Of a stretch of DNA of 64,000 nucleotides, positions 1-64,000 are shown in pieces (within the stretch, counting starts at the first letter, position 1; every line of letters starts with the position of its first letter). The stretch is from contig NZ_CP134053.1 in the NCBI RefSeq assembly GCF_031583065.1, forward strand, positions 6,117,001 to 6,181,000, read 5' to 3'. This DNA is from Streptomyces sp. CGMCC 4.7035 (GTDB lineage Bacteria; Actinomycetota; Actinomycetes; Streptomycetales; Streptomycetaceae). The notes beneath the pieces are model-generated. The model did no database searches, had not been told where the DNA came from, and was given only the letters and a program-made list of their open reading frames with translations. Made by a program: the position numbers and the translations under genes.

Positions 1-645
1 CTCGCCCTGCTCTTCGGCCTGACGATGCCCGACGCCTTCTCCTTCCTGACCTCGCAGCGCGACCGTGGCACCGAGGTCGAGTCGCTGGGCTCGCTGGTCT
101 TCCATGTGGCCCGGCACTTCGGCTGGGACGGCCATGTGTGGCTCAACTACGGCTCGGTGGAGTTCCTGGGACCCTATGTCGATTGGGTCAGCTCGGCGGC
201 CCTGTTCCTGACCGTGATCGCCTTCGGCTGGCTGCTGTTGTGGCGGCTGAGCGTCCGCCGCATGCCGCCGCACGCGCTCGTGGACGCGGCCTTCGTGGCG
301 GTGCTGATGTTCACGGTCACCAGCCGGGTGATCAGCCCGCAGTACATGGTGTGGCTGGTGGGGCTCGCGGCCGTCTGCCTGTGCTTCCGCGGCAGCCGTA
401 TGGTGCTGCCCGGCTTCCTGGTGCTGGCCGCCTGCCTCGCCACCGTCCTGGAGTTCCCGGTCTTTTTCGCGAACGTCGTCGCCAGCGACGGGCTGGGCGT
501 CACCCTCCTGTTCGTGCGCAACGGCCTGCTGGTGCTCGCGGCGCTGACCGCCGCCCGGGAGCTGTGGCGCACCACGGTGTCGCGTCAGGTCCCGGCCGTG
601 CCGTCTCAGGCCACCCGTACCCAGGAGACCCTCGCGCCCTCCTGA
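1..645 (+). CDS. Integral membrane glycosyltransferase (GT87/DUF2029-like), C-terminal fragment
   Basis: The reading frame is open from base 1, so the start lies upstream of the window; the Met codon at 25 is probably internal. The visible part has at least four hydrophobic membrane segments separated by short loops, including VISPQYMVWLVGL. An aromatic-rich SPQY motif in a late transmembrane helix is typical of polyprenol-phosphate-mannose-dependent GT-C enzymes of the GT87/DUF2029 group. Such enzymes add mannose to envelope glycans or proteins at the outer face of the membrane. The hydrophilic tail (RQVPAVPSQATRTQETLAPS) ends inside the 3' end of the convergent MATE gene, a 40-bp overlap. 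Family assignment is inferred from the membrane pattern; another polytopic transferase is possible. Confidence 0.6.
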   Translation, partial: LALLFGLTMPDAFSFLTSQRDRGTEVESLGSLVFHVARHFGWDGHVWLNYGSVEFLGPYVDWVSSAALFLTVIAFGWLLLWRLSVRRMPPHALVDAAFVAVLMFTVTSRVISPQYMVWLVGLAAVCLCFRGSRMVLPGFLVLAACLATVLEFPVFFANVVASDGLGVTLLFVRNGLLVLAALTAARELWRTTVSRQVPAVPSQATRTQETLAPS

Positions 646-1916
646 CGGCGCCCGAGAGCGAGCAGCGCGCCGCACTGCAGTGCCAGGGAGAGCGCGAACG
701 CCAGACAGATCCCCGGCAGCCCGAGCCCCGACAGGGCGTGAGCGAGCGGCAGTTGCACCGCCGTGCCCAGCAGCGTCACGCGCAGCAGCACGGGGGCGCC
801 CCCGCCGCCCTCGAACACCCCGCCGAGCGCGATGAAGCAGGCCATCAGGAGCAGATACGGGCCGACGCAGCGCAGGAAGAGCACCCCGTCGTGCGCGACC
901 GCCCCTCCGGCGCCGAAGGCGCGCATGATCCAGGGAGCCAGGGCGCCGAGCAGCACCGCCGCTGCCAGCCCCACCGTCCCGGACACCAGCACGGCCTGCC
1001 GCCCGATGGCCCGCCGCTCGTCCTTGCCGGCACCACGGGTGTGTGCGGTGTGGATGGAGGCGGCCTGCCGCACGGCGTAGAAGGCCATGGTCGCGATGTA
1101 CATCACCTTGTACGCGATCGCGTACGCGGCCACGGCCGTCACCCCCAGTCGGGCCACGATCGCGACCAGGACCAGCGCCCCGGTCTGCCGCACGGTGAAG
1201 TCGGCGGACATCGGCAGGCCGGTGCGCAGGGTGCGGCGCAGGGCGGCTCCCGTGGGCTGCGAGGGCCGCACCGAAGAGGCCTTGCGCAGCAGGGCGTTGC
1301 GGCGCAGGGCGCGCAGCCCCGCCGCGAGGGCGACGCAGCGGCAGAGCACCGTCGAGGCGGCGGCGCCCCGGACGCCGTACGCGTGGATGAGCAGCGGGTC
1401 GCAGACAAGGATCAGCCCATTGGCCAGGAGTGCGAGACGCATCGGGGTGCGGGTGTCGCCGGTGCCCTTGAGGATGCCGTCGACGAGTTGCTGGACGAAG
1501 AAGACCGCGATGCCGGGCAGCGAGATCGCGAAGTAGCCGATGGCGAGGGGCAGCGCGGGGCCGCCGCCGCCCAGGACCAGCCGGGCCAGGGGTTCCCGCA
1601 GCAGGAAACCGCCGGTCACGAAGACCGGGGTGATCACCGCGCACAGCGCCCAGCCGCCGCGTACGGCGCTCCGGACGGCGCCCGGGTCCCCGGCGCCCCG
1701 GGCGTGGGCGACGAGGACGGTCGTGCCGGAGGCGAAGACCAGGGCCACGCCGAGCAGCACGTTCTCCGTGTTGGTCGCGACGGCGACCGCCGCCACGGCC
1801 GGGCCGCCGAGCCGCGAGACCCAGACGGTGTTGATGATCCCGGCTGCCACGGAGGCGAGCAGTGAGAAGTAGACGGGATGGGCGAGCGCTATGAGCTGTT
1901 TGCGGTGGGCGTTCAC
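606..1916 (-). CDS. MATE family efflux transporter
   Basis: A 436-residue protein with about twelve hydrophobic helices in two related halves, matching MATE (DinF/NorM-type) antiporters that export drugs or metabolites using H+ or Na+. The N-terminus (LAHPVYFSLLASVAAGIINTVWVSRLGG) is the usual MATE first helix followed by the N-lobe. The start is GTG at 1916, preceded by GAGGGAG with a 7-nt spacer. The gene is divergent from a PadR regulator, and a perfect palindrome lies between them, so PadR control of the exporter is the simplest reading. The substrate cannot be told from sequence. Its 3' end overlaps the glycosyltransferase gene by 40 bp. Confidence 0.85.
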   Translation of the reverse strand: MNAHRKQLIALAHPVYFSLLASVAAGIINTVWVSRLGGPAVAAVAVATNTENVLLGVALVFASGTTVLVAHARGAGDPGAVRSAVRGGWALCAVITPVFVTGGFLLREPLARLVLGGGGPALPLAIGYFAISLPGIAVFFVQQLVDGILKGTGDTRTPMRLALLANGLILVCDPLLIHAYGVRGAAASTVLCRCVALAAGLRALRRNALLRKASSVRPSQPTGAALRRTLRTGLPMSADFTVRQTGALVLVAIVARLGVTAVAAYAIAYKVMYIATMAFYAVRQAASIHTAHTRGAGKDERRAIGRQAVLVSGTVGLAAAVLLGALAPWIMRAFGAGGAVAHDGVLFLRCVGPYLLLMACFIALGGVFEGGGGAPVLLRVTLLGTAVQLPLAHALSGLGLPGICLAFALSLALQCGALLALGRRQEGARVSWVRVA

Positions 1917-1944
1917 GGAAGGGCTCCCTCGACTCCCTCGATCC

Positions 1945-1980
1945 GAGCTACCTCGTTTAGAGGTAGCTCGATAAGAGGTA
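1945..1980. promoter_or_regulatory. Palindromic operator between MATE and PadR genes
   Basis: GAGCTACCTC (1945-1954) and GAGGTAGCTC (1960-1969) form a perfect 10-bp inverted repeat around GTTTA. A third half-site, GAGGTA, follows at 1975-1980. It lies in the divergent promoter region of a PadR-type repressor and its presumed target. PadR dimers bind such dyads; the specific match is inference. Confidence 0.6.
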
Positions 1981-2019
1981 CCATGACGAGTACGACGTAT
2001 GTCAAGAAGGAGCCGACCG

Positions 2020-2544
2020 GTGCTGGAGCTGACGATCCTGGGCTTCCTCGCAGAGGAACCGCTGCACGGCTACGAGCTGAAGGAGCGGATCAAGGCCCTG
2101 AGCGGCCATGTCCGCCCGGTCAGCGACGGCGCCCTCTACCCGGCGATCAGCCGTCTGGTGGCGGCGGGCAAGCTCGACCAGCACACCGAACCCGGGGCGA
2201 GCGCGGCCCCGCGCCGCATCCTGTCGCTCACCGAGGAGGGCCGCGCGGAACTCCTGGAGCGGCTGCGGCACCCCAAGCAGGCGGAGATCACCGACCAGGT
2301 GCGTTTCAACACCGTCCTCGCGTTCCTGCGTCACCTGCCGGACCGGACGGAGCAGGCCGCGGTCCTGCGCCGGCGCCTCGACTTCCTTCAGACGCCGACG
2401 AGCTTCTTCTACCGGGACGGCGAGCCCGTACGGGCCGAGGAGGCCGACGACCTGTTCCGGCAGGGCATGCTGCGGGTCGCCCGGGCGACGGGCGAGGCGG
2501 AGAGGGCCTGGCTGAGGGAGGCGATCGCGCGACTGGAGGGCTGA
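2020..2544 (+). CDS. PadR family transcriptional regulator
   Basis: A winged-helix repressor of the PadR family, about 174 residues. The N-terminus LELTILGFLAEEPLHGYELKERI is the canonical PadR first helix, followed by the GALYPAISRL recognition region and the C-terminal dimerisation helices with a long arm seen in PadR subfamily 1. I chose GTG at 2020 because AAGGAG at 2007-2012 sits 7 nt upstream. The ATG at 1999 would place the SD inside the gene and add seven residues absent from typical members. It is divergent from the MATE exporter and probably senses the exported compound or a relative, releasing the 1945-1980 operator. Confidence 0.88.
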   Translation: MLELTILGFLAEEPLHGYELKERIKALSGHVRPVSDGALYPAISRLVAAGKLDQHTEPGASAAPRRILSLTEEGRAELLERLRHPKQAEITDQVRFNTVLAFLRHLPDRTEQAAVLRRRLDFLQTPTSFFYRDGEPVRAEEADDLFRQGMLRVARATGEAERAWLREAIARLEG

Positions 2545-2557
2545 AGCACCCTGGCTC

Positions 2558-3754
2558 TCAGCCCAGTTGCGCCTTCAGATACGCCTGCCACTGCCGCGTG
2601 AACTTCTCCGGCGTCGTGCCGAGCACCTTCCGCAGCGCGCCCTCGACGGCGCCCGCGCGCTTCTGGTGGTCGCCCACCACGCGGTAGAACTCGTTCAACC
2701 GGGCCTCGCCCCAGCGGTCGGCGATCATCCGGCAAGCCATCCAGCCGCTCTCGTACGCCTGCGCCAGCTTCCCGGCGTCCCCGGCGAAGGCGAAGTCGCC
2801 GTCCTTCGGCAGCGCGGCCGGGACGTCTCCCAGTGCGACGGCGCGGCCGAGTTCGGGGGCCACCTGCGCGGGCGTACGGCCGCTGCCGCGGTAGCCGACC
2901 CAGTCGGCATACCCCTCGGACAGCCACAGGGGCGTGGCCGCCGTGGTGTGGGCGCGGGTGGCGACATGCGTGGTCTCGTGCGTGAGGACGACCTGCTTGC
3001 CCAGGTCGCCGAGTACGCCGTACGCCTCCGGGTTGACGATGATCCGGTCCGCGGGCGCCTTCACCGCGCCGCCCACCTCGCCGGTGGTGACCGCGGCGAT
3101 CCCCCGGTATCCGGACGCCGGCGCGCCGAGCAGTCCGGCCATCCCCTCCAGCGACCGCGGTACGAGCACCACCACGTGCCCCGGCCAGTCGGCACCCCAC
3201 GCCCGGGTGACGGCGGGCACGGCCCGGTCCGCGAGGTCGGCGTAGTTCCGCAGGACGTCATGCGGCTGCCCGACCCCGAGCACCAGGCTGTGTGCCCCGC
3301 GGACGGCCTTGACGACGCCCTGCTCCCACAGTTGCTGGTTGGCCTTGTCGGCGGGCTCGTCGGAACTGACGTACCAGCGTCCGTCGCTACGGGTCAGCCG
3401 CAACGCGCGGGCGGCGGTGACCGGTGCCCGGTCGTAGCCCTTGACGCGGTAGCGCAGTTCCGCGTCGGCGGTGGCACGGTCGCCGGTGCGGTGCAGGGCC
3501 GTGAGGCGGTAGGACCAGGCGGCCAGCGGCACGGCGCGGAGGTTGTCGAACTCGGCGGCAGCGGTGGCGAGTTCGGGCCGTGCCTCGGTCGCCAGGAACG
3601 CGGGTCGGTCCTGGTCCACCACCGCCGTCGCCCGCCGGTCGAGCACCCGCTGCACGGCGACGGTCTGGGTGTCCGGCGCCACCGGACCGCCGCAGCCGAC
3701 GAGCAGCAGCGCACAACCCGCCACGACCCCCCGCACCCGCCCACGACCAGCCAC
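2558..3754 (-). CDS. Lipoprotein, peptidase MA-like (gluzincin) family
   Basis: About 398 residues from GTG 3754. The N-terminus is Arg-rich, then hydrophobic, and ends in the lipobox LLVGC, so the product should be lipid-anchored outside the membrane. The C-terminal half carries HETTH (about residues 259-263) and, 17 residues later, WLSEGYADW with Glu about 280. This HExxH...E layout is the zinc site of gluzincin metallopeptidases (peptidase MA-like). The frame stays open upstream to 4054, but that part is a translated 24-bp minisatellite that would bury the signal peptide, so I exclude it. The start is uncertain because GGAAG lies too close to the GTG; GTG 3736 is an alternative. Confidence 0.75.
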   Translation of the reverse strand: MAGRGRVRGVVAGCALLLVGCGGPVAPDTQTVAVQRVLDRRATAVVDQDRPAFLATEARPELATAAAEFDNLRAVPLAAWSYRLTALHRTGDRATADAELRYRVKGYDRAPVTAARALRLTRSDGRWYVSSDEPADKANQQLWEQGVVKAVRGAHSLVLGVGQPHDVLRNYADLADRAVPAVTRAWGADWPGHVVVLVPRSLEGMAGLLGAPASGYRGIAAVTTGEVGGAVKAPADRIIVNPEAYGVLGDLGKQVVLTHETTHVATRAHTTAATPLWLSEGYADWVGYRGSGRTPAQVAPELGRAVALGDVPAALPKDGDFAFAGDAGKLAQAYESGWMACRMIADRWGEARLNEFYRVVGDHQKRAGAVEGALRKVLGTTPEKFTRQWQAYLKAQLG

Positions 3755-3796
3755 CTTCCGATCGTACGCGGCGACTCGACCACCTATCCCCACCAC

Positions 3797-4062
3797 GATC
3801 CAGCCACCCGTCCCTGCCGCGGTCCGCCCACCGTCCGCGCCGCGGTCCAGCCACCCCTCCCTGCCGCGGTCCAGCTCCCTGCCCACGCTGCGGTCCAGCC
3901 ACCCCGCCCTGCCGCAGTCCAGCCACCCGTCCGCGCCACGGTGCAGCCACCCGTCCGCGGCGCGGTCCAGCCACCCGTCGCTGCCGTGGTCCGGCCACCC
4001 GTCCGCGCGACGGTCCGGCAGCCTGTCCGCGCCGCGGTTCGGCCACCCCTCCACACCCGGGT
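3797..4062. repeat. 24-bp tandem repeat (minisatellite), about 11 copies
   Basis: Near-identical units of the type GGTCCAGCCACCCGTCC(N7) recur with GGT anchors at 3844, 3868, 3892, 3916 (A variant), 3940, 3964, 3988, 4012, 4036 and 4060, all exactly 24 bp apart. A 23-bp unit begins at 3821 and another 24-bp unit at 3797. The array fills the 308-bp gap between the metallopeptidase and the NlpC/P60 stop codon at 4063. It is open in several frames only because 24 is a multiple of three. The 23-bp unit shifts the frame, which argues against coding. Confidence 0.9.
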
Positions 4063-5085
4063 TCAGGGCCTCGTCACCGACGAGATCGGCATCATGCCGA
4101 TCGGGTCATAACGCACCGGGGCCCCGGGGTGGGGCGCGTGGATGACCTGGCCGTTGCCTACGTACATCGCCACATGGCTGGCGTCGGAGCGGTAGACGAC
4201 CAGGTCGCCGGGCTGGGCCTCGGACAGCGGCACCCGGCGGCCGGCGTAGCGCTGCTCCTGTGAGGTGCGCGGCAGCCCGACACCCGCCTGCGCGTACGAC
4301 CACTGCATGAGGCCCGAACAGTCGAAGCCGCCCGGCCCGTTGGCGCCCCACACATACGGGCGGCCGAGCGCGGAACGAGCCGCCGCGACGGCGGCCGCGG
4401 CGCGGGCGCCCGAAGGGGCGGCACCCGCGAGGTCGGGCACGTCGCCGCCGGAGCGGGACACCCGCTCGTAGGCGGCGCGCTCCGCCGTCGGCAGGGAGTT
4501 GAGCAGCCGCCGTGCCGTGGCGAGTTTCCGCTCGACGGCCTTCTTGTGCTGCGCGACGGCATCGCGGCTCTTCTCCAGCTCGGCAAGCTTCGCGGCGACC
4601 CCCGCCCGGTCCTGGGCCAGTTCCCGCAGGGCCGCCCGGAGCTCCTTGAGCTGTCCGGCCTGGTGGGTGCCGATCCGGTCGAGCGCGGTCGCCTTGGCGA
4701 GGTATTCGTCGGGGTTGTCGGAGAACAGCAGCGCGAGGGAGGGGTCGAGACCGCCGGAGCGGTACTGGGCCCCGGCGAGCGCACCGAGCGCGTCCCGCAT
4801 GGCGTTGACGCGGCCCTGCTGCCGGGCGATCCGGTCCTGTGTGTGGCCGACCTGCCGGCGCAGTGAACCGGCGCGCTCGTCGGCCTTGTTGTACGCCTCG
4901 GTGGCCTGCTCGGCCTCCTCGTACAACCGGTCCACCGTGACCCGGGGGTCGACGCGCGGCGCGGCGTTCGCCGGTACGGCGCCGAGGGTCGCGGCGGCGG
5001 CCGCCGCGGCGGACAGGACGGCGGCTGCTGCGGCGCCACGCCCTCGGCCGAGGCCGGATGGTGCAGGACGACTATGGGACCCCAC
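4063..5085 (-). CDS. NlpC/P60 (C40) peptidoglycan endopeptidase with coiled-coil N-domain
   Basis: A secreted cell-wall hydrolase of about 340 residues that cuts peptide stems of peptidoglycan. An Ala-rich signal peptide ends near AVPANAA. A long coiled-coil region follows (about residues 45-215, like RipA/RipC regulatory domains), then the C40 domain with FDCSGLMQWSYAQAG (Cys about 256), SHVAMYVG (His about 304) and VIHAPHPG (His about 316) as the catalytic set. I chose GTG 5085 because GGAAGGGAG lies about 11 nt upstream; the ATG at 5193 would put 36 non-signal residues first. It is a paralogue of the next gene and has a related promoter, suggesting shared regulation. Confidence 0.92.
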   Translation of the reverse strand: MGSHSRPAPSGLGRGRGAAAAAVLSAAAAAAATLGAVPANAAPRVDPRVTVDRLYEEAEQATEAYNKADERAGSLRRQVGHTQDRIARQQGRVNAMRDALGALAGAQYRSGGLDPSLALLFSDNPDEYLAKATALDRIGTHQAGQLKELRAALRELAQDRAGVAAKLAELEKSRDAVAQHKKAVERKLATARRLLNSLPTAERAAYERVSRSGGDVPDLAGAAPSGARAAAAVAAARSALGRPYVWGANGPGGFDCSGLMQWSYAQAGVGLPRTSQEQRYAGRRVPLSEAQPGDLVVYRSDASHVAMYVGNGQVIHAPHPGAPVRYDPIGMMPISSVTRP

Positions 5086-5143
5086 GACCGGTCGTACTCC
5101 CTTCCGCTGACACCCCCGCCACACGGCGAGGGAAACGCGGCAG

Positions 5144-5173
5144 ACAGTAGCCGGGTGATCACTCCGCGACCAA
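5144..5173 (-). promoter_or_regulatory. Promoter of NlpC/P60 gene 1 with GTGATCAC in the spacer
   Basis: On the minus strand, TTGGTC (5168-5173), an 18-nt spacer and TACTGT (5144-5149) resemble a principal sigma promoter about 60-90 nt before the start codon. The self-complementary octamer GTGATCAC (5155-5162) lies in the spacer. The paralogue's promoter has TGATCA at a similar place. Confidence 0.55.
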
Positions 5174-5298
5174 AGTGCCCGACGGGCGCACAACGCGACG
5201 CCCCGCCGCTGACGCAGGTCATCGGCGGGGCGCGGGGTCAGCGCACGTCGCTGGAATTCGCCCGTTCGGGCGGGGTGGCCGGGGGCCTCGGAAGGGCG

Positions 5299-6336
5299 TC
5301 AGCCGACGCGGACGCCGAACTCGAACGTCATGTTGCTCATCGCCTCGTAGCGCACGTTGGTGCCGGTGCGCGGAGCGTGCAGCACCATGCCCTTGCCCGC
5401 GTAGAGGCCGACATGGTGCAGGTCGCCATAGAAGAGGACCAGGTCGCCGACCTGGAGGTCGCTCTGGTTGTAGATCCGGGTACCGGCGTTGGCCTGCGCC
5501 TGCGAGGTACGCGGAATGGTGACGCCGGCCTGGGCGTAGGCCCAGGAGGTCAGGCCCGAGCAGTCGAAGGACGAGGGGCCGGTGGCGCCCCAGCTGTAGG
5601 GCGAACCGATCTTGGTCTGGGCGGCGGAGAACGCCTCGCCGGCCCGGCCGGAACCAACGCCGACGGAGCCGCTGAAGTCGGTGCGCCCGCTGGCACGGCT
5701 GGCGCGCTCCTGCTCCGCCTGAAGGGCCGCCTTCTCCGCGGCGGTGAGGCTGTTGAGCAGCTTCTGCGCCTCGGCGAGCTTCGCCTGGACTTCCTTCTTG
5801 TTCTTGGCCAGCTGGGTGCGGGTGCTCGCGAGGTCCTTGAGCTTGTCGGTGGCTTCCTGGCGCTCCTGGGCCAGTTCGCGCTGCTTCTCCTGGATCTTCT
5901 TCAGCGCGTCGACCTGCTGGCCGCTCAACTGGTCGAGCGTGGACGCCTTGTCGAGGTAGTCGTCCGGGTTCGAGGAGAGGAAGAGCTGGAGGGAGGGATC
6001 GATGCTGCCCGTGCGGTACTGGGCACTGGCCATCGTGCCTATGCCGTCACGCAGGTTGTTGAGCTCTTCCTGACCGCGGGCGACCCTGTCCTGCAGGACG
6101 GAGATCTCCTTCTCCAGCTTGTCCTGCTTCTCCTTGGCCCCGTTGTACTGCTCGCTCGCCTGCTCCTGCTCTTCGTAGAGCTTGTCGACCTTGGACTTGA
6201 CCTCGTCCTTGCTCGGCTTCTCGCTGGGGGCGGCATTCGCGGCCTGAGCACTGATGGCGACGGCAGCGGCGGCAGCGGTGGTGAGCACGGTCACGCGTGC
6301 GCGGCTCGGCTTCTTGGGTCGACGGTGGGACGCCAC
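5299..6336 (-). CDS. NlpC/P60 (C40) peptidoglycan endopeptidase, second paralogue
   Basis: About 345 residues. A twin-basic start (ASHRRPKKPSRAR) is followed by a hydrophobic stretch ending near AANAAPSEK, giving an exported protein. Residues about 40-220 are a strongly charged heptad-rich coiled coil. The C-terminal C40 domain contains FDCSGLTSWAYAQAG (Cys about 259), HHVGLYAG (His about 308) and VLHAPRTG (His about 320). GTG 6336 is the start because AAGGAG lies 9 nt upstream; the longer frame to 6408 lacks a ribosome site. It shares domain order with the previous gene but has a shorter loop before the catalytic domain. The role is likely cell-wall remodelling during growth or sporulation. 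Confidence 0.93.
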   Translation of the reverse strand: MASHRRPKKPSRARVTVLTTAAAAAVAISAQAANAAPSEKPSKDEVKSKVDKLYEEQEQASEQYNGAKEKQDKLEKEISVLQDRVARGQEELNNLRDGIGTMASAQYRTGSIDPSLQLFLSSNPDDYLDKASTLDQLSGQQVDALKKIQEKQRELAQERQEATDKLKDLASTRTQLAKNKKEVQAKLAEAQKLLNSLTAAEKAALQAEQERASRASGRTDFSGSVGVGSGRAGEAFSAAQTKIGSPYSWGATGPSSFDCSGLTSWAYAQAGVTIPRTSQAQANAGTRIYNQSDLQVGDLVLFYGDLHHVGLYAGKGMVLHAPRTGTNVRYEAMSNMTFEFGVRVG

Positions 6337-6417
6337 GGAGGCGAGCTCCTTCTTCCTCGAGCCGCCTACCGACACGCCGGTGGGCGGTGCCCCTCCACCG
6401 CCACTCACCCCTTGTGA

Positions 6418-6477
6418 GTGATCACCCGTGCGGAGGTTCGAGGCTCGACCTTAGTGACCTTGCTGTGATCAGTTCAA
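6418..6477 (-). promoter_or_regulatory. Promoter of NlpC/P60 gene 2 with TGATCA elements
   Basis: On the minus strand, TTGAAC (6472-6477), 18 nt and TAAGGT (6448-6453) form a good principal-sigma-type promoter. The spacer begins with TGATCACAGC, and GTGATCAC recurs at 6418-6425, just after the expected transcription start. The rest of the 329-bp gap (6478-6665) shows no gene and no riboswitch that I recognise. Confidence 0.6.
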
Positions 6478-6665
6478 ATCCTGAGCGGGTTTTTCTCGGT
6501 CACGCACCGCATTCTTTGCCTGGAACTCACGTGCGGTGATACCCGATTGACGCTACGTTGCGTGACGATCCCCTCAATTCGGGCATGACAGGCGGATGTT
6601 GCGCTTGGTACGTAGGTTGCCCATGGGATGTTCGACGCAAAGGGCAAGCGCCGCACGGAAGTCCG

Positions 6666-8015
6666 TTATGCCCGGGAAAGGCGCTTGAGCAGGACCACCG
6701 ACGCGACCGGGCGCGCACCCGCCCTGGCGACCCCGTCGGCCACCTCGCGGTCGGTGGAGACGACGATGACCGGTCGGCCCGGCGGCTCCGCGCGCACCAG
6801 CTGGCGGATCAACTCGTCCGCGGTGACGCCCGGCTTGGAGAACAGCACCCGCACGCCACGCGGCGGCGCGAGCAGGACGGGGGCGGCCAGTTCGGCACCG
6901 TCGAAGACGCAGGTGACCTCGGCGCCGGTCTGCGCGGCGAGCTGCGAGAGCTGTCCGAGGAGCCTGAGCCGCTGCTGCTCCAGCGGCATCTGGGGATAGC
7001 CGGTCTTGGTGACGTTGTAGCCGTCGACGACCAGATGCGCCTGCGGCAGCGCCAGCAACTGGTCGAGTATCGCGGGATCGTTTTCGGACAGCGCGCGGGC
7101 GGCGATGTCCTTCGGGGTCATTCGTCCCGGTTCGACCGCGTCCACGGTCTCCGCCGGCCGTACGGAGACCGGCGGCAGCGCCAGCTCCCGCCGCAGCCCC
7201 TGGGCCGCGTCCAGGACGGTGTCGAGCAGCAGCCGTACGCGCATGTCCTCGACGCTGCGCCCCTCGCGCGCCGCCCTGCGGGTGGCCTCCAGCGCGGCCT
7301 CCGCCTCGCCGAGACGCGCCTTGAGCCGCCGGGTCTCGCTCTCGGCCGCGGACACCTGCGCGTGCCCCTCGGCACGCACGGCCTCCATCTCGCCCTGTAC
7401 CTTGCGCAGGGCGGCCTCGCCGCGCTTGACGTCACTGAGGGCGGCACGCAGCTTGCGGTGAAGCGATTCGGCTTCCTTGCGCGCCGACTCCAGCTCCGTA
7501 CGCAGCCGTTCGGTCTCGGCGCGGGTGTGGTCGCGGGCGGCCGTCAGCTCCTCGCGCAGCCGCTCCAGTTCGGCGCGGTTCTCCTCGTCGACGCGTTCGG
7601 CGTCCGCGCGCTGGGCCTCCTCGCCGGCCGCGGTCACCAGCTTCACCCAGCCCGCGGGGCGCAGCACATAGGCCGCGGCCGCCACGTCGAGCGGGTCCGC
7701 GGCCGGGGGCGGCGAGCCGGAGTCGAGGGCGCCGGCGAGCTCCGGCTGGGCCTCTCTGAACTTCTCGGCGATGCGCTGCCGGAACAGCGGGTCCGTCTCC
7801 AGGGCCGCCGCCATGGCGTTGCCGGCGAACTTGGCCCGACGGTTCGGGGTGAAACGGGCGTACTGCCGCAATTGCGCGGGCAGTTCGGCGAGGGTCAGCC
7901 CGCCGAAGCCGTCGGACACGATCTGCACGGCCCGGCGGCGCACGCCGTCGGGCAGCGGACGGTCGAGCACCTCAGCGGTGCCGTCGACCGGCTCCCCGCC
8001 TGTGGTCTCCACCAT
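6666..8015 (-). CDS. NYN (YacP-like) domain RNA-binding/nuclease protein
   Basis: A 449-residue cytoplasmic protein. The C-terminal part (about 300-449) is a YacP-type NYN domain: LVVDGYNVTKTG carries the first conserved Asp, VFDGAEL and VSTDREVADG the later acidic residues of a PIN-like metal nuclease fold. The middle (about 180-290) is a charged coiled coil; the N-terminus (about 20-110) is a conserved helical region seen in actinobacterial homologues. NYN proteins of this group are thought to act in RNA processing; the substrate is unknown. The 79-residue zinc-ribbon gene lies 34 bp upstream on the same strand, so the two are probably cotranscribed. Confidence 0.85.
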   Translation of the reverse strand: MVETTGGEPVDGTAEVLDRPLPDGVRRRAVQIVSDGFGGLTLAELPAQLRQYARFTPNRRAKFAGNAMAAALETDPLFRQRIAEKFREAQPELAGALDSGSPPPAADPLDVAAAAYVLRPAGWVKLVTAAGEEAQRADAERVDEENRAELERLREELTAARDHTRAETERLRTELESARKEAESLHRKLRAALSDVKRGEAALRKVQGEMEAVRAEGHAQVSAAESETRRLKARLGEAEAALEATRRAAREGRSVEDMRVRLLLDTVLDAAQGLRRELALPPVSVRPAETVDAVEPGRMTPKDIAARALSENDPAILDQLLALPQAHLVVDGYNVTKTGYPQMPLEQQRLRLLGQLSQLAAQTGAEVTCVFDGAELAAPVLLAPPRGVRVLFSKPGVTADELIRQLVRAEPPGRPVIVVSTDREVADGVARAGARPVASVVLLKRLSRA

Positions 8016-8049
8016 CCGTCACCCCAATGCCTGTGCGGGTCCGCCTCCC

Positions 8050-8289
8050 TCAGGAGTCGGCGCCCGGCCTGTCCACGAGTTCCACCTGGTCCACCGCGTT
8101 GCACCAGCGGCAACGCACCGACTCGATGGTCTCACTGACCACCTCGCGCTCCTCGACCGTCGGCTCTCCGGCCAGATCGAGATGCACGTACTCCACAACC
8201 TTCGACGAGCGGGTCACGTCGAAACGTGTGAGGTTGCCGCAGAGCGTGCAGCGCCAGCGGGTCTTCTCGGTCGGCAGGGGAACCGTCAT
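8050..8289 (-). CDS. Small zinc-ribbon-like protein
   Basis: 79 residues. CTLC (Cys14, Cys17) and CRWC (Cys60, Cys63) form two CxxC pairs 43 residues apart, the layout of a zinc ribbon. The central part is acidic. I know of no assigned function; homologues occur next to the NYN gene in other streptomycetes, so a joint role in RNA or translation is a guess. ATG at 8289 is preceded on the minus strand by GAAGGAAGAGCGGCC, an acceptable ribosome site. Confidence 0.8.
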   Translation of the reverse strand: MTVPLPTEKTRWRCTLCGNLTRFDVTRSSKVVEYVHLDLAGEPTVEEREVVSETIESVRCRWCNAVDQVELVDRPGADS

Positions 8290-8445
8290 CGTGGCCGCTC
8301 TTCCTTCTTCCAGTCTCCGTGATGCGCCAGTTTCCCTGGAGCGTGTGGCTCGTAACCCTACGGCCTGGCGGGTGCTCGCCGCCCGCCCGTCTCACGCGGC
8401 GAGGCACTCTGTGCGGATCGGTCCGGTTACGACATGCTCTGTCCC

Positions 8446-9177
8446 ATGATCAGCACCTGGAGCAGATCGGCCGGCGGAGCACTGCGGGGGCAGTCGGCGC
8501 CGATGACGTACGGGCTGATCGCCCTGTGCTGTCTGATCTTCGCGATCGGACCCGCCTCGGGACTGAATCCGACGTACGGCACCGGGGACGCGCTGCTCGC
8601 CGCGCAGCGGGCCTATTTCGCCCGCTGGGGGGTGGTGCCCGTGGAACTGTTCAGCGGGGCGCCACGGGCCGCGATCACCCCCGCGACGGCGCTGTTCGTG
8701 CACGGCAGCTGGGTGCATCTGCTCGGCAACATGCTCTTCCTCTACGTCTTCGGAGCGATGGCCGAGGAGCGGATGGGCCACCTGGAGTTCGCGCTGTTCT
8801 ACCTGGGCTGCGGCTTTCTGGCACTGCTGGGGTACGCGGCGGCCAACGCCGGGTCGACCCAGACCCTGGTCGGGGCGTCCGGGGCGATCTCCGCGGTCCT
8901 CGGCGCGTTCCTGTTCCTGTTCCCCAAGGCGCGGGTGACCAGTCTCTTCCCGTTCCTGCTCTTCCTGCCGCTGCGGTTTCCGGCCTGGGTGGTGCTGCCC
9001 TTCTGGGCCTCCCTGCAATGGCTGGCGGCGCGGCGCGCCCCACAGGGCCCGGGAGTCGCCTACCTGGCCCACCTGGTGGGCTTCTCCCTGGGCTTCGCCT
9101 ACGCCTGGGTGCGTTACGGCCGGACGAGTAGGGTGAAACCCCCAGCCCAGGCCCCCGAGGGAGAACAGCAGCCGTGA
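8446..9177 (+). CDS. Rhomboid family intramembrane serine protease
   Basis: About 243 residues with six to seven transmembrane helices. HGSWVHLLGNMLFLYVFG is the conserved loop and helix 2; GASGAISAVLG contains the nucleophile Ser and AHLVGFSLGF the catalytic His. These together mark an active rhomboid that cuts within membrane segments of substrates. ATG 8446 is preferred, though ATG 8434 in frame is possible and neither has a strong ribosome site. The stop overlaps the start of the next gene (GTGA at 9174-9177), so the two are translationally coupled. Confidence 0.9.
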   Translation: MISTWSRSAGGALRGQSAPMTYGLIALCCLIFAIGPASGLNPTYGTGDALLAAQRAYFARWGVVPVELFSGAPRAAITPATALFVHGSWVHLLGNMLFLYVFGAMAEERMGHLEFALFYLGCGFLALLGYAAANAGSTQTLVGASGAISAVLGAFLFLFPKARVTSLFPFLLFLPLRFPAWVVLPFWASLQWLAARRAPQGPGVAYLAHLVGFSLGFAYAWVRYGRTSRVKPPAQAPEGEQQP

Positions 9178-9455
9178 TCACCGCGATCGTGCTCATCAAG
9201 ACCAGCGTGGACCGGATCCCCGAGATCGCCGAGTCGATCGCCGCGCTGGACTCCGTCAGCGAGGTCTTCTCCGTCACCGGCACGTACGACCTCATCGCCA
9301 TGGTCCGGGTGAAGGCCCACGACGACCTGGCGGACGTCATCCCCGGCCGGATCAGCAAGATCCCGGGCGTCCTGGCCACGGATACGCATGTCGCCTTCCG
9401 TACCTACTCCCAGCACGACCTGGAGGCGGCGTTCGCGATCGGGCTCGACAACTGA
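9174..9455 (+). CDS. Stand-alone Lrp/AsnC ligand-binding (RAM) domain protein
   Basis: 93 residues covering only the ferredoxin-like RAM/AsnC domain: ITAIVLIKTSVDRIPEIAESIAAL, then SEVFSVTGTYDLIAMVRV and TYSQHDLEAAF. The DNA-binding HTH of Lrp proteins is absent, as in SraA/TrpY-like stand-alone members. Such proteins can form octamers, sense amino acids, and modulate full-length Lrp regulators. The GTG start overlaps the rhomboid stop by 4 bp, and GAGGGAG lies about 10 nt upstream. No link between the two functions is known to me. Confidence 0.88.
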   Translation: MITAIVLIKTSVDRIPEIAESIAALDSVSEVFSVTGTYDLIAMVRVKAHDDLADVIPGRISKIPGVLATDTHVAFRTYSQHDLEAAFAIGLDN

Positions 9456-9578
9456 GTCCGGCCCTCAAGGGTGGCTCTCCCCCGTCCGCCGCGGGGCGGA
9501 CGGGAGGGAGCGGGGTCGGCTGTACCTCAACGCATCGGCGCACCGCGCACCGCGCACCGCGCACCGCGCACCGGCCGA

Positions 9579-10940
9579 TCAGACCGCCGGGACGCAACGG
9601 CCGTCCTCCGTGCGGTACTTCCACTTCGCACCGTCCCGGACGAGCTCCTTGACCGCGCGGACGAAACGCTCCACGTGCTCGTCGGGGGTGCCCGCGCCGA
9701 AGCTGACGCGGATCGCGTTCAGGGACTTCTCGCCGGGTGCGGCCTCCGGGGCGCCGCACTCGCCCTGGGTCTCCGGGTCGCTGCCCAGCAGGGTGCGCAC
9801 CAGCGGGTGGGCGCAGAACAGGCCGTCGCGCACGCCGATGCCGTACTCGGCGGAGAGCGCGGCGGCGAAGTGGGAGCTGTTCCAGCCCTCGACGACGAAC
9901 GAGATGACGCCGACGCGCGGGGAGTCGTCACCGAAGAGGGAGAGAACCTTGACCTCAGGAACCTCGGCGAGCCCCTCCCGCACCGCGCGGATCAGGTACT
10001 GCTCCCGGGCCACGAGGGTGTCGAAGCCGGCCTCGGTGAGCGCCTTGCAGGCGGAGGCGATCGAGTAGGCGCCGATGACGTTCGGTGAGCCGGCCTCGTG
10101 GCGGGCGGCGGTCTCGTGCCACTCGACGTCCACTCCCCCGTCCGTGCGCCGGGTGACCTTGCGGCTGGCGCCGCCGCCCGCGAGGTAGGGCTCGGCCTCG
10201 CGCAGCCAGTCGGCGCGGCCGGCCAGGACGCCGGACCCGAAGGGGGCGTACAGCTTGTGACCGGAGAAGGCGACCCAGTCGACGTCGAGGTCCTTGACCG
10301 ACACCGGGTGGTGCGGGGCGAGCTGGGCGGCGTCCAGGACGATACGGGCGCCGTGCGCGTGGGCGGCCGCCGCGAGCTCCCGTACGGGCCACAGCTCGCC
10401 GGTGACGTTGGAGGCGCCGGTTACGCAGACCAGGGCCGGGCCGCAGGGGTCGCGGTCCGCGAGGGCGCGCTCCAGGCTCTCGACGGCCTGCCGCGGGGTG
10501 CGCGGAGCGTTCAGGTACGTGACCCGGGCGTCCCGCCACGGCAGCAGGGAGGCGTGGTGCTCGGTCTCGAAGACGAAGACCTGGCAGTCGGCCGGAAGGG
10601 CGGCGGCGAGGAGGTTGAGCGAGTCGGTGGTGGACCGGGTGAAAACCACCTGATCTCCGTCGCGGCAGTCGAGGAACTCGGCGACGGTCCTGCGGGCGTT
10701 CTCGAAGAGGTCCGTGGACAGCTGCGACAGGTAGCCGGCGCCACGGTGGACGCTGCCGTAGTACGGCGCGTACGCCGCCACGTCGTCCCAGACGCGCTGC
10801 AGCGCCGGAGCGCTGGCCGCGTAGTCGAGCGCGGCGTAGGTGACCTCGCCGCCCGTGACGAGCGGGACGGTGACATCCCGGCCCAGAACGGGCAGCGGGG
10901 CACAAACGGACTGGTCGGCGGCAAGGGTGGAGACGGACAT
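9579..10940 (-). CDS. Class V aminotransferase (cysteine desulfurase/selenocysteine lyase-like), SAM-IV controlled
   Basis: 453-residue PLP enzyme of fold type I, class V. SGHKLYAPFGSG holds the Schiff-base Lys (about 229); VLDAAQLAPHH holds the Asp (about 203) that pairs with the PLP nitrogen; TRSTTDSLNLL binds phosphate. This subgroup resembles SufS/CsdA, but I cannot see the SufS loop Cys with certainty, so a C-S lyase other than cysteine desulfurase is possible. The 5' leader contains a SAM-IV riboswitch (11165-11250), which ties the enzyme to sulfur or methionine metabolism. Expression should fall when SAM is abundant. Confidence 0.85.
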   Translation of the reverse strand: MSVSTLAADQSVCAPLPVLGRDVTVPLVTGGEVTYAALDYAASAPALQRVWDDVAAYAPYYGSVHRGAGYLSQLSTDLFENARRTVAEFLDCRDGDQVVFTRSTTDSLNLLAAALPADCQVFVFETEHHASLLPWRDARVTYLNAPRTPRQAVESLERALADRDPCGPALVCVTGASNVTGELWPVRELAAAAHAHGARIVLDAAQLAPHHPVSVKDLDVDWVAFSGHKLYAPFGSGVLAGRADWLREAEPYLAGGGASRKVTRRTDGGVDVEWHETAARHEAGSPNVIGAYSIASACKALTEAGFDTLVAREQYLIRAVREGLAEVPEVKVLSLFGDDSPRVGVISFVVEGWNSSHFAAALSAEYGIGVRDGLFCAHPLVRTLLGSDPETQGECGAPEAAPGEKSLNAIRVSFGAGTPDEHVERFVRAVKELVRDGAKWKYRTEDGRCVPAV

Positions 10941-11093
10941 GGGTGCACTCCCGTGAGGCAGGTGGAGATCACCACGCGAGCACGCGTACGGCGGGTACGG
11001 CTCAGCGCGGGAAAGGGGTGAAAGGGGATGCGGAGGCGGGGCTCAGCGGCCCTATCGCATTCGCTTGCTCACGGAAGGCTCCCTCGAACGACC

Positions 11094-11135
11094 AGGACCC
11101 CTGGCTGTATCCACTCAATAGAGTGCGAGGGGTCC
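11094..11135 (-). promoter_or_regulatory. Nested hairpin downstream of the SAM-IV aptamer
   Basis: AGGACCCCT (11094-11102) pairs with AGGGGTCC (11128-11135). Inside it CACTC/GAGTG forms a second small stem. In the minus-strand transcript it lies about 30 nt after the aptamer and 154 nt before the start codon. There is no U-run, so it may be an expression platform or RNA-stability element rather than a simple terminator. Confidence 0.5.
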
Positions 11136-11164
11136 GCGCTTGCCGCAGACCTCGCTGCCTACGG

Positions 11165-11250
11165 CCTGGTCCTCACCCGGGGCACCCCGCCACGGACGGA
11201 GGGTTGCCGGACAGCCGGCCGGGGCCGAATGGCTGTCGCTCATGACCTGA
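11165..11250 (-). ncRNA. SAM-IV riboswitch
   Basis: Read on the minus strand, the leader runs GGTCATGAGCGACAGCC, then CCGGCAACCCTCC, then GCGGGGTGCCCCGGGTGAG, then GACC. The first GGTC and last GACC close helix P1, and GGCAACCCTCC...GGGGTGCC is the SAM-binding core shared by SAM-I and SAM-IV. The GGTGCCCCGGGTGA end is characteristic of the actinobacterial SAM-IV class. A promoter ends a few nucleotides upstream, so the transcript begins right at the aptamer. The gene 225 bp downstream is a sulfur-handling PLP enzyme. Confidence 0.85.
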
Positions 11251-11255
11251 GCAGG

Positions 11256-11284
11256 ACAGTACGGGGGTGATCGCCCGCCTGCAA
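11256..11284 (-). promoter_or_regulatory. Promoter of the SAM-IV leader
   Basis: On the minus strand, TTGCAG (11279-11284), a 17-nt spacer and TACTGT (11256-11261) fit the principal sigma factor consensus. Transcription would begin about 5-8 nt before the riboswitch P1 helix. Confidence 0.65.
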
Positions 11285-11310
11285 CTTGTGTCCGGATGCC
11301 GGGACACAAG
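11285..11310. terminator. Hairpin upstream of the SAM-IV promoter
   Basis: CTTGTGTCC (11285-11293) and GGACACAAG (11302-11310) form a perfect 9-bp stem. With the next hairpin it separates the end of trpD from the riboswitch transcription unit on the same strand. Confidence 0.55.
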
Positions 11311-11312
11311 GC

Positions 11313-11341
11313 GGTGCCGGCACCCTGAGGACGCCGGCACC
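11313..11341 (-). terminator. trpD terminator hairpin
   Basis: GGTGCCGGC (11313-11321) and GCCGGCACC (11333-11341) form a perfect 9-bp stem with an 11-nt loop, beginning 8 nt after the trpD stop codon. There is no U-tract, as is usual in Streptomyces. Confidence 0.7.
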
Positions 11342-11348
11342 CCAAAAC

Positions 11349-12413
11349 CTACTTGTTGCTAGCGGCCACCCAGCGGTCCAGCGTCCGCTTCGCCGCCCCC
11401 GAGTCGATCGACTCCGCGGCCTTCTCCATGCCTGCCCGGAGCTGCCCGGCCAGCGGACCGTCCCCCGGCTCCAGCGCCACCAGCGCGGCCGCCGAGTTCA
11501 GCAGCACCGCATCCCGCACGGGGCCCGTCTCGCCGTCCAGCAGCCGACGGGCGACCTCCGCGTTGTACGACGCGTCGGCGCCCCGCAGCGCCTCCACGGG
11601 CACCAGCTCGATGCCGACGTCCCGCGGGTCGAAGGTCTCCTCGGTGACCTTGCCGTCCCGGACGACCCACACCCGGGAGGTGGACGTGGTGGTCAGCTCG
11701 TCCAGGCCGTCGTCGCCCCGGAAGACCAGGGACGAGTTGCCGCGCTCGGCGAAGACACCCGCCACGATCGGCGCCATGCGGGGGTCCGCGACGCCGACCG
11801 CCTGGGCCTTCACCTTCGCCGGGTTCGTCAGCGGACCGAGGACGTTGAAGGTCGTACGGATGCCCAACTGGCCGCGCGCGGCAGCCACATGACGCAGCGC
11901 GGGGTGGAACTTCACCGCGAAGCAGAAGGTGATGCCGGCCTCGTCGGCCACTTCCGCGACCCTCTTCGGGGTCAGCTCCAGATTGACGCCGAGCTTCTCC
12001 AGGACGTCCGACGCACCCGACGCCGACGACGCGGCCCGGTTGCCGTGCTTGACGACCTTCGCACCCGCACCGGCGACGACGAGCGACGACATCGTGGAGA
12101 TGTTCACCGTCTTCGCGCCGTCGCCGCCCGTGCCGACGATGTCGACGGTCCGGCCGGGCACCTCGATCACGTTCGCGTGCTCGTACATGGTCCGGACGAG
12201 CCCGGTGATCTCCTCCACCGTCTCGCCCTTGGCCCGCAGCGCCACCACGAACCCGGCGATCTGCGCGTCGGTCGCCTCGCCGCGCAGGATCCGGTCCATC
12301 GCCCAGGCGGTCGCCTCGGCGCTCTGGTCGCGGCCGTCCAGCAGGGCGTTCAGTACCTGGGGCCAGGAACGGCCCGCCGCGGTGTCGCCTCCAGCGGGGT
12401 TCACAGCGCTCAT
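11349..12413 (-). CDS. trpD: Anthranilate phosphoribosyltransferase
   Basis: 354 residues, normal for TrpD. It transfers the phosphoribosyl group of PRPP to anthranilate, step two of tryptophan synthesis. [14 protein letters not shown] (about 93-107) is the PRPP/pyrophosphate loop; [21 protein letters not shown] is the next conserved segment; the N-terminal helical domain ([24 protein letters not shown]) forms the dimer interface. It stands alone, next to the respiratory operon, as in mycobacteria. No leader peptide or trp attenuator is visible upstream. Confidence 0.97.
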
Positions 12414-12491
12414 AAGCCGCTCCTGGGTCGGTGTCCCGGATCACGGGACGCGAGTCTCGAACAGGTCCACCCTATCCAGACCGGGGCACGG

Positions 12492-12528
12492 CGAAGGGCC
12501 CCGTCCGAACACCGGACGGGGCCCTTCG
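12492..12528 (-). terminator. Terminator of the ctaE-qcrCAB operon
   Basis: CGAAGGGCCCCGTCCG (12492-12507) and CGGACGGGGCCCTTCG (12513-12528) make a perfect 16-bp stem with loop AACAC, 24 bp after the qcrB stop. Confidence 0.85.
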
Positions 12529-12552
12529 ACCGTGGCGTGGCGAGTGCGACGA

Positions 12553-14190
12553 TCAGTGGTGGCCGTGGCCGCTCGTGATCTCCTTGTATTCCTCGACCGT
12601 GGGCTTGGGGATCTGGTTGTTCTCCCCGTAGTACGCGTTGCTCAGCTTGGCGCGCAGCTTCTGGGTGCCCTTGATCTTCCGCTCGACGCCGTTCTCGTCG
12701 ACCGTCGGACCGATCTCGGCCGGCTTGTACTGCTCGTGCGCCGTGAGCGTGTGCAGCTGCTCCTGGCTGAGCGGCTCGTGGACCTCGATGAACTCACCGT
12801 GCGGCAGCCGCTTGATGATGCCCGACTCGCGGCCGTGCAGCACCTTGTCCTTGTCGCGACGCTGGAGGCCGAGGCAGATCCGCTTGGTGGCGATGAACAC
12901 GAGCACCGGCACCACGAAGAAGGCGATGCGGACGAACCAGGTGATCGCGTTGATCGACAGGTGGAAGTGCGTGGCCCAGATGTCGTTGCCACCACCGACG
13001 AGCAGTACGAAGTACCAGGCGATCCACGCGGCACCGAAGGCCGTACGCGTCGGCGCGTTGCGCGGGCGGTCCAGGATGTGGTGCTCGCGCTTGTCGCCGG
13101 TGACCCAGGACTCGATGAACGGGTAGACCGCGATCGCGACCAGGACCAGCGGGAAGATCACCAGCGGGACGAACACGCCAAGGACGAGCGTGTGACCCCA
13201 GAGGTTGACCTCCCAGCCCGGCATCGTACGGATCAGACCCTCGGAGAAGCCCATGTACCAGTCGGGCTGGGCACCCGTGGACACCTGGTCCGGACGGTAG
13301 GGGCCGATGGCCCAGATCGGGTTGATCTGGGCGATCGCCGCGATGGCCGCGATGACGCCGAAGACCAGGAAGAAGAAGCCGCCGGCCTTGGCCATGTACA
13401 CCGGCAGCAGCGGCATGCCGACGACGTTGTTGTTCGTCTTTCCGGGGCCCGCGAACTGCGTGTGCTTGTGGTAGAAGACCAGGATCAGGTGGCCCACCAC
13501 CAGGCCGAGCATGATGCCCGGCAGCAGCAGGATGTGGATCGAGTAGAAGCGGGCCACGAAGTCGCCGCCCGGGAACTCGCCGCCGAAGAGGAAGAACGAC
13601 AGGTACGTGCCGACGATCGGCACGGACAGGATCGCGCCCTCCATGAAGCGGACACCGGTGCCGGAGAGCAGGTCGTCCGGGAGCGAGTAACCGGTGAAGC
13701 CGGTGAACATGCCCAGGACGAACAGCAGGAAGCCGAACAGCCAGTTGATCTCACGCGGCTTGCGGAACGCGCCCGTGAAGAACACGCGCATCATGTGCAC
13801 GAACATGCCGGCGAGGAAGATCAGCGCCGCCCAGTGGTGGATCTGCCGGATCAGCAGACCACCGCGGACGTCGAAGCTGATGTGCAGCGTCGAGCTGAAC
13901 GCCTCGCTCATCAGCTGGCCCTGCAGCGGGACGTAGCTGCCGTGGTACTCCACCTCGTTCATCGACGGGTGGAAGAACAGCGTCAGATACACACCCGTGA
14001 GGATGATGATGATGAAGCTGTAGAGGCAGACCTCGCCCAACATGAACGACCAGTGGTCGGGGAAGATCTTGCGCATGTTGGCCTTGGCCAGGGAGTAGAT
14101 CCCCAGGCGGCCGTCGGCCCAGTCCGCGACGCGCTCGCCGGCCGGAGCCTTTCCGCGCGAAGCAGAGTCGTTGGTCGCTGTAGTGCTCAT
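12553..14190 (-). CDS. qcrB: Cytochrome bc1 complex cytochrome b subunit
   Basis: 545 residues from ATG 14190, which overlaps the qcrA stop by 4 bp (ATGA). It is the membrane core of menaquinol:cytochrome c reductase. About eight or nine helices are visible. The paired heme-ligand regions are HHWAALIFLAGMFVHMMRVFFTG and SIHILLLPGIMLGLVVGHLILVFYHKH; PDDLLSGTG and PPW-type quinol-site segments follow. A roughly 120-residue hydrophilic C-terminal extension (ending SGHGHH) is typical of actinobacterial QcrB and contacts the aa3 oxidase in the supercomplex. The upstream open frame to 14652 is an artefact. Confidence 0.97.
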   Translation of the reverse strand: MSTTATNDSASRGKAPAGERVADWADGRLGIYSLAKANMRKIFPDHWSFMLGEVCLYSFIIIILTGVYLTLFFHPSMNEVEYHGSYVPLQGQLMSEAFSSTLHISFDVRGGLLIRQIHHWAALIFLAGMFVHMMRVFFTGAFRKPREINWLFGFLLFVLGMFTGFTGYSLPDDLLSGTGVRFMEGAILSVPIVGTYLSFFLFGGEFPGGDFVARFYSIHILLLPGIMLGLVVGHLILVFYHKHTQFAGPGKTNNNVVGMPLLPVYMAKAGGFFFLVFGVIAAIAAIAQINPIWAIGPYRPDQVSTGAQPDWYMGFSEGLIRTMPGWEVNLWGHTLVLGVFVPLVIFPLVLVAIAVYPFIESWVTGDKREHHILDRPRNAPTRTAFGAAWIAWYFVLLVGGGNDIWATHFHLSINAITWFVRIAFFVVPVLVFIATKRICLGLQRRDKDKVLHGRESGIIKRLPHGEFIEVHEPLSQEQLHTLTAHEQYKPAEIGPTVDENGVERKIKGTQKLRAKLSNAYYGENNQIPKPTVEEYKEITSGHGHH

Positions 14191-15245
14191 CCGCGCTCCC
14201 AGAAGGCAGGACCGACGGGCTCTTCGAAGTCGCCGAGCGCCTCGAGGTAACCGTCCGCGTTGACGCCGATGCGCAGCTGCGGCAGGGCGTGACCGGCCGG
14301 GCCGAAGATGACCCGGGCACCGTCGGAGAGGTCGAAGGTGGACTGGTGGCACGGGCAGAGGACGTGGTGCGTCTGCTGCTCGTACAGAGAGATCGGGCAA
14401 CCGACGTGGGTGCAGATCTTCGAGTACGCGACGACGCCCTCGTGGGACCACTCGAGCTCGCGCTTGTCCTTGATGTTCTCCGGCTGCAGCCGGACGAGCA
14501 TCAGGGCCGCCTTGGCGATCTCCTTCTGGAAGTCCTCGTCGTGTTCCTCCAGGCCCTCGGGCTTGGCGAAGGTGAGCGAGCCGACCGCGATGTCCGAGGG
14601 ACGCATCGGCTCGTTCGTGTTCATGTTGACGAGAAGCTTGCCCTTGGACCACATCGTGTGGCGCAGCTTGGTACCCGGCAGCGGGCCCAGGTCGCGCAGC
14701 AGCATGACGCCGGAGAGCGGGAACAGGGCCAGCGCGCCGAACATCGTGTTGCGGATCAGCTTGCGGCGGCCGAGCGCGGACTCCTTGGCACCCTGCTTGA
14801 AGTCGGCCATGACCTTGGCCTTGACCTCGGGGGCCGCCTCGATCGGGTGACGCTCGTCGGCGACCTCCATGTCGGACATCAGGGTGCGGGCCCAGTGGAC
14901 CGCGCCCGCGCCGATCGCGAACAGTGCCACGCCCAGCGTCAGGCCCAGCGCGAAGTTCAGTCCGCTCAGGTGCCCGATCGGGAAGACGTAGATCGACTTG
15001 TCCGCCGGGATCGTGACGTACGAGGCGATGAAGGCGACGGTGGCCAGCATCGACACGGTGAACAGCATGGCCACCGTGCGCTCGGAGCGCCTGGCTGCCC
15101 GCTCGTCGATGTCCTGGATGCGGTGCTCGTGGGGCGGGAGGCCCGGGTCGGCGAACGGGTTCCGCTCGTCCGCGACCGTCACGCCACGCTGGGCGGCGTC
15201 CTGCTCAGCGGGCAGGTTCTCTTCTGGAATGTCTTGGCTACTCAT
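14187..15245 (-). CDS. qcrA: Cytochrome bc1 complex Rieske iron-sulfur subunit
   Basis: 352 residues with three N-terminal transmembrane helices (about 60-80, 92-115, 165-184), the actinobacterial form rather than the one-helix proteobacterial form. The C-terminal Rieske domain binds a [2Fe-2S] cluster through Cys278-Thr-His280 and Cys297-Pro-Cys-His300; Cys283 and Cys299 can form the stabilising disulfide. It passes electrons from menaquinol to the cytochrome c subunit. It overlaps qcrC upstream and qcrB downstream by 4 bp each, so the three subunits are translationally coupled. Confidence 0.97.
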   Translation of the reverse strand: MSSQDIPEENLPAEQDAAQRGVTVADERNPFADPGLPPHEHRIQDIDERAARRSERTVAMLFTVSMLATVAFIASYVTIPADKSIYVFPIGHLSGLNFALGLTLGVALFAIGAGAVHWARTLMSDMEVADERHPIEAAPEVKAKVMADFKQGAKESALGRRKLIRNTMFGALALFPLSGVMLLRDLGPLPGTKLRHTMWSKGKLLVNMNTNEPMRPSDIAVGSLTFAKPEGLEEHDEDFQKEIAKAALMLVRLQPENIKDKRELEWSHEGVVAYSKICTHVGCPISLYEQQTHHVLCPCHQSTFDLSDGARVIFGPAGHALPQLRIGVNADGYLEALGDFEEPVGPAFWERG

Positions 15246-16054
15246 GACTTCTTGGCCTTTGCGGTCCGAGCGGCGACCCAGACGGCGACCGCGATCAGCG
15301 CACCGAGTCCGAAGATCCAGCCGAACAGGCCCTCGGAAACCGGACCGAGACCACCCAGGTCAAGACCGCCGGGGTTCTCCGTCTCGTCACCGTTGACCGC
15401 GTTGAGGTACGCGATGATGTCCTTCTTGTTCTGCTGCGACAGCGTCGTGTCCGGGAAGGACGGCATGTTCTGCGGGCCGGTCTGCATGGCCTCGTAGATG
15501 TGCTTCGGGTCGACACCTTCGAGGCTCGGGGCGTACTTGCCGTGCGTCAGGGCGCCACCCTCGCCGGTGAAGTTGTGGCACTGCGCGCAGTTGGTACGGA
15601 AGAGCTCGCCGCCCTTGGCGATGTCGGCACCCTCGGGGCTGTAGTCGTTCTTCGTCGGCGTGGCCGGGCCGGCACCGAGCGAGGCGATGTACGCCGCGAT
15701 CTGGTCGATCTGCGCCTGCGTGTAGATGTTCTTCTTCCGCGGCACCTGGGCGCCCTGCGAGGTGGCGGCCGGCATACGGCCGGTGCCCACCTGGAAGTCG
15801 ACGGCCGCGGCGCCCACACCCACCAGGCTCGGACCGTCGGAGGTGCCCTGACCGCCGGTGCCGTGGCAGCTGGCGCAGCCCACCGAGTAGAGCTTCTTGC
15901 CCTCGTCGATGGCGAGGGACTGGGCGGTTTCATCGGCCTGCGCCTTGCTCGCGGGCGCGAACGCGGCGTACAGCCCCCCGGTGGCCGCCAGCGCGAGGAG
16001 TAGGACGACGACAGCCGCCAGCGGATGGCGTCGTCGTGCGGAGAGCTTTTTCAC
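15242..16054 (-). CDS. qcrC: Cytochrome bc1 complex diheme cytochrome c subunit
   Basis: 270 residues. An N-terminal membrane anchor (about 10-32) is followed by two c-type heme domains with CASCH (Cys60, Cys63, His64) and CAQCH (Cys156, Cys159, His160), then a C-terminal transmembrane helix (about 240-262). The fused diheme subunit replaces soluble cytochrome c in actinobacteria and hands electrons directly to the CuA site of CtaC. ATG 16054 opens the coupled qcrC-qcrA-qcrB set; ctaE lies 113 bp upstream on the same strand. Confidence 0.97.
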   Translation of the reverse strand: MKKLSARRRHPLAAVVVLLLALAATGGLYAAFAPASKAQADETAQSLAIDEGKKLYSVGCASCHGTGGQGTSDGPSLVGVGAAAVDFQVGTGRMPAATSQGAQVPRKKNIYTQAQIDQIAAYIASLGAGPATPTKNDYSPEGADIAKGGELFRTNCAQCHNFTGEGGALTHGKYAPSLEGVDPKHIYEAMQTGPQNMPSFPDTTLSQQNKKDIIAYLNAVNGDETENPGGLDLGGLGPVSEGLFGWIFGLGALIAVAVWVAARTAKAKKS

Positions 16055-16167
16055 GGATTACCCCGGTGTCAGGATCTTCTGCGTCGATGCTTCTGGAGAT
16101 AAATCGGATCGTCGCGTGCGATCGGTTCACCCCGATCGGGTGACTGTTCGCCGCGACCGACGGCCGA

Positions 16168-16788
16168 TTACTTGATCATGTAGATCGTGGCGAAGAGGCC
16201 GATCCAGACGACATCGACGAAGTGCCAGTAGTAGGACACGACGATGGCGGCGGTCGCCTGCTCGTGGGTGAACCTCTTTGCCGCGTAGGTGCGGCCGAGG
16301 ACCAGCAGGAAGGCGATGAGACCACCCGTCACGTGCAGGCCGTGGAAGCCGGTGGTCAGGTAGAACACCGAGCCGTACGGGTCCGAGGAGAGCGAGAGGC
16401 CGTCCTTCTTGACCAGCTCGGTGTACTCGAAGATCTGCCCGCCGACGAAGATCGCCCCCATGATGAAGGTGACGATGAACCAGCCCCGGAGCTTCTTCAC
16501 GTCCCCGCGCTCGGCGGCGAAGACGCCGAGCTGGCAGGTCAGGGAGGAGAGCACCAGGATCGTGGTGTTCGTCGCGGAGAACGGGAAGTTGAGATGGCTC
16601 GCCATCTCCTTCCAGTGATCCGGCCCGGTCACCGATCGCAGGGTGAAGTACATACCGAAGAGGGCCGCGAAGAACATCAGCTCGGAACTCAGCCAGATGA
16701 TGGTTCCGACGCTGGTGAGGTTCGGCCGGTTGACCGACGGGTGCGCGTGCCCGGTTTCTACTGTCGTTGCTGTCGCCACGACCGACAT
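16168..16788 (-). CDS. ctaE: Cytochrome c oxidase subunit III
   Basis: 206 residues with five hydrophobic helices, the short bacterial form lacking the first two helices of mitochondrial subunit [23 protein letters not shown] opens the fold; [14 protein letters not shown] and [18 protein letters not shown] are family signatures. It stabilises the CtaC/CtaD core of the aa3 oxidase. It precedes qcrCAB, so oxidase and reductase subunits are probably cotranscribed to assemble the supercomplex. The start codon lies inside a 17-bp perfect palindrome (16781-16797). Confidence 0.96.
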
Positions 16789-16797
16789 TATGTCGGT
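16781..16797. promoter_or_regulatory. 17-bp perfect palindrome over the ctaE start codon
   Basis: ACCGACATTATGTCGGT is a perfect dyad with a single central base and contains the ctaE initiation codon (16786-16788 on the minus strand). It could be an operator, or in RNA a 7-bp hairpin that limits ribosome access. The ribosome site (AAGGGA) sits just upstream. Confidence 0.45.
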
Positions 16798-16968
16798 CCC
16801 TTATCCCGCCCTCACTCCGGGGGGTGCCGTTCGGAGTGTCCGTACCGTGTGTACTGCCCGGATGGCCCATCGAAGCCATGTCCGAACCGCTGTTGACCCC
16901 GTGTTCAAGGGAGTAGCATCCGCACCGACGATCCGTTCCGTACGACGCCGACGTCCCGGAGGGAAAGC

Positions 16969-17370
16969 ATGCAGCCGACCGCCACGGTGCTGGTCTACAG
17001 CGACGACTCCAACACCCGCGAACAGGTGCGGCTCGCGGCCGGGCGCAGGCCCGCTCCGGACGTTCCCCCGGTGCGGTTCGTGGAGTGCGCGACACCGGGC
17101 GCCGTCGTCAAGGAACTGGACCAGGGCGGCATCGACGTGTGCGTCCTGGACGGCGAGGCCGTGCCGATGGGCGGCATGGGCGTCTGCCGGCAGATCAAGG
17201 ACGAGATCTTCGACTGCCCGCCGGTACTGGTGCTGATCGCGCGGCCGCAGGATGCGTGGCTGGCTACGTGGAGTCGGGCCGATGCCGCGGTGGCGCTGCC
17301 GGTTGAGCCGGTTGAGTTCGCCTCGGCGTTGGCGTCTCTGTTGCGGCGTAAGGCCCTTTTGGGCGCCTGA
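16969..17370 (+). CDS. Receiver-like (degenerate CheY-fold) protein
   Basis: 133 residues with the alpha/beta pattern of a response-regulator receiver and no output domain. TVLVYSDDSNTREQVRLA gives strand 1 with acidic residues; DVCVLDGEAVPMGGMGVCRQIKDE gives the putative phospho-Asp and following helix; PVLVLIARPQDAWLATWSRADAAVALPVEP ends where active receivers have Lys-Pro, but here has Leu-Pro. Loss of that Lys suggests a pseudo-receiver. GGAGG upstream supports ATG 16969. It is divergent from ctaE and is found there in other streptomycetes; a role in oxidase expression is a guess. Confidence 0.7.
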   Translation: MQPTATVLVYSDDSNTREQVRLAAGRRPAPDVPPVRFVECATPGAVVKELDQGGIDVCVLDGEAVPMGGMGVCRQIKDEIFDCPPVLVLIARPQDAWLATWSRADAAVALPVEPVEFASALASLLRRKALLGA

Positions 17371-17394
17371 GCGCTCCGCTGGAAGTCCGGTGTT

Positions 17395-17485
17395 CCGCCT
17401 GCGGGTGCGTCGTGGCTGGTCGCGCCCACGCGGCGGAGCCGCATGATGTCACAGCCCCGCGCCCCTGTCGGGGCGCGCAGCGCCC
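17395..17485. repeat. Dispersed Streptomyces intergenic repeat with terminator hairpin
   Basis: GCGTCGTGGCTGGTCGCGCC, CACGCGGCGGAGCCGCA and CAGCCCCGCGCCCC are strings I recognise from the gaps between genes in many streptomycetes. GCGCCCC (17459-17465) and GGGGCGC (17470-17476) form a 7-bp hairpin. It lies between two convergent genes, where it can end transcription both ways. A shorter related string ending CGCGCCCCTTCAGGGCG precedes the gene at 22243. Confidence 0.6.
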
Positions 17486-17489
17486 CTTC

Positions 17490-18755
17490 TCACGCCGATT
17501 CCGGGCGCAGTCTCGCCCTGTCCGCCGCGCTCGGGCCGTCAGGGGTGTCTGCGGTCAGGGCGCTGCCCTTCTGCCATTTCGTCCAGTCGAGGTTCCAGTC
17601 GCCGTAGCCGTTGCCGAAGGGGCTCATCTCCTCGCCCTTGGAGTTGACCACCTGGACTACGTCGCCCAGCCGCACGGTGTCGAAGAACCACTCGGCGTTG
17701 GCGTTGCTCATCCCGGTGCAGCCGTGGCTGACGTTGGCGTACCCCTGGGAGCCGACGGACCAGGGCGCGGCATGCACGTACTCGCCGCTCCAGGTCACCC
17801 GGGTCGCCCAGTGGACCTGCAGGTCGTAGGAGTCCGCGGAACTCGCGGAGATGCCGATGGTGGTTCCGCGCATCCGTACGGAGGACTGCTTGTCCAGCAC
17901 GACCTTGACCCCGTTGCGGGTCTCGAAGCCGGGCTTGCCGGTGGTGATGGGGATCTGCTTGATCTGTTCGTCGTTCTTGTAGACCTTCATGACGTGCGCG
18001 GCGGCGTCCGTGACGGCGATGACCCGGTCGCCCGTGGTGAGCGTCAGGGGCTTCGTGTCGCCGCCCCAGAGGCGGTCGCCGATCCTTACGCCCTCGAGGT
18101 TGCTGTACGCCGTGACGGTGGCGTGAGCGGGCCAGTAGTCCTTCGGGCGGTAGTGCAGCGTCTTGTCGTCCACCCAGTACCAGGAGCCCTCGGTGGCGGG
18201 CACCGAGTCCACCTTGAGGGCGCTCTCGACGATCGCCCGGGACGCCTTGTCCTGGACGGGGACGCTGAGTTCGGCGGTGACGGGCTGGCCGACGCCGTAG
18301 GTGCCGCTGTCGGGCCCGAAGGTGACGCCGAGGAGCTTCCTGGTCTTCGGGGTGTCGGTGTCGAATTCGATGACCTTGCTGCCGGTCGTGCCGTCCTCGT
18401 GCTCCGTGCTCACCCGCACCGTGTAGTGGGTGCCCGCGGCAAGCGGTGACGTGCTGTGCCAGCGGCTGCCGTCGGCGGAGAGCTCACCGGCCACGTAGCG
18501 CCCTCGGGCGTCGGTGACCGTGACGTCCGTGATGCGTCCGTCCGAGCCGGAGGGGGTGATTTCCAGGGGCTTGTCGGGGTCGGCCTTCTTCTTGTCGCTG
18601 CCGACCTGGGTGTTGAGGGCGATCCGGCCCGCCGCGTCGTACGACTTCGTCGAGAGCGGCTCGCCGTCGGATCCGCAGGCGACGAGGCCCGCGGCGAGGG
18701 ATATCACCAGCACGGTGCAGTTGACGGTCGTGCGGTGTCGCGGTGAGTGCTTCAT
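17490..18755 (-). CDS. L,D-transpeptidase lipoprotein with Ig-like domains (YkuD)
   Basis: 421 residues. The N-terminus ends in the lipobox LVAC (Cys27), so it is a lipoprotein. Residues about 45-135 and 140-235 look like the two Ig-like domains of LdtMt2-type enzymes. The YkuD catalytic domain (about 240-390) carries YVHAAPW (His328) and VSHGCTGMS (His344, Cys346). It makes 3-3 cross-links in peptidoglycan or attaches proteins to it. It lies between the two respiratory operons and is transcribed with neither; a cell-envelope role is clear from the domains. Confidence 0.94.
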   Translation of the reverse strand: MKHSPRHRTTVNCTVLVISLAAGLVACGSDGEPLSTKSYDAAGRIALNTQVGSDKKKADPDKPLEITPSGSDGRITDVTVTDARGRYVAGELSADGSRWHSTSPLAAGTHYTVRVSTEHEDGTTGSKVIEFDTDTPKTRKLLGVTFGPDSGTYGVGQPVTAELSVPVQDKASRAIVESALKVDSVPATEGSWYWVDDKTLHYRPKDYWPAHATVTAYSNLEGVRIGDRLWGGDTKPLTLTTGDRVIAVTDAAAHVMKVYKNDEQIKQIPITTGKPGFETRNGVKVVLDKQSSVRMRGTTIGISASSADSYDLQVHWATRVTWSGEYVHAAPWSVGSQGYANVSHGCTGMSNANAEWFFDTVRLGDVVQVVNSKGEEMSPFGNGYGDWNLDWTKWQKGSALTADTPDGPSAADRARLRPESA

Positions 18756-18831
18756 GGGCTCACGCTATGAACCCTCGTCAACCGTGGCGCGCCGGACGCC
18801 CCGTATGGGGGACAAAGAAGAGGGCAAAAGG

Positions 18832-18869
18832 GGGAGCCCGGACCCTCCTTGCGGAGTGTCCGGGCTCCC
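18832..18869 (-). terminator. Terminator of the ctaCDF operon
   Basis: GGGAGCCCGGAC (18832-18843) and GTCCGGGCTCCC (18858-18869) form a perfect 12-bp stem 16 bp after the ctaF stop. On the minus strand a CCCTTTTG stretch follows. Confidence 0.88.
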
Positions 18870-18885
18870 GTGCGCTCGGCGCGTG

Positions 18886-19284
18886 TTACTGGGTGCGGTT
18901 CTCGCCGCGGTAGTACTCGAAGACCCAGCCCCAGAGGCCCACCAGGATGAGCGGGGCGGAGAAGTACATCAGCCACCAGCCGATCGCGATGCTCAGGAAG
19001 GCGAGCGCGCCGCCGACGCCGAGGGCGAGCGGCTGCCAGCTGTGCGGGCTGAAGAAGCCGACCTCACCGGCGTCGTCCGCGACGTCGGCCTCCTTGTTGT
19101 CCTGGGCGCCCACGTCGACCCGCCGGGCCGTGAAGGCCAGGTAGTAGCCGATCATGACGCTCAGGCCGAAGCCCAGGAAGAGCGCGGTGGTGCCGGCCGG
19201 CTCCTTCGACCACACGCCATAGACGATCGCCATGACGAGGATGAAGACGGCCAGCCAGAGGAACATCTTGCCCTGGATCTTCAC
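18886..19284 (-). CDS. ctaF: Cytochrome c oxidase subunit IV (actinobacterial)
   Basis: 132 residues with four hydrophobic helices (about 5-25, 32-50, 85-105, 108-122) and a charged loop (about 54-78). This is the small actinobacterial subunit IV that sits at the supercomplex periphery, unrelated to mitochondrial subunit IV. It overlaps the ctaD stop by 4 bp and ends the ctaC-ctaD-ctaF operon. Confidence 0.9.
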
Positions 19285-21017
19285 TTGCCGGCCTCCTTGC
19301 CACCAGCGACGGACTTGCTGCCGGCACCGGCGTGCTCAAGCTGCTCCAGCGCGGCGATCTCCGGGTGGTGCAGGTCGAAGGCCGGGGATTCGGAGCGGAT
19401 GCGCGGCAGGGTGAGGAAGTTGTGCCGCGGCGGCGGGCAGGACGTGGCCCACTCCAGCGAACGGCCGTAGCCCCACGGGTCGTCGACGCCGACCGGCTTG
19501 CCGTACTTGGCCGTCTTCCACACGTTGTAGAGGAACGGCAGGATCGACAGGCCGAGCAGGAACGAGGAGATCGTCGAGACCGTGTTCAGGGCGGTGAAGC
19601 CGTCGGCCGCGAGGTAGTCCGCGTAACGACGCGGCATGCCCTCGGCACCCAGCCAGTGCTGCACCAGGAAGGTGCCGTGGAAGCCGATGAACAGCGTCCA
19701 GAAGGTGATCTTGCCGAGGCGCTCGTCGAGCATCTTGCCGGTGAACTTCGGCCACCAGAAGTGGAAGCCGGCGAACATCGCGAACACGACGGTGCCGAAG
19801 ACGACGTAGTGGAAGTGCGCCACCACGAAGTACGAGTCCGAGATGTGGAAGTCCATCGGCGGCGAGGCCAGGATGACACCGGTCAGACCACCGAACGTGA
19901 AGGTGATCAGGAAGCCGGTCGCCCAGAGCATCGGTGTCTCGAAGGACAGCGAGCCCTTCCACATCGTTCCGATCCAGTTGAAGAACTTCACGCCGGTGGG
20001 TACGGCGATGAGGAACGTCATGAAGGAGAAGAACGGAAGCAGCACGCCACCGGTGACGTACATGTGGTGCGCCCACACCGTCACGGACAGACCGGCGATG
20101 GCGATGGTGGCGCCGATGAGGCCCATGTAGCCGAACATCGGCTTACGGCTGAAGACCGGGATGATCTCGGAAATGATGCCGAAGAACGGTAGCGCGATGA
20201 TGTACACCTCTGGATGGCCGAAGAACCAGAAGAGGTGTTGCCACAGCAACGCGCCGCCATTGGCCGCGTCAAACACATGCGCACCGAACTTGCGGTCCGC
20301 CTCCAGGGCGAACAGCGCGGCGGCGAGGACCGGGAAGGCCAGCAGGACGAGCACACCGGTCAGCAGCACGTTCCACACGAAGATCGGCATGCGGAACATG
20401 GTCATGCCGGGCGCGCGCATGCAGATGATCGTGGTGATGAAGTTGACCGAGCCGAGGATCGTGCCGAAGCCGGAGAAGGCCAGACCCATGATCCACATGT
20501 CGGCGCCGATGCCCGGCGAGCGGACCGCGTCCGACAGCGGGCTGTAGGCGAACCAGCCGAAGTCGGCCGCGCCCTGCGGGGTGAGGAAGCCGCCGACCGC
20601 GATGGTCGAGCCGAACAGGTAGAGCCAGTAGGCGAACATGTTCAGCCGCGGGAACGCCACGTCGGGCGCGCCGATCTGCAGCGGCATGATCCAGTTCGCG
20701 AAACCGGCGAACAGCGGCGTCGCGAACATCAGCAGCATGATCGTGCCGTGCATCGTGAAGGCCTGGTTGAACTGCTCGTTCGACATGATCTGCAGGCCCG
20801 GACGGGCCAGCTCGGCGCGCATGAGCAGAGCCATGACGCCGCCGATGAGGAAGAACGCGAACGACGTGACCAGATACAGCGTGCCGATCGTCTTGTGGTC
20901 GGTGGTGGTCAGCCACTTGACGACGACGTTGCCGGGCCGCTTGCGCCTGACCGGCAGCTCGTTCTCGTACGAGTCCTCAGCTGCGGCGGCACCCTGGGGT
21001 TCGTTGAGGATGCTCAC
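19281..21017 (-). CDS. ctaD: Cytochrome c oxidase subunit I
   Basis: 578 residues and twelve transmembrane helices, the catalytic subunit of the aa3 oxidase. Visible metal ligands include [10 protein letters not shown] (heme a), [14 protein letters not shown] (CuB His and the Tyr of the His-Tyr crosslink), WAHHMY (CuB His pair) and HFHYVVFG (heme a3 and a). It reduces O2 to water and pumps protons. ATG 21017 overlaps the ctaC stop by 4 bp. The C-terminal 40 residues are hydrophilic. Confidence 0.98.
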
Positions 21018-21973
21018 AGGTTGTTCGTCTCCCGGTTCTTCTCGTGGCTCGTCTGCGCGATGCCGGCGGGAATGTAACCGGTCTGCCCCTTCTTGGCGAG
21101 GTCCTTGAGGTGCTTCTCGTAGAGGTCAGGGGAGACGACCTTCACGTTGAACAGCATCCGGGAGTGGTCGACGCCGCAGAGCTCGGCGCACTTGCCCAGG
21201 AAGGTGCCCTCCTGGTTGGGGGTCACCTGGAAGGCGTTCGTGTGGCCCGGGATGACGTCCTGCTTCATCAGGAACGGCACCACCCAGAAGGAGTGGATGA
21301 CGTCGCGCGAGGTGAGGACGAAGCGGACCGTCTTGCCCTTGGGGAGCCAGAGGGTCGGACCGGGGTTACCGGTCTGCGGGTTCCGCGTACCGGGCGTGCC
21401 GACGTCGTAGACACCACCGGCGTTCGCCGGGAAGTCGTCCTTGAACCGGTTCGGAATCGCGTCCAGGTTCGCGTCGGTCTTCGCGTCACCGGTCACCCCG
21501 TCGACGGGGGTGACGTAGTTGAAGCCCCAGCTCCACTGGAAGCCGACGACGTTGATGGTGACGTCGGGCTTCTTGGAGAGGTCCAGGAGCTTCGACTCGT
21601 CGCGGGCCGTGAAGTAGAAGAGCACCGAGACGATGATGAGCGGGACCACCGTGTACAGCGCCTCGATGGGCATGTTGTACCGGGTCTGCGGAGGAACCTC
21701 GACCTTGGTGCGGCTGCGCCGGTGGAAGAACGCACTCCACAGGATCAGGCCCCACACCAGCACGCCGACGGCGAGCGCGGCAGCCCAGGACCCCTGCCAC
21801 AGGGAGAGGATCCGCGGAGCCTCTTCCGTGGTCGGGGTGGGCATACCAAGGCGGGGGAAGTCCTTGTATGTGCAACCGGTGGCGGTCGCCAGGACCAGGC
21901 CCGCGGTCAGTGCCTGCAGCAGCTTCCGCCGCATCGGGCGCCGCGGCGAGCGGTCGGAGCCGTTGGGACTCAC
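21014..21973 (-). CDS. ctaC: Cytochrome c oxidase subunit II
   Basis: 319 residues. GTG 21973 starts a lipoprotein signal ending in the lipobox ATGC (Cys34); two transmembrane helices follow (about 57-80 and 105-125). The cupredoxin domain carries the CuA site, with a first His in [11 protein letters not shown] and the cluster [12 protein letters not shown] (two Cys, His, Met). It takes electrons from QcrC. It leads the ctaC-ctaD-ctaF operon. On the minus strand TAGGGT at 22078-22083 is a plausible -10 about 105 nt upstream; the -35 is poor. Confidence 0.97.
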
Positions 21974-22242
21974 GTAGCGCCTTCCCGAGAGTCTCGCCCG
22001 CGCTGGTTGGCTGCGGCCTTCTCGCTGGTCGGTCGCCGCCCTGCGTCGGGCAGGGGTTTGATGTTTATGCGGACCAAACCCTACTGGACGCTATTTGGGG
22101 TCGCGCGGGGAGGGTACCCAACGCGCCGCGGGTCACCCCGGGTCGCCTAATAGCTCGGGAACGCGGCTTGCTTGGCGGGTGCGGGGGTCTCTGGTCGGTC
22201 GCGCGGTTCGTCGCGCCCCTTCAGGGCGTTTAGCGTTGCTGT

Positions 22243-23619
22243 GTGGCCTACTTCGACGCTGCTTCCGCTGCTCCCCTTCATCCCGTTGCCCGCCAGGCGC
22301 TGCAGGCTTCACTGGACGAGGGGTGGGCCGATCCCGCTCGGTTGTACCGCGAGGGGCGGCGGGCGCGGCTGTTGTTGGACGCGGCACGCGAGGCGGCCGC
22401 CGAGGCGGTGGGCTGCCGCCCGGACGAGCTGGTTTTCACCCCGTCCGGTACGCGGGCGGTGCACTCCGGGATCGAGGGGGTGCTGGCGGGCCGTCGCCGG
22501 GTCGGACGTCACCTGATCGTGTCAGCGGTCGAACACTCCTCGGTACTCCATTCGGCGGAGGTGTTCGAGGCGGACGGCGGGACGGTGACGCGGGTGCCGG
22601 TCTCCCGCGCGGGCGCGGTCACTCCCGAGGCCTACGAGGCCGCACTGCGCCAGGACACCGCGCTGGCCTGCCTCCAGTCCGCCAACCACGAGGTGGGGAC
22701 CGTGCAGCCGGTGGCCGAGGTGGCCGCCGTGTGCCGGGCGGCCGGGGTGCCCCTGCTGGTGGACGCGGCGCAGTCGCTGGGCTGGGGTCCGGTGGAGGGC
22801 GACTGGTCGGTACTGACGGCCAGTGCGCACAAATGGGGCGGTCCGGCGGGCGTCGGGCTCCTTGTGGTGCGCAAGGGGGTTCGGTTCGCGCCTCAAGGGC
22901 CCGTGGACGAGCGGGAGTCGGGGCGGGCAGCCGGGTTCGAGAACATCCCGGCGATCGTGGCGGCCGCGGCGTCGCTGCGGGCGGTGCGGGCGGAGGCGGC
23001 CGAGGAGGCGGGACGGCTGCGGGAGCTGACGGAGCGAATCCGGGCGCGGGTGCCGGAACTGGTCCCCGATGTGGAGGTGGTGGGGGACCCGGTCCGTCGT
23101 CTGCCCGGGGTCGTCACCTTCTCCTGTCTCTATGTCGACGGGGAGACATTGCTGCACGAGCTGGACCGTGCGGACTTCTCGGTGTCGTCCGGATCGTCCT
23201 GCACGAGCAGCACGCTGACCCCGAGCCATGTACTGAGGGCGATGGGGGTGCTGAGCGAGGGCAACGTCCGGGTGTCGCTGCCGCCGGGGACGCCGGCGGA
23301 GGAGGTCGACCGGTTCCTCTCGGTGCTGCCGGATGCGGTGGCCGGTGTGCGCGAGAAGCTCGGCGCGCCCTCCCCGCGTACGGCCGCGCACGAGGACGCC
23401 CTCGTCGTGGACGCCCTCGGCAAGCGCTGCCCGATCCCGGTGATCGAGCTGGCGAAGGTCTTCGCGGACGTGCCGGTGGGCGGGACGGTCCGCGTCCTGG
23501 CGGACGACGAGGCGGCCCGCCTGGACATCCCGGCGTGGTGCGAGATGCGGGAGCAGGAGTACGTGGGGGAGGAACCGGCGGAACGGGGCTCCGCCTACGT
23601 GGTCCGCCGGCTCTCCTAG
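22243..23619 (+). CDS. Cysteine desulfurase fused to a TusA-type sulfur carrier
   Basis: 458 residues in two parts. Residues about 1-365 are an IscS/NifS-like PLP enzyme: ASAHKWGGPAGVG contains the PLP Lys, LLVDAAQSLGW the Asp, and SSGSSCTSSTLTPSHVL the catalytic Cys loop. Residues about 380-458 are a TusA domain with the CPIPVIELAK motif, whose Cys accepts persulfide sulfur. The fusion would pass sulfur from cysteine to the carrier within one chain, for tRNA thiolation, molybdopterin or other thio-cofactors. GTG 22243 is the start. It is separate from suf genes and is convergent with the adoK-like gene. Confidence 0.93.
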   Translation: MAYFDAASAAPLHPVARQALQASLDEGWADPARLYREGRRARLLLDAAREAAAEAVGCRPDELVFTPSGTRAVHSGIEGVLAGRRRVGRHLIVSAVEHSSVLHSAEVFEADGGTVTRVPVSRAGAVTPEAYEAALRQDTALACLQSANHEVGTVQPVAEVAAVCRAAGVPLLVDAAQSLGWGPVEGDWSVLTASAHKWGGPAGVGLLVVRKGVRFAPQGPVDERESGRAAGFENIPAIVAAAASLRAVRAEAAEEAGRLRELTERIRARVPELVPDVEVVGDPVRRLPGVVTFSCLYVDGETLLHELDRADFSVSSGSSCTSSTLTPSHVLRAMGVLSEGNVRVSLPPGTPAEEVDRFLSVLPDAVAGVREKLGAPSPRTAAHEDALVVDALGKRCPIPVIELAKVFADVPVGGTVRVLADDEAARLDIPAWCEMREQEYVGEEPAERGSAYVVRRLS

Positions 23620-23621
23620 GC

Positions 23622-23677
23622 CCTGTCGTCGAACTCCCGTCGTCCGCCCGCCTGGCGGGCGGGAGTTCGACGACAGG
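23622..23677. repeat. Palindromic intergenic element (18-bp arms) between convergent genes
   Basis: CCTGTCGTCGAACTCCCG (23622-23639) has its exact reverse complement at 23660-23677, around a 20-nt GC-rich centre. It starts 2 bp after a stop codon. The ends (GGCCCTGTCG...CGACAGGCCC) resemble terminal repeats I associate with Streptomyces IS5-type elements, so it may be an IS-derived miniature element now working as a bidirectional terminator. Confidence 0.6.
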
Positions 23678-23711
23678 CCCTCGGTACGTCCTCGGGGTCG
23701 CCGCCCCGGGG

Positions 23712-24686
23712 TCAGACCAGGTGCTGCTTGACCTCGGTCGCGGCCTCGTCGCCGTACGCCTTGGTGAAACGGTCCATGAAGTGGGCGCGGCGCAGCGTGT
23801 ACTCCTGGGTGCCCAGGGTCTCGATGACCAGCGTCGCGAGCATGCAGCCGATCTGGGCCGCGCGCTCCAGCGGGACGCCCCAGGCCAGGCCCGACAGGAA
23901 GCCCGCGCGGAAGGCGTCGCCCACACCCGTCGGGTCGATCTTGGCGGTCTCCTCGGGCACGCCGACCTCGATCGGGTCCTCACCGGACCGCTCGATGCGC
24001 ACGCCCCGCGAGCCGAGCGTGGTCACCCGGTGGCCCACCTTGGCCAGGATCTCGGCGTCGGACCAGCCGGTCTTGGTCTCGATGAGCCCCTTCTCGTACT
24101 CGTTGGAGAACAGGAAGGTCGCCCCGTCCAGCAGTATCCGGATCTCGTCGCCGTTCATGCGCGCGATCTGCTGCGAGAAGTCGGCGGCGAACGGAATGGC
24201 CCGGGAACGGCACTCCTCCGTGTGGCGCAGCATCGCCTCCGGGTCGTCGGCGCCGATCAGCACCAGGTCGAGCCCGCCCACCCGGTCGGCGACCGTCTTG
24301 AGCTCGATGAGCCGGGCCTCGCTCATCGCGCCGGTGTAGAAGGAGCCGATCTGGTTGTGGTCGGCGTCGGTGGTGCACACGAAACGGGCCGTGTGCTGGG
24401 TCTCCGAGATGCGTACGGAGGCCGTGTCCACGCCGTTGCGGTCCAGCCACGCCCGGTACTCGTCGAAGTCCGAGCCGGCCGCGCCGACGAGGATCGGCTT
24501 GGTGCCGAGCTGGCCCATGCCGAAGGCGATGTTCGCGCCCACCCCGCCGCGGCGTACGTCGAGGCGGTCGACCAGGAAGGACAGCGAGACCGTGTGCAGC
24601 TGGTCCGCGACGAACTGGTCGGCGAAACGGCCGGGGAAGGTCATGAGGTGGTCGGTGGCGATGGAGCCGGTGACTGCGATACGCAC
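23712..24686 (-). CDS. adoK: Adenosine kinase-like PfkB carbohydrate kinase
   Basis: 324 residues, ribokinase/PfkB fold. RRGGVGANIAFGMGQLG is PfkB signature 1 and DPTGVGDAFRAGFLSG is signature 2 with the catalytic Asp. The N-terminus IAVTGSIATDHLM, LHTVSLSFLVD and SETQHTARFVCTTD closely match what I remember of M. tuberculosis AdoK (Rv2202c), the PfkB-type adenosine kinase, which also lies near ctaC. It would phosphorylate adenosine to AMP. Sugar-kinase activity cannot be ruled out from sequence. Confidence 0.82.
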   Translation of the reverse strand: MRIAVTGSIATDHLMTFPGRFADQFVADQLHTVSLSFLVDRLDVRRGGVGANIAFGMGQLGTKPILVGAAGSDFDEYRAWLDRNGVDTASVRISETQHTARFVCTTDADHNQIGSFYTGAMSEARLIELKTVADRVGGLDLVLIGADDPEAMLRHTEECRSRAIPFAADFSQQIARMNGDEIRILLDGATFLFSNEYEKGLIETKTGWSDAEILAKVGHRVTTLGSRGVRIERSGEDPIEVGVPEETAKIDPTGVGDAFRAGFLSGLAWGVPLERAAQIGCMLATLVIETLGTQEYTLRRAHFMDRFTKAYGDEAATEVKQHLV

Positions 24687-24819
24687 GGCGAGGACACGCT
24701 CCTGTGGAGGAGGGGGATTGACAGTTCACGCTACCGGTTCGGACCGAGCCACTGAAGCAAGCGAAACTACCCAATAGTAGATCTTTCTTCGCGGGCTCCA
24801 GCGTGCCTACGGTTCCCCT

Positions 24820-25029
24820 ATGACGAAGCTCGAGGTCCACGGCACCACCCCGCTCGACCTGGAAGGCGATCTGGCGTCACTGCCCGGCGACAGTGCCCGC
24901 ATGGCTCCGCACTGGGCCGCGCCGGCGGAGACCGCTTCCCTGCCGGTCCCGCCGTCCCTGATCCACGGGGTCACGGTGCCTCCCGCCTCCGCCCGCCTCC
25001 TGGACGCGATGTCCGACTACGGGGACTGA
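24820..25029 (+). CDS. Small hypothetical protein
   Basis: 69 residues, no membrane segment and no recognised motif. Codon third positions are mostly G or C in this frame, which supports coding. The C-terminus (PPASARLLDAMSDYGD) looks like a conserved acidic helix. No good ribosome site precedes ATG 24820, so a leaderless transcript is possible. Function unknown. Confidence 0.5.
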   Translation: MTKLEVHGTTPLDLEGDLASLPGDSARMAPHWAAPAETASLPVPPSLIHGVTVPPASARLLDAMSDYGD

Positions 25030-25218
25030 CCGCGCGCGGACCCCGCGCCCTCGCGGACCACGCGCCGGCGAACGAGCCAAAGAGAGGGGAACCGTGCGCT
25101 CCCCCGCTGCGTCCCATCGCCGTCCCCCGTATAGGGGAGGCGGTGTACGACCCTTCTAAGGCCTTCTCGGGCAGGGCGGGGTCTCCTGGGACAGCAGTGG
25201 AGCCGAAGGAGCGATGCG

Positions 25219-26787
25219 GTGAACACCGAGCGACCCGACGACGCGAGTGACGCCCCCGAGGTCACCGAGGTCACCGAGGCGACCGAGGAAACGGACGGCT
25301 CCGTGCCGCGCGGACGGCGCTCCCCGGTGGTCGTCGCCTCGGTCGCGGCCGCGGTCCTGCTGGTCGGGGGCGGCGGGGCGTATCTCGCGGCGACCGCCTC
25401 CGGCGGCTCGGGCGGCTCCTCGACGCCGGGCGGTGACGGCACTCCCCCGGCGCTGGTCCTCGACGGCTACAGCGAGGGCGGCACGCCGGGCATCGCGGTG
25501 GGTGAGCCCAACCCGTACGGAACGACGTACACCGCGGCGGGCAAGCTGCCCGACGGCCCGAAGTCGGCGCCCGTGTACTGGGCGAAGGGCGAGGTGACGC
25601 GGGACGAGGTGGCCCGGCTCGCCGAAGCCCTGGACCTGAGCGGCACGCCGAGGCTCGTCGGCGACACCTGGCAGGTGGGCGCCACGAAGGACGGAGCCCA
25701 GCCGAATCTGCGGGTGAACAGGAACGCCCCCGGAACCTGGACGTTCAGCTCGTACGTGCCGGGCACCGACAACTGCCCCAGGGGCAAGATGTGCCGGCCG
25801 ATCGGGTCCGGCATGGCGGGCGTGCGGCCCGGCCCGGTGAGCGAGGAGGCGGCGAAGAAGGCGGCCGCTCCCGTGCTCAAGGCGGTCGGCCAGGACGACG
25901 CGAAGCTGGACGCGTCCCAGCTCCTGGACCGGGTACGGGTGGTGAACGCCGAGCCTGAGGTGGGCGGACTGCCGACGTATGGCTGGACGACCGGCCTCCA
26001 GATCAGCTCGGAGGGCAAGGTCCTCAACGGCAGCGGCAACCTGAAGGCGCCGCTGAAGGGTGCCACGTACCCCGTCCTCGGCGCGAAGAAGACCCTGGAC
26101 CTGATGAACGGCGCGACCCCGTCGTACGGCCGCAAGGGCATCGGCGGCTGCGCCAGCCCCGTACCGCTGAAGGACCGGGACGAGGCGCCGTGCGGGGCGT
26201 CCACCACGGTCCCGAAGCGGGCGTCGGCGACCGTGAAGGGCGCGGTGTTCGGGCTGGCCCGGCACTCCGTGAACGGCAAGGCGGTGCTGGTGCCGTCGTG
26301 GCTGTTCGAGGTGAAGCCGACGGGGGCGGGGACCGGGGACGACTTCACGGTGACGCACCCCGCGATCGAACCGCGGTATCTGACCGCGCCCCAGCCGCCG
26401 GGGCAGCCGAGCGCGACGCCGAGCCCGCGCACCAGCGCTCCGGGCGACCAGCCGTCCTCGGCGCCGACGAAGCGTGATGTGAAGGTGATGGGCTACACCG
26501 CCGACGGCAAGGACCTCACCATCGCCTACGAGGGCGGGGTGTGCGCCGACTACGCGGCGTCCGTGAGCGAGGGTTCCGCCAAGGTGACGGTGACCGTGAC
26601 CGAGACGCCCTGGCCGGACAGGGTCTGCATCATGATCGCCAAGGTCTACCACGAGACGCTGCGTCTGAAGGAGCCGCTGGGCGACCGCCAGGTGGTGGGC
26701 TCGGACGGCAAGCCGATCCCGAAGGAGACGGCGAGCACGCTGCCGAAGGCCTCCACCGGTGGGGCGGGGGCGAAGCAGCCCCGGTAG
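25219..26787 (+). CDS. Membrane-anchored protein of unknown function
   Basis: 522 residues. An acidic cytoplasmic N-terminus (about 1-30, many Glu/Asp/Thr) is followed by RGRRSP and one transmembrane helix (about 36-58), a Gly/Ser linker and a large extracytoplasmic region. A Pro/Ser/Thr-rich linker lies near 395-415, and the last 100 residues form a separate small domain. The topology resembles actinobacterial anti-sigma or sensor-type proteins, but I find no domain I can name. GTG 25219 has AAGGAG 9 nt upstream. A strong terminator follows. Confidence 0.8.
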   Translation: MNTERPDDASDAPEVTEVTEATEETDGSVPRGRRSPVVVASVAAAVLLVGGGGAYLAATASGGSGGSSTPGGDGTPPALVLDGYSEGGTPGIAVGEPNPYGTTYTAAGKLPDGPKSAPVYWAKGEVTRDEVARLAEALDLSGTPRLVGDTWQVGATKDGAQPNLRVNRNAPGTWTFSSYVPGTDNCPRGKMCRPIGSGMAGVRPGPVSEEAAKKAAAPVLKAVGQDDAKLDASQLLDRVRVVNAEPEVGGLPTYGWTTGLQISSEGKVLNGSGNLKAPLKGATYPVLGAKKTLDLMNGATPSYGRKGIGGCASPVPLKDRDEAPCGASTTVPKRASATVKGAVFGLARHSVNGKAVLVPSWLFEVKPTGAGTGDDFTVTHPAIEPRYLTAPQPPGQPSATPSPRTSAPGDQPSSAPTKRDVKVMGYTADGKDLTIAYEGGVCADYAASVSEGSAKVTVTVTETPWPDRVCIMIAKVYHETLRLKEPLGDRQVVGSDGKPIPKETASTLPKASTGGAGAKQPR

Positions 26788-26809
26788 GAGGCATCCAGGA
26801 ACGCGCGAA

Positions 26810-26841
26810 GGCGGCGCCCCCGATCGGAGGGGGGCGCCGCC
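26810..26841. terminator. Bidirectional terminator
   Basis: GGCGGCGCCCC (26810-26820) and GGGGCGCCGCC (26831-26841) make a perfect 11-bp stem between the convergent genes ending at 26787 and 26879; CTTCG follows. Confidence 0.8.
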
Positions 26842-26878
26842 TTCGTACGCTTACCCGTTACCGGTAGCGGTGCGGGGC

Positions 26879-27235
26879 TCAGCTGAAGGAGTCGCCGCAG
26901 GCGCAGGAGCCCGTCGCGTTCGGGTTGTCGATGGTGAAGCCCTGCTTCTCGATCGTGTCGACGAAGTCGATGGTGGCGCCACCCAGGTACGGGGCGCTCA
27001 TGCGGTCGGTGACGACCTTGACTCCGCCGAAGTCCTTCTCCACGTCGCCGTCGAGGGAGCGCTCGTCGAAGAAGAGCTGGTAGCGCAGGCCGGAGCAGCC
27101 GCCGGGCTGAACCGCGACACGCAGCGCCAGGTCGTCACGGCCTTCCTGGTCGAGCAGGGCCTTGACCTTGGCCGCGGCGGCGTCGGTCAGGATGATGCCG
27201 TCGGCGACGGTGGTGGTCTCGTCCTGTACGGACAT
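26879..27235 (-). CDS. erpA: Iron-sulfur cluster insertion protein (HesB/IscA family)
   Basis: 118 residues, the A-type Fe-S carrier fold. The three cluster ligands are in GGCSGLRYQ (Cys about 47) and GSCACGDSFS (Cys about 111 and 113). It accepts clusters from the SUF machine and delivers them to apoproteins. A nearby client is NadA, a [4Fe-4S] enzyme encoded divergently. Assignment to ErpA rather than another A-type carrier rests on its being a lone copy here. Confidence 0.93.
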   Translation of the reverse strand: MSVQDETTTVADGIILTDAAAAKVKALLDQEGRDDLALRVAVQPGGCSGLRYQLFFDERSLDGDVEKDFGGVKVVTDRMSAPYLGGATIDFVDTIEKQGFTIDNPNATGSCACGDSFS

Positions 27236-27329
27236 CTACATCTCTCCCGGGTTGTACGGAGACTGCTTGCCGACGAGTGCAACCGGCGTGGCCGCGGATT
27301 CATTCCGGGCCGAGCGTGCGTTTCGCCCT

Positions 27330-27373
27330 TGGCTTCTTCTTCATGCTCGCATGGCTTCTTCTTCATGCTCGCA
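27330..27373. repeat. Perfect 22-bp tandem duplication
   Basis: A 22-bp unit beginning TGGCTTCTTCTTCATG is present twice back to back (27330-27351, 27352-27373) in the 396-bp erpA-nadA gap. It has a pyrimidine-rich core unlike its surroundings. It is not part of any gene I can see. Confidence 0.9.
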
Positions 27374-27488
27374 CATGCGCCGCAGCACGCACAGCGGCCT
27401 GTGGACAACCCCGCGGAGACCGCCGTGTCGTCCGGAGTACGCCCGGCGGAGGGGAGCGCGACGGGGTGGGCGTGCCCGCCGGGATTCA

Positions 27489-27558
27489 CGTCACATCGAC
27501 GCTATGGGCATCGTCAAACTGACGTGAACCAGTTATGATAGATAGCGTCAATTCGACG
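27489..27558. promoter_or_regulatory. Three 13-bp operator-like boxes upstream of nadA
   Basis: CGTCACATCGACG (27489-27501), CGTCAAACTGACG (27512-27524) and CGTCAATTCGACG (27546-27558) share the form CGTCA-N4-GACG and are partial dyads. The second overlaps the -35 and the third the -10 of the predicted promoter. This layout suits a repressor of NAD synthesis. NrtR-family NdnR represses nadA in Corynebacterium, but whether a relative binds these boxes is not shown. Confidence 0.6.
27519..27548 (+). promoter_or_regulatory. nadA promoter
   Basis: CTGACG (27519-27524), an 18-nt spacer and TAGCGT (27543-27548) fit a principal-sigma promoter about 85 nt before the GTG start. TATGAT at 27534-27539 is an alternative -10 without a good -35. 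Confidence 0.55.
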
Positions 27559-27631
27559 AGAAGCTTTGTCCCGCATGTCCCGCCGACCCGTTTCCGGGTC
27601 GGCGAGCCGCAGAACAGAAAGGGTGCGTGTC

Positions 27632-28816
27632 GTGACCACCGCCCAGACCCAGGAGCTCGACGTACAGCCGACGCCCCTCGCTCTCCTGCTGCTCGGCCGT
27701 GAGGCCGACCCGAGGAGCGAACGGGGCGTCGAGTGTCCCGGTGACCTGCCCTCGCCGTCCGACCCGGACCTGGTGGAGCGCGCCCGCGCGGCCAAGGAGA
27801 AGCTCGGGGACAAGGTCTTCGTGCTCGGCCACCACTACCAGCGCGACGAGGTCATCCAGTTCGCCGACGTCACGGGCGACTCCTTCAAGCTGGCGCGGGA
27901 CGCGGCGGCGCGGCCGGAGGCCGAGTACATCGTGTTCTGCGGTGTGCACTTCATGGCCGAGTCGGCGGACATCCTGACGAGCGACGACCAGAAGGTCGTG
28001 CTGCCGGACCTCGCCGCCGGCTGCTCCATGGCGGACATGGCGACGGCCGAGCAGGTCGCCGAGTGCTGGGACGTGCTGACCGAGGCGGGGATCGCCGAGC
28101 AGGTCGTGCCGGTCTCGTACATGAACTCGTCCGCCGACATCAAGGCGTTCACGGGCAAGCACGGCGGCACGATCTGCACGTCGTCGAACGCGCAGCGGGC
28201 CCTGGAGTGGGCGTTCCAGCAAGGCGAGAAGGTCCTCTTCCTGCCGGACCAGCACCTGGGCCGCAACACCGCGGTGCGGGACATGGGCATGTCGCTGGAG
28301 GACTGCGTCGTCTACAACCCGCACAAGCCGAACGGCGGGCTGACGGCCGACGAACTGCGCGCCGCGAAGATGATCCTGTGGCGGGGCCACTGCTCGGTGC
28401 ACGGCCGCTTCAGCCTCGACTCGGTGAACGACGTGCGCGAGCGTATCCCCGGGGTGAACGTGCTGGTGCACCCCGAGTGCAAGCACGAGGTCGTGGCCGC
28501 GGCGGACTACGTCGGTTCGACGGAGTACATCATCAAGGCGCTGGAGGCCGCTCCGGCCGGCTCCAAGTGGGCCATCGGCACCGAGCTGAACCTGGTCCGC
28601 CGACTGGCGAACCGTTTCGCTCCGGAGGGCAAGGAGATCGTCTTCCTGGACAAGACGGTGTGCTTCTGCTCGACGATGAACCGCATCGACCTGCCGCACC
28701 TGGTGTGGGCGCTGGAGTCGCTGGCCGAGGGCAACCTGGTCAACCGCATCGAGGTGGACAAGGAGACGGAGGCGTTCGCGAAGCTGGCGCTGGAGCGGAT
28801 GCTGGCGCTGCCGTAA
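27632..28816 (+). CDS. nadA: Quinolinate synthase A
   Basis: 394 residues. It condenses iminoaspartate with dihydroxyacetone phosphate to give quinolinate in de novo NAD synthesis. The conserved Cys ligands of the [4Fe-4S] cluster are in the regions VFCGVHFMAESADIL, HPECKHEV and DKTVCFCSTMNRI; VLGHHYQRDEVIQFAD is the N-terminal signature. GTG 27632 is chosen because AGAAAGGG lies about 9 nt upstream; the longer frame to 27566 begins inside the leader. It stands alone, without nadB or nadC next to it in this window. Confidence 0.97.
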   Translation: MTTAQTQELDVQPTPLALLLLGREADPRSERGVECPGDLPSPSDPDLVERARAAKEKLGDKVFVLGHHYQRDEVIQFADVTGDSFKLARDAAARPEAEYIVFCGVHFMAESADILTSDDQKVVLPDLAAGCSMADMATAEQVAECWDVLTEAGIAEQVVPVSYMNSSADIKAFTGKHGGTICTSSNAQRALEWAFQQGEKVLFLPDQHLGRNTAVRDMGMSLEDCVVYNPHKPNGGLTADELRAAKMILWRGHCSVHGRFSLDSVNDVRERIPGVNVLVHPECKHEVVAAADYVGSTEYIIKALEAAPAGSKWAIGTELNLVRRLANRFAPEGKEIVFLDKTVCFCSTMNRIDLPHLVWALESLAEGNLVNRIEVDKETEAFAKLALERMLALP

Positions 28817-28835
28817 CCCTCGTCCCGCCCCGCCG

Positions 28836-31088
28836 TCACCCCGAGACGGGTTTCCGCTCGGGGTGCGCGGGGTCGAGGGAGAAGACCGTGCCGTCCGGGG
28901 TGCTCACGATCAGTGCGCCGTCGTACAGCAGCACCTTCGACTTGGTCACGTCACCGCTCGCGAGCTGGTCGGCGTGTGCGCCCGTTTCCCACAGGAGCTT
29001 GCCCTTGCGGGTGTCGAGGGCGGCGACCCGGCCGCTGGTGCTGGCCAGGTAGAGGGTGCGGGTGCGGGGGTCGTACGTGGGCTGTCCCGAGCCCTCGACG
29101 CCGGTCCGGGTCTGCCACAGCTGTTTGCCGGTCAGCGGGGAAACGGCGGTCACCTGGCCGTTGGCCCCGGTGATCCACAGGGTGTCGGCGGCCAGCCGCA
29201 CCGAGCCGTCGTAGGTCTTCGTCAGCTTCGTCGTGGTGGCGGCGCCGGTGTCCGGGTCGAGCAGCCAGATCTCGCCGAACTTCAAATCCTCGGGGCGCGC
29301 CGGGCCCGAGTCGCCGCCGACCACGAAGGCCAGCCGGCCGCCGACGGTACCGAGCAGGCCGCTCGCGTTCGGGGTCTTCAGACGCCGGAGCACCGATCCG
29401 TTGGCTTTGTTCAGTTCCAGGAGTACGGCGTCCTTGGTCTCGTCGTCCGGGAAGCAGTGCGCGTACAGGCGGGAGCCTTCCGTCGCGAACTGGCAGTAGT
29501 CGCCGGAGGGCAACTGCGTGGTCCAGCTGTCGGTACCGGTGTACGGGGAACGGGCCGTCACCAGCCGACCGCTGAGGTCGGGGGTCAGGACGAGGTCACC
29601 GGACACGATCTGGTCGACGGTCACGTTGTTCCGCCGGCGGTCCCACAGCTGCTCGCCGCTCTCGGTGTCGAGGGCTACGATGCTGGCCTTCGTGCCCCCG
29701 TCAGCCCCGTAGACGTAGTGCTGGAGGAGCATCGTGCCGTCCCGCACCCCGAGGAGTTCGAAGTTGTCCCGCGCCGAGTCCGCGCCCTCGGCGGAGGTCG
29801 CGAGCGCGGAGCGCCAGACGGTGGCGCCGGTACTGCCGTCCAGACGGACCGGGAGGATGTTGTTGCCCGCGCAGTAGACCGCGTTCTCGTACGTCTGGCA
29901 GGTGGCGTCGCCCGCGTCCGCGCTGTCCTTCACCAGCGGGTTGACCTCGCCCGACTGTGCGGTCTCGGACATCGTCGTCTGCCAGGGCTGCCAGCCGGTG
30001 GGCACGGCCGCCCATCGGGAGTTCGCGGACGCGTCGGAACTCACCGCCGGGGCACCGTCCGAGAAGCCCGGCCCGAACCGTATGTACCACCCCGTCCCCA
30101 GGGCCAGTACACCCACCGTGCAGGCCACCACCAGCCATGGGCGGACCCTGCGGCCTCGCGTGAGCCCGGACCGAGTGACCTTTCCGGGCGCCGCGTGGCC
30201 GGTCCCGGCGTAGGTCTCCTCAAAGGTCCTCAAGTCGGCCACGCGGAGGGTCGTGGTGTCCGGGTCCATGGGGTCGGGCTCGGGCAGGGCCTCGGCGAAC
30301 TCCTTGGCCAGTACGTCCAGTTGAGGCCGGTCGGCGGCGTCCTTGACCAGACAGCGCTCCAGGACCGCGCGCAACGGCCCCGGTACGCCGTCCAGTCCGG
30401 GCGGCTCGTGGACGACCCGGAAGGCGGTCATGTACGGGCTGTCGGCGTCGAAGGGGCCGCGTCCGGTGGCCGAGAAGACCAGGAGCGCGGCGAGCGAGAA
30501 GACGTCCGAGGCGGGTCCGACCGTACGGGCGTCGGTGAACTGTTCCGGGGACATGAAGGGCGGGGTGCCGATCATCTGGCCGGTCTCGGTGAGGGTCTTG
30601 TGGTTCTCGGCCGCGCGGGAGATACCGAAGTCGATCACGCGGGGACCGTCCTCCGCCATCAGAACGTTGGCCGGCTTCAGGTCCCGGTGCACCACCCCGG
30701 CCCGGTGGATGTCCTGCAACGCCTCCACCAGCCCCAGCGCCAGCCGCCGCAGCTCGGTGCCGCGCAGCGGGCCGTGATCGCGCAGCCGCTCGGCGAGCGA
30801 GCTGGCGGGCACGTACTGCGTGGCCATCCAGGGCCGCGCCGCTTCCGGATCGGCGTCCACGACCGGTGCGGTGAAGGCACCGCTCACCTTGCGGACGGCC
30901 TCGATCTCCTGCCGGAACCGGGCGCGGAAGACGGCGTTCTCGGCGTACTGGGCGTGCACCACCTTGACGGCGACGTCGCGCCCGGACCGCGACCTGCCCC
31001 AGTAGACGACCCCCATGCCGCCGGACCCGAGCCGGTCGACCAGTCTGTACCCGCCGACCGACTTCGGGTCGTCCCTGTGCAGCGGCAC
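28836..31088 (-). CDS. Serine/threonine protein kinase with extracellular PQQ-like beta-propeller
   Basis: 750 residues. The N-terminal kinase domain (about 10-275) is complete: GSGGMGVVYWG loop, VAVKVV Lys42, HRDLKPANVL catalytic loop, DFGISRAAE and GTPPFMSPEQF activation segment. A Pro-rich juxtamembrane part and one transmembrane helix (about 315-335, WLVVACTVGVLALGTGWYI) follow. The outer part (about 370-750) has WD/PQQ-type repeats (ALDTESGEQLWDRR, VSPLTGKQLWQTR, ALDTRKGKLLWETG), a beta-propeller that could sense a ligand. It is PknD-like in architecture. Its gene follows the RND exporter on the same strand, with a terminator between. Confidence 0.94.
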   Translation of the reverse strand: MPLHRDDPKSVGGYRLVDRLGSGGMGVVYWGRSRSGRDVAVKVVHAQYAENAVFRARFRQEIEAVRKVSGAFTAPVVDADPEAARPWMATQYVPASSLAERLRDHGPLRGTELRRLALGLVEALQDIHRAGVVHRDLKPANVLMAEDGPRVIDFGISRAAENHKTLTETGQMIGTPPFMSPEQFTDARTVGPASDVFSLAALLVFSATGRGPFDADSPYMTAFRVVHEPPGLDGVPGPLRAVLERCLVKDAADRPQLDVLAKEFAEALPEPDPMDPDTTTLRVADLRTFEETYAGTGHAAPGKVTRSGLTRGRRVRPWLVVACTVGVLALGTGWYIRFGPGFSDGAPAVSSDASANSRWAAVPTGWQPWQTTMSETAQSGEVNPLVKDSADAGDATCQTYENAVYCAGNNILPVRLDGSTGATVWRSALATSAEGADSARDNFELLGVRDGTMLLQHYVYGADGGTKASIVALDTESGEQLWDRRRNNVTVDQIVSGDLVLTPDLSGRLVTARSPYTGTDSWTTQLPSGDYCQFATEGSRLYAHCFPDDETKDAVLLELNKANGSVLRRLKTPNASGLLGTVGGRLAFVVGGDSGPARPEDLKFGEIWLLDPDTGAATTTKLTKTYDGSVRLAADTLWITGANGQVTAVSPLTGKQLWQTRTGVEGSGQPTYDPRTRTLYLASTSGRVAALDTRKGKLLWETGAHADQLASGDVTKSKVLLYDGALIVSTPDGTVFSLDPAHPERKPVSG

Positions 31089-31149
31089 AGCCCATCACCT
31101 TTCCCCGAAGATCCGTTCGAGGCCACAGGATACGTAACGGAGAGAAAGC

Positions 31150-31196
31150 GGCGGCCGGGCCCCGAACCCCTGTGGGGGATTCGTGACCCGGCCGCC
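31150..31196 (-). terminator. Terminator after the RND exporter gene
   Basis: GGCGGCCGGG (31150-31159) and CCCGGCCGCC (31187-31196) form a 10-bp stem, with an inner CCCC/GGGG stem. It lies 17 bp after the RND stop and before the kinase start. Confidence 0.78.
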
Positions 31197-31213
31197 GTGC
31201 ATCACACGGTTCG

Positions 31214-34200
31214 TCACACGGCCGCGGGCTCCGGCTCGTCCGAAGCCGACGCCGGCTCGGGCGCGGCCCCGCCCTTCTCGGCCTGCTTCGCCGCCCGCTT
31301 CTTCGCGCGGCGCTCCTTGCGGAGTTCGAGCATCGTGTAGAGCGTCGGAACCAGAAGCAGCGTCAGGAGGGTGGAGGTGATCAGGCCGCCGATCACCACC
31401 ACCGCCAGCGGCTGGGAGATGAAGCCGCCCTCACCCGTGACGCCCAACGCCATCGGGAGCAGCGCGAAGATCGTCGCCAACGCCGTCATCAGGATCGGGC
31501 GGAGGCGGTGACGGCCACCCTCCACCACGGCCTCGACCACGCCGTACCCCTGCTTCCGGTACTGGTTGATCAGATCGATCAGCACGATCGCGTTCGTCAC
31601 CACGATGCCGATCAGCATCAGCATGCCGATCATCGCCGGCACGCCCATCGGAGTGCCCGTGACGACCAGGAGGCCGATCGCGCCGGTCGCCGCGAACGGG
31701 ATGGAGACGAGCAGGATGAGGGGCTGGGCCAGGCTGCGGAACGTCCCGACCAGCAGCATGAACACGATCGCCACCGCCGCCAGCATCGCCAGGCCCAGGT
31801 TCTTGAACGCGTCGCTCTGGTCCTGCGAGACACCGCCGATCTCCGCCTCCGCGCCCGCCGGCAGCTTCAGCGCGTCGATCTTCGACTGGAGGTCCCTGCT
31901 CACGGCGCCCGTGTCCACGCCCGTCGGCCGCGCCGTGATCGTCGCCGCCCGCCGGCCGTCGATCCGGGTCATGGAGACCGGGCCGTCCACCAGCTTCACC
32001 GTCGCGATGTCGCCCAGCTTCACCGCGCCGAGGCGCAGGTTCTTCAGCTGGTCCAGCGTCTGCGCCGGCTTGGCCGACTTGATGACGACGTCCCGCTCGG
32101 TGTCGTCCAGAATCGCCTTGCCGGTCGTGGTCCCCTGCACGGCCTGGGCGACCACCGCGCCCAGCGTCTGGTTGTCGAAACCGGCCGCCGCCGCACGGGA
32201 GTTCGCCTTGACCGAGATGCGCGGCACACTCTGCGCCAGGTCGCTCGTCACGTCCGTGACGTTCTTGAGCTTCGCGACCTCGGAGCGGACCTTCGCGGCC
32301 GCCTTGCGCAGCCCGTCCGCGTCGGGCGCCGTCACCACCACGCTCAGGTCCTGGCTGCCGAAGCCGTCACCGGCCGACACCGTGGTCGTACCGATCCCGG
32401 AGAGGTCGGCCAGGCCGTCCTCGATGCGGCTTTGGACGTCCGCGAACTTCGCCGAGCCGTCCAGCATGACCGAGTAGGACGCCTGGTTGGTGTCCGTGCC
32501 ACCGCCGAACGCCGCCATGAAGCCGGACGAACCGACCGTGACCTGGTAGTCCTTGACGCCCTTCACCCCGGCGAGCATCTTCTCGACCTTCCGGGCCGAG
32601 GCGTCCGTCGCCGCCAGGCTCGTACCCGGCTTCACCTTCTGCTTGATGGTGAGGACTTCCTGCTCCCCCTGGTCGAAGAAGTTCGTCTTCAGCAGGGGCG
32701 CCATGCCGAAGGTGCCGACGAGCACGACCGCCGCGATCGCCACACTGGTGAGGCGGCGGCGGGTCGCGAAGCGCAGCACGGGCACGTAGAAGCGCTGCAG
32801 ACGGCTCCTGGCCTCCTTCTCCTCCGCCGCGCGGCGGGCCTTCTCCGCGTCCCCGGGCGTGCCCTTCGGGGCGCGCAGGAACCAGTACGACAGGACGGGT
32901 ACGACCGTCAGCGACACCAGCAGCGAGGCCAGCAGTGCCGCCGTCACGGTCAGCGAGAACGGGCCGAACAGCTCGCCCACCATGCCGCCGACCAGGCCGA
33001 TCGGCAGGAACACGGCCACCGTCGTGAGCGTGGAGGAGGTCACCGCTCCGGCCACCTCGCCGACCGCGGTGAGAATCGCCCGCCGGCGCTCCTCGCCGTA
33101 GCCGAGGTGCCGCTTGATGTTCTCCAGGACCACGATCGAGTCGTCGACGACCCGGCCGATGGCGATGGTCAGCGCACCGAGCGTGAGCATGTTGAGGGAG
33201 AGGTCCCTCGTCCACAGGACGATCAGCGCCAGGACCACCGACAGCGGGATCGAGACCGCCGTCACGAGGGTGGAGCGGACCGACGCCAGGAAGACCAGGA
33301 TCACCAGGACCGCGAAGATCAGGCCGAGCCCGCCCTCGGTCGTCAGACCTTCGATGGCCTTGGAGACCGCCGGCCCCTGGTCGCTGACCACGGTGATGGT
33401 GGCGCCGGAGCCGAGGTCCTCGCGCAGGCCCGGCAGCTTGTCCTTGACCGCGTCGGAGATGGCGACCGCACTGCCGTCGTGGTCCATGGTGACGGTCACG
33501 GCGAGGCTGGGCCTGCCGTCCGTACGGGTGATGGAGTCGGCCTTGGCCTCCTGCTGACTGACCGTGGCGACGTCACCGAGGCGCACGGGCTTCTTGCCGG
33601 CCTGGCCCGTGACCATCAGGTCCTCGATCTGCCGCAGCGAGGTGAAGCCGCCGCCGACCTGGACCGTGCGGTTGCCGCCGTTCTCGTCGAAGGAGCCGGC
33701 GGCGACCGTCGCGCCGCCCGCCTGCAGGGCCTGGCCGAGCGCGACCGTGGTCAGTCCGGCCCGCGCCAGCTTCGCGTCGTCGGGCGTGACGGTGACCTGT
33801 AGGTCGCGTACGCCCGCCACGGTCACCTGTCCGACCCCGCCGATGTCCTTCAGCGTGGGCACCACGGTCCGGTCGAGCTGGTCCGACAGCGCCTGCTGGT
33901 CCTTGTCCGAGGTGACGGCGAGGACGACGGTCGGCATGTCGTCCGTCGAACCGGCGACGACCTGCGGGTCGACCGAGTCCGGGAGCCTCGCCCGGTTGAC
34001 GGCCTGCTGGACGTCGGCGACGAGCTGCTTGGTGTCGTCGCTGTACTCGAACGACGCCATGATGACGGCGTTGCCCTCACTCGCCGTGGAGGTGACGCCC
34101 TCGATGCCGTCGACCGCCTTGAGCGTGTTCTCGATGGGCTCGACGACCTGCTTCTCGACCACATCCGGGGACGCGCCCTGATAGGGCGCCAGGACGGACA

Positions 34201-34336
34201 CCACGGGCAGGTTGATGGTGGGCAAGAGCTGCTGTTTGAGCTGCGGGATCGCGATCGCCCCGAAGACGAGCGCGACGATCGACATCAGCGCTGTCAGGGC
34301 CCGTTGCGCGAGGCTGAATCGTGACAGCCAGGACAT
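31214..34336 (-). CDS. RND efflux transporter permease (AcrB/SwrC type)
   Basis: 1040 residues with the twofold RND plan: one helix, a large outer loop (about 35-330), six helices, a second outer loop and six more helices. QLKQQLLPTINLPVVSV, GRVVDDSIVVLENIKRHL and GIVVTNAIVLIDLINQYRKQG are typical of the HAE1/AcrB class; Asp405/406-type residues for proton relay are visible in GRVVDDS. No membrane-fusion or outer-membrane partner is nearby, as expected for a Gram-positive such as Bacillus SwrC. A Lys/Ala-rich tail follows the last helix. A two-component system lies upstream on the same strand and may control it. Confidence 0.93.
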   Translation of the reverse strand: MSWLSRFSLAQRALTALMSIVALVFGAIAIPQLKQQLLPTINLPVVSVLAPYQGASPDVVEKQVVEPIENTLKAVDGIEGVTSTASEGNAVIMASFEYSDDTKQLVADVQQAVNRARLPDSVDPQVVAGSTDDMPTVVLAVTSDKDQQALSDQLDRTVVPTLKDIGGVGQVTVAGVRDLQVTVTPDDAKLARAGLTTVALGQALQAGGATVAAGSFDENGGNRTVQVGGGFTSLRQIEDLMVTGQAGKKPVRLGDVATVSQQEAKADSITRTDGRPSLAVTVTMDHDGSAVAISDAVKDKLPGLREDLGSGATITVVSDQGPAVSKAIEGLTTEGGLGLIFAVLVILVFLASVRSTLVTAVSIPLSVVLALIVLWTRDLSLNMLTLGALTIAIGRVVDDSIVVLENIKRHLGYGEERRRAILTAVGEVAGAVTSSTLTTVAVFLPIGLVGGMVGELFGPFSLTVTAALLASLLVSLTVVPVLSYWFLRAPKGTPGDAEKARRAAEEKEARSRLQRFYVPVLRFATRRRLTSVAIAAVVLVGTFGMAPLLKTNFFDQGEQEVLTIKQKVKPGTSLAATDASARKVEKMLAGVKGVKDYQVTVGSSGFMAAFGGGTDTNQASYSVMLDGSAKFADVQSRIEDGLADLSGIGTTTVSAGDGFGSQDLSVVVTAPDADGLRKAAAKVRSEVAKLKNVTDVTSDLAQSVPRISVKANSRAAAAGFDNQTLGAVVAQAVQGTTTGKAILDDTERDVVIKSAKPAQTLDQLKNLRLGAVKLGDIATVKLVDGPVSMTRIDGRRAATITARPTGVDTGAVSRDLQSKIDALKLPAGAEAEIGGVSQDQSDAFKNLGLAMLAAVAIVFMLLVGTFRSLAQPLILLVSIPFAATGAIGLLVVTGTPMGVPAMIGMLMLIGIVVTNAIVLIDLINQYRKQGYGVVEAVVEGGRHRLRPILMTALATIFALLPMALGVTGEGGFISQPLAVVVIGGLITSTLLTLLLVPTLYTMLELRKERRAKKRAAKQAEKGGAAPEPASASDEPEPAAV

Positions 34337-34528
34337 GGGTCGGTGTCTCTCTCTGTGGCCGAGCGGAGGGTCGGGGGCGCATATGAGCGCCTGCCCCTAC
34401 ACCCTGAGCCATCGGCGGACACCGTTTTGTAGCCCCGAGGTCCATTTCCTTGTATGGCGCCTACTGCGGGCGCAGTACGGCCCGGTGGAGATCACTACAC
34501 CCACCGCGGTACCGGGGGTGGCCCCCGC

Positions 34529-35209
34529 TCACTCCGCCCTCGCGCGCACCAGCCCCGACTCGTAGGCGATCACCACCAGTTGTGCCCGGTCACGGGCGCC
34601 CAGCTTGGCCATGGCCCGGTTGACGTGCGTCTTCACCGTCAGCGGGCTGACCTCCAGGCGTTCGGCGATCTCGTCGTTCGAATGCCCGCCGGCGACCTGG
34701 ACGAGGACCTCACGCTCGCGACCGGTGAGCGTGCCCAGCCGGTCGGAGCGCGCCGGGTCGCGTCCCTCGTCGCCGTCGCCCTGGGCGAGGAAGCGGGCGA
34801 TGAGCCCCTTGGTGGCGGCGGGCGAGAGCAGCGCCTCGCCGCCGTTCGCGACCCGGATGGCGTTCAACAGCTCCTCGGGCTCGGAGCCCTTGCCCAGGAA
34901 GCCGGACGCCCCGGCGCGCAGCGACTGCACCACGTAGTCGTCGACCTCGAAGGTCGTCAGTATGACCACGCGGACATGCGCGAGGTCGGGGTCGGCACTG
35001 ATCAGACGGGTCGCGGCGAGGCCGTCGGTGCCCGGCATCCGGATGTCCATGAGGACGACGTCGGCGCGCTGCTCCCGGGCCAGCCGCACCGCCTCGGCGC
35101 CGTCGGACGCCTCGCCCACCACCTCCATGTCCGGCTCCGAGTCGACGAGCACGCGGAAGGCGCTGCGCAGCAGCGCCTGGTCGTCGGCGAGCAGGACGCG
35201 GATGGTCAT
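34529..35209 (-). CDS. NarL/LuxR family response regulator
   Basis: 226 residues from ATG 35209 (17 residues shorter than the longest frame). Receiver domain: IRVLLADDQALLR with the acidic pair, VVLMDIRMPGTDG with the phospho-Asp (about 54), and LGKGSEPEELL with the Lys. C-terminal LuxR HTH: LTGREREVLVQVAGGHSNDEIAERLEVSPLTVKTHV. It is 22 bp after the histidine kinase gene and forms a two-component pair with it. Confidence 0.95.
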   Translation of the reverse strand: MTIRVLLADDQALLRSAFRVLVDSEPDMEVVGEASDGAEAVRLAREQRADVVLMDIRMPGTDGLAATRLISADPDLAHVRVVILTTFEVDDYVVQSLRAGASGFLGKGSEPEELLNAIRVANGGEALLSPAATKGLIARFLAQGDGDEGRDPARSDRLGTLTGREREVLVQVAGGHSNDEIAERLEVSPLTVKTHVNRAMAKLGARDRAQLVVIAYESGLVRARAE

Positions 35210-35231
35210 GGGGGCCCTCCCTGGGCGGCGG

Positions 35232-36494
35232 TCACGCGATCTCCGCCGCGGTCGTCGCACGGTTCTTCAGCGGCAGGATCGCATGGACCCGGAAGCCGCC
35301 GCCGTAGCGGGGACCGGCGGTCAGGGCGCCACCGACGGCGGTGACGCGCTCCCGCATGCCGAGCAGTCCGTGCCCGCCGTGTCCATCGTGTTCGTCGTGT
35401 CCGCCGTCGCCCTCGGGCCCGGCGGCCTCGGCCCCGGTGTCCGCGCCCGCGCCGTTGTCGAGAACCGTGATCTCCACGTTCGACCCCACGCGTACGACGC
35501 TGACCTCGGCCTTCGCCTCGGGGCCCGCGTGCTTGCGCACATTGGTGAGGGCCTCCTGGATGAGGCGGTACGCGGCCAGGTCGACGGCGGCGGGCAGCGT
35601 GGTGCCGTGGTCGGCGCGGGCGACCTCGACGGGGAGGCCCGCGTTGCGGAAGGTGTCGGCGAGTTCGTCGAGCCGGGCGAGGCCGGGGGCGGGCTCGGTG
35701 GGTGCCTCGGGATCGCCGGACTGTCTGAGCAGGCCGACGGTGGCGCGGAGTTCGTTGAGCGCGGAGCGGCTGGCCTCGCGGACGTGGGCGAGGGCCTCCT
35801 TGGCCTGGTCCGGGCGCTTGTCCATGACGTGGGCGGCGACTCCCGCCTGCACGTTGACCAGGGCGATGTGGTGGGCGACGACGTCGTGCAGGTCGCGGGC
35901 GATGCGCAGGCGCTCCTCGGCCACGCGGCGGCGGGCCTCCTCCTCGCGGGTGCGTTCCGCCCGCTCGGCGCGCTCCTTGATGGCCTGCACGAAGGCACGG
36001 CGGCTGCGGACTGCGTCGCCGGCGGCCGCGGCCATGCCCGTCCAGGCGAAGACGCCGAGGTTCTCCTGGGCGTACCACGGGAGGGGGCCGGCGAGCATGG
36101 CGGTGCCGGTGAGCACCGTCATGGTGAGCAGGCCGACACGCCAGGTGGTGGGGCGGTCGGTGGTGGCGGCGACGGTGTAGAGGGCGACCACCGCGGACAT
36201 CGCGACGGGGGCGCGGGGGTCGGCGGTGACGAGTTCGACGAGGGAGAGGGCGGCCGAGACGGCGAGGACGGCCAAGGGGTTGCGGCGGCGGAACACCAGG
36301 GCCGCCGCGCCGAGCACGATGAGGGTGAGGCTGAGGGCGTCGGGGGTGCGAGCGCTCCATGTCGTGCCGCCGTCGCCGTGGGGGTCGACGAAGGAGCCGG
36401 CCACCATGCAGCCGAGGACGCCGAGGGCGAGGATCGCGTCCAGGGCCAGGGGGTGGGCGCGGAGGCCGTCCCGGGTGCGTTGGAGGGTGCTCAC
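35232..36494 (-). CDS. Two-component sensor histidine kinase (HisKA_3/NarX type)
   Basis: About 420 residues from GTG 36494. The N-terminal half has five or six hydrophobic helices, the membrane sensor region. HisKA_3: RIARDLHDVVAHHIALVNVQAGVAAHV with the phospho-His in DLHDVVAHH. HATPase_c: IQEALTNVRKHAGPEAKAEV (N box), DNGAGAD, and GHGLLGMRERVTAVGG (G boxes), with a His/Asp/Gly-rich insert before the last. It phosphorylates the adjacent NarL-type regulator. The signal is unknown; its position next to pspAA/pspA suggests envelope stress, by inference. Confidence 0.93.
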   Translation of the reverse strand: MSTLQRTRDGLRAHPLALDAILALGVLGCMVAGSFVDPHGDGGTTWSARTPDALSLTLIVLGAAALVFRRRNPLAVLAVSAALSLVELVTADPRAPVAMSAVVALYTVAATTDRPTTWRVGLLTMTVLTGTAMLAGPLPWYAQENLGVFAWTGMAAAAGDAVRSRRAFVQAIKERAERAERTREEEARRRVAEERLRIARDLHDVVAHHIALVNVQAGVAAHVMDKRPDQAKEALAHVREASRSALNELRATVGLLRQSGDPEAPTEPAPGLARLDELADTFRNAGLPVEVARADHGTTLPAAVDLAAYRLIQEALTNVRKHAGPEAKAEVSVVRVGSNVEITVLDNGAGADTGAEAAGPEGDGGHDEHDGHGGHGLLGMRERVTAVGGALTAGPRYGGGFRVHAILPLKNRATTAAEIA

Positions 36495-36684
36495 GTCAGC
36501 GAAGGGTACGGGGCCGGTGGGGGGTGCGGAACGGGTGTCGCGCCCCCGCCGCCCCTGCCCTTCCCGTCCTTGGGGGCCGCCGCCCCCAGACCCCCGCCAG
36601 TCGGCCTTGACGGCCTCGTCCTCAAACTCCCCGGTCGTACACAAGCTCTTCGAGCAGGGAGGACCCCCAGACGGGCCAAAAGAT

Positions 36685-36963
36685 TCACCCTGGGATCAAG
36701 CCGTCGTCGTTCAGCATCTCGCGGACCTCTGCCAGGCTCGCGTCCGGGGACGGCAGGATCAGTTCCGATGGTTCCAGGGCGTCGTCCGGCAGCGGGGTGC
36801 CCAGGCGGCGGACCGCTTCCAGGAGGGCGTTCAGGGTGCGGCGGAAGCCCTGCTCGTCGCCGCTCTCCATCTCCTGGAGCAGTTCGTCGTCCAGCTTGTT
36901 CAGTTCGGTGAAGTGGGCGTCGTCCAGCTTCACCTGCCCCTCCCCCATGATCCGTACGATCAC
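36685..36963 (-). CDS. pspAA: PspA-associated protein PspAA
   Basis: 92 residues. MIVRIMGEGQVKLDD, LNKLDDELLQEMESGDEQGFRRTLNALL and the acidic Pro-containing C-terminal half match PspAA, a small partner of PspA in actinobacteria. It lies 44 bp after pspA on the same strand, so the two form an operon. The role is in stabilising membranes under stress, by association with PspA. Confidence 0.85.
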   Translation of the reverse strand: MIVRIMGEGQVKLDDAHFTELNKLDDELLQEMESGDEQGFRRTLNALLEAVRRLGTPLPDDALEPSELILPSPDASLAEVREMLNDDGLIPG

Positions 36964-37007
36964 GTCGCCCTCCTCAGGCGTGGGACCCGGTGGATGAGAC
37001 GATCGGG

Positions 37008-37805
37008 TTACTGCTTGTCGAAGCGCGGGGTGTCCTGCGGCTGGGACCGGTTCTGCCCCTGGCCCGTGCCGCCCTCGATCGCCTGCCGCTGCTCGGAGGA
37101 GCCTCCGGCCAGCTCCGCCTTCATGCGCTGCAGTTCCAGCTCCACATCAGTACCACCGGAGAGCCGGTCCAGCTCGGCCTGGATGTCGTCCTTCGCCATG
37201 CCGGAGGGGTCGTCCAGGGCGCCGGAGGCCAGGAGTTCGTCGATCGCGCCGGCCCGGGCCTGGAGCTGCGCCGTCTTGTCCTCGGCCCGCTGGATGGCCA
37301 GGCCGACGTCGCCCATCTCCTCGGAGATGCCGGAGAAGGCCTCACCGATCCGGGTCTGCGCCTGGGCCGCCGTGTACGTCGCCTTGATGGTTTCCTTCTT
37401 GGTGCGGAAGGCGTCCACCTTCGCCTGGAGGCGCTGGGCCGCCAGGGTGAGCTTCTCCTCCTCGCCCTGCAGGGTCTGGTGCTGGGTCTCCAGGTCCGTC
37501 ACCTGCTGCTGGAGCGCGGCGCGCCGGGACAGCGCCTCGCGGGCCAGGTCCTCGCGACCGAGCGCGAGCGCCTTGCGGCCCTGGTCCTCGAGCTTGGAGG
37601 ACTGGTTCTGGAGCTGGTTGAGCTGCAGCTCCAGGCGCTTGCGGCTGGTCGCCACGTCCGCGACGCCGCGGCGCACCTTCTGGAGCAGCTCCAGCTGCTT
37701 CTGGTACGAGTAATCGAGGGTCTCGCGCGGGTCCTCGGCCCGGTCAAGGGCCTTGTTCGCCTTCGCGCGGAAGATCATCCCCATACGCTTCATGACACCG
37801 CTCAT
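37008..37805 (-). CDS. pspA: PspA/IM30 family phage shock protein
   Basis: 265 residues from ATG 37805. Almost entirely a long alpha-helical coiled coil, with KRMGMIFRAKANKALDRAEDPRETLDYSYQKQ at the N-terminus (the amphipathic helix and first coil of PspA/IM30) and LQNQSSKLEDQGRKALALGREDLAREAL typical of the family. An ESCRT-III-like peripheral membrane protein that maintains bilayer integrity. The Gln-rich tail (GGTGQGQNRSQPQDTPRF) is not conserved in short bacterial PspAs. The frame to 37883 adds residues with no family match. Confidence 0.94.
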   Translation of the reverse strand: MSGVMKRMGMIFRAKANKALDRAEDPRETLDYSYQKQLELLQKVRRGVADVATSRKRLELQLNQLQNQSSKLEDQGRKALALGREDLAREALSRRAALQQQVTDLETQHQTLQGEEEKLTLAAQRLQAKVDAFRTKKETIKATYTAAQAQTRIGEAFSGISEEMGDVGLAIQRAEDKTAQLQARAGAIDELLASGALDDPSGMAKDDIQAELDRLSGGTDVELELQRMKAELAGGSSEQRQAIEGGTGQGQNRSQPQDTPRFDKQ

Positions 37806-38027
37806 GGGCTTCGCGCGCCCCCTTCTGACCGACTCCAGCTCACAGGTCTGCGACAGGACCCACAGTACGGGCCCTGCATCCATTACCGCACTGTTCGGGG
37901 ACGGATGCGGTCATCCCCAAGGACGACTGCGTACGGTCCCGCTCCGGCGTAGGGAGTAGGTGTCCCCCGAGGTTACGTACGGGGTGGCTCCCGGATTCCC
38001 TCAGCCGGCCTCCGGAAGAACGTCGGC

Positions 38028-38060
38028 GGTCTTCCTTCGGTCTTCCTTCGGTCTTCCTTT
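38028..38060. repeat. 11-bp direct repeat, three copies
   Basis: GGTCTTCCTTC occurs at 38028-38038 and 38039-38049, and GGTCTTCCTTT at 38050-38060. It lies in the 351-bp gap between the divergent pspA and DUF3043 genes. Nothing else in that gap is clear; TACTGT on the minus strand at 37862-37867 may be a -10 for pspA. Confidence 0.85.
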
Positions 38061-38156
38061 TGAGGCCCCTCTGTCCCAGTACAGACGACCGCTGTTGCCG
38101 GATCGTTCCCCACTCGGCTGGGGTCCATGCGGGGGTACCCCGTACCCTTGGGTTTT

Positions 38157-38756
38157 GTGTTCCGTAGCCGTGCCAAGGAAGAGAAGGCCCAGGTCGCCGA
38201 CAAGGCGCCGGTGACCGACTCCAAGCAGCCCCGTGACCCGCAGGCCCCCAAGGGCCGGCCCACCCCGAAGCGCAGTGAGGCGCAGGCCCAGCGCCGCAGC
38301 GTCGCCAACACGCCGACGACCCGCAAGGACGCCGCCAAGCGGCAGCGCGAGGAGCGCCGCGTCCAGCTGGAGAAGCAGCGCCAGGCGCTGGCCGGCGGTG
38401 ACGAGCGCTATCTGCCGGCGCGGGACAAGGGCCCGGTCCGCAAGTTCGCCCGTGACTTCGTCGACTCGCGGCTCAACATCGCGGAGTTCTTCCTGCCGCT
38501 GGCCGTGATCATCCTCGTGCTGAGCGTGGTGCGGGTGGGCGCGCTGCAGAGCATCGCACTGCTGCTGTGGCTGGTCGTGATCGTCCTGATCGTGCTGGAC
38601 TCGATCTTCTCGGCGTTCCGGCTGAGGAAGCAGCTGAACGAGCGCTTCGCGGACCAGAACAAGCGGGGCGTGATCGCCTACGCGCTGATGCGCTCCCTGC
38701 AGATGCGCCGACTCCGGCTGCCGAAGCCGCAGGTCAAGCGCGGAGAGCGGCCCTGA
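38157..38756 (+). CDS. DUF3043 membrane protein
   Basis: 199 residues from GTG 38157. The first half is very basic and Gln/Arg/Lys-rich (about 5-85). KGPVRKFARDFVDSRLNIAEFFLP and two transmembrane helices (about 112-130 and 135-152) follow, with a basic C-terminus. This is the actinobacterial DUF3043 family (Rv2206 in M. tuberculosis, from memory). Function unknown. Its stop codon overlaps the start of the methyltransferase (CTGA, 38753-38756). Confidence 0.88.
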   Translation: MFRSRAKEEKAQVADKAPVTDSKQPRDPQAPKGRPTPKRSEAQAQRRSVANTPTTRKDAAKRQREERRVQLEKQRQALAGGDERYLPARDKGPVRKFARDFVDSRLNIAEFFLPLAVIILVLSVVRVGALQSIALLLWLVVIVLIVLDSIFSAFRLRKQLNERFADQNKRGVIAYALMRSLQMRRLRLPKPQVKRGERP

Positions 38757-39541
38757 GCACGACGGCTTTCTCCGGGGGTGCGGCAGATGCCTGGCTGAGC
38801 AAGCTGGGCGGTCTGCGCGATGTCGTACGGCAGGAGCTGGTGGCCCGGCAGCTCGACGAGCAGATCGCGGCACGGTTCCCGGTCGGGCAGCGGCTGCGGG
38901 TGCTCGACGTGGGGATGGGCCAGGGCACACAGGCGCTGCGTCTGGCCCGGGCCGGGCATCAGGTGACGGGGGTCGAACAGGACTCCCGCATGATCGCCGC
39001 GGCCCGCGAGGCCCTGTGCGGCGAGCCGGAAGGCATCCGGGAGCGGGTACGGCTCGTCCAGGGCGACGGCCAGGACACCGGCGTGCACTTCCTGCCGGGC
39101 AGCTTCGATGTGGTGCTGTGCCACGGCGTGCTGATGTACGTCGAGGAGCCGGACGCCCTGCTGGCGGGGCTCGCCCGGATGCTCGCCCCCGGCGGGCTGC
39201 TCTCCCTGCTCGTACGGAACGGGGACGCGCTGGCGATGCGGCCGGGGCTGTCCGGGGACTGGACGGCCGCGCTGGGCGCGTTCGACACGCTGTCGTACAC
39301 GAACCGGCTGGGGCTCGACGTGCGCGCGGACCGGCTGGAGGCGTTGACGGCGACGCTGGCGGGGATCGGAGCGCCGCTGCACGCGTGGTACGGGGTGCGG
39401 GTCTTCACCGATACGGCGGCGGACGACGCGGAGCCGCCCGCCGATGTCGAGACGCTGCTGGCGGCCGAGGAGCGGGCCGGGAAGACCGATCCCTATCGCG
39501 GGGTCGCGGCGTTGCTGCATCTGTGCGGAGTGCGGGGCTGA
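38753..39541 (+). CDS. Class I SAM-dependent methyltransferase, probable CTG start
   Basis: 262 residues if started at CTG 38753. LRVLDVGMGQGTQALRLARAGHQVTGVEQD is motif I plus the acidic residue of motif II; FDVVLCHGVLMYVEEPDALLAGLARMLAPGGLLSLL covers motifs IV to VI. This resembles CmoA/SmtA-like enzymes; the substrate is unknown. No ATG, GTG or TTG is in frame between the end of DUF3043 and residue 28. CTG 38753 overlaps the previous stop as CTGA and has GGAGAG 5 nt upstream, so a non-canonical coupled start is the best reading. Confidence 0.85.
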   Translation: MSTTAFSGGAADAWLSKLGGLRDVVRQELVARQLDEQIAARFPVGQRLRVLDVGMGQGTQALRLARAGHQVTGVEQDSRMIAAAREALCGEPEGIRERVRLVQGDGQDTGVHFLPGSFDVVLCHGVLMYVEEPDALLAGLARMLAPGGLLSLLVRNGDALAMRPGLSGDWTAALGAFDTLSYTNRLGLDVRADRLEALTATLAGIGAPLHAWYGVRVFTDTAADDAEPPADVETLLAAEERAGKTDPYRGVAALLHLCGVRG

Positions 39542-39648
39542 GGACGGTTCGGCACCTCCGGTAGCCACGGGTAACCCTTTCGGGTGTGCCGAGCCCGTTC
39601 GGGCGTACCGGGAAAGCGGGACGACGGGCCCCAATCGACACTCGGGGC

Positions 39649-40719
39649 ATGAAGGCTTCCCGTTCCCGTGCCCTTCGGCTGTGTGCTCCCCTCGTCGTCT
39701 GCTCCCTCGTCCTGCTCGGCGGCTGCACCGACTCCTCGGAGAAGGAGACGAAGAAGGACGCCCCGACGAGCAGGCCGACCGCCGCGCCCACGACGGCCGG
39801 CGATCTGCAGAACGCGTACCAGAGGGTGATCAAGGACGTGCTGTCGTCGGTCGTGCAGATCCAGGCCGGCAGTTCTCTCGGGTCCGGTGTGGTGTACGAC
39901 GACAAGGGTCACATCGTCACCAACGCGCACGTGGTCGGGAACGAGAAGACGTTCCGGGTGACCACCGCCAACAGCGAGAACGCGCTCACCGCGAGCCTCG
40001 TCTCCTCGTACCCGGGCCAGGACCTGGCCGTCATCAAGCTGGACAAGGTGCCGGCGGGGCTGAAGGCGGCCGTCTTCGCGGACTCGCCCAAGGTGCAGGT
40101 GGGGCAGATCGTCCTGGCCATGGGCTCGCCGCTGGGGCTGTCGTCGAGCGTGACCCAGGGGATCGTGTCGGCGACCGGACGGACCGTCACCGAGGGGAGC
40201 GAGGACGGACGGACGGGCGCCACCATCGCGAACATGGTGCAGACCTCGGCCGCGATCAACCCGGGCAACAGCGGGGGCGCGCTGGTCAATCTCGACGCCC
40301 AGGTCATCGGCATCCCGACGCTCGCCGCGCTCGATCCCGGGCTCGGGGGCAGCGCGGCGCCCGGCATCGGGTTCGCGATCCCGGCGTCCACGGTGAAGGG
40401 GATCGCCGACCAGATCGTCGAGAAGGGCAAGGTCACCGACTCGGGGCGGGCCGCACTCGACATCACCGCCCGCACGGTGGTGAACGGCAACTACCAGCCG
40501 GCCGGGGTGGCGGTGGTCGACGTCAAGGACGGCGGCGCGGCCGACCAGGCCGGCCTGAGCGCCGGGGACATCATCATCAGGCTGGGTGACACGGACATCA
40601 CCACGACCACGTCACTCGCCGAGGCGCTCGCCAACGACAAGCCGGGGCAGAAAACGACGGTGACGTACACCCGGAACGGCAGCCGGAAGACCGTCGACGT
40701 GACGTTGGGCGAACAGTGA
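39649..40719 (+). CDS. HtrA/DegP-like serine protease lipoprotein with PDZ domain
   Basis: 356 residues from ATG 39649. A lipoprotein signal ends LLGGC, followed by a Lys/Asp/Thr linker. The trypsin-like domain (about 55-250) has the triad His in IVTNAHVV, Asp in GQDLAVIKL and Ser in INPGNSGGAL. A PDZ domain (about 265-350) follows with VKDGGAADQAGLSAGDIIIRLGDTDI. Envelope protein quality control by cutting or holding misfolded proteins. The frame's earlier ATG at 39586 would put a charged stretch before the signal. Confidence 0.94.
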   Translation: MKASRSRALRLCAPLVVCSLVLLGGCTDSSEKETKKDAPTSRPTAAPTTAGDLQNAYQRVIKDVLSSVVQIQAGSSLGSGVVYDDKGHIVTNAHVVGNEKTFRVTTANSENALTASLVSSYPGQDLAVIKLDKVPAGLKAAVFADSPKVQVGQIVLAMGSPLGLSSSVTQGIVSATGRTVTEGSEDGRTGATIANMVQTSAAINPGNSGGALVNLDAQVIGIPTLAALDPGLGGSAAPGIGFAIPASTVKGIADQIVEKGKVTDSGRAALDITARTVVNGNYQPAGVAVVDVKDGGAADQAGLSAGDIIIRLGDTDITTTTSLAEALANDKPGQKTTVTYTRNGSRKTVDVTLGEQ

Positions 40720-40786
40720 GGGCCGGTGGGCGAGGGCGCGAGTGAGCCATAGGGGCGCGCCGGTGCCGAGAGTGCGAGCGCGCGGA

Positions 40787-40939
40787 GGCGCGAAGCGCTG
40801 AGCACGGTCGTGCTCTCGGCACCGGCTCAGGCGCCCCGTAGGCGAACGAGCCAAAAAAGGGGAGCGGCGCGAAGCGCTGAGCACGGTCGTGCTCTCGGCA
40901 CCGGCTCAGGCGCCCCGTAGGCGAACGAGCCAAAAAAGG
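40787..40939. repeat. 74-bp perfect direct repeat containing long palindromes
   Basis: Bases 40787-40860 and 40866-40939 are identical over 74 positions (79-bp period). Each contains GAGCAC-GGTC-GTGCTC, CTCTCGGCACCGGC and GGCGAACGAGCCAAAAAAGG. In the first copy CTCTCGGCACCGGC pairs with GCCGGTGCCGAGAG just upstream. GGCGAACGAGCCAAA also occurs at 25067-25081. It fills the 225-bp gap between the convergent HtrA gene and a small gene and probably ends transcription. Confidence 0.92.
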
Positions 40940-40944
40940 AGGGG

Positions 40945-41157
40945 CTACGCGTCCTCGGCGTGCAGGCTCATCGGACCGTAGATCTCGGTGGTGTCCTCGA
41001 ACAGCCGCACCTGGTCGGCGCCGCCGGCCAGCAGATCCTTCCAGTGCTCCCCGATCCAGGACTCGGCGTCCCCCTGCGTGGTGAACTCCTCGGGCGTGAC
41101 CGCGGGCTGGACCTCCGCCCCGTCGGCCTTCTCGAACCGCCACGTCCATGCCGCCAT
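40945..41157 (-). CDS. Small conserved hypothetical protein
   Basis: 70 residues from ATG 41157, which has TTGGAGG 5 nt upstream. AAWTWRFEKADGAEVQP starts a beta-rich, acidic protein with GDAESWIGEHWKDLLAGGADQVRLFED; Trp residues are unusually frequent. I recall homologues throughout Streptomyces with no known function. It is divergent from cobU. Confidence 0.8.
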   Translation of the reverse strand: MAAWTWRFEKADGAEVQPAVTPEEFTTQGDAESWIGEHWKDLLAGGADQVRLFEDTTEIYGPMSLHAEDA

Positions 41158-41269
41158 GTACGCCTCCAAGTGTGAGCACATGCAGAGCAGCAGCCGGATC
41201 TTGGTCCCGCCGCTGCACTGAGCCTAGCCGGACGCGCAAGACCTGCGGGGACACGGGAAAATCAGGTCC

Positions 41270-42469
41270 GTGGACGTGACTCTGCTCGGCACCGGTGCCC
41301 CCGCGGGACTCCCCCGCCCCGACTGTCCCTGTGCGGCCTGCGCGCGTGCGCTCGGTCAGGAGGCGCGGGCGGCGACCGCCGTGCTCGTGGACGGGACGCT
41401 GTTGCTGGACCTCACGCCGGGCGCGGCGTTCGCGGCCGCGCGCGCCGGGCACTCGCTGGCCGGGGTGCGGCAGGCGCTACTGTCGCACCCGCACGACGGG
41501 CCCCCGGTCGAGGTCCCGGCGGGCCTGCCGCAGCCCGGGCGGGTGGCGGACGGCCGGGAGTTGGCGCTGCTGACCGGGCACCGGGTGCGGGCCCTCGCGA
41601 TGGACTCGCCGGGCACGGGGTACGCCGTGACCGGGCCGGACGGGCTGCGGCTGCTGTATCTGCCGCCGGGCGGGGCGCCCGCGGGTCTTGAGGAGCCGGC
41701 CCCGACGTACGACATGGTGATCGCCGACGTCGTGGGCCGGCCGGACGCGCTGGCGAAGCTGCGGGCGGTGGGGGCGATCGGGCCGGCCACGGACGTCGTC
41801 GCCGCCCACCTCGACCACGATGTGCCGCCGGGCGCCGAGCTGCGGCGGCGCCTCGCGGCGGCGGGGGCGCGGGCGGTGCCGGACGGGACGACGCTGACCG
41901 TGGGCGGATACGACGACGTGCCGGACGTGCCGCGGCGCACGCTCGTGCTCGGCGGGGCGCGGTCGGGCAAGTCGGTGGAGGCCGAGCGGCGCCTGGAGGC
42001 GTTCCCGGACGTGCTGTACGTGGCGACGGGCGGGTCGCGGAACGGGGACACGGAGTGGGCGGCACGGGTGGCCACGCACCGGGAACGGCGGCCCGGGTCC
42101 TGGCACACCGCCGAGACCTGCGACCTCCTACCGCTGCTGGCGGAGGACGGGCCGCCGCTGCTGATCGACTGTCTGTCGCTGTGGCTGACCGACGCGATGG
42201 ACGCGGTGAACGCGTGGGACGACGCGGAGTGGGCCGGCGGCGGCGAGCGGGTGCTGCGGGCACGGGTGGAGGAACTCACGGCGGCGGTTCGGGCCACGCG
42301 CCGGACGGTCGTGGCCGTCTCGAACGAGGTCGGCTCGGGCATCGTCCCCGCGACCGCGTCCGGCCGCCGCTACCGTGACGAACTGGGCCGCCTGAACACG
42401 GCGTTCGCGACGGAGTGCGAGCACGTGTTGCTGGTGGTGGCCGGGCAGGCGCTGGCGCTACGCGGCTGA
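41270..42469 (+). CDS. cobU: Adenosylcobinamide kinase/guanylyltransferase with N-terminal MBL-like domain
   Basis: 399 residues. The C-terminal part (about 222-399) is CobU/CobP: LVLGGARSGKS P-loop (228-235), VATGGSRNGDTEWAARVATHRERRPGSWHTAE with the guanylylated His region, and IDCLSLWLTDAM. It converts adenosylcobinamide to its phosphate and then GDP form. The N-terminal 210 residues have a metallo-beta-lactamase-like outline (VTLLGTGAPAGLPRP, LLSHPHDGPP, VVAAHLDHDVPP), but the HxHxDH metal motif is broken. Its role there may be structural. It lies in the same window as cobT and cobS, which complete the nucleotide loop. Confidence 0.92.
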   Translation: MDVTLLGTGAPAGLPRPDCPCAACARALGQEARAATAVLVDGTLLLDLTPGAAFAAARAGHSLAGVRQALLSHPHDGPPVEVPAGLPQPGRVADGRELALLTGHRVRALAMDSPGTGYAVTGPDGLRLLYLPPGGAPAGLEEPAPTYDMVIADVVGRPDALAKLRAVGAIGPATDVVAAHLDHDVPPGAELRRRLAAAGARAVPDGTTLTVGGYDDVPDVPRRTLVLGGARSGKSVEAERRLEAFPDVLYVATGGSRNGDTEWAARVATHRERRPGSWHTAETCDLLPLLAEDGPPLLIDCLSLWLTDAMDAVNAWDDAEWAGGGERVLRARVEELTAAVRATRRTVVAVSNEVGSGIVPATASGRRYRDELGRLNTAFATECEHVLLVVAGQALALRG

Positions 42470-43540
42470 CTGGGACCGGCGGGCGATGATCCGGTAGGCG
42501 TTCGAGAAGCAGGTACGCCGCAGCAGCGGTGCCAGCGTGTGGTCCAGCGCGGTGGCCGTCGCCACCAGTGGTGTGGTGACCCCCATCAGGGCGGTACGCA
42601 GCCCACGCTGGAGCCCCGACGGCGGAACCGCCCGCCACGGCGCGTCCGGGGCCGGCAGGACGTGGGCAAGCGCCAGCGTCAGGGCGCCCGTGATGTCGTA
42701 CGGCGTGTGCGGCTCGCGGCGGTCGGTGGTGACGATCACGCAGCCGAGGGACTCCAGCTCGGCCAGCAGGTTGTCCAGCGGCATCAGATGGAGGTGGCGC
42801 GGCTGGCCGTAGGACACCCACCACTTGCCGAGCAGCGCGCCGAACGCGCAGTCGGGGTCCGGTACTTCGATGAGCAGATGGCCGCCGGGCCGCAGCACCG
42901 TCAGGGCGGCACGCAGTTCGGCGCGCGGGTCGCGGGTGTGTTCCAGGTGATGGAACATGCTGACGACGTCGTAGCGGGAGCGCAGCCGCGCGAGGATCTC
43001 CGGGTCGGTCAGGTGGCCGCGGTGTGCCTCCTCGATACGGCCCGCGGCCTGCGCCTTCTCGACGCGCCGGGTGGGGTCGAGACCGTCGAAGGACGTGTAC
43101 GGGTAAACCTCCCTGGCTGCCTGGGGAAAGTGGCCGTGGCCGGTGCCGACGTCGAGCCAGCTCTCCGGTTCCGGGAAGGGCAGCATCGCGCGGGCCGCGG
43201 CCCGGTGGCGCCGGGCGGAGCCGCGGGCGGCGAGGATGCGCTCGGCGAAGCCGTCCAGTCTCGGGTGGCCCTCGTGGAAGTCGTGGTGGTAGAAGGCGAG
43301 GCCCTCGGCGGTGAGGCGGGGGTTCTGGAAGGCGTGCGCGCAGTCCCGGCACTCGTCGACGGCGAACGTGCCCGGCTTGTGCTCCACCAGGTCCGGGGTA
43401 CGCAGCCGGGTGCGCAGCCGCTGGGATCCGCACCACGGGCAGTCGTCGCGGCGGGGCTCGTGGAACCGGTCGGTGCCCTGGGCGAGTTCACCGAGGCAGT
43501 AGGCGCGGCGCGCGGCGTCCGGCTGCGGGGTCGGGGACAT
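42458..43540 (-). CDS. Class I methyltransferase with N-terminal zinc-binding segment
   Basis: 360 residues. The N-terminus has DDCPWCGSQ and ECRDCAHAF (two CxxC pairs), a zinc-ribbon as in methyltransferases acting on sugars or natural products. ESWLDVGTGHGHFPQAARE is motif I; YDVVSMFHHLEHTRDPRAELRAALTVLRPGGHLLIEVPDP is motif IV onward. The C-terminal 80 residues include a hydrophobic region. It overlaps the end of cobU by 12 bp convergently. No pathway link to cobalamin is evident. Confidence 0.85.
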   Translation of the reverse strand: MSPTPQPDAARRAYCLGELAQGTDRFHEPRRDDCPWCGSQRLRTRLRTPDLVEHKPGTFAVDECRDCAHAFQNPRLTAEGLAFYHHDFHEGHPRLDGFAERILAARGSARRHRAAARAMLPFPEPESWLDVGTGHGHFPQAAREVYPYTSFDGLDPTRRVEKAQAAGRIEEAHRGHLTDPEILARLRSRYDVVSMFHHLEHTRDPRAELRAALTVLRPGGHLLIEVPDPDCAFGALLGKWWVSYGQPRHLHLMPLDNLLAELESLGCVIVTTDRREPHTPYDITGALTLALAHVLPAPDAPWRAVPPSGLQRGLRTALMGVTTPLVATATALDHTLAPLLRRTCFSNAYRIIARRSQSAA

Positions 43541-43638
43541 GGGGGCGGCTCCTGGTGGTGGCGGGAACAGGACGGCTGGGGCGGCGTACGACCGTGTGAC
43601 GACGAGGGCGTACGACGCGGAGGACGGCGCACGACAAT

Positions 43639-43657
43639 ACGTACCTAAACGGTACGT
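43639..43657. promoter_or_regulatory. 7-bp inverted repeat in the cobT upstream gap
   Basis: ACGTACC-TAAAC-GGTACGT is a perfect dyad in the 198-bp divergent gap between the zinc-ribbon methyltransferase and cobT. It may be an operator for either gene. No cobalamin riboswitch is present here. Confidence 0.35.
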
Positions 43658-43738
43658 ACGGGATCTCCCTCACGGGTGCAATGACGTGCCGTCGACGTGG
43701 CGCCGCCGCGCTCGATCACTGCCGGTACTGTTCGGCGA

Positions 43739-44848
43739 ATGAGCTCGCTTAATCTCGACGACTTCACCGATCTGATCGAGCGCCCCGACGGTGGGGTGCG
43801 CCGCGACGCGGAGGCGCGCCGGGAGCGTCAGATCGTGCCGCCCGGGGCACTGGGCCGCCTCGACGACCTGGGTGAGTGGCTGGCGGCCGCGCAGTCCGCC
43901 GTTCCGGTGCGGCCGATCGAGCGGCCTCGCGTGGTGCTGTTCGCGGGCGACCACGGCATCGCCTCACTCGGTGTGTCGGTCCGGCCCGCGGGCAGCGCGG
44001 ACCGGCTGGTGCGGGCGCTGCTGGAGGGCGCCGCCCCCTCGTCGATCCTGGCCCGGCAGCTGAACGTGCCGGTGCGCGTGGTCGACATGGCGCTCGACTG
44101 CGATCCCGACGAACTGCCCGAGGACGTCGTACGACACCGGGTGCGGCGCGGCAGCGGGCGCATCGACATCGAGGACGCGCTCACGCCCGAGGAGGCGGAG
44201 GCGGCGTTCCGCGCGGGGATGGCGATCGCGGACGAGGAGGCGGACGCCGGGACGGACCTGGTGGTCCTCGGCGATGTGAGCGTCGGCGGGACGACGCCGG
44301 CGGCCGTGCTGATCGCGGCGCTGTGCGGGACGGACGCGTCCGTGGTGACCGGGCGCGGCGGCGTGGCGATCGACGACCTCACCTGGATGCGCAAGTGCGC
44401 GGCCGTCCGGGACGCGTTGCGGCGGGCCAGGCCTGTGCTGGGCGACCAGTTGCAGTTGCTGGCGGCGGTCGGCGGGGCCGATCTGGCCGCGATCACCGGC
44501 TTCCTGCTTCAGTGCGCCGTGCGCAAGACCCCGGTGATCCTGGACGGGGTCGTGTCGGCGGCGTGCGCGCTGGTGGGTCAGCGCGTCGCGTTCCGTGCGC
44601 CGGACTGGTGGCTGGCCGGGCAGAACAGCGGGGAGCCGGCCCAGGCGAAGGCACTGGACCGGATGGCGCTGGAGCCGCTCCTCGACCACGGCGTGACCGT
44701 CGGCGAGGGGGCCGGGGCGCTGCTGGCGCTGCCGCTGGTGCGGGCGGCCGCCGCGCTGGCGGCGGAGCTTCCGGAGGCTCCGGAGAAGCAGGAGGAGGCA
44801 GAGGAAGTGACGGAGGAAGTGGCGGAGGAAGTGACGGAGGAGGAGTAG
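43739..44848 (+). CDS. cobT: Nicotinate-nucleotide:dimethylbenzimidazole phosphoribosyltransferase
   Basis: 369 residues from ATG 43739. It makes alpha-ribazole phosphate from dimethylbenzimidazole and NaMN for the lower ligand of cobalamin. RQIVPPGALGRLDDLGEWLA, VVLFAGDHGIASLGVS and VLGDVSVGGTTPAAVLIAAL are family signatures; the catalytic Glu is expected near the C-terminal DHGVTVGEGAGALLALPLV segment. The last 25 residues are almost all Glu, Val and Thr with an EVxEE repeat, an extra acidic tail outside the family core. Confidence 0.94.
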   Translation: MSSLNLDDFTDLIERPDGGVRRDAEARRERQIVPPGALGRLDDLGEWLAAAQSAVPVRPIERPRVVLFAGDHGIASLGVSVRPAGSADRLVRALLEGAAPSSILARQLNVPVRVVDMALDCDPDELPEDVVRHRVRRGSGRIDIEDALTPEEAEAAFRAGMAIADEEADAGTDLVVLGDVSVGGTTPAAVLIAALCGTDASVVTGRGGVAIDDLTWMRKCAAVRDALRRARPVLGDQLQLLAAVGGADLAAITGFLLQCAVRKTPVILDGVVSAACALVGQRVAFRAPDWWLAGQNSGEPAQAKALDRMALEPLLDHGVTVGEGAGALLALPLVRAAAALAAELPEAPEKQEEAEEVTEEVAEEVTEEE

Positions 44849-44917
44849 CCGACCGGCCGGATTCTGCCTTGTACCGGTCCCCCGCATACCCCCAAGCGCC
44901 CCATATCATCGCCCTTC

Positions 44918-46711
44918 ATGGGAGATGCCCGGTTTACTGCGGAACGGGAACGCACGGTTCGGTCGGGGGGCGAGGAGCGGCGGTCCGGTCGGGCCTCCCT
45001 GAGGGCCGCCGCGTGCGCCGTCTGGTATCTGCGCGCCGTCACCTTCATCAACTTCCTCTCCGCCGTGTGGGTCTCCCTCGGGCAGGACGTGCGGCGGCAC
45101 AACCAGGAGAACTTCTTCACGCCCTACCTGCTGACCGCGGGTTTCGCCTCCGGCGTGTTCACGATGTTCCTCGCCGTCACCATGCGGCGGCGCAAGCGGG
45201 CCGCATGGATCCTCAACCTCGTGCTCAGCGGGCCGTTCCTGCTGCTGTTCGCCTTCGCCATGACCTTCCCCGAGATCCGGCAGTACGCGCAGAACTGGAT
45301 CTCCCTGGTCCTCACCGCGGCCTTCGTCGGCTCGCTCCTGGTCGGGCGGCGGGAGTTCTACGCCAAGGGCGACCGGTCCAATCCCCGGCTCGCCGCCGTC
45401 GTCGCCGTCGGCGGTCTGCTCGCCTCCTCGCTGCTCGCCACACTCCTGGTGACCGTCACCAACTCCGCGCACGACGCCCACCGTTCGACCTTCCTGGAGC
45501 GCTGGCGCTACGGCACCCTGCGGCTCGTCTCGGTCGCCGCCGACGACTCGCACTACCCGGGGATCTCCACCCCGAACTGGGTCAACGTCGCCGTCAACGT
45601 GTTCAGCACGCTGCTCGTCCTCGCCGTCCTGTACGCCGCCTTCCGCTCCCGGCGAGCCGTCGACCCGATCACCGAGGACGACGAGAAGCGGCTGCGCCTC
45701 CTGCTCGACGGACACGGCGAGCGTGACTCGCTCGGGTACTTCGCGCTGCGGCGGGAGAAGAGCGTGATCTGGTCGCCCACCGGCAAGGCGGCCGTCGCGT
45801 ACCGCGTCCTCGGCGGTGTCTCGCTCGCCTCCGGCGATCCGCTCGGCGACCCGGAGGCATGGCCCGGCGCCATCGAACCGTGGCTCGCCGAGGCGCGCGC
45901 GCACGGCTGGATCCCGGCGGTGATGGGCGCGAGCGAGGAGGCCGGGGTGGTGTACGCGCGGCACGGCATGGACGCCCTCGAACTCGGTGACGAAGCCATC
46001 GTCGACGTCGCCGAGTTCACCCTCGAAGGGCGGGCCATGCGCACCGTCCGCCAGGCCTACAACCGGGTCAGGCGCGCCGGGTACTCGGTGCGCATCCGGC
46101 GCCACAAGGACATTCCGGCCGACGAGATGGCGTTCCTCCTGGAGAAGGCCGACGACTGGCGCGACGGGGCCACCGAGCGCGGCTTCAGCATGGCGCTGGG
46201 GCGGCTGGGCGACCCCGAGGACGGGCAGTGCGTGATGCTCCAGTGCACCGACGCGAAGGGCGAGTTGCGGGCACTGCTGTCCTTCGTGCCGTGGGGGCCG
46301 TACGGGCTCTCGCTCGACCTGATGCGGCGCGACCGGGACTCCGAGAACGGGCTCATGGAGTTCATGGTGCTCGAACTGCTGCGCCGCGCCCGGGAGATCG
46401 AGATCACCCAGGTTTCACTCAACTTCGCCATGTTCCGTTCCGTCTTCGAACGTGGTGGGCGGCTCGGCGCCGGACCGGTGCTGCGGCTGTGGCGTTCGCT
46501 GCTCAGTTTCTTCTCGCGCTGGTGGCAGATCGAGTCGCTGTACCGGGCCAACGCGAAGTACCGGCCCATCTGGGAGCCCCGGTTCCTGCTCTTCGAGAAG
46601 AGCGCGGACCTGCTGCGCATCGGCGTCGCCTCGGCGCGCGCCGAGGGGTTCCTGGAGGCTCCGGGACTGCCGAAGTGGCTGCACCGCAAGCACCTTCAGT
46701 CGCACAGATGA
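44918..46711 (+). CDS. Lysylphosphatidylglycerol synthase-like protein (DUF2156/MprF C-domain)
   Basis: 597 residues. About five or six transmembrane helices in the N-terminal 250 residues; then a cytoplasmic domain (about 255-590) of the DUF2156 tandem-GNAT type: LGYFALRREKSVIWSPTGKAAVAYRVLGGVSLASGDPLGD and MRTVRQAYNRVRRAGYSVRIRRHKDIPADEM match the MprF catalytic domain. MprF moves lysine or alanine from aminoacyl-tRNA to phosphatidylglycerol, protecting against cationic peptides. The membrane part is shorter than the usual flippase, so transfer may rely on another protein. Confidence 0.9.
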   Translation: MGDARFTAERERTVRSGGEERRSGRASLRAAACAVWYLRAVTFINFLSAVWVSLGQDVRRHNQENFFTPYLLTAGFASGVFTMFLAVTMRRRKRAAWILNLVLSGPFLLLFAFAMTFPEIRQYAQNWISLVLTAAFVGSLLVGRREFYAKGDRSNPRLAAVVAVGGLLASSLLATLLVTVTNSAHDAHRSTFLERWRYGTLRLVSVAADDSHYPGISTPNWVNVAVNVFSTLLVLAVLYAAFRSRRAVDPITEDDEKRLRLLLDGHGERDSLGYFALRREKSVIWSPTGKAAVAYRVLGGVSLASGDPLGDPEAWPGAIEPWLAEARAHGWIPAVMGASEEAGVVYARHGMDALELGDEAIVDVAEFTLEGRAMRTVRQAYNRVRRAGYSVRIRRHKDIPADEMAFLLEKADDWRDGATERGFSMALGRLGDPEDGQCVMLQCTDAKGELRALLSFVPWGPYGLSLDLMRRDRDSENGLMEFMVLELLRRAREIEITQVSLNFAMFRSVFERGGRLGAGPVLRLWRSLLSFFSRWWQIESLYRANAKYRPIWEPRFLLFEKSADLLRIGVASARAEGFLEAPGLPKWLHRKHLQSHR

Positions 46712-46756
46712 GGAACGCCGGCAGATGAGGACCTACGGACGGATGGGGACCGCTGG

Positions 46757-47458
46757 ATGAACGCCCTCGCCCGCCTGGCCCGTGCCGAATGGGGACCCCT
46801 GTACGTGACCGTGCGTCAGGCCCTCGTACATCGGTCCTGGCGGGCGATACCGATGACGCTCGCGGCCGTGTGTCTGACGTCGGTCCTGCAGTTCGTGCAG
46901 AACCAGCCGTGGGGCTTCGGGTTCGTGCAGCACATCGGGGCCGTACGGGCCGCGGAACCGCTGCGCGCGGCCCTGCTGCGCACCCCGCTCTCCCTCTTCG
47001 TCCCGGCCCTCGACCTGCCGGTGTGGGGCGCGCTCCTGCAGATCCTCTTCGTGTTCGGGGCCGCCGAGATCTGCCTGGGCTTCAGGCGCACGCTCGGCAT
47101 CGCGTACGTCGCCACGCTGGCCGGCACCCTGTACGCGCGCGTGGGCATCCACCTGGGCCCGCACCATCCCCTGGGGCTGCCCGCGACGGACGCGCGGGTC
47201 GTCGACACCGGCCCCTCGGCGGCGGTGATCGGGCTCGCCCTGTTCCTGTGCTGGCGCCACCGCGCGTACCTCACGGGAGGCGTGGTGATCGCGACGATGG
47301 TCGCGGAGCTCGTGGTCAAGGAGAACCTCGCGGGCAAGGAGCACATCGCCGCGATCGGCGCCGTGCTGGTGCTGTGCGGGATGTCGGCCCTGCGGACTCA
47401 CCGGTGGTCGGGCAGCCCGGTGGAGTGCGGATCGGGTCTGCCGCCGATCAAGTCCTGA
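46757..47458 (+). CDS. Rhomboid-like membrane protein, possibly inactive
   Basis: 233 residues with about six helices. DTGPSAAVIGLALFLCW resembles the rhomboid GxSG active loop but lacks the second Gly, and KEHIAAIGAVLVLCG resembles the His helix (AHxxGxxxG). It begins 45 bp after the MprF-like gene and is probably cotranscribed. In other actinobacteria rhomboid-like and DUF2156 modules occur together, so it may complete the lipid-modification system. Its 3' end overlaps the convergent next gene by 61 bp. Confidence 0.75.
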   Translation: MNALARLARAEWGPLYVTVRQALVHRSWRAIPMTLAAVCLTSVLQFVQNQPWGFGFVQHIGAVRAAEPLRAALLRTPLSLFVPALDLPVWGALLQILFVFGAAEICLGFRRTLGIAYVATLAGTLYARVGIHLGPHHPLGLPATDARVVDTGPSAAVIGLALFLCWRHRAYLTGGVVIATMVAELVVKENLAGKEHIAAIGAVLVLCGMSALRTHRWSGSPVECGSGLPPIKS

Positions 47459-48159
47459 GCCCTGCGGCTCAGGCCGGCCCAGCGCCTGTCGTGGTGGTAG
47501 GACCGCAGGCCGGCCCGGGCGCGGGCGCGCGGGCGGCGGCGGTAGAACCGTCTGGCCCACGGTGAGCCGGGGCGGGCCAGACGGATCGCACCGACCATGG
47601 CGACCAGCGGGACGATCGCGCCGAAGATCGCGGTACGGGCCTTGCCCTTGCTCAGGGCCAGCAGCGAGAAGAGGAAGTTCACGCCGACGGTCGCGATGAC
47701 GCTGCCGCGGCCCTGCACCTCGTCCCCGGACAGGTCGTTCACGCCGAACGGCGCGAATCCGGCGAGGACCAGGCCGACCAGGGCCGCCGTGAGCACGACG
47801 ACCTCGACGCTCTTGCGGCCCTCGTCGGTCCAGTAGACGTCGGCCAGGTGCAGGATCAGGGCGAACTCGTCCAGGACGAGGCCCGCGCCCATGCCGAAGA
47901 GGACCGCGAAGAAGCCGGAGCCGGGGCCCTGACGGCTGACGAGCGCGCCGAATCCGCCGACGACGGTGAGGACGACGCCGGGGACGACGTGGTGGATGTG
48001 CAGGCCGCCGGCCCTGACGTTGCCGAAGGGGCCCTTGCCGGCGTGGATGAGGCGGGTGATGGCGCGGGTGATCGCGAATGTCAGCACGAAGGCGGTGAGC
48101 GCGAGCAGCAGGGGGAGTTTGCCCGGCTCGATGATGTTTCGCTCCAGCCAGTGGCCCAT
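47398..48159 (-). CDS. Integral membrane protein, unknown function
   Basis: 253 residues from ATG 48159. Five or six helices: LPLLLALTAFVLTFAITRAITRLIHA, GGLHIHHVVPGVVLTVVGGFGALVS, GFFAVLFGMGAGLVLDEFALILHL and two more. The HIHH and DEFALILHLADVYW motifs could bind metal. The C-terminus is very basic. I know it as a conserved actinobacterial membrane protein without function. The frame to 48378 runs into the relic element and is rejected. Confidence 0.8.
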   Translation of the reverse strand: MGHWLERNIIEPGKLPLLLALTAFVLTFAITRAITRLIHAGKGPFGNVRAGGLHIHHVVPGVVLTVVGGFGALVSRQGPGSGFFAVLFGMGAGLVLDEFALILHLADVYWTDEGRKSVEVVVLTAALVGLVLAGFAPFGVNDLSGDEVQGRGSVIATVGVNFLFSLLALSKGKARTAIFGAIVPLVAMVGAIRLARPGSPWARRFYRRRPRARARAGLRSYHHDRRWAGLSRRAQDLIGGRPDPHSTGLPDHR

Positions 48160-48306
48160 AGGTGCAGTCTGCCTGCGGTGGTGTCCTGCTGCTCGCTTGC
48201 GTGGCGCCCAGGGGTGACGTGGGCCAGGGGTGGGTCGCGCCACTCGACGCTGACGCGGTGCCGCTGCGCACGACTGCCCGCGACTGGGGCAGCTACCGAA
48301 CACTTG

Positions 48307-48340
48307 CCCAGTGCTCCATCCTTCTGGATGGAGCACTGGG
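48307..48340. repeat. 15-bp perfect hairpin, possible left end of a miniature IS
   Basis: CCCAGTGCTCCATCC (48307-48321) and GGATGGAGCACTGGG (48326-48340) form a perfect stem with loop TTCT. It may be a terminator, or the left-end hairpin of the relic element whose right end is at 48565. Upstream to 48160 I see no gene. Confidence 0.55.
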
Positions 48341-48430
48341 CATCCTTGCCTCAGCGGCCCGGAGGGCCGCGGAGTCATGGCAGAATCGCCTTGTCCGACA
48401 ACGGAGTTGCCGGACCTACCGCCGGACGGG

Positions 48431-48556
48431 CGGGACGTGAAGCCTGTGGAGACCTTGTCAGACCACCCTCACGGGCGGCAGGGGTCGATGAAGCAGGAAC
48501 CCGAGGGAGCACCGCGAAGCGGTGCAGACCGGAATCACCTGCGTTTACGCAGGTGA
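48431..48556 (+). pseudogene. tnpB: 3' remnant of an IS200/IS605-type tnpB gene
   Basis: The frame reading DVKPVETLSDHPHG, then GSMKQEPEGAP, then NHLRLRR before a TGA at 48554 looks like the C-terminal tail of Streptomyces TnpB proteins, which carry DVKPVE and KQEP motifs and end inside the right-end hairpin. No RuvC domain or zinc finger remains and there is no tnpA. It is a non-coding fossil of an RNA-guided nuclease gene. Recognition is from memory and not from a search. Confidence 0.6.
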
Positions 48557-48565
48557 GGACGTCAA
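48481..48565 (+). ncRNA. Omega-RNA-like scaffold and right end of a relic IS200/IS605 element
   Basis: The segment contains GCACCGC-GAA-GCGGTGC (48509-48525), then GGAATCACCTGCG-TTTA-CGCAGGTG (hairpin 48536-48555) and AGGACGTCAA ending at 48565. GAATCAC-stem-TTTA-stem-GTGAGG...TCAA is the layout of the 3' end of TnpB omega-RNAs such as that of ISDra2. Any guide would begin at 48566, directly upstream of the cobS start at 48579. Whether it is transcribed is unknown; no tnpB is in the window to use it. Confidence 0.6.
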
Positions 48566-48578
48566 GTACTCTGCGCCG

Positions 48579-49361
48579 GTGTCCAAGATCCCACCGCTCC
48601 ACGGCCTCCGTTTCGCCTTCGGCACCCTCACCGTGCTGCCCGTCCGGGTGACCCGGTGGGACCGGGAAGCCGCGCGGGGCGGGATGTTGTCGGCGCCCCT
48701 CGCCGGGGTGGTCGTCGGTGGGATCGCCGCCTCGGTCGGAGTACTCCTGCTTCTGTCGGGTGCCGGGGCGCTGCTCGCCGCCGTCGCCTCCGCCGCGGTA
48801 CCCGCGATGCTCACCCGGGGTCTGCACCTGGACGGTCTGGCCGACACCGCCGACGGGCTCGGGAGCGGCAAACCCGCCGAGGACGCGCTGCGGATCATGA
48901 AGCAGTCGGACATCGGACCGTTCGGTGTGATCACACTGCTGTTCGTGCTGCTCGCGCAGGTGGCGGCGCTCGCGGAGGCCTACGGCGACTCCTGGGCGCG
49001 CGGTGCGCTGGCCGCCGTCGTCTCGGCCACCGCCGCCCGGCTGGCCCTGACCCTGGCCGCGCGCGACGGGGTACCGGCGGCCCGGCCCGAGGGGCTGGGG
49101 GCCGCGGTCGCGGGAGTGGTTCCGGTGGGCGGTGCCCTGGCGGTGGCGGCCGCCGTCACCGTGGGCGCGGCCGCCGGGGGCATGCTCTCCGGGGCGTACG
49201 AGGCCGTCCGTACGGCGGCCGCGGTGGTGGTCGCGGTCGCGGCCGGGGACCTGCTGTCGCGGCACTGCACCCGTCGCTTCGGCGGGGTGACGGGCGATGT
49301 GTTCGGCGCTCTCGCGGAGACCGCGGCGACGACCGCGCTGGTGGTGATGTCGCTCGGGTGA
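48579..49361 (+). CDS. cobS: Adenosylcobinamide-GDP ribazoletransferase
   Basis: 260 residues from GTG 48579. It joins adenosylcobinamide-GDP and alpha-ribazole to give adenosylcobalamin. HGLRFAFGTLTVLPVRVTRWDREAA is the family N-terminus; TRGLHLDGLADTADGLGSG with the Asp-rich loop and MKQSDIGPFGVITLL are CobS signatures. About six hydrophobic helices. No ribosome site is visible before GTG: the 13 bp upstream are the end of the relic IS element, which may have replaced the native leader. Confidence 0.94.
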   Translation: MSKIPPLHGLRFAFGTLTVLPVRVTRWDREAARGGMLSAPLAGVVVGGIAASVGVLLLLSGAGALLAAVASAAVPAMLTRGLHLDGLADTADGLGSGKPAEDALRIMKQSDIGPFGVITLLFVLLAQVAALAEAYGDSWARGALAAVVSATAARLALTLAARDGVPAARPEGLGAAVAGVVPVGGALAVAAAVTVGAAAGGMLSGAYEAVRTAAAVVVAVAAGDLLSRHCTRRFGGVTGDVFGALAETAATTALVVMSLG

Positions 49362-49629
49362 CCCAGCGGGTCACCGCCGCCGGGCGTGGCCTGCGGACCG
49401 AGGTGTGACCAAGCTCACCGGACGTCAGGGGTGGCACATGACCATGGTCCAACTGCGAGATGAACACGGGCCGGAACGAGCGAAACCGGCCCCCGCGCGT
49501 AGGCTCGTGCCGGGTGCTCCCCTGCCCAGGCGAAGACCGCGCCGCCGGAGGGATCTAGGGTCGGTTCCCGGGCCGGTCGACCCATCCGTTCGGCCACCGA
49601 AACTCAATTGGAAGCGAGATTTCACCACC

Positions 49630-51180
49630 GTGACTGCTCTCACTCTCAGCACCGCCGCGGCGGCCGGCCTGCGGGCCGACGCGATCGTGGTCGGTGTCGC
49701 GAAGGGCGCCGAGGGCCCGGTCCTCGCACCGGGCGCCGAGGCCGTGGACCAGGCGTACGACGGCAGGCTCGCCGCCATCCTCGAAACCCTGGGCGCCTCG
49801 GGCGCCGAGGGCGAGGTGACGAAGCTGCCCGCGCCCTCCGGCTTCAAGGCGCCCGTCGTGCTGGCGGTGGGCCTCGGTGCCGAGCCGGAGAACACCGAGG
49901 ACGCCGACGACGCCGAGAACAAGGACGCGGCGTTCTCCGCCGAGTCGCTGCGCCGCGCCGCCGGTGCCGCCGCCCGTGCGCTGGCCGGTTCGAAGAAGGC
50001 CGTCTTCGCGCTGCCGATCTCGGACGCCGCCGACGCCGGCGCCATCGGCGAGGGCGCGCTGCTCGGCGCGTACGCCTTCGACGCGTACAAGGAGAACGGC
50101 AAGAACGCCAAGAACGGCAAGGCCCCGCTGGCCGAGGTCGCCCTGCTCGGCGGCAAGCCCCGCGACAAGGCGTACAAGGCGGCCGTCGAGCGCGTCATCG
50201 CGGTCACCGAGGAGCTCAACCGCGCCCGCGACCTGATCAACATGCCGCCGAACGACCTGAACCCGGCGGCCTTCGCGGCGCTCGCGCAGACCGCGGCCAA
50301 GGAGCACGGCCTCAAGGTGCAGGTGCTCGACGAGAAGGCGCTGGCCAAGGGCGGCTACGGCGGCATCCTCGGCGTCGGCGCGGGCTCGGCCTCCGCTCCC
50401 CGTCTGGTGAAGCTGTCGTACACGCACTCCAAGGGGGCCAAGAACCTGGCCTTCGTCGGCAAGGGCATCACCTACGACTCCGGCGGCATCTCCCTCAAGC
50501 CGGCCGGCCACAACGAGACGATGAAGTGCGACATGAGCGGCGCCGCGGCGGTCTTCGCCGCGGTCGTGACCGCCGCCCGGCTCGGTCTCGAGGTCAACGT
50601 CACCGGCTGGCTCGCCCTGGCCGAGAACATGCCCTCCGGTTCCGCGACCCGCCCGGGTGACGTGCTGCGCATGTACAGCGGCAAGACCGTCGAGGTCCTC
50701 AACACGGACGCCGAGGGCCGACTGGTCCTCGCTGACGCGCTGTGGGCGGCTTCGGAGGAGCAGCCGGACGCGATCGTGGACGTCGCGACCCTGACCGGCG
50801 CGATGGTCCTGGCGCTGGGCAGCCGTACCTTCGGCGTCATGGCCAACGACGACGCGTTCCGCACGGCGATCGTCGAGGCCGCCGAGGAGGTCGGCGAGGA
50901 CTCCTGGCCGATGCCGCTGCCCGAGCACCTGCGCAAGGGCATGGACTCCCCCACGGCCGACATCGCCAACATGGGCGAGCGGATGGGCGGCGGCCTGGTC
51001 GCCGGCCTGTTCCTGAAGGAGTTCGTCGGCGAGGGCATCACCTGGGCCCACCTCGACATCGCCGGCCCGGCCTTCAACGAGCAGGCGCCGTTCGGCTACA
51101 CGCCCAAGGGCGGCACGGGCAGCGCGGTGCGCACGCTGGTGCGGCTCGCGGAGCTCACGGCGGCGGGAGACCTCGGCTGA
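49630..51180 (+). CDS. pepA: Leucyl aminopeptidase (M17)
   Basis: 516 residues from GTG 49630 (the frame to 49405 adds an unrelated basic leader). It removes N-terminal residues from peptides as a hexamer with two metal ions. GKGITYDSGGISLKP contains Lys and Asp ligands, MKCDMSGAAAV the next Asp, and VLNTDAEGRLVLADAL the NTDAEGRL signature with Asp, Glu and Arg. The N-terminal 170 residues form the macro-like domain. It lies between cobS and lpdA, as in other streptomycetes. Confidence 0.97.
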   Translation: MTALTLSTAAAAGLRADAIVVGVAKGAEGPVLAPGAEAVDQAYDGRLAAILETLGASGAEGEVTKLPAPSGFKAPVVLAVGLGAEPENTEDADDAENKDAAFSAESLRRAAGAAARALAGSKKAVFALPISDAADAGAIGEGALLGAYAFDAYKENGKNAKNGKAPLAEVALLGGKPRDKAYKAAVERVIAVTEELNRARDLINMPPNDLNPAAFAALAQTAAKEHGLKVQVLDEKALAKGGYGGILGVGAGSASAPRLVKLSYTHSKGAKNLAFVGKGITYDSGGISLKPAGHNETMKCDMSGAAAVFAAVVTAARLGLEVNVTGWLALAENMPSGSATRPGDVLRMYSGKTVEVLNTDAEGRLVLADALWAASEEQPDAIVDVATLTGAMVLALGSRTFGVMANDDAFRTAIVEAAEEVGEDSWPMPLPEHLRKGMDSPTADIANMGERMGGGLVAGLFLKEFVGEGITWAHLDIAGPAFNEQAPFGYTPKGGTGSAVRTLVRLAELTAAGDLG

Positions 51181-51200
51181 GGTTCGTTCCTCCGCCGCAA

Positions 51201-51231
51201 CGGCCCCGGGGTGTCTGCCACCCCGGGGCCG
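51201..51231 (+). terminator. pepA terminator
   Basis: CGGCCCCGGGGTG (51201-51213) and CACCCCGGGGCCG (51219-51231) form a perfect 13-bp stem, 20 bp after the pepA stop. Confidence 0.88.
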
Positions 51232-51236
51232 TCCTG

Positions 51237-51345
51237 TCCCCTCCGGTTGTCCCCTCCGGTTGTCCTCCAGCAGTCCTTGGCCGGTCCTCCGTTGCTGTCC
51301 TTCGGTAGCCCTCCGTTGTCCTTCGGGAGTCCTCCGGAACCGGCG
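51237..51345. repeat. Degenerate short-period repeats in the pepA-lpdA gap
   Basis: CCCTCCGGTTGTC is repeated twice in tandem, then decays through TCCTCCGTTGCTGTCC, CCCTCCGTTGTCC and TCCTCCGG. The composition is pyrimidine-rich. It occupies much of the 338-bp gap; no gene is seen in it. Confidence 0.6.
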
Positions 51346-51518
51346 GGTGCGATGTGTCACACACCGGCCCCGCGTCTCGTCCACTCCCAACAAGTGCAAA
51401 GATGGGTTCTCGGCAGGACAGGGCCCCACCGAAGGGCCGAAGCAACAAGCGGCCGGACACCAGCCGCCGACCGGTCACTGGAGACCGGCGTACGGCGCAC
51501 ATGCATGGAGGACGTGAC

Positions 51519-52907
51519 GTGGCGAACGACGCCAGCACCGTTTTCGACCTAGTGATCCTCGGCGGTGGTAGCGGTGGTTACGCCGCGGCCCTGCGCGGGG
51601 CGCAGCTGGGCCTGGACGTCGCCCTGATCGAGAAGGACAAGGTCGGCGGCACCTGCCTGCACCGGGGTTGCATCCCCACCAAGGCCCTGCTGCACGCGGG
51701 CGAGATCGCCGACCAGGCCCGCGAGAGCGAGCAGTTCGGTGTCAAGGCCAGCTTCGAGGGCATCGACGTACCGGCCGTCCACAAGTACAAGGACGAGGTC
51801 ATCTCGGGCCTGTACAAGGGTCTGCAGGGCCTGATCGCCTCCCGCAAGGTGACCTACATCGAGGGTGAGGGCTACCTGTCCTCCCCGACCTCGGTGGACG
51901 TCAACGGCCAGCGGATCCAGGGCCGCCACGTCCTCCTGGCGACCGGTTCCGTGCCCAAGTCGCTGCCGGGTCTGGAGATCGACGGCAACCGCATCATCTC
52001 CTCCGACCACGCTCTCGTCCTGGACCGTGTGCCGAAGTCCGCGATCATCCTCGGCGGCGGCGTCATCGGCGTCGAGTTCGCCTCCGCGTGGAAGTCCTTC
52101 GGCTCGGACGTCACGGTCATCGAGGGCCTGAAGCACCTCGTCCCGGTCGAGGACGAGAACTCCTCCAAGCTTCTTGAGCGCGCCTTCCGCAAGCGCGGCA
52201 TCAAGTTCAACCTGGGCACCTTCTTCCAGAAGGCCGAGTACACCCAGGACGGTGTCAAGGTCACCCTCGCCGACGGCAAGGAGTTCGAGGCCGAGGTCCT
52301 CCTCGTCGCCGTCGGCCGTGGCCCGGTCTCCCAGGGCCTGGGCTACGAGCAGGCCGGGGTCGCGATGGACCGCGGCTACGTCCTCGTCGACGAGTACATG
52401 CGGACGAACGTCCCCACCATCTCCGCCGTCGGTGACCTGGTCCCGACGCTCCAGCTCGCGCACGTCGGCTTCGCCGAGGGCATCCTGGTGGCGGAGCGCC
52501 TGGCCGGCCTGAAGGCCGTCCCGATCGACTACGACGGCGTGCCGCGGGTGACGTACTGCCACCCCGAGGTCGCTTCCGTGGGCATCACCGAGGCCAAGGC
52601 CAAGGAGATCTACGGCGCGGACAAGGTCGTCGCTCTGAAGTACAACCTGGCGGGCAACGGCAAGAGCAAGATCCTCAAGACCGCGGGCGAGATCAAGCTC
52701 GTCCAGGTCAAGGACGGTGCCGTGGTCGGCGTCCACATGGTCGGCGACCGCATGGGCGAGCAGGTCGGCGAGGCCCAGCTGATCTACAACTGGGAGGCGC
52801 TGCCGGCCGAGGTGGCCCAGCTCATCCACGCCCACCCGACGCAGAACGAGGCGCTCGGCGAGGCCCACCTGGCCCTGGCCGGCAAGCCGCTCCACTCCCA
52901 CGACTGA
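51519..52907 (+). CDS. lpdA: Dihydrolipoyl dehydrogenase (E3)
   Basis: 462 residues from GTG 51519, with GGAGG 8 nt upstream. A flavoprotein that reoxidises lipoyl groups of E2 and reduces NAD+. FDLVILGGGSGGYAAAL binds FAD; GGTCLHRGCIPTKALL has the redox pair Cys46 and Cys51; AIILGGGVIGVEFAS binds NAD; the C-terminal IHAHPTQNEALGEAH holds the catalytic His and Glu. It directly precedes the E2 gene (63 bp), so the two are one operon. Confidence 0.97.
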   Translation: MANDASTVFDLVILGGGSGGYAAALRGAQLGLDVALIEKDKVGGTCLHRGCIPTKALLHAGEIADQARESEQFGVKASFEGIDVPAVHKYKDEVISGLYKGLQGLIASRKVTYIEGEGYLSSPTSVDVNGQRIQGRHVLLATGSVPKSLPGLEIDGNRIISSDHALVLDRVPKSAIILGGGVIGVEFASAWKSFGSDVTVIEGLKHLVPVEDENSSKLLERAFRKRGIKFNLGTFFQKAEYTQDGVKVTLADGKEFEAEVLLVAVGRGPVSQGLGYEQAGVAMDRGYVLVDEYMRTNVPTISAVGDLVPTLQLAHVGFAEGILVAERLAGLKAVPIDYDGVPRVTYCHPEVASVGITEAKAKEIYGADKVVALKYNLAGNGKSKILKTAGEIKLVQVKDGAVVGVHMVGDRMGEQVGEAQLIYNWEALPAEVAQLIHAHPTQNEALGEAHLALAGKPLHSHD

Positions 52908-52970
52908 CGCCTTCAGTCTTCGGGCGCGACGACACAGACTTCCGCAATTCGTTAAGGAGAAACCGAAACC

Positions 52971-54785
52971 ATGGCGGTTTCCGTAACCCTTCCGGCGCTC
53001 GGCGAGAGCGTCACCGAGGGCACAGTCACCCGCTGGCTGAAGGCCGAGGGCGAGCGCGTCGAGGCCGACGAGCCGCTGCTCGAGGTGTCGACCGACAAGG
53101 TCGACACCGAGATCCCCGCCCCCGCCTCGGGCGTCCTGACCTCCATCAAGGTCGCCGAGGACGAGACCGTTGAGGTCGGCGCCGAGCTGGCCGTCATCGA
53201 CGACGGCACGGGTGCGCCCGCTGCCGCTCCGGCCCCGGCCGCCGTCGAGGCGCCCGCCCCGGCCCCGGCCGCCGCTCCGGCCCCGGCTGCCGTGCCCGCT
53301 CCGGCCCCGGTCGCCGAAGCCCCGGCCGCCCCGGCCCCGGCTGCCGCTCCGGCCGGTGCCGCCCAGGGCACGGACGTGGTCCTGCCCGCGCTCGGTGAGT
53401 CCGTCACCGAGGGCACCGTCACCCGCTGGCTGAAGTCGGTCGGCGACACCGTCGACGCCGACGAGCCGCTGCTCGAGGTCTCCACGGACAAGGTCGACAC
53501 CGAGATCCCGGCGCCCACCTCCGGTGTGCTGCTCGAGATCACGGTCGGCGAGGACGAGACCGCCGAGGTCGGCGCCAAGCTGGCCGTCATCGGCGCTCCG
53601 GGTGCCGCTCCGGCGGCCGCCCCGGCCCCGGCCGCTCCGGCTCCCGCCCCGGCCGCCGCCGCCCCGGCTCCGGCCGCCCCCGCGGCTCCGGCTCCCGCCC
53701 CGGCCGCGCCCGCCGCTCCGGCTCCGGCTCCGGCCGCTCCGGTGGCCCCCGCCGCTGCCGCCCCGGCTCCGGTGGCCCCCGCCGCTCCGGCTGCCGCGCC
53801 CGCCCCGGTCGCCCCGGCCCCGGTCGCTCCGGCCGCCGCCAAGCCGACCGACGAGGGCGCCTACGTGACCCCGCTGGTGCGCAAGCTCGCCGCCGAGAAC
53901 GGCGTCGACCTGTCCACCGTCAAGGGCACCGGCGTCGGCGGCCGTATCCGCAAGCAGGACGTCATCGCCGCCGCCGAGGCCGCGAAGGCCGCCGCCGCCG
54001 CTCCGGCTCCGGCTGCCGCCGCCGCTCCGGCCGCCCGGAAGACCCCCGTCCTGGAGGCCTCCCCGCTGCGCGGACAGACCGTCAAGATGCCGCGGATCCG
54101 CAAGGTCATCGGCGACAACATGGTCAAGGCCCTGCACGAGCAGGCCCAGCTGTCCTCGGTCGTCGAGGTCGACGTCACCCGCCTGATGCGCCTGCGCGCC
54201 CAGGCCAAGGACTCGTTCGCCGCGCGTGAGGGCGTCAAGCTCTCCCCGATGCCGTTCTTCGTGAAGGCGGCGGCCCAGGCGCTGAAGGCCCACCCGGTCA
54301 TCAACGCCAAGATCAACGAGGCCGAGGGCACGATCACCTACTTCGACACCGAGAACATCGGTATCGCGGTGGACTCCGAGAAGGGCCTGATGACCCCGGT
54401 CATCAAGTACGCCGGTGACCTCAACATCGCCGGCATCGCCAAGGCCACGGCCGAACTGGCGGGCAAGGTCCGCGGCAACAAGATCACCCCGGACGAGCTG
54501 TCCGGCGCGACCTTCACCATCAGCAACACCGGTTCGCGCGGTGCCCTGTTCGACACGATCATCGTGCCGCCGGGCCAGGTCGCGATCCTCGGCATCGGCG
54601 CCACGGTCAAGCGCCCGGCCGTCATCGAGACGGAGGAGGGTACGGTCATCGGCGTCCGCGACATGACGTACCTGACGCTGTCCTACGACCACCGTCTGGT
54701 GGACGGCGCCGACGCGGCCCGCTACCTGACCGCGGTCAAGGCGATCCTGGAGGCGGGCGAGTTCGAGGTCGAGCTCGGCCTCTGA
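52971..54785 (+). CDS. sucB: Dihydrolipoamide acyltransferase (E2), two lipoyl domains
   Basis: 604 residues. Lipoyl domains at about 1-78 and 135-213, each with STDKVDTE (Lys43 and Lys174). Two long Ala/Pro linkers follow them. The peripheral subunit-binding domain has [17 protein letters not shown]...[13 protein letters not shown]; the acyltransferase core ends with [17 protein letters not shown] (catalytic His and Asp). AAGGAG precedes ATG. In actinobacteria this E2 serves the pyruvate and probably the 2-oxoglutarate complex. The linkers are low-complexity and prone to length change. Confidence 0.95.
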
Positions 54786-54841
54786 TTCCGGCGGCCTCTG
54801 GAGGCCGAGGATCTCAACGAGAAGTCGAGCTCGGCCTCTGA
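54768..54841. repeat. 18-bp duplication of the E2 gene end
   Basis: GTCGAGCTCGGCCTCTGA, the last codons and stop of sucB (54768-54785), is repeated exactly at 54824-54841 in the 3' non-coding DNA. It looks like a local duplication. Confidence 0.8.
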
Positions 54842-54874
54842 GGCCCCTGAGCCCTCAGCTCCAGCCGCTTGTAC

Positions 54875-54910
54875 GGTGCCCCCGTCCGGAGTTCTCCGGG
54901 CGGGGGCACC
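54875..54910 (+). terminator. lpdA-sucB terminator
   Basis: GGTGCCCCCG (54875-54884) and CGGGGGCACC (54901-54910) pair, and CCGGAG/CTCCGG extends the stem inward after one wobble pair. GCGTTTCC follows. Confidence 0.88.
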
Positions 54911-54940
54911 GCGTTTCCGCAGCCTTCAGAACGTCGCGCC

Positions 54941-55138
54941 TCAGCAGGTGCCGGGCGTCGAGGCCGTCCCGGGCATGCTCCTGACCTTCTTGATCTTCGT
55001 GCGGTCCGGCTTGTACTTCCCCGACCCGCTCGGCCGGCACCCGCGACCGCCACGACCGCCGCCATCACAGCCGCCGTGACCGCGCAGGCGATACGTCCGG
55101 TACAGGCCCTTGCCCGGCACCGCGCTCACGGGGCACAT
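54941..55138 (-). CDS. Possible small cationic protein in the sucB-gntR gap
   Basis: 65 residues ending IKKVRSMPGTASTPGTC. About nine-tenths of codons end in G or C, which is the coding signature here and is not seen in the other frames of this region. It is Gly/Arg-rich with five Cys. There is no clear ribosome site for ATG 55138. It could be real, or the end of a decayed gene. The rest of the 539-bp gap (54911-54940 and 55139-55324) holds TTGTCTAAACGTCAA at about 55215, a possible regulator site for the next gene. Confidence 0.3.
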   Translation of the reverse strand: MCPVSAVPGKGLYRTYRLRGHGGCDGGGRGGRGCRPSGSGKYKPDRTKIKKVRSMPGTASTPGTC

Positions 55139-55324
55139 TCCGGGGCGTGTAAGTCTCGTCTCACCTGCGCGAAAGCGCCCCCATGCGCCCCTCCCGCGGC
55201 GGGATACGGCCTTATTGTCTAAACGTCAAACGCCCCAGGGTCCCGCCCGCCGCCCGACCGCCACCCCGCAACGAGGCCCCCCGGGCCACAGCATTGGATC
55301 TGAGTCCCCGCCTAAGGAGCCTTC

Positions 55325-55948
55325 ATGACCACGCCCGTCGTCCACTCGCTGCGCGAACAGATCCGCGAGCACATCGTGGAAGGGATCGTCAGCGGGCGCT
55401 GGAAGCCGGGCGAGCGGATCGTCGAGCGGCGGATCGCGACCGAACTGGAGGTCAGCCAGACCCCAGTGCGGGAGGCGCTGCGCGAGCTGGAGTCACTGCG
55501 GCTGATCGAGTCGGCACCCAACAAGGGCGTACGGGTGCGGAACCTGACGGCGGCCGACCTGGAGGAGAGCTACCCCGTCCGGGCAGGCCTGGAGGCCATA
55601 GCGGCGGAACTGGCGGCGGAGAGGCTGGCGGAGGACTGCTCCGCGCTGGAGCCGCACGTCGCGGCGCTGTACGAGGCGGACCGCGCGTCGGACGGGACGG
55701 CGCAGGTGCGGCACACGGTGGCCTTCCACCGGGAACTGGTGCGGGCGGCCGGGAACTCGGTGCTGCTGCACACCTGGGAGGGGCTGGGCATCGAGGTGTT
55801 CACCGCCCTGTCGATCCGGTGGCTGGGCACGGTGCAGCAGTCGTACGCGGAGGAGCACGAGGAACTGGTCCAGGCGTTCCGTCGCCACGACCCGCGGATC
55901 GCCGAGCTGGTGAAGGCCCACGTCCTCGGCTGCGCGCCGCAGGCGTGA
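55325..55948 (+). CDS. GntR family transcriptional regulator (FCD/FadR subfamily)
   Basis: 207 residues with AAGGAG 6 nt before ATG. N-terminal winged helix: [49 protein letters not shown]-terminal FCD helical domain (about 80-200) with the metal or ligand set in the regions [29 protein letters not shown] and [14 protein letters not shown]. It lies between the E2 and E1 genes and immediately upstream of the palindrome in the aceE promoter, so it is a candidate pyruvate dehydrogenase regulator like PdhR. Confidence 0.93.
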
Positions 55949-56068
55949 CCTTGAGCGGACCTCCGCTCAAACGCATTCTCTACCTGCGAAAACAGCGGCA
56001 CCCCGTGCCTTCGGCGAAGACACCCCGTGCCGACTTTCTCGAAATCAACAGATTTTGGGGCCTCCCCT

Positions 56069-56098
56069 TTGATCGATCATCGATCAGGGAGTTACAGT
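56069..56098 (+). promoter_or_regulatory. aceE promoter covered by a 17-bp perfect palindrome
   Basis: TTGATC (56069-56074), an 18-nt spacer and TACAGT (56093-56098) form the promoter, 105 nt before the start. TGATCGATCATCGATCA (56070-56086) is a perfect dyad overlapping the -35 and spacer, where a bound regulator would block RNA polymerase. GntR/FCD proteins bind such short dyads, and one is encoded just upstream. Confidence 0.65.
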
Positions 56099-56202
56099 CG
56101 CCGACGGGCTTCTACCCAAGCCCTCGCCCTGTCCTGCCAAAGACCAAGGGCACCCCCCAAAACCCTCATAGGGAACCCCCTTCGACTGAGGAAGGCGGCG
56201 AC

Positions 56203-58914
56203 ATGACCGACCCCAACGCCATCCAGCCGAGCGAGCTCGACCAGCTCCCGGACCGCGACCCCGAGGAGACCGCCGAATGGCAGGCCTCCCTGGACGCCGT
56301 CACCAAGGCGGCCGGGCCGCACCGTGCCGCGTACCTGATGCGCCGCACGCTGGAGCGCGCTGAGGCGGGCGGCGTCGCGCTGCCCAAGCTCCTCGAAACG
56401 GACTACGTCAACACCATCCCCACCGCCGCCGAGCCGGCCGCGCCCGGTGACGAGGCCATGGAGGCCCGGATCACCGCGTGGAACCGCTGGAACGCGGCCG
56501 CGATGGTGACCCGTGGCTCGAAACACGGCGTCGGCGGCCACATCGCCACCTTCGCCTCCGCCGCCTGGCTCTACGAGACCGGCTTCAACCACTTCTTCAA
56601 GGGCAAGGACTCCGGCGACGCCGCCGGCTCCGGCGACCAGCTGTACATCCAGGGCCACGCCTCCCCCGGCATCTACGCCCGCGCGTTCCTCGACGGCCGC
56701 CTGAACGAGGCCCACCTGGACAACTTCCGCCAGGAGGCTGGCGGCAACGGCCTGCCGTCGTACCCGCACCCGCGTCGGCTGCCCTGGCTGTGGGAGTTCC
56801 CGACCGTCTCCATGGGTCTCGGTCCGCTCTCCGCCATCTACCAGGCGCGCTTCAACCGCTATCTCACCAACCGCGGCATCAAGGACGTCTCCACGTCCCA
56901 CGTGTGGGCGTTCCTGGGCGACGGCGAGATGGACGAGCCCGAGTCGACGGCGGCCCTGGCGCTCGCCTCCCGCGAAGGCCTCGACAACCTCACCTTCGTC
57001 ATCAACTGCAACCTGCAGCGCCTCGACGGCCCGGTCCGCGCCAACTTCAAGATCGTGCAGGAGCTGGAGGCCCAGTTCCGCGGTGCCGGCTGGAACGTCA
57101 TCAAGACGCTGTGGGGCTCGGCCTGGGACGAGCTGTTCCAGCTCGACACCACCGGCGCGCTCGTACGCCGCCTGCGTGAGGTACCGGACGCGCAGGTCCA
57201 GACGTACCAGACCCGCGACGCCGCCTACATCCGCGAGGACTTCTTCGGCAAGGACCCGGCGCTCGTCGAGATGGCGAAGCTGCTGAGCGACGACAAGATC
57301 CTCGAGTGCTTCCACCTCTCCCGTGGCGGCCACGAGGCCCGCAAGGTGTACGCCGCGTACAAGGCGGCCCTGGAGCACAAGGGTGCCCCGACGGTCATCC
57401 TGGCCCAGACGGTCAAGGGCTTCACGCTCGGCCAGGGCTTCGCGTCGAAGAACGCCAACCACCAGATGAAGAAGCTGACGGTGGACGAGTTCAAGACGAT
57501 GCGCGACCTGCTCGAACTCCCCATCCCCGACAGCAAGTTCGTCGACGGTGTGGTCCCCTACGGCCACCCGGGCGCCGACTCCCCCGAGGTCCGCTACCTC
57601 CAGGAGCGCCGCGCGGCCCTCGGCGGTCCGGCCCCTGCCCGCCGTACGCACGCGCTGGCGCCGCTGCCGGCCCCCGCCGAGAAGGCGTTCGCCTCCTTCG
57701 ACAAGGGCTCCGGCTCGCAGAACGTGGCGACCACGATGGCCTTCGTCCGCCTCGTCAAGGACCTGGTCCGCGAGAAGGAGACCGGCAAGCGCTGGGTGCC
57801 GATCGTCCCGGACGAGGCGCGCACCTTCGGCATGGAGAGCCTCTTCCCGTCCCTGGGCATCTACTCACCCAAGGGCCAGACGTACGAGCCGGTCGACCGC
57901 GACCAGCTGATGTACTACAAGGAGGCCAAGAACGGCCAGATCCTCAACGAGGGGATCACCGAGGCCGGTTCGATGGCCGACTTCATCGCCGCGTCGACCG
58001 CGTACGCGACGCACGGCGAGGCGATGATCCCCTTCTACATCTTCTACTCGATGTTCGGCTGGCAGCGCACGGCCGACCAGATGTGGCAGCTCGGCGACCA
58101 GCTCGGCCGCGGCTTCCTCGTCGGCGCCACGGCCGGCCGCACGACGCTGACCGGTGAAGGCCTCCAGCACGCCGACGGCCACTCGCCGGTGATCGCGGCC
58201 ACGAACCCGGCCGCGCTGACGTACGACCCGGCGTTCGCGTACGAGATCGCGACGATCGTCAAGGACGGCCTGCGCCGTATGTACGGCGAGGCGGCCCCGG
58301 GCGAGGACCAGAACGTCTTCTACTACCTCACGGTCTACAACGAGCCGCTGCCGCAGCCCGCCAAGCCGTCGGGTCTCGGCATCGACGAGGGCATCGTCAA
58401 GGGCCTGTACCGCTTCAACACGGCCGAGTCGGCGGGGCTTTCCCCGGCCGCCAACGCCCCGCGCATCCAGCTGCTGGGCTCCGGCACGGCGATCCACTGG
58501 GCGCTGACGGCGCAGAAGCTGCTCGCCGAGGAGTGGGGTGTCGCGGCGGACGTGTGGTCGGCGACGTCCTGGACCGAGCTGCGGCGCGACGCCCTGGAGG
58601 CGGACGCGGCGCTGCTGCGGGGCGAGGAGCGCGTCCCGTACGTGCGTCAGGCCCTTCAGGGCGCCGAGGGTCCGGTGCTCGCGGTCTCCGACTACATGCG
58701 CCAGGTCCCGGACCAGATCGCGCAGTGGGTCGAGCAGGACTACTCCTCGCTGGGCGCCGACGGCTTCGGCCTCTCGGACACCCGTGAGGCGGCCCGCCGC
58801 CACTTCGGCGTCGACGCCCAGTCGATCGTCGTCGCGGCGCTGGCGCAGCTCGCCAAGCGCGGCGAGGTGAAGGCCACGGCCGTGAAGGAAGCGCGGGACA
58901 AGTACGGCCTGTGA
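56203..58914 (+). CDS. aceE: Pyruvate dehydrogenase E1, homodimeric
   Basis: 903 residues from ATG 56203; GAGGAAGG precedes it. It decarboxylates pyruvate with thiamine diphosphate and acetylates E2. [22 protein letters not shown] is the N-terminal family signature; the ThDP/Mg motif is [10 protein letters not shown]...[17 protein letters not shown] and [20 protein letters not shown] segments line the active site. The frame to 55183 runs over the gntR gene and is rejected. Controlled by the palindromic promoter at 56069-56098. Confidence 0.97.
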
Positions 58915-58941
58915 GGCCGGCGGTCCGGTGAATTCGGTGAA

Positions 58942-58965
58942 GGGGCACGGCAGCCGCCGTGCCCC
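58942..58965 (+). terminator. aceE terminator
   Basis: GGGGCACGG (58942-58950) and CCGTGCCCC (58957-58965) form a perfect 9-bp stem with a 6-nt loop, 27 bp after the stop; TTCGC follows. Confidence 0.85.
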
Positions 58966-59073
58966 TTCGCTGTCGGTGGCGCCTGCCCTGTCGGTGGCGC
59001 CTTCGCTGTCGGTGCCGCCTTCGCTGCCGGTGCCGCCTTCGCTGCCGGTGCCGCCTTCGCTGTCGGTGGTGCC
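58966..59073. repeat. 18-bp tandem repeat, six copies
   Basis: Units such as TTCGCTGTCGGTGGCGCC and TTCGCTGCCGGTGCCGCC repeat six times head to tail, starting right after the aceE terminator stem and ending just before the WYL regulator gene. The third and later units alternate GTC/GCC. Length variation between strains is likely. Confidence 0.92.
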
Positions 59074-59088
59074 CGGCATCATGAGCCC

Positions 59089-60072
59089 ATGCGTGCCGCC
59101 CGTCTCATCAAAATGGTGCTGTTGCTCCAGTCCCGGCCCTCCATGACCGCCGCCGAGCTGGCCCGGGAGCTGGAGGTGTCCGAGCGGACCGTCACACGGG
59201 ACGCGCAGGCGCTGTCGGAGGCGGGGGTTCCGGTGTACGCCGACCGGGGGCGGGCCGGCGGTTACCGGCTGATCGGCGGGTACCGCACACGGCTGACCGG
59301 GCTCGCGCGCGGCGAGGCCGAGGCGCTGTTCCTCAGTGGCGTACCCGGGGCGCTGCGCGAGATGGGGCTTGAGGACGCGGCCTCAGCGGCCCGCCTGAAG
59401 GTGTCCGCCGCCCTTCTTCCCTCCCTCCGTGACGCCTCCCGTACGGCGACGCAGCGGTTCCATCTGGACGCGCCCGCCTGGTTCACGGAGCCCGGGACTC
59501 CGCGGCTGCTGCCGGCGGTCGCGGACGCGGTGTGGGACGACCGGCGGATCACCGCGCGATACCGGCGCGGCGAGGACGTGGTGGAGCGGGACCTGGAACC
59601 GTACGGGCTCGTGCTCAAGGCGGGTGTCTGGTACCTGTGCGCGCGGGTGGCGGGGCAGAGTTCCTCCGGTTCCTTCCGGGTGTACCGCATCGACCGCTTC
59701 ACGGCCGTGGACGCCGGGGAGGAGCGGTTCGCCCGGGCCGAGGAGTTCGATCTGCCGGCCTTCTGGGAGGAACGGGCCGAGCAGTTCGCGCGGTCCGTCC
59801 TGCGGGCCGAGGTCGTGGTGCGGCTGTCCGGGGACGGCGTGCGGAGGCTGCCGTACGCCGTCGATCCCCTCTCCGCCCGGGAGGCGCTGAGGACCGCGGG
59901 CGCCCCGGACGAGGACGGCTGGGTGACGCTGACCCTGCCGGTGGAATCCGAGGAGGTCGCGCACACCCAACTCACGGCGCTGGGCGCGGAGGTCGAGGTG
60001 CTGTCCCCCCAGGGGCTGCGGACGCGCTTCGCGGGCGACGCGATACGGCTCGCGGGGCTGTACGCCCCCTGA
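59089..60072 (+). CDS. WYL-domain (YafY/DeoR-like HTH) transcriptional regulator
   Basis: 327 residues. N-terminal HTH_11: MVLLLQSRPSMTAAELARELEVSERTVTRDAQALSEAGVPVYADRGRAGGYRL. The WYL domain (about 140-225) carries ITARYRR...RDLEPYGLVLKAGVWYLCARV and FRVYRIDRF, followed by a C-terminal WCX domain (about 240-327). Such regulators sense nucleic acids or nucleotides in DNA-damage and defence contexts, but many have unknown roles. It appears single, with no defence genes nearby. Confidence 0.93.
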   Translation: MRAARLIKMVLLLQSRPSMTAAELARELEVSERTVTRDAQALSEAGVPVYADRGRAGGYRLIGGYRTRLTGLARGEAEALFLSGVPGALREMGLEDAASAARLKVSAALLPSLRDASRTATQRFHLDAPAWFTEPGTPRLLPAVADAVWDDRRITARYRRGEDVVERDLEPYGLVLKAGVWYLCARVAGQSSSGSFRVYRIDRFTAVDAGEERFARAEEFDLPAFWEERAEQFARSVLRAEVVVRLSGDGVRRLPYAVDPLSAREALRTAGAPDEDGWVTLTLPVESEEVAHTQLTALGAEVEVLSPQGLRTRFAGDAIRLAGLYAP

Positions 60073-60128
60073 CGATCCGCCGCACTCCACGTGCGCCCCA
60101 CCCGTTCAGGGCCGATGCTGGTCCCGTG

Positions 60129-60647
60129 ATGGACGAGACGGAGTTCTGGGAGCTGGTGGACGCGAGCCGCGAGGCAGCCGAGGGCGACCCGGAGGATCAG
60201 GCGGACCTGCTCGTGGAGCGGCTGCTTGAGCTGGACCCGGAGCAGATCCTGGACTTCGCCCGGCACTTCGAGGCCCGGTACAACCGCGCCTACCGCTGGG
60301 ACCTGTGGGGCGCCGCCTGGGTGCTGCTCGACGGGGCGAGCGACGACGCGTTCGACTTCTTCCGGTGCTGGCTGATCGGCCAGGGCCGGGAGGTCTTCGA
60401 GGGTGCCGTGCACGACCCGGACTCGCTCGCGGACCTCCTGGAGGACTTCGACGAGGAGGTCGACGGGGACGGCGAGGAGCTCGGTTACGCGGCGGACGAG
60501 GCGTACGAGCAGCTCACCGGCACCGTGGCGCCCGACCTGGGCATCCCGCCGGCGCCCTCCGAGCCGGAGGGGACGGCGTTCGACCTGGAGGACGAATCCG
60601 CGCTCGCCGAGCGCTACCCGAGGCTCTGGGAACGGTTCAAGGGCTGA
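60129..60647 (+). CDS. DUF4240 domain protein
   Basis: 172 residues from ATG 60129 (GTG 60126 is also possible). MDETEFWELVDASREAAEGDPEDQADLLVERLLELDPEQILDFARHFE is the DUF4240 N-terminus; YRWDLWGAAWVLLDGASDDAFDFFRCWLIGQGREVF follows. Strongly acidic, soluble. The family is common in actinobacteria and has no known function. Confidence 0.85.
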   Translation: MDETEFWELVDASREAAEGDPEDQADLLVERLLELDPEQILDFARHFEARYNRAYRWDLWGAAWVLLDGASDDAFDFFRCWLIGQGREVFEGAVHDPDSLADLLEDFDEEVDGDGEELGYAADEAYEQLTGTVAPDLGIPPAPSEPEGTAFDLEDESALAERYPRLWERFKG

Positions 60648-60678
60648 GGCGCGGTCGGCGCCCCGGTCGCCCCGCCGC

Positions 60679-60939
60679 TCACGCCACGCGTCGGCGGGTG
60701 GAGTCCGAGGGAAGGTAGGCCTGGGCCTGACCGGCGCCCGCGAAGAGGTGTCCGGGCGCCCGGTCGTGCGGGGCCGCGTGGTACATCGGGGCCCTGTTGG
60801 CCTGGTCGAGGGCGGACGCCGTGGCCGCCGCCGGGCCGAGGACGACCGTCGCCACCGCGCAGACCACCGCCCAGGGGTTGCGCACGGCCCCGGCCCACGT
60901 GCTCGTCTTCTTCGTCTCCGTACGACTGCTGCTGCTCAT
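60679..60939 (-). CDS. Small membrane or exported hypothetical protein
   Basis: 86 residues from ATG 60939, which has GGAGG 8 nt upstream. A Ser/Thr/Lys-rich start is followed by one hydrophobic segment (NPWAVVCAVATVVLGPAAATASA), which may be a signal peptide cleaved near ATASA. The remainder is short and polar. No function is known to me. Confidence 0.65.
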   Translation of the reverse strand: MSSSSRTETKKTSTWAGAVRNPWAVVCAVATVVLGPAAATASALDQANRAPMYHAAPHDRAPGHLFAGAGQAQAYLPSDSTRRRVA

Positions 60940-61111
60940 GATCCCCACCTCCGGTCGGCTTGCTTCGAAACCGTAGGGCGCGGGGATCTGAGGACTCTGC
61001 GTACGGCCTGTGGCGTTCCTGTGGGTCTTGTCGCGGGCCTCGTGGGCCTCCCTGGTCGAAGGCGTCACGGCTCGTCACAGCTCGCTGTGGGCCGGGCTTC
61101 AAGGACGGACG

Positions 61112-62050
61112 TCACGGCTTCTTGTGGGCCGTGCTCGACGGCGTGCTCGTGGGCGTATTCGGGGCCGTGCTCGTGGGCGTGCTCGTGGCCGTACTCGGGG
61201 TCTTGCTCGTCGGCGTGCTCGGGGCCATGCTCGGGGGCCCGTCATGCCCCCGGCCTTGCAGCCGCGCCGCCTGCTCCCTGATGGCCGGCAGGAGGGCGCT
61301 GAGGGCCGCTCCGGGACAGCTCGTCATATAGCCGTCGTTGTGGCCGGCGAGCGCGGGCAGCATGGCCGCCGTGCCCGCCTTGTACCGGCTCAGGCCGTTG
61401 CTGGAGACGAGCCGGACCCGGGTGCGCGGGTCGATGTCCGCGAGGCCCAGCTTCCAGGCGGCCAGGGCGGCGATCGCGTCGGTCATCGCCTTGGGCACCG
61501 CGATGCCCTGTGTGAAGGTGCCGATGGCGGCGATGCCCGCCGTGCGGTGGTTGAAGCCCTGGGTGTGGGCGCCGGTGACGGGGCGGTCGATGCCGCCCGC
61601 GCGGCCCTCGTAGATCGTGCCGCAGCGGTCGACGAGGAAGTTGTAGCCGATGTCGTCCCACTGGCGGGCGCCCCTCTGGCCCGTGTACAGGTAGCGGATG
61701 ATGCGGGGCGCGTCGGCGCACTTGTAGCCGTTGGGCGAGTCGGTGTGGTGCACGAAGACCGCGACGACCTTGTCGTCGTAGCGCGGGGGCGGCTGGTTGC
61801 GGGTGGTGGCGTCCGCCCAGACCGTCCTCGGCACGATGCGTGGTTTCGGCGCCGGGTGCAGGACGGCGGAGCGGGCCTCGACCGGCTGCGAGGGCTGGAG
61901 CGCCACCGTGCGTTCGACCCCGGAGGCGCACAGCACCAACGCGAGGACGGCGGCGAACCCGGGCAGACAGCCGAGCAGCATCAGGGCGGCGCCCGGAATC
62001 CGTACCGCACGCCTCTTCTCGGCCCCCCGCGATCTTCGCAAGACACGCAT
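61112..62050 (-). CDS. Secreted N-acetylmuramoyl-L-alanine amidase (PGRP/amidase_2 type)
   Basis: 312 residues from ATG 62050. A basic N-terminus and a hydrophobic segment (about 19-42) give membrane anchoring or export. The amidase/PGRP domain (about 70-255) has VFVHHTDSPNG (zinc His), IGYNFLVDRCGTIYEGRAGG, and GHNDGYMTSCPG (zinc His and Cys). It cuts the lactyl-amide bond of peptidoglycan. The last 40 residues are a Pro/Thr/Ser repeat (STPTS/TATSTPTS), probably a wall-spanning linker or length-variable tail. Confidence 0.92.
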   Translation of the reverse strand: MRVLRRSRGAEKRRAVRIPGAALMLLGCLPGFAAVLALVLCASGVERTVALQPSQPVEARSAVLHPAPKPRIVPRTVWADATTRNQPPPRYDDKVVAVFVHHTDSPNGYKCADAPRIIRYLYTGQRGARQWDDIGYNFLVDRCGTIYEGRAGGIDRPVTGAHTQGFNHRTAGIAAIGTFTQGIAVPKAMTDAIAALAAWKLGLADIDPRTRVRLVSSNGLSRYKAGTAAMLPALAGHNDGYMTSCPGAALSALLPAIREQAARLQGRGHDGPPSMAPSTPTSKTPSTATSTPTSTAPNTPTSTPSSTAHKKP

Positions 62051-62237
62051 GGACCCACTGTCGGTCCCCTCCCCCGCATCCGCGATGTGTGGTGTGCCAC
62101 CTGGCGGAACCATCGTCCCGTTCCACGGCGTTTTTACAGGTCGACGCGTGCGTGGCCGATTTCCGGGCGTACGCGCGCGCGGCTGATCACTGCGCTCCCG
62201 CCGCGCGTACTAGGGGGTCCCAGAGAAAGGCGGCTCC

Positions 62238-63422
62238 GTGGACCTGCTCGACATCCTGCTGATGCTGGTGATCCTGGCCTACGCCGCGTCCGGCTATCGG
62301 CGCGGACTGGTGGCCGGCTGCGTCTCCCTGGCCGGTTTCGTGGGCGGTGCCGTCGTCGGGGTGTGGGTCCTGCCGTGGGTGATGAACCTGGTGGCGCGGG
62401 GGACGACGGCGGCGACCGTGGCCGCCGTGTGCACGGTGCTGGTCCCGGCGGTGGTGGGCCATGAGCTGGCGGCTCGCCTCGCGCTGAAGCTGCGGCGCGA
62501 ACTGGACCGCGGGCCGCTGCGGGTGGCCGACGGGATCGGTGGGGCCGCGGCGAACACGCTGGCCGTGCTGCTCGTGGCGTGGGTGGCCGCGAGCGTCCTC
62601 GGTGCCTCCTCCTCCCCGCTGGTCACGGAGGCGATACGGGACTCCAGGCTGCTGGGCGCCGTGCAGAACGCGATGCCGGACACCACCCCGACCTGGTTCT
62701 CCCGGGCCACGTCCGCGCTCACCCAGGCGGGCTTCCCGCAGGTCTTCAACCCCTTCGAGAACGAACCGGCGACCGGGGTCGCCAAGCCCTCCGGGGACAA
62801 CGTCACGGCGAGCGCGACGAACGCCGCCAAGCTCAGCACGGTCAAGATCGAGGGCGCCGCGGGCGACCAGGGCCGCGAGGGCAGCGGCTTCGTGTACGCG
62901 GCGCGGCACGTGATGACCAACGCCCATGTGGTGGCGGGCATCGACGACCCGGCCGTACGGATCGGCGGCGTCGGTCCCGCGTACAGGGCCCGGGTGGTGC
63001 TCTTCGACCCCGAGCGGGACGTGGCCGTGCTGTACGTGCCCGATCTGCACGCGCCTGTCCTGCGCTTCGACGACGGCGCGGAGCGGGGCGACGCGGCCGT
63101 GGTCGCGGGGTATCCGCAGGACGGAGACCTGACGCTGCGGGCCGCGACGGTCGCGAACCGGATCCGCGCCAACGGCCAGAACATCTACAGCACGGACACC
63201 GTCACCCGGGAGATCTACTCGATCCGCTCGACGGTCCTGCCCGGCAACTCCGGCGGCCCGCTGCTCACCACCGACGGCGAGGTCTACGGCGTGGTCTTCG
63301 CCCGCTCCACCTCGGACCAGGAGACGGGGTACGTCCTGACGGCGGCCGAGGTCGCGAGCGACGCGAAGCGCGCGACGCGGGCCACGACGCCGGTGGACAC
63401 GGGCGACCTCGTCACGTCCTGA
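62238..63422 (+). CDS. marP: MarP-like serine protease with CvpA membrane domain
   Basis: 394 residues from GTG 62238. Four N-terminal helices form a CvpA/colicin V-type domain (about 1-125). A chymotrypsin-like periplasmic protease follows: VMTNAHVV (His), DPERDVAVLYV (Asp) and LPGNSGGPLL (Ser). This is the layout of M. tuberculosis MarP (Rv3671c), needed for survival in acid, where it activates RipA by cutting it. Two RipA-like NlpC/P60 hydrolases are encoded elsewhere in this window; whether they are targets is inference. Confidence 0.92.
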   Translation: MDLLDILLMLVILAYAASGYRRGLVAGCVSLAGFVGGAVVGVWVLPWVMNLVARGTTAATVAAVCTVLVPAVVGHELAARLALKLRRELDRGPLRVADGIGGAAANTLAVLLVAWVAASVLGASSSPLVTEAIRDSRLLGAVQNAMPDTTPTWFSRATSALTQAGFPQVFNPFENEPATGVAKPSGDNVTASATNAAKLSTVKIEGAAGDQGREGSGFVYAARHVMTNAHVVAGIDDPAVRIGGVGPAYRARVVLFDPERDVAVLYVPDLHAPVLRFDDGAERGDAAVVAGYPQDGDLTLRAATVANRIRANGQNIYSTDTVTREIYSIRSTVLPGNSGGPLLTTDGEVYGVVFARSTSDQETGYVLTAAEVASDAKRATRATTPVDTGDLVTS

Positions 63423-63481
63423 GTCACGGGAAGTGCCCGAGGGTCCAGGGAACGCCCGAAGGTCCAGCGAACGCCCGAGCG

Positions 63482-63970
63482 TTACAGGGAGCGCCCCATG
63501 AGCACGTCGTCGACGTACTCGCCCTCGATCAGGAACTCCTCGGGGAGGATCCCCTCCACCACGAACCCCTCGGACTCGTAGAGCCCCCGGGCCGGGGCGT
63601 TGTGTCCGAGGACGCGCAGGGTGATGCGGCGCGCTCCGCGCCGCCGGGCCTCGTCCTGCGCGGCGCGCAGCAACGCCCGGCCGATCCCGGCGCCGCGCGC
63701 CTCGTCGGCGACGGCCAGTCCCTGGATCTGCCGGACGTGGGAGTTGCACGCCAGCGGCGTCGGGAACGCCAGCTTGATGTAGCCGACGACCGCGCCGTCG
63801 AGCTCGGCGACGAGGTGGTCCCGCGGCCCGAACCGCTCGTTGAAGAAGGGCTGGTACGGCGGCTGAGGGCGCGGCTGGACGGCGTGCAGCGGAGACCAGG
63901 TGTCACGGTCCAGCCGACCGAGTACCTCCTCGTCGTCGGACGTGGCCAGACGTATGTGCGGAATCGGCAT
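63482..63970 (-). CDS. GNAT family N-acetyltransferase
   Basis: 162 residues from ATG 63970 (GTG 63979 is also in frame). AELDGAVVGYIKL is strand 4, and IQGLAVADEARGAGIGRALLRAAQDEARRRGARRITLRVLGHNAPARGLYESEGF is motif A plus B, with the RGAGIG loop binding acetyl-CoA. Substrate unknown; the C-terminal YVDDVLMGR is a RimI/PhnO-like ending. Short imperfect repeats of AACGCCCGA lie between it and marP. Confidence 0.9.
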   Translation of the reverse strand: MPIPHIRLATSDDEEVLGRLDRDTWSPLHAVQPRPQPPYQPFFNERFGPRDHLVAELDGAVVGYIKLAFPTPLACNSHVRQIQGLAVADEARGAGIGRALLRAAQDEARRRGARRITLRVLGHNAPARGLYESEGFVVEGILPEEFLIEGEYVDDVLMGRSL

Positions 63971-64000
63971 GAGGGTCACTGTACGGCGGGGGTCCGACGA

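Follow-up and report, generated by a model that had tools for sequence, protein, structure and literature searches.

A protein-less IS200/IS605-type element upstream of cobS in Streptomyces and its predicted omega-RNA

Just upstream of cobS, the window (the whole 64,000-nucleotide stretch of Streptomyces sp. CGMCC 4.7035 DNA that was analysed) contains a 269 bp element without a recognisable protein gene. The interpretation that we consider probable from sequence comparison is that this element is a PATE, as defined in the accessible part of PMC3119063, with a complete omega-RNA scaffold, which would be moved by TnpA in trans and would in turn guide a resident TnpB in trans. Established at the level of sequence are the limits and the target of the element, its multiplication in this genome and its relationship, at either end, to the resident tnpB elements, as well as the fact that its RNA part is homologous to theirs and has a selected fold.

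Limits, copies and target site of the element

Besides fragments, a nucleotide search of the 8.09-Mb source genome revealed seven other nearly complete copies with 77-97% identity. When brought into a common orientation and aligned, the eight full copies (269-272 bp) have abrupt ends and unrelated flanks, and they are preceded by GCTAC in seven cases and by GCTAT in the eighth (copy L008). The sharp common ends and the preceding pentanucleotide therefore set the limits of the element (Table 1). The left limit lies ten bases upstream of the left-end hairpin. An earlier note on this DNA had taken that hairpin, a perfect palindrome of 15 bp, for the possible left end of an element of about 260 bp; the hairpin is indeed there, but the element starts at 48297 and measures 269 bp.

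Table 1. Features of the element and of the adjacent cobS start; positions are those of the window
Feature	Position	Strand	Basis
Presumed TnpA target and TnpB TAM (flank GCTAC)	48292..48296	+	
Complete non-autonomous IS200/IS605-type element, no recognisable protein gene	48297..48565	+	8 full copies
Left-end hairpin, perfect 15-bp palindrome in the cobS copy	48307..48340	+	alignment of copies
5' hairpin of the standalone RNA, not belonging to the left or right end	48394..48414	+	
Predicted omega-RNA (guide RNA) scaffold, about 152 nt	48414..48565	+	model R1, 169 bits (window copy is in the R1 training set)
RAGATH-18-like core of the omega-RNA	48443..48499	+	Rfam RF03064, 29.4 bits
Second omega-RNA hairpin	48509..48525	+	compensatory changes
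Right-end hairpin, GGAA directly before, GGACGTCAA after	48535..48556	+	compensatory changes
Right terminus TCAA	48562..48565	+	common to 8 copies and 7 tnpB elements
Predicted guide (16-20 nt), flanking cobS promoter and start sequence	48566..48585	+	TnpB guide position as given in the accessible part of PMC8612924
TACTCT, -10-like box of the probably leaderless cobS promoter	48567..48572	+	
cobS (cobalamin synthase) reading frame	48579..49361	+	Pfam CobS, 154.8 bits, E 4.5e-45; tblastn relatives

As in IS200/IS605 insertions, the target is not duplicated, no repeat being found after any of the eight copies, and subterminal hairpins are present at both the left and the right end. The three reading frames that overlap the element gave no Pfam match, and with 269 bp it is too short to encode a Y1 TnpA; it was therefore filed as a non-autonomous derivative of IS200/IS605. 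Its near-terminal palindromes, the lack of target duplication, the length insufficient for a transposase, the IS605-type-related ends and the absence of terminal inverted repeats, the last judged by eye, are those of a PATE. The earlier note had described an IS200/IS605-type element without tnpA or RuvC domain, either a miniature element or a fossil. Type and non-autonomy are borne out by the copies, by the ends and by the kinship with resident tnpB elements described below, and no such domain was detected. The miniature element stands, whereas a lone relic is at odds with eight full copies in one genome.

One of the other copies (L005, around 1026743, minus strand) seems to have inserted directly before the TGA stop of a gene. 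Its first element base is T, not C, and the frame, read by eye as GAG GCG AGC TAC TGA, still ends there.

A TnpB elsewhere in the host had also been supposed, and the TnpB domain PF07282 was found at 13 places in the genome (E<=0.001). Seven of these (L019-L025) end in GACC...GAARCAGGAAGCC...hairpin...GARTC-hairpin-...GCAAGTCAA, and in all seven tnpB elements the left junction is GCTAC/CGG, of which GCTAC/CG is common with the protein-less element. The left-end layout CAGTGC-stem-TTCA-stem-GTGAAG is likewise shared by the element family and the tnpB elements. Copy L020 of tnpB interrupts a frame (LPDGY/DTRI, read by eye) exactly after GGC TAC, so that the target and the absence of a duplication can be seen in the sequence itself. 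A Y1 TnpA was found just once in the genome, beside the tnpB of L024 (147 bits with the IS200/IS605 transposase model, cut-off 55). Over 400 residues, the L019 TnpB can be aligned with the solved TnpB chains 8h1j and 8bf8, which we take to be ISDra2 TnpB. All seven resident TnpBs contain what are presumably the D, E and D motifs of RuvC; in three of the proteins (L020, L021 and L022) additional residues, LPQTPSGG..., follow immediately after the first aspartate motif of RuvC.

At its left end the cobS copy differs from the other seven full copies, in which the hairpin is imperfect, with TTCA and a different 3' flank (GGTGAAGGG or close variants). The perfect palindrome is unique to the cobS copy among the eight in the genome: the loop has changed from TTCA to TTCT and the 3' flank has been altered jointly with it, the ordinary left-end stem corresponding to 48314-48333. 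This joint change looks as if it had arisen by template switching within the hairpin. The cobS copy may be a poor substrate for TnpA and may hence have become fixed in place with its RNA intact.

The RNA part and the conservation of its fold

The right end consists of GAATC, the hairpin TCACCTGCG-TTTA-CGCAGGTGA and, at the terminus, GTCAA, and the same layout is found in the resident tnpB elements. A covariance model, R1, was trained on protein-less copies only, including seven of the eight in the genome. In the source genome R1 finds the eight elements at 160-171 bits and all seven tnpB tails L019-L025 at 61-79 bits (E 5e-15 to 6e-11), together with one truncated copy and weaker fragments below. 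The element thus contains an RNA part homologous to the tnpB 3' end and right end which, as in an omega-RNA, finishes at the element terminus. The earlier note had seen an omega-RNA-like 3' end with a resemblance to TnpB tails, and this part of it holds in detail: all hairpins are where it had placed them, including that at 48509-48525, and the frame with DVKPVE...MKQEP is present and stops in the last hairpin. We infer that a resident TnpB recognises the element RNA, and this recognition is putative as the two sets of RNAs differ to the extent given by their scores.

Homology to a tnpB tail could also be that of a functionless leftover in an element of which only the ends matter and which is simply moved by TnpA. 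PATEs that retain part of a tnpB tail had been described prior to the discovery of guide RNAs (PMC3119063 and PMC7290912, each in its accessible part). Of the alternatives this one survives best, and we nevertheless consider it unlikely. The fold of the window RNA is 3.9 SD better than that of shuffled sequences (z -3.9), none of 200 shuffles being as good. Alignment A1 comprised 22 protein-less RNAs: seven of the eight genome copies (L002, near-identical, was omitted) and 15 of the 29 loci L114-L142, the omitted ones being L115, L118 and L122 (match short of the right end or interrupted), L132-L134, L137 and L139 (partial matches) and six tnpB-linked loci; alignment A3 omitted L121. In the 22 RNAs 36 pairs are supported, with 95.7% of cells paired, and 14 of the 36 have changes on both sides. 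Covariation is 0.278, compared with 0.149 after shuffling (0 of 500 shuffles reached the observed value) and with at most 0.103 for slid structures, a comparison that favours the proposed structures since they were derived from the same sequences. Six of the 14 double-change pairs belong to the right-end hairpin, where they make up 6 of 9 pairs. TnpA, too, requires this hairpin, in the form of DNA, so that the covariation of the hairpin is uninformative about RNA. The other eight are divided between the core and the second hairpin, the latter having compensatory changes in 4 of its 6 pairs and 99.2% of cells paired. The 5' hairpin has nine pairs, six of them with double changes (a number reached by 4 of 500 shuffles), and a covariation of 0.328 against 0.219 in shuffles (0 of 500); in 10 of 21 sequences one pair (columns 18-31) is not formed. 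Pairing is thus preserved by double changes in three parts that TnpA is not expected to need, namely the core and the second and 5' hairpins, which argues against a mere leftover.

The same is suggested by the pattern of conservation. The RNA part is kept in loci L125 and L127-L131, whose 5' halves do not align with that of the window, and the 5' hairpin is kept where the remaining 5' half fails to align. Conservation is lower in segment 48-100 of the element than in the RNA part (0.70 vs 0.78, identities from 10 of the 16 full-length copies). In a dead RNA changes would be expected to be even. Among 16 full-length relatives, however, 12 of the 44 columns that are conserved in 23 TnpB-linked RNAs (TnpB upstream in 23 of 23) vary, compared with 41 of the 53 other columns (Fisher p 8e-7), and in seven loci with other 5' halves the corresponding counts are 12/44 and 34/53 (p 5e-4). 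Sites conserved in TnpB-linked RNAs are thus spared in the protein-less copies, as expected if some TnpB still reads the RNA. The column test does not tell which TnpB this is, and some of the shared constraint could be mimicked if protein-less copies had arisen repeatedly from tnpB elements. Two observations fit the leftover: the elements co-occur with TnpA no less closely than with TnpB (see below), and a consensus scan of 48200-48700 detected no sigma-70-like promoter, nor did inspection by eye reveal a convincing promoter for a standalone RNA.

The Rfam comparison to which the earlier note had pointed did not place the element in a known family. No family reaches its gathering score on it, the relevant match being RAGATH-18 with 29.4 bits (gathering score 44.9), a score reached at none of ten places in the source genome; at E<=10 RAGATH-18 also matches 5 of 14 control genomes, none over the cut-off. 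As far as the accessible part of PMC11061315 describes it, the RAGATH-18 reRNA of IS607 TnpB has a similar core, CCUGUGGAG ... GAUGAAGCAGGAA, but the match here stays below the gathering score and the host element is IS200/IS605-like. RAGATH-18-like cores with 25-31 bits, below 44.9, recur in guide RNAs of IS200/IS605-type TnpB, at 48443-48499 of the window and in L009-L011, L017 and L135. A kink-turn core may be common to the guide RNAs of IS200/IS605-type and IS607 TnpBs. Matches to H19_1, IRES_Bip (the lowest E-value of the Rfam table, 0.0026) and sR10 lay in other places, did not reach the gathering scores of these families and were regarded as chance. Sub-threshold HgcC (RF00062) matches of 24-27 bits fall on TnpB tails (L135 1488-1625, L136 1534-1661, L141 1454-1579 and L142 1508-1635), and HgcC itself may therefore represent a guide RNA of TnpB; a paper naming both HgcC and TnpB was not found in the open literature searched.

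Insertion at cobS and distribution of the family

The cobS GTG is located 13 bases beyond the end of the element, and the predicted guide runs into cobS, as had been proposed earlier. In the 80 cobS loci examined, out of 286 relatives, the element is absent throughout (one of them, L069, has less than 200 bp upstream), contrary to the refuting case named in the note, the same DNA at cobS in all relatives. Among these loci the best match to the left flank is the cobS locus of Streptomyces sp. TP-A0356, without the element and with flanks of 88% and 84%. TAnnnT occurs 5-9 nt upstream of ATG, GTG or TTG in 67 of 75 anchored loci (5 of the 80 had no anchor, and the codons counted are start-like); in 100 shuffles this layout was found on average 2.1 times and at most 6 times. 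From this layout cobS of Streptomyces, including 48567-48581 of the window, looks leaderless. A single base separates the end of the element from the retained TACTCT box. The earlier note had the native ribosome site replaced by the element; since the cobS relatives show a leaderless layout and the element sits upstream of the kept box, no ribosome site was replaced, and what the insertion displaced is the upstream part of the cobS promoter.

One could imagine that the element is kept at cobS for control, either through a -35-like TTTACG in its right end or through guide RNA and TnpB acting on the cobS promoter. TTTACG (48544-48549), in the right hairpin, is indeed spaced 17 nt from TACTCT, a -10-like box conserved in the relatives, but the consensus scan did not score a promoter there, the other copies have different neighbours, and the guide match at the occupied site follows GTCAA, without the presumed TAM CTAC, which makes such a role very improbable. 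An IS607-type element with a RAGATH-18 guide RNA, which the RAGATH-18-like core might suggest as RAGATH-18 is reported only with IS607 TnpB in the accessible part of PMC11061315, is scarcely credible: the base 3' of the right end, which is fixed in IS607 according to the accessible part of PMC10711439, is G, T, C, G, T, A, T and C in the eight copies, the transposase beside the tnpB of L024 is an IS200-type Y1 enzyme, and the TnpB of L019 scores 362 bits with IS200_TnpB and 220 with IS607_TnpB (both under the curated cut-offs, 425 and 350).

The earlier note had treated the element as a single one and proposed a search of Streptomyces genomes; besides the seven additional copies in its own genome, relatives were found in other genomes of the genus. 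A DNA match at E<=1e-3 is present in 52 of 295 genomes, with the own genome included, tnpB tails and fragments counted and the best two candidates per genome scored. With R1 and under stricter filters, 30 of 147 genomes of the order have a match at E<=1e-12, and matches above 130 bits occur in 5 of the 147, all of the window's genus. The element search of plasmids gave no match, and that of phages a single one, covering element bases 123-206, under a 'transposase' gene of Saccharomonospora phage PIS 136.

R1 was applied to 30 genomes, 18 chosen for an element-type match (hand-picked from the best DNA matches and including types with other 5' halves) and 12 without a match (low list numbers). 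At E<=1e-6 it found 108 places, 66 directly behind a TnpB match and 42 without one, the linkage being judged among the TnpB matches listed, that is those near the RNA match by eye and a few more. Twenty-nine of the 42 exceed 100 bits, the other 13 (below 100 bits) being uncertain, and at all 24 that were checked of these 29 no TnpB match lay within 1.5 kb. In a genome of another family of the order (G295), a 102-bit guide RNA stands behind a TnpB sequence (L225), the highest R1 score among the TnpB-linked RNAs checked; this lineage is a possible parent of the standalone RNAs.

At thresholds of 1e-12 and 1e-6, TnpA was found in 15 of the 18 element-bearing genomes and in 2 of the 12 without elements, TnpB in 17 of 18 and 5 of 12, respectively. 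One element-bearing genome (G215) has neither protein at these thresholds, G251 has no TnpA and a single TnpB frame of 138 aa only, and G007 has no TnpA. Because the association with TnpA is at least as strong, co-occurrence does not show dependence on TnpB, and it was dropped as a proof of such dependence.

Proposed mechanism, related systems and meaning

Protein-less elements of similar build have been described. According to the accessible part of PMC3119063, PATEs of Haloquadratum walsbyi such as HqIRS71 likewise have palindromes close to the termini and IS605-type-related ends, lack terminal inverted repeats and do not duplicate the target, and HqIRS71 includes part of the C-terminal coding region, as the element here does; unlike the present family they are archaeal, and that part of the paper proposes no RNA role for them. 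The PATE-like element of Halanaerobium hydrogeniformans, as far as PMC7290912 is accessible, is also alike, with about 271 nt, a left-end hairpin, the last 58 nt of tnpB, the whole right end and no transposase. It is, however, one such sequence and is described there as ends only, whereas here there are eight copies with relatives elsewhere and a fold tested for selection. The reRNA or omega-RNA of ISDra2 likewise comprises about 150 nt, derived from the 3' end of tnpB together with the right end, and has a flank-derived guide (PMC8612924, accessible part); in contrast to it, the RNA described here stands alone, with its own 5' hairpin and no tnpB in the element.

In ISDra2, single-stranded DNA adjacent to the target is excised by TnpA; the empty site is cut by TnpB, the RNA of which ends in about 16 nt of flanking sequence, and repair of this site restores the element (PMC8612924, accessible part). 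For the element at cobS we propose that the Y1 TnpA of an autonomous copy would move it as single-stranded DNA, from CTAC to CTAC. Excision would restore CTAC-GTACTCTGCGCCGGTG..., a match to the guide at the 3' end of the element's own RNA, which would itself end in GTACTCTGCGCCGGTG. A TnpB encoded by another element would use this RNA in trans and cut the empty site, and repair from a sister copy would put the element back, so that the element would be a parasite of both TnpA and TnpB. Where the element is in place, the bases before the guide match are GTCAA instead of CTAC, and the element should therefore escape cutting. TnpB can make a guide from its own messenger by 5' processing, as stated in the accessible part of PMC10278001. 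A standalone RNA would need a 5' end of its own, and the extra 5' hairpin may serve that. We regard as evenly balanced the wider proposition that Streptomyces harbours guide-only mobile elements which persist and spread by means of their own selected guide RNA, in which the 5' hairpin replaces processing of the tnpB messenger, and which, as double parasites of TnpA and TnpB, hijack the TnpBs of other elements to defend the insertion site.

TnpB is usually viewed as serving the element by which it is encoded. Standalone omega-RNAs of IscB, with no nuclease gene adjacent and used in trans, are said to have been described by Altae-Tran in 2021; here, by contrast, the RNA is cargo of a defined mobile element. 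PATEs with a retained tnpB tail are already known. A PATE with a selected guide RNA was not found reported in the open literature, outside which Meers 2023 and Altae-Tran 2021 lie. If protein-less elements do carry selected guide RNAs, the TnpB nuclease would be a shared resource exploited by cheaters and guide RNAs could turn into free-standing genes, which would be a plausible intermediate on the way from transposon nucleases to systems whose guide loci are separate. Since each of the copies in the genome comes with a predicted guide and an empty site of its own, the proposal is directly testable.
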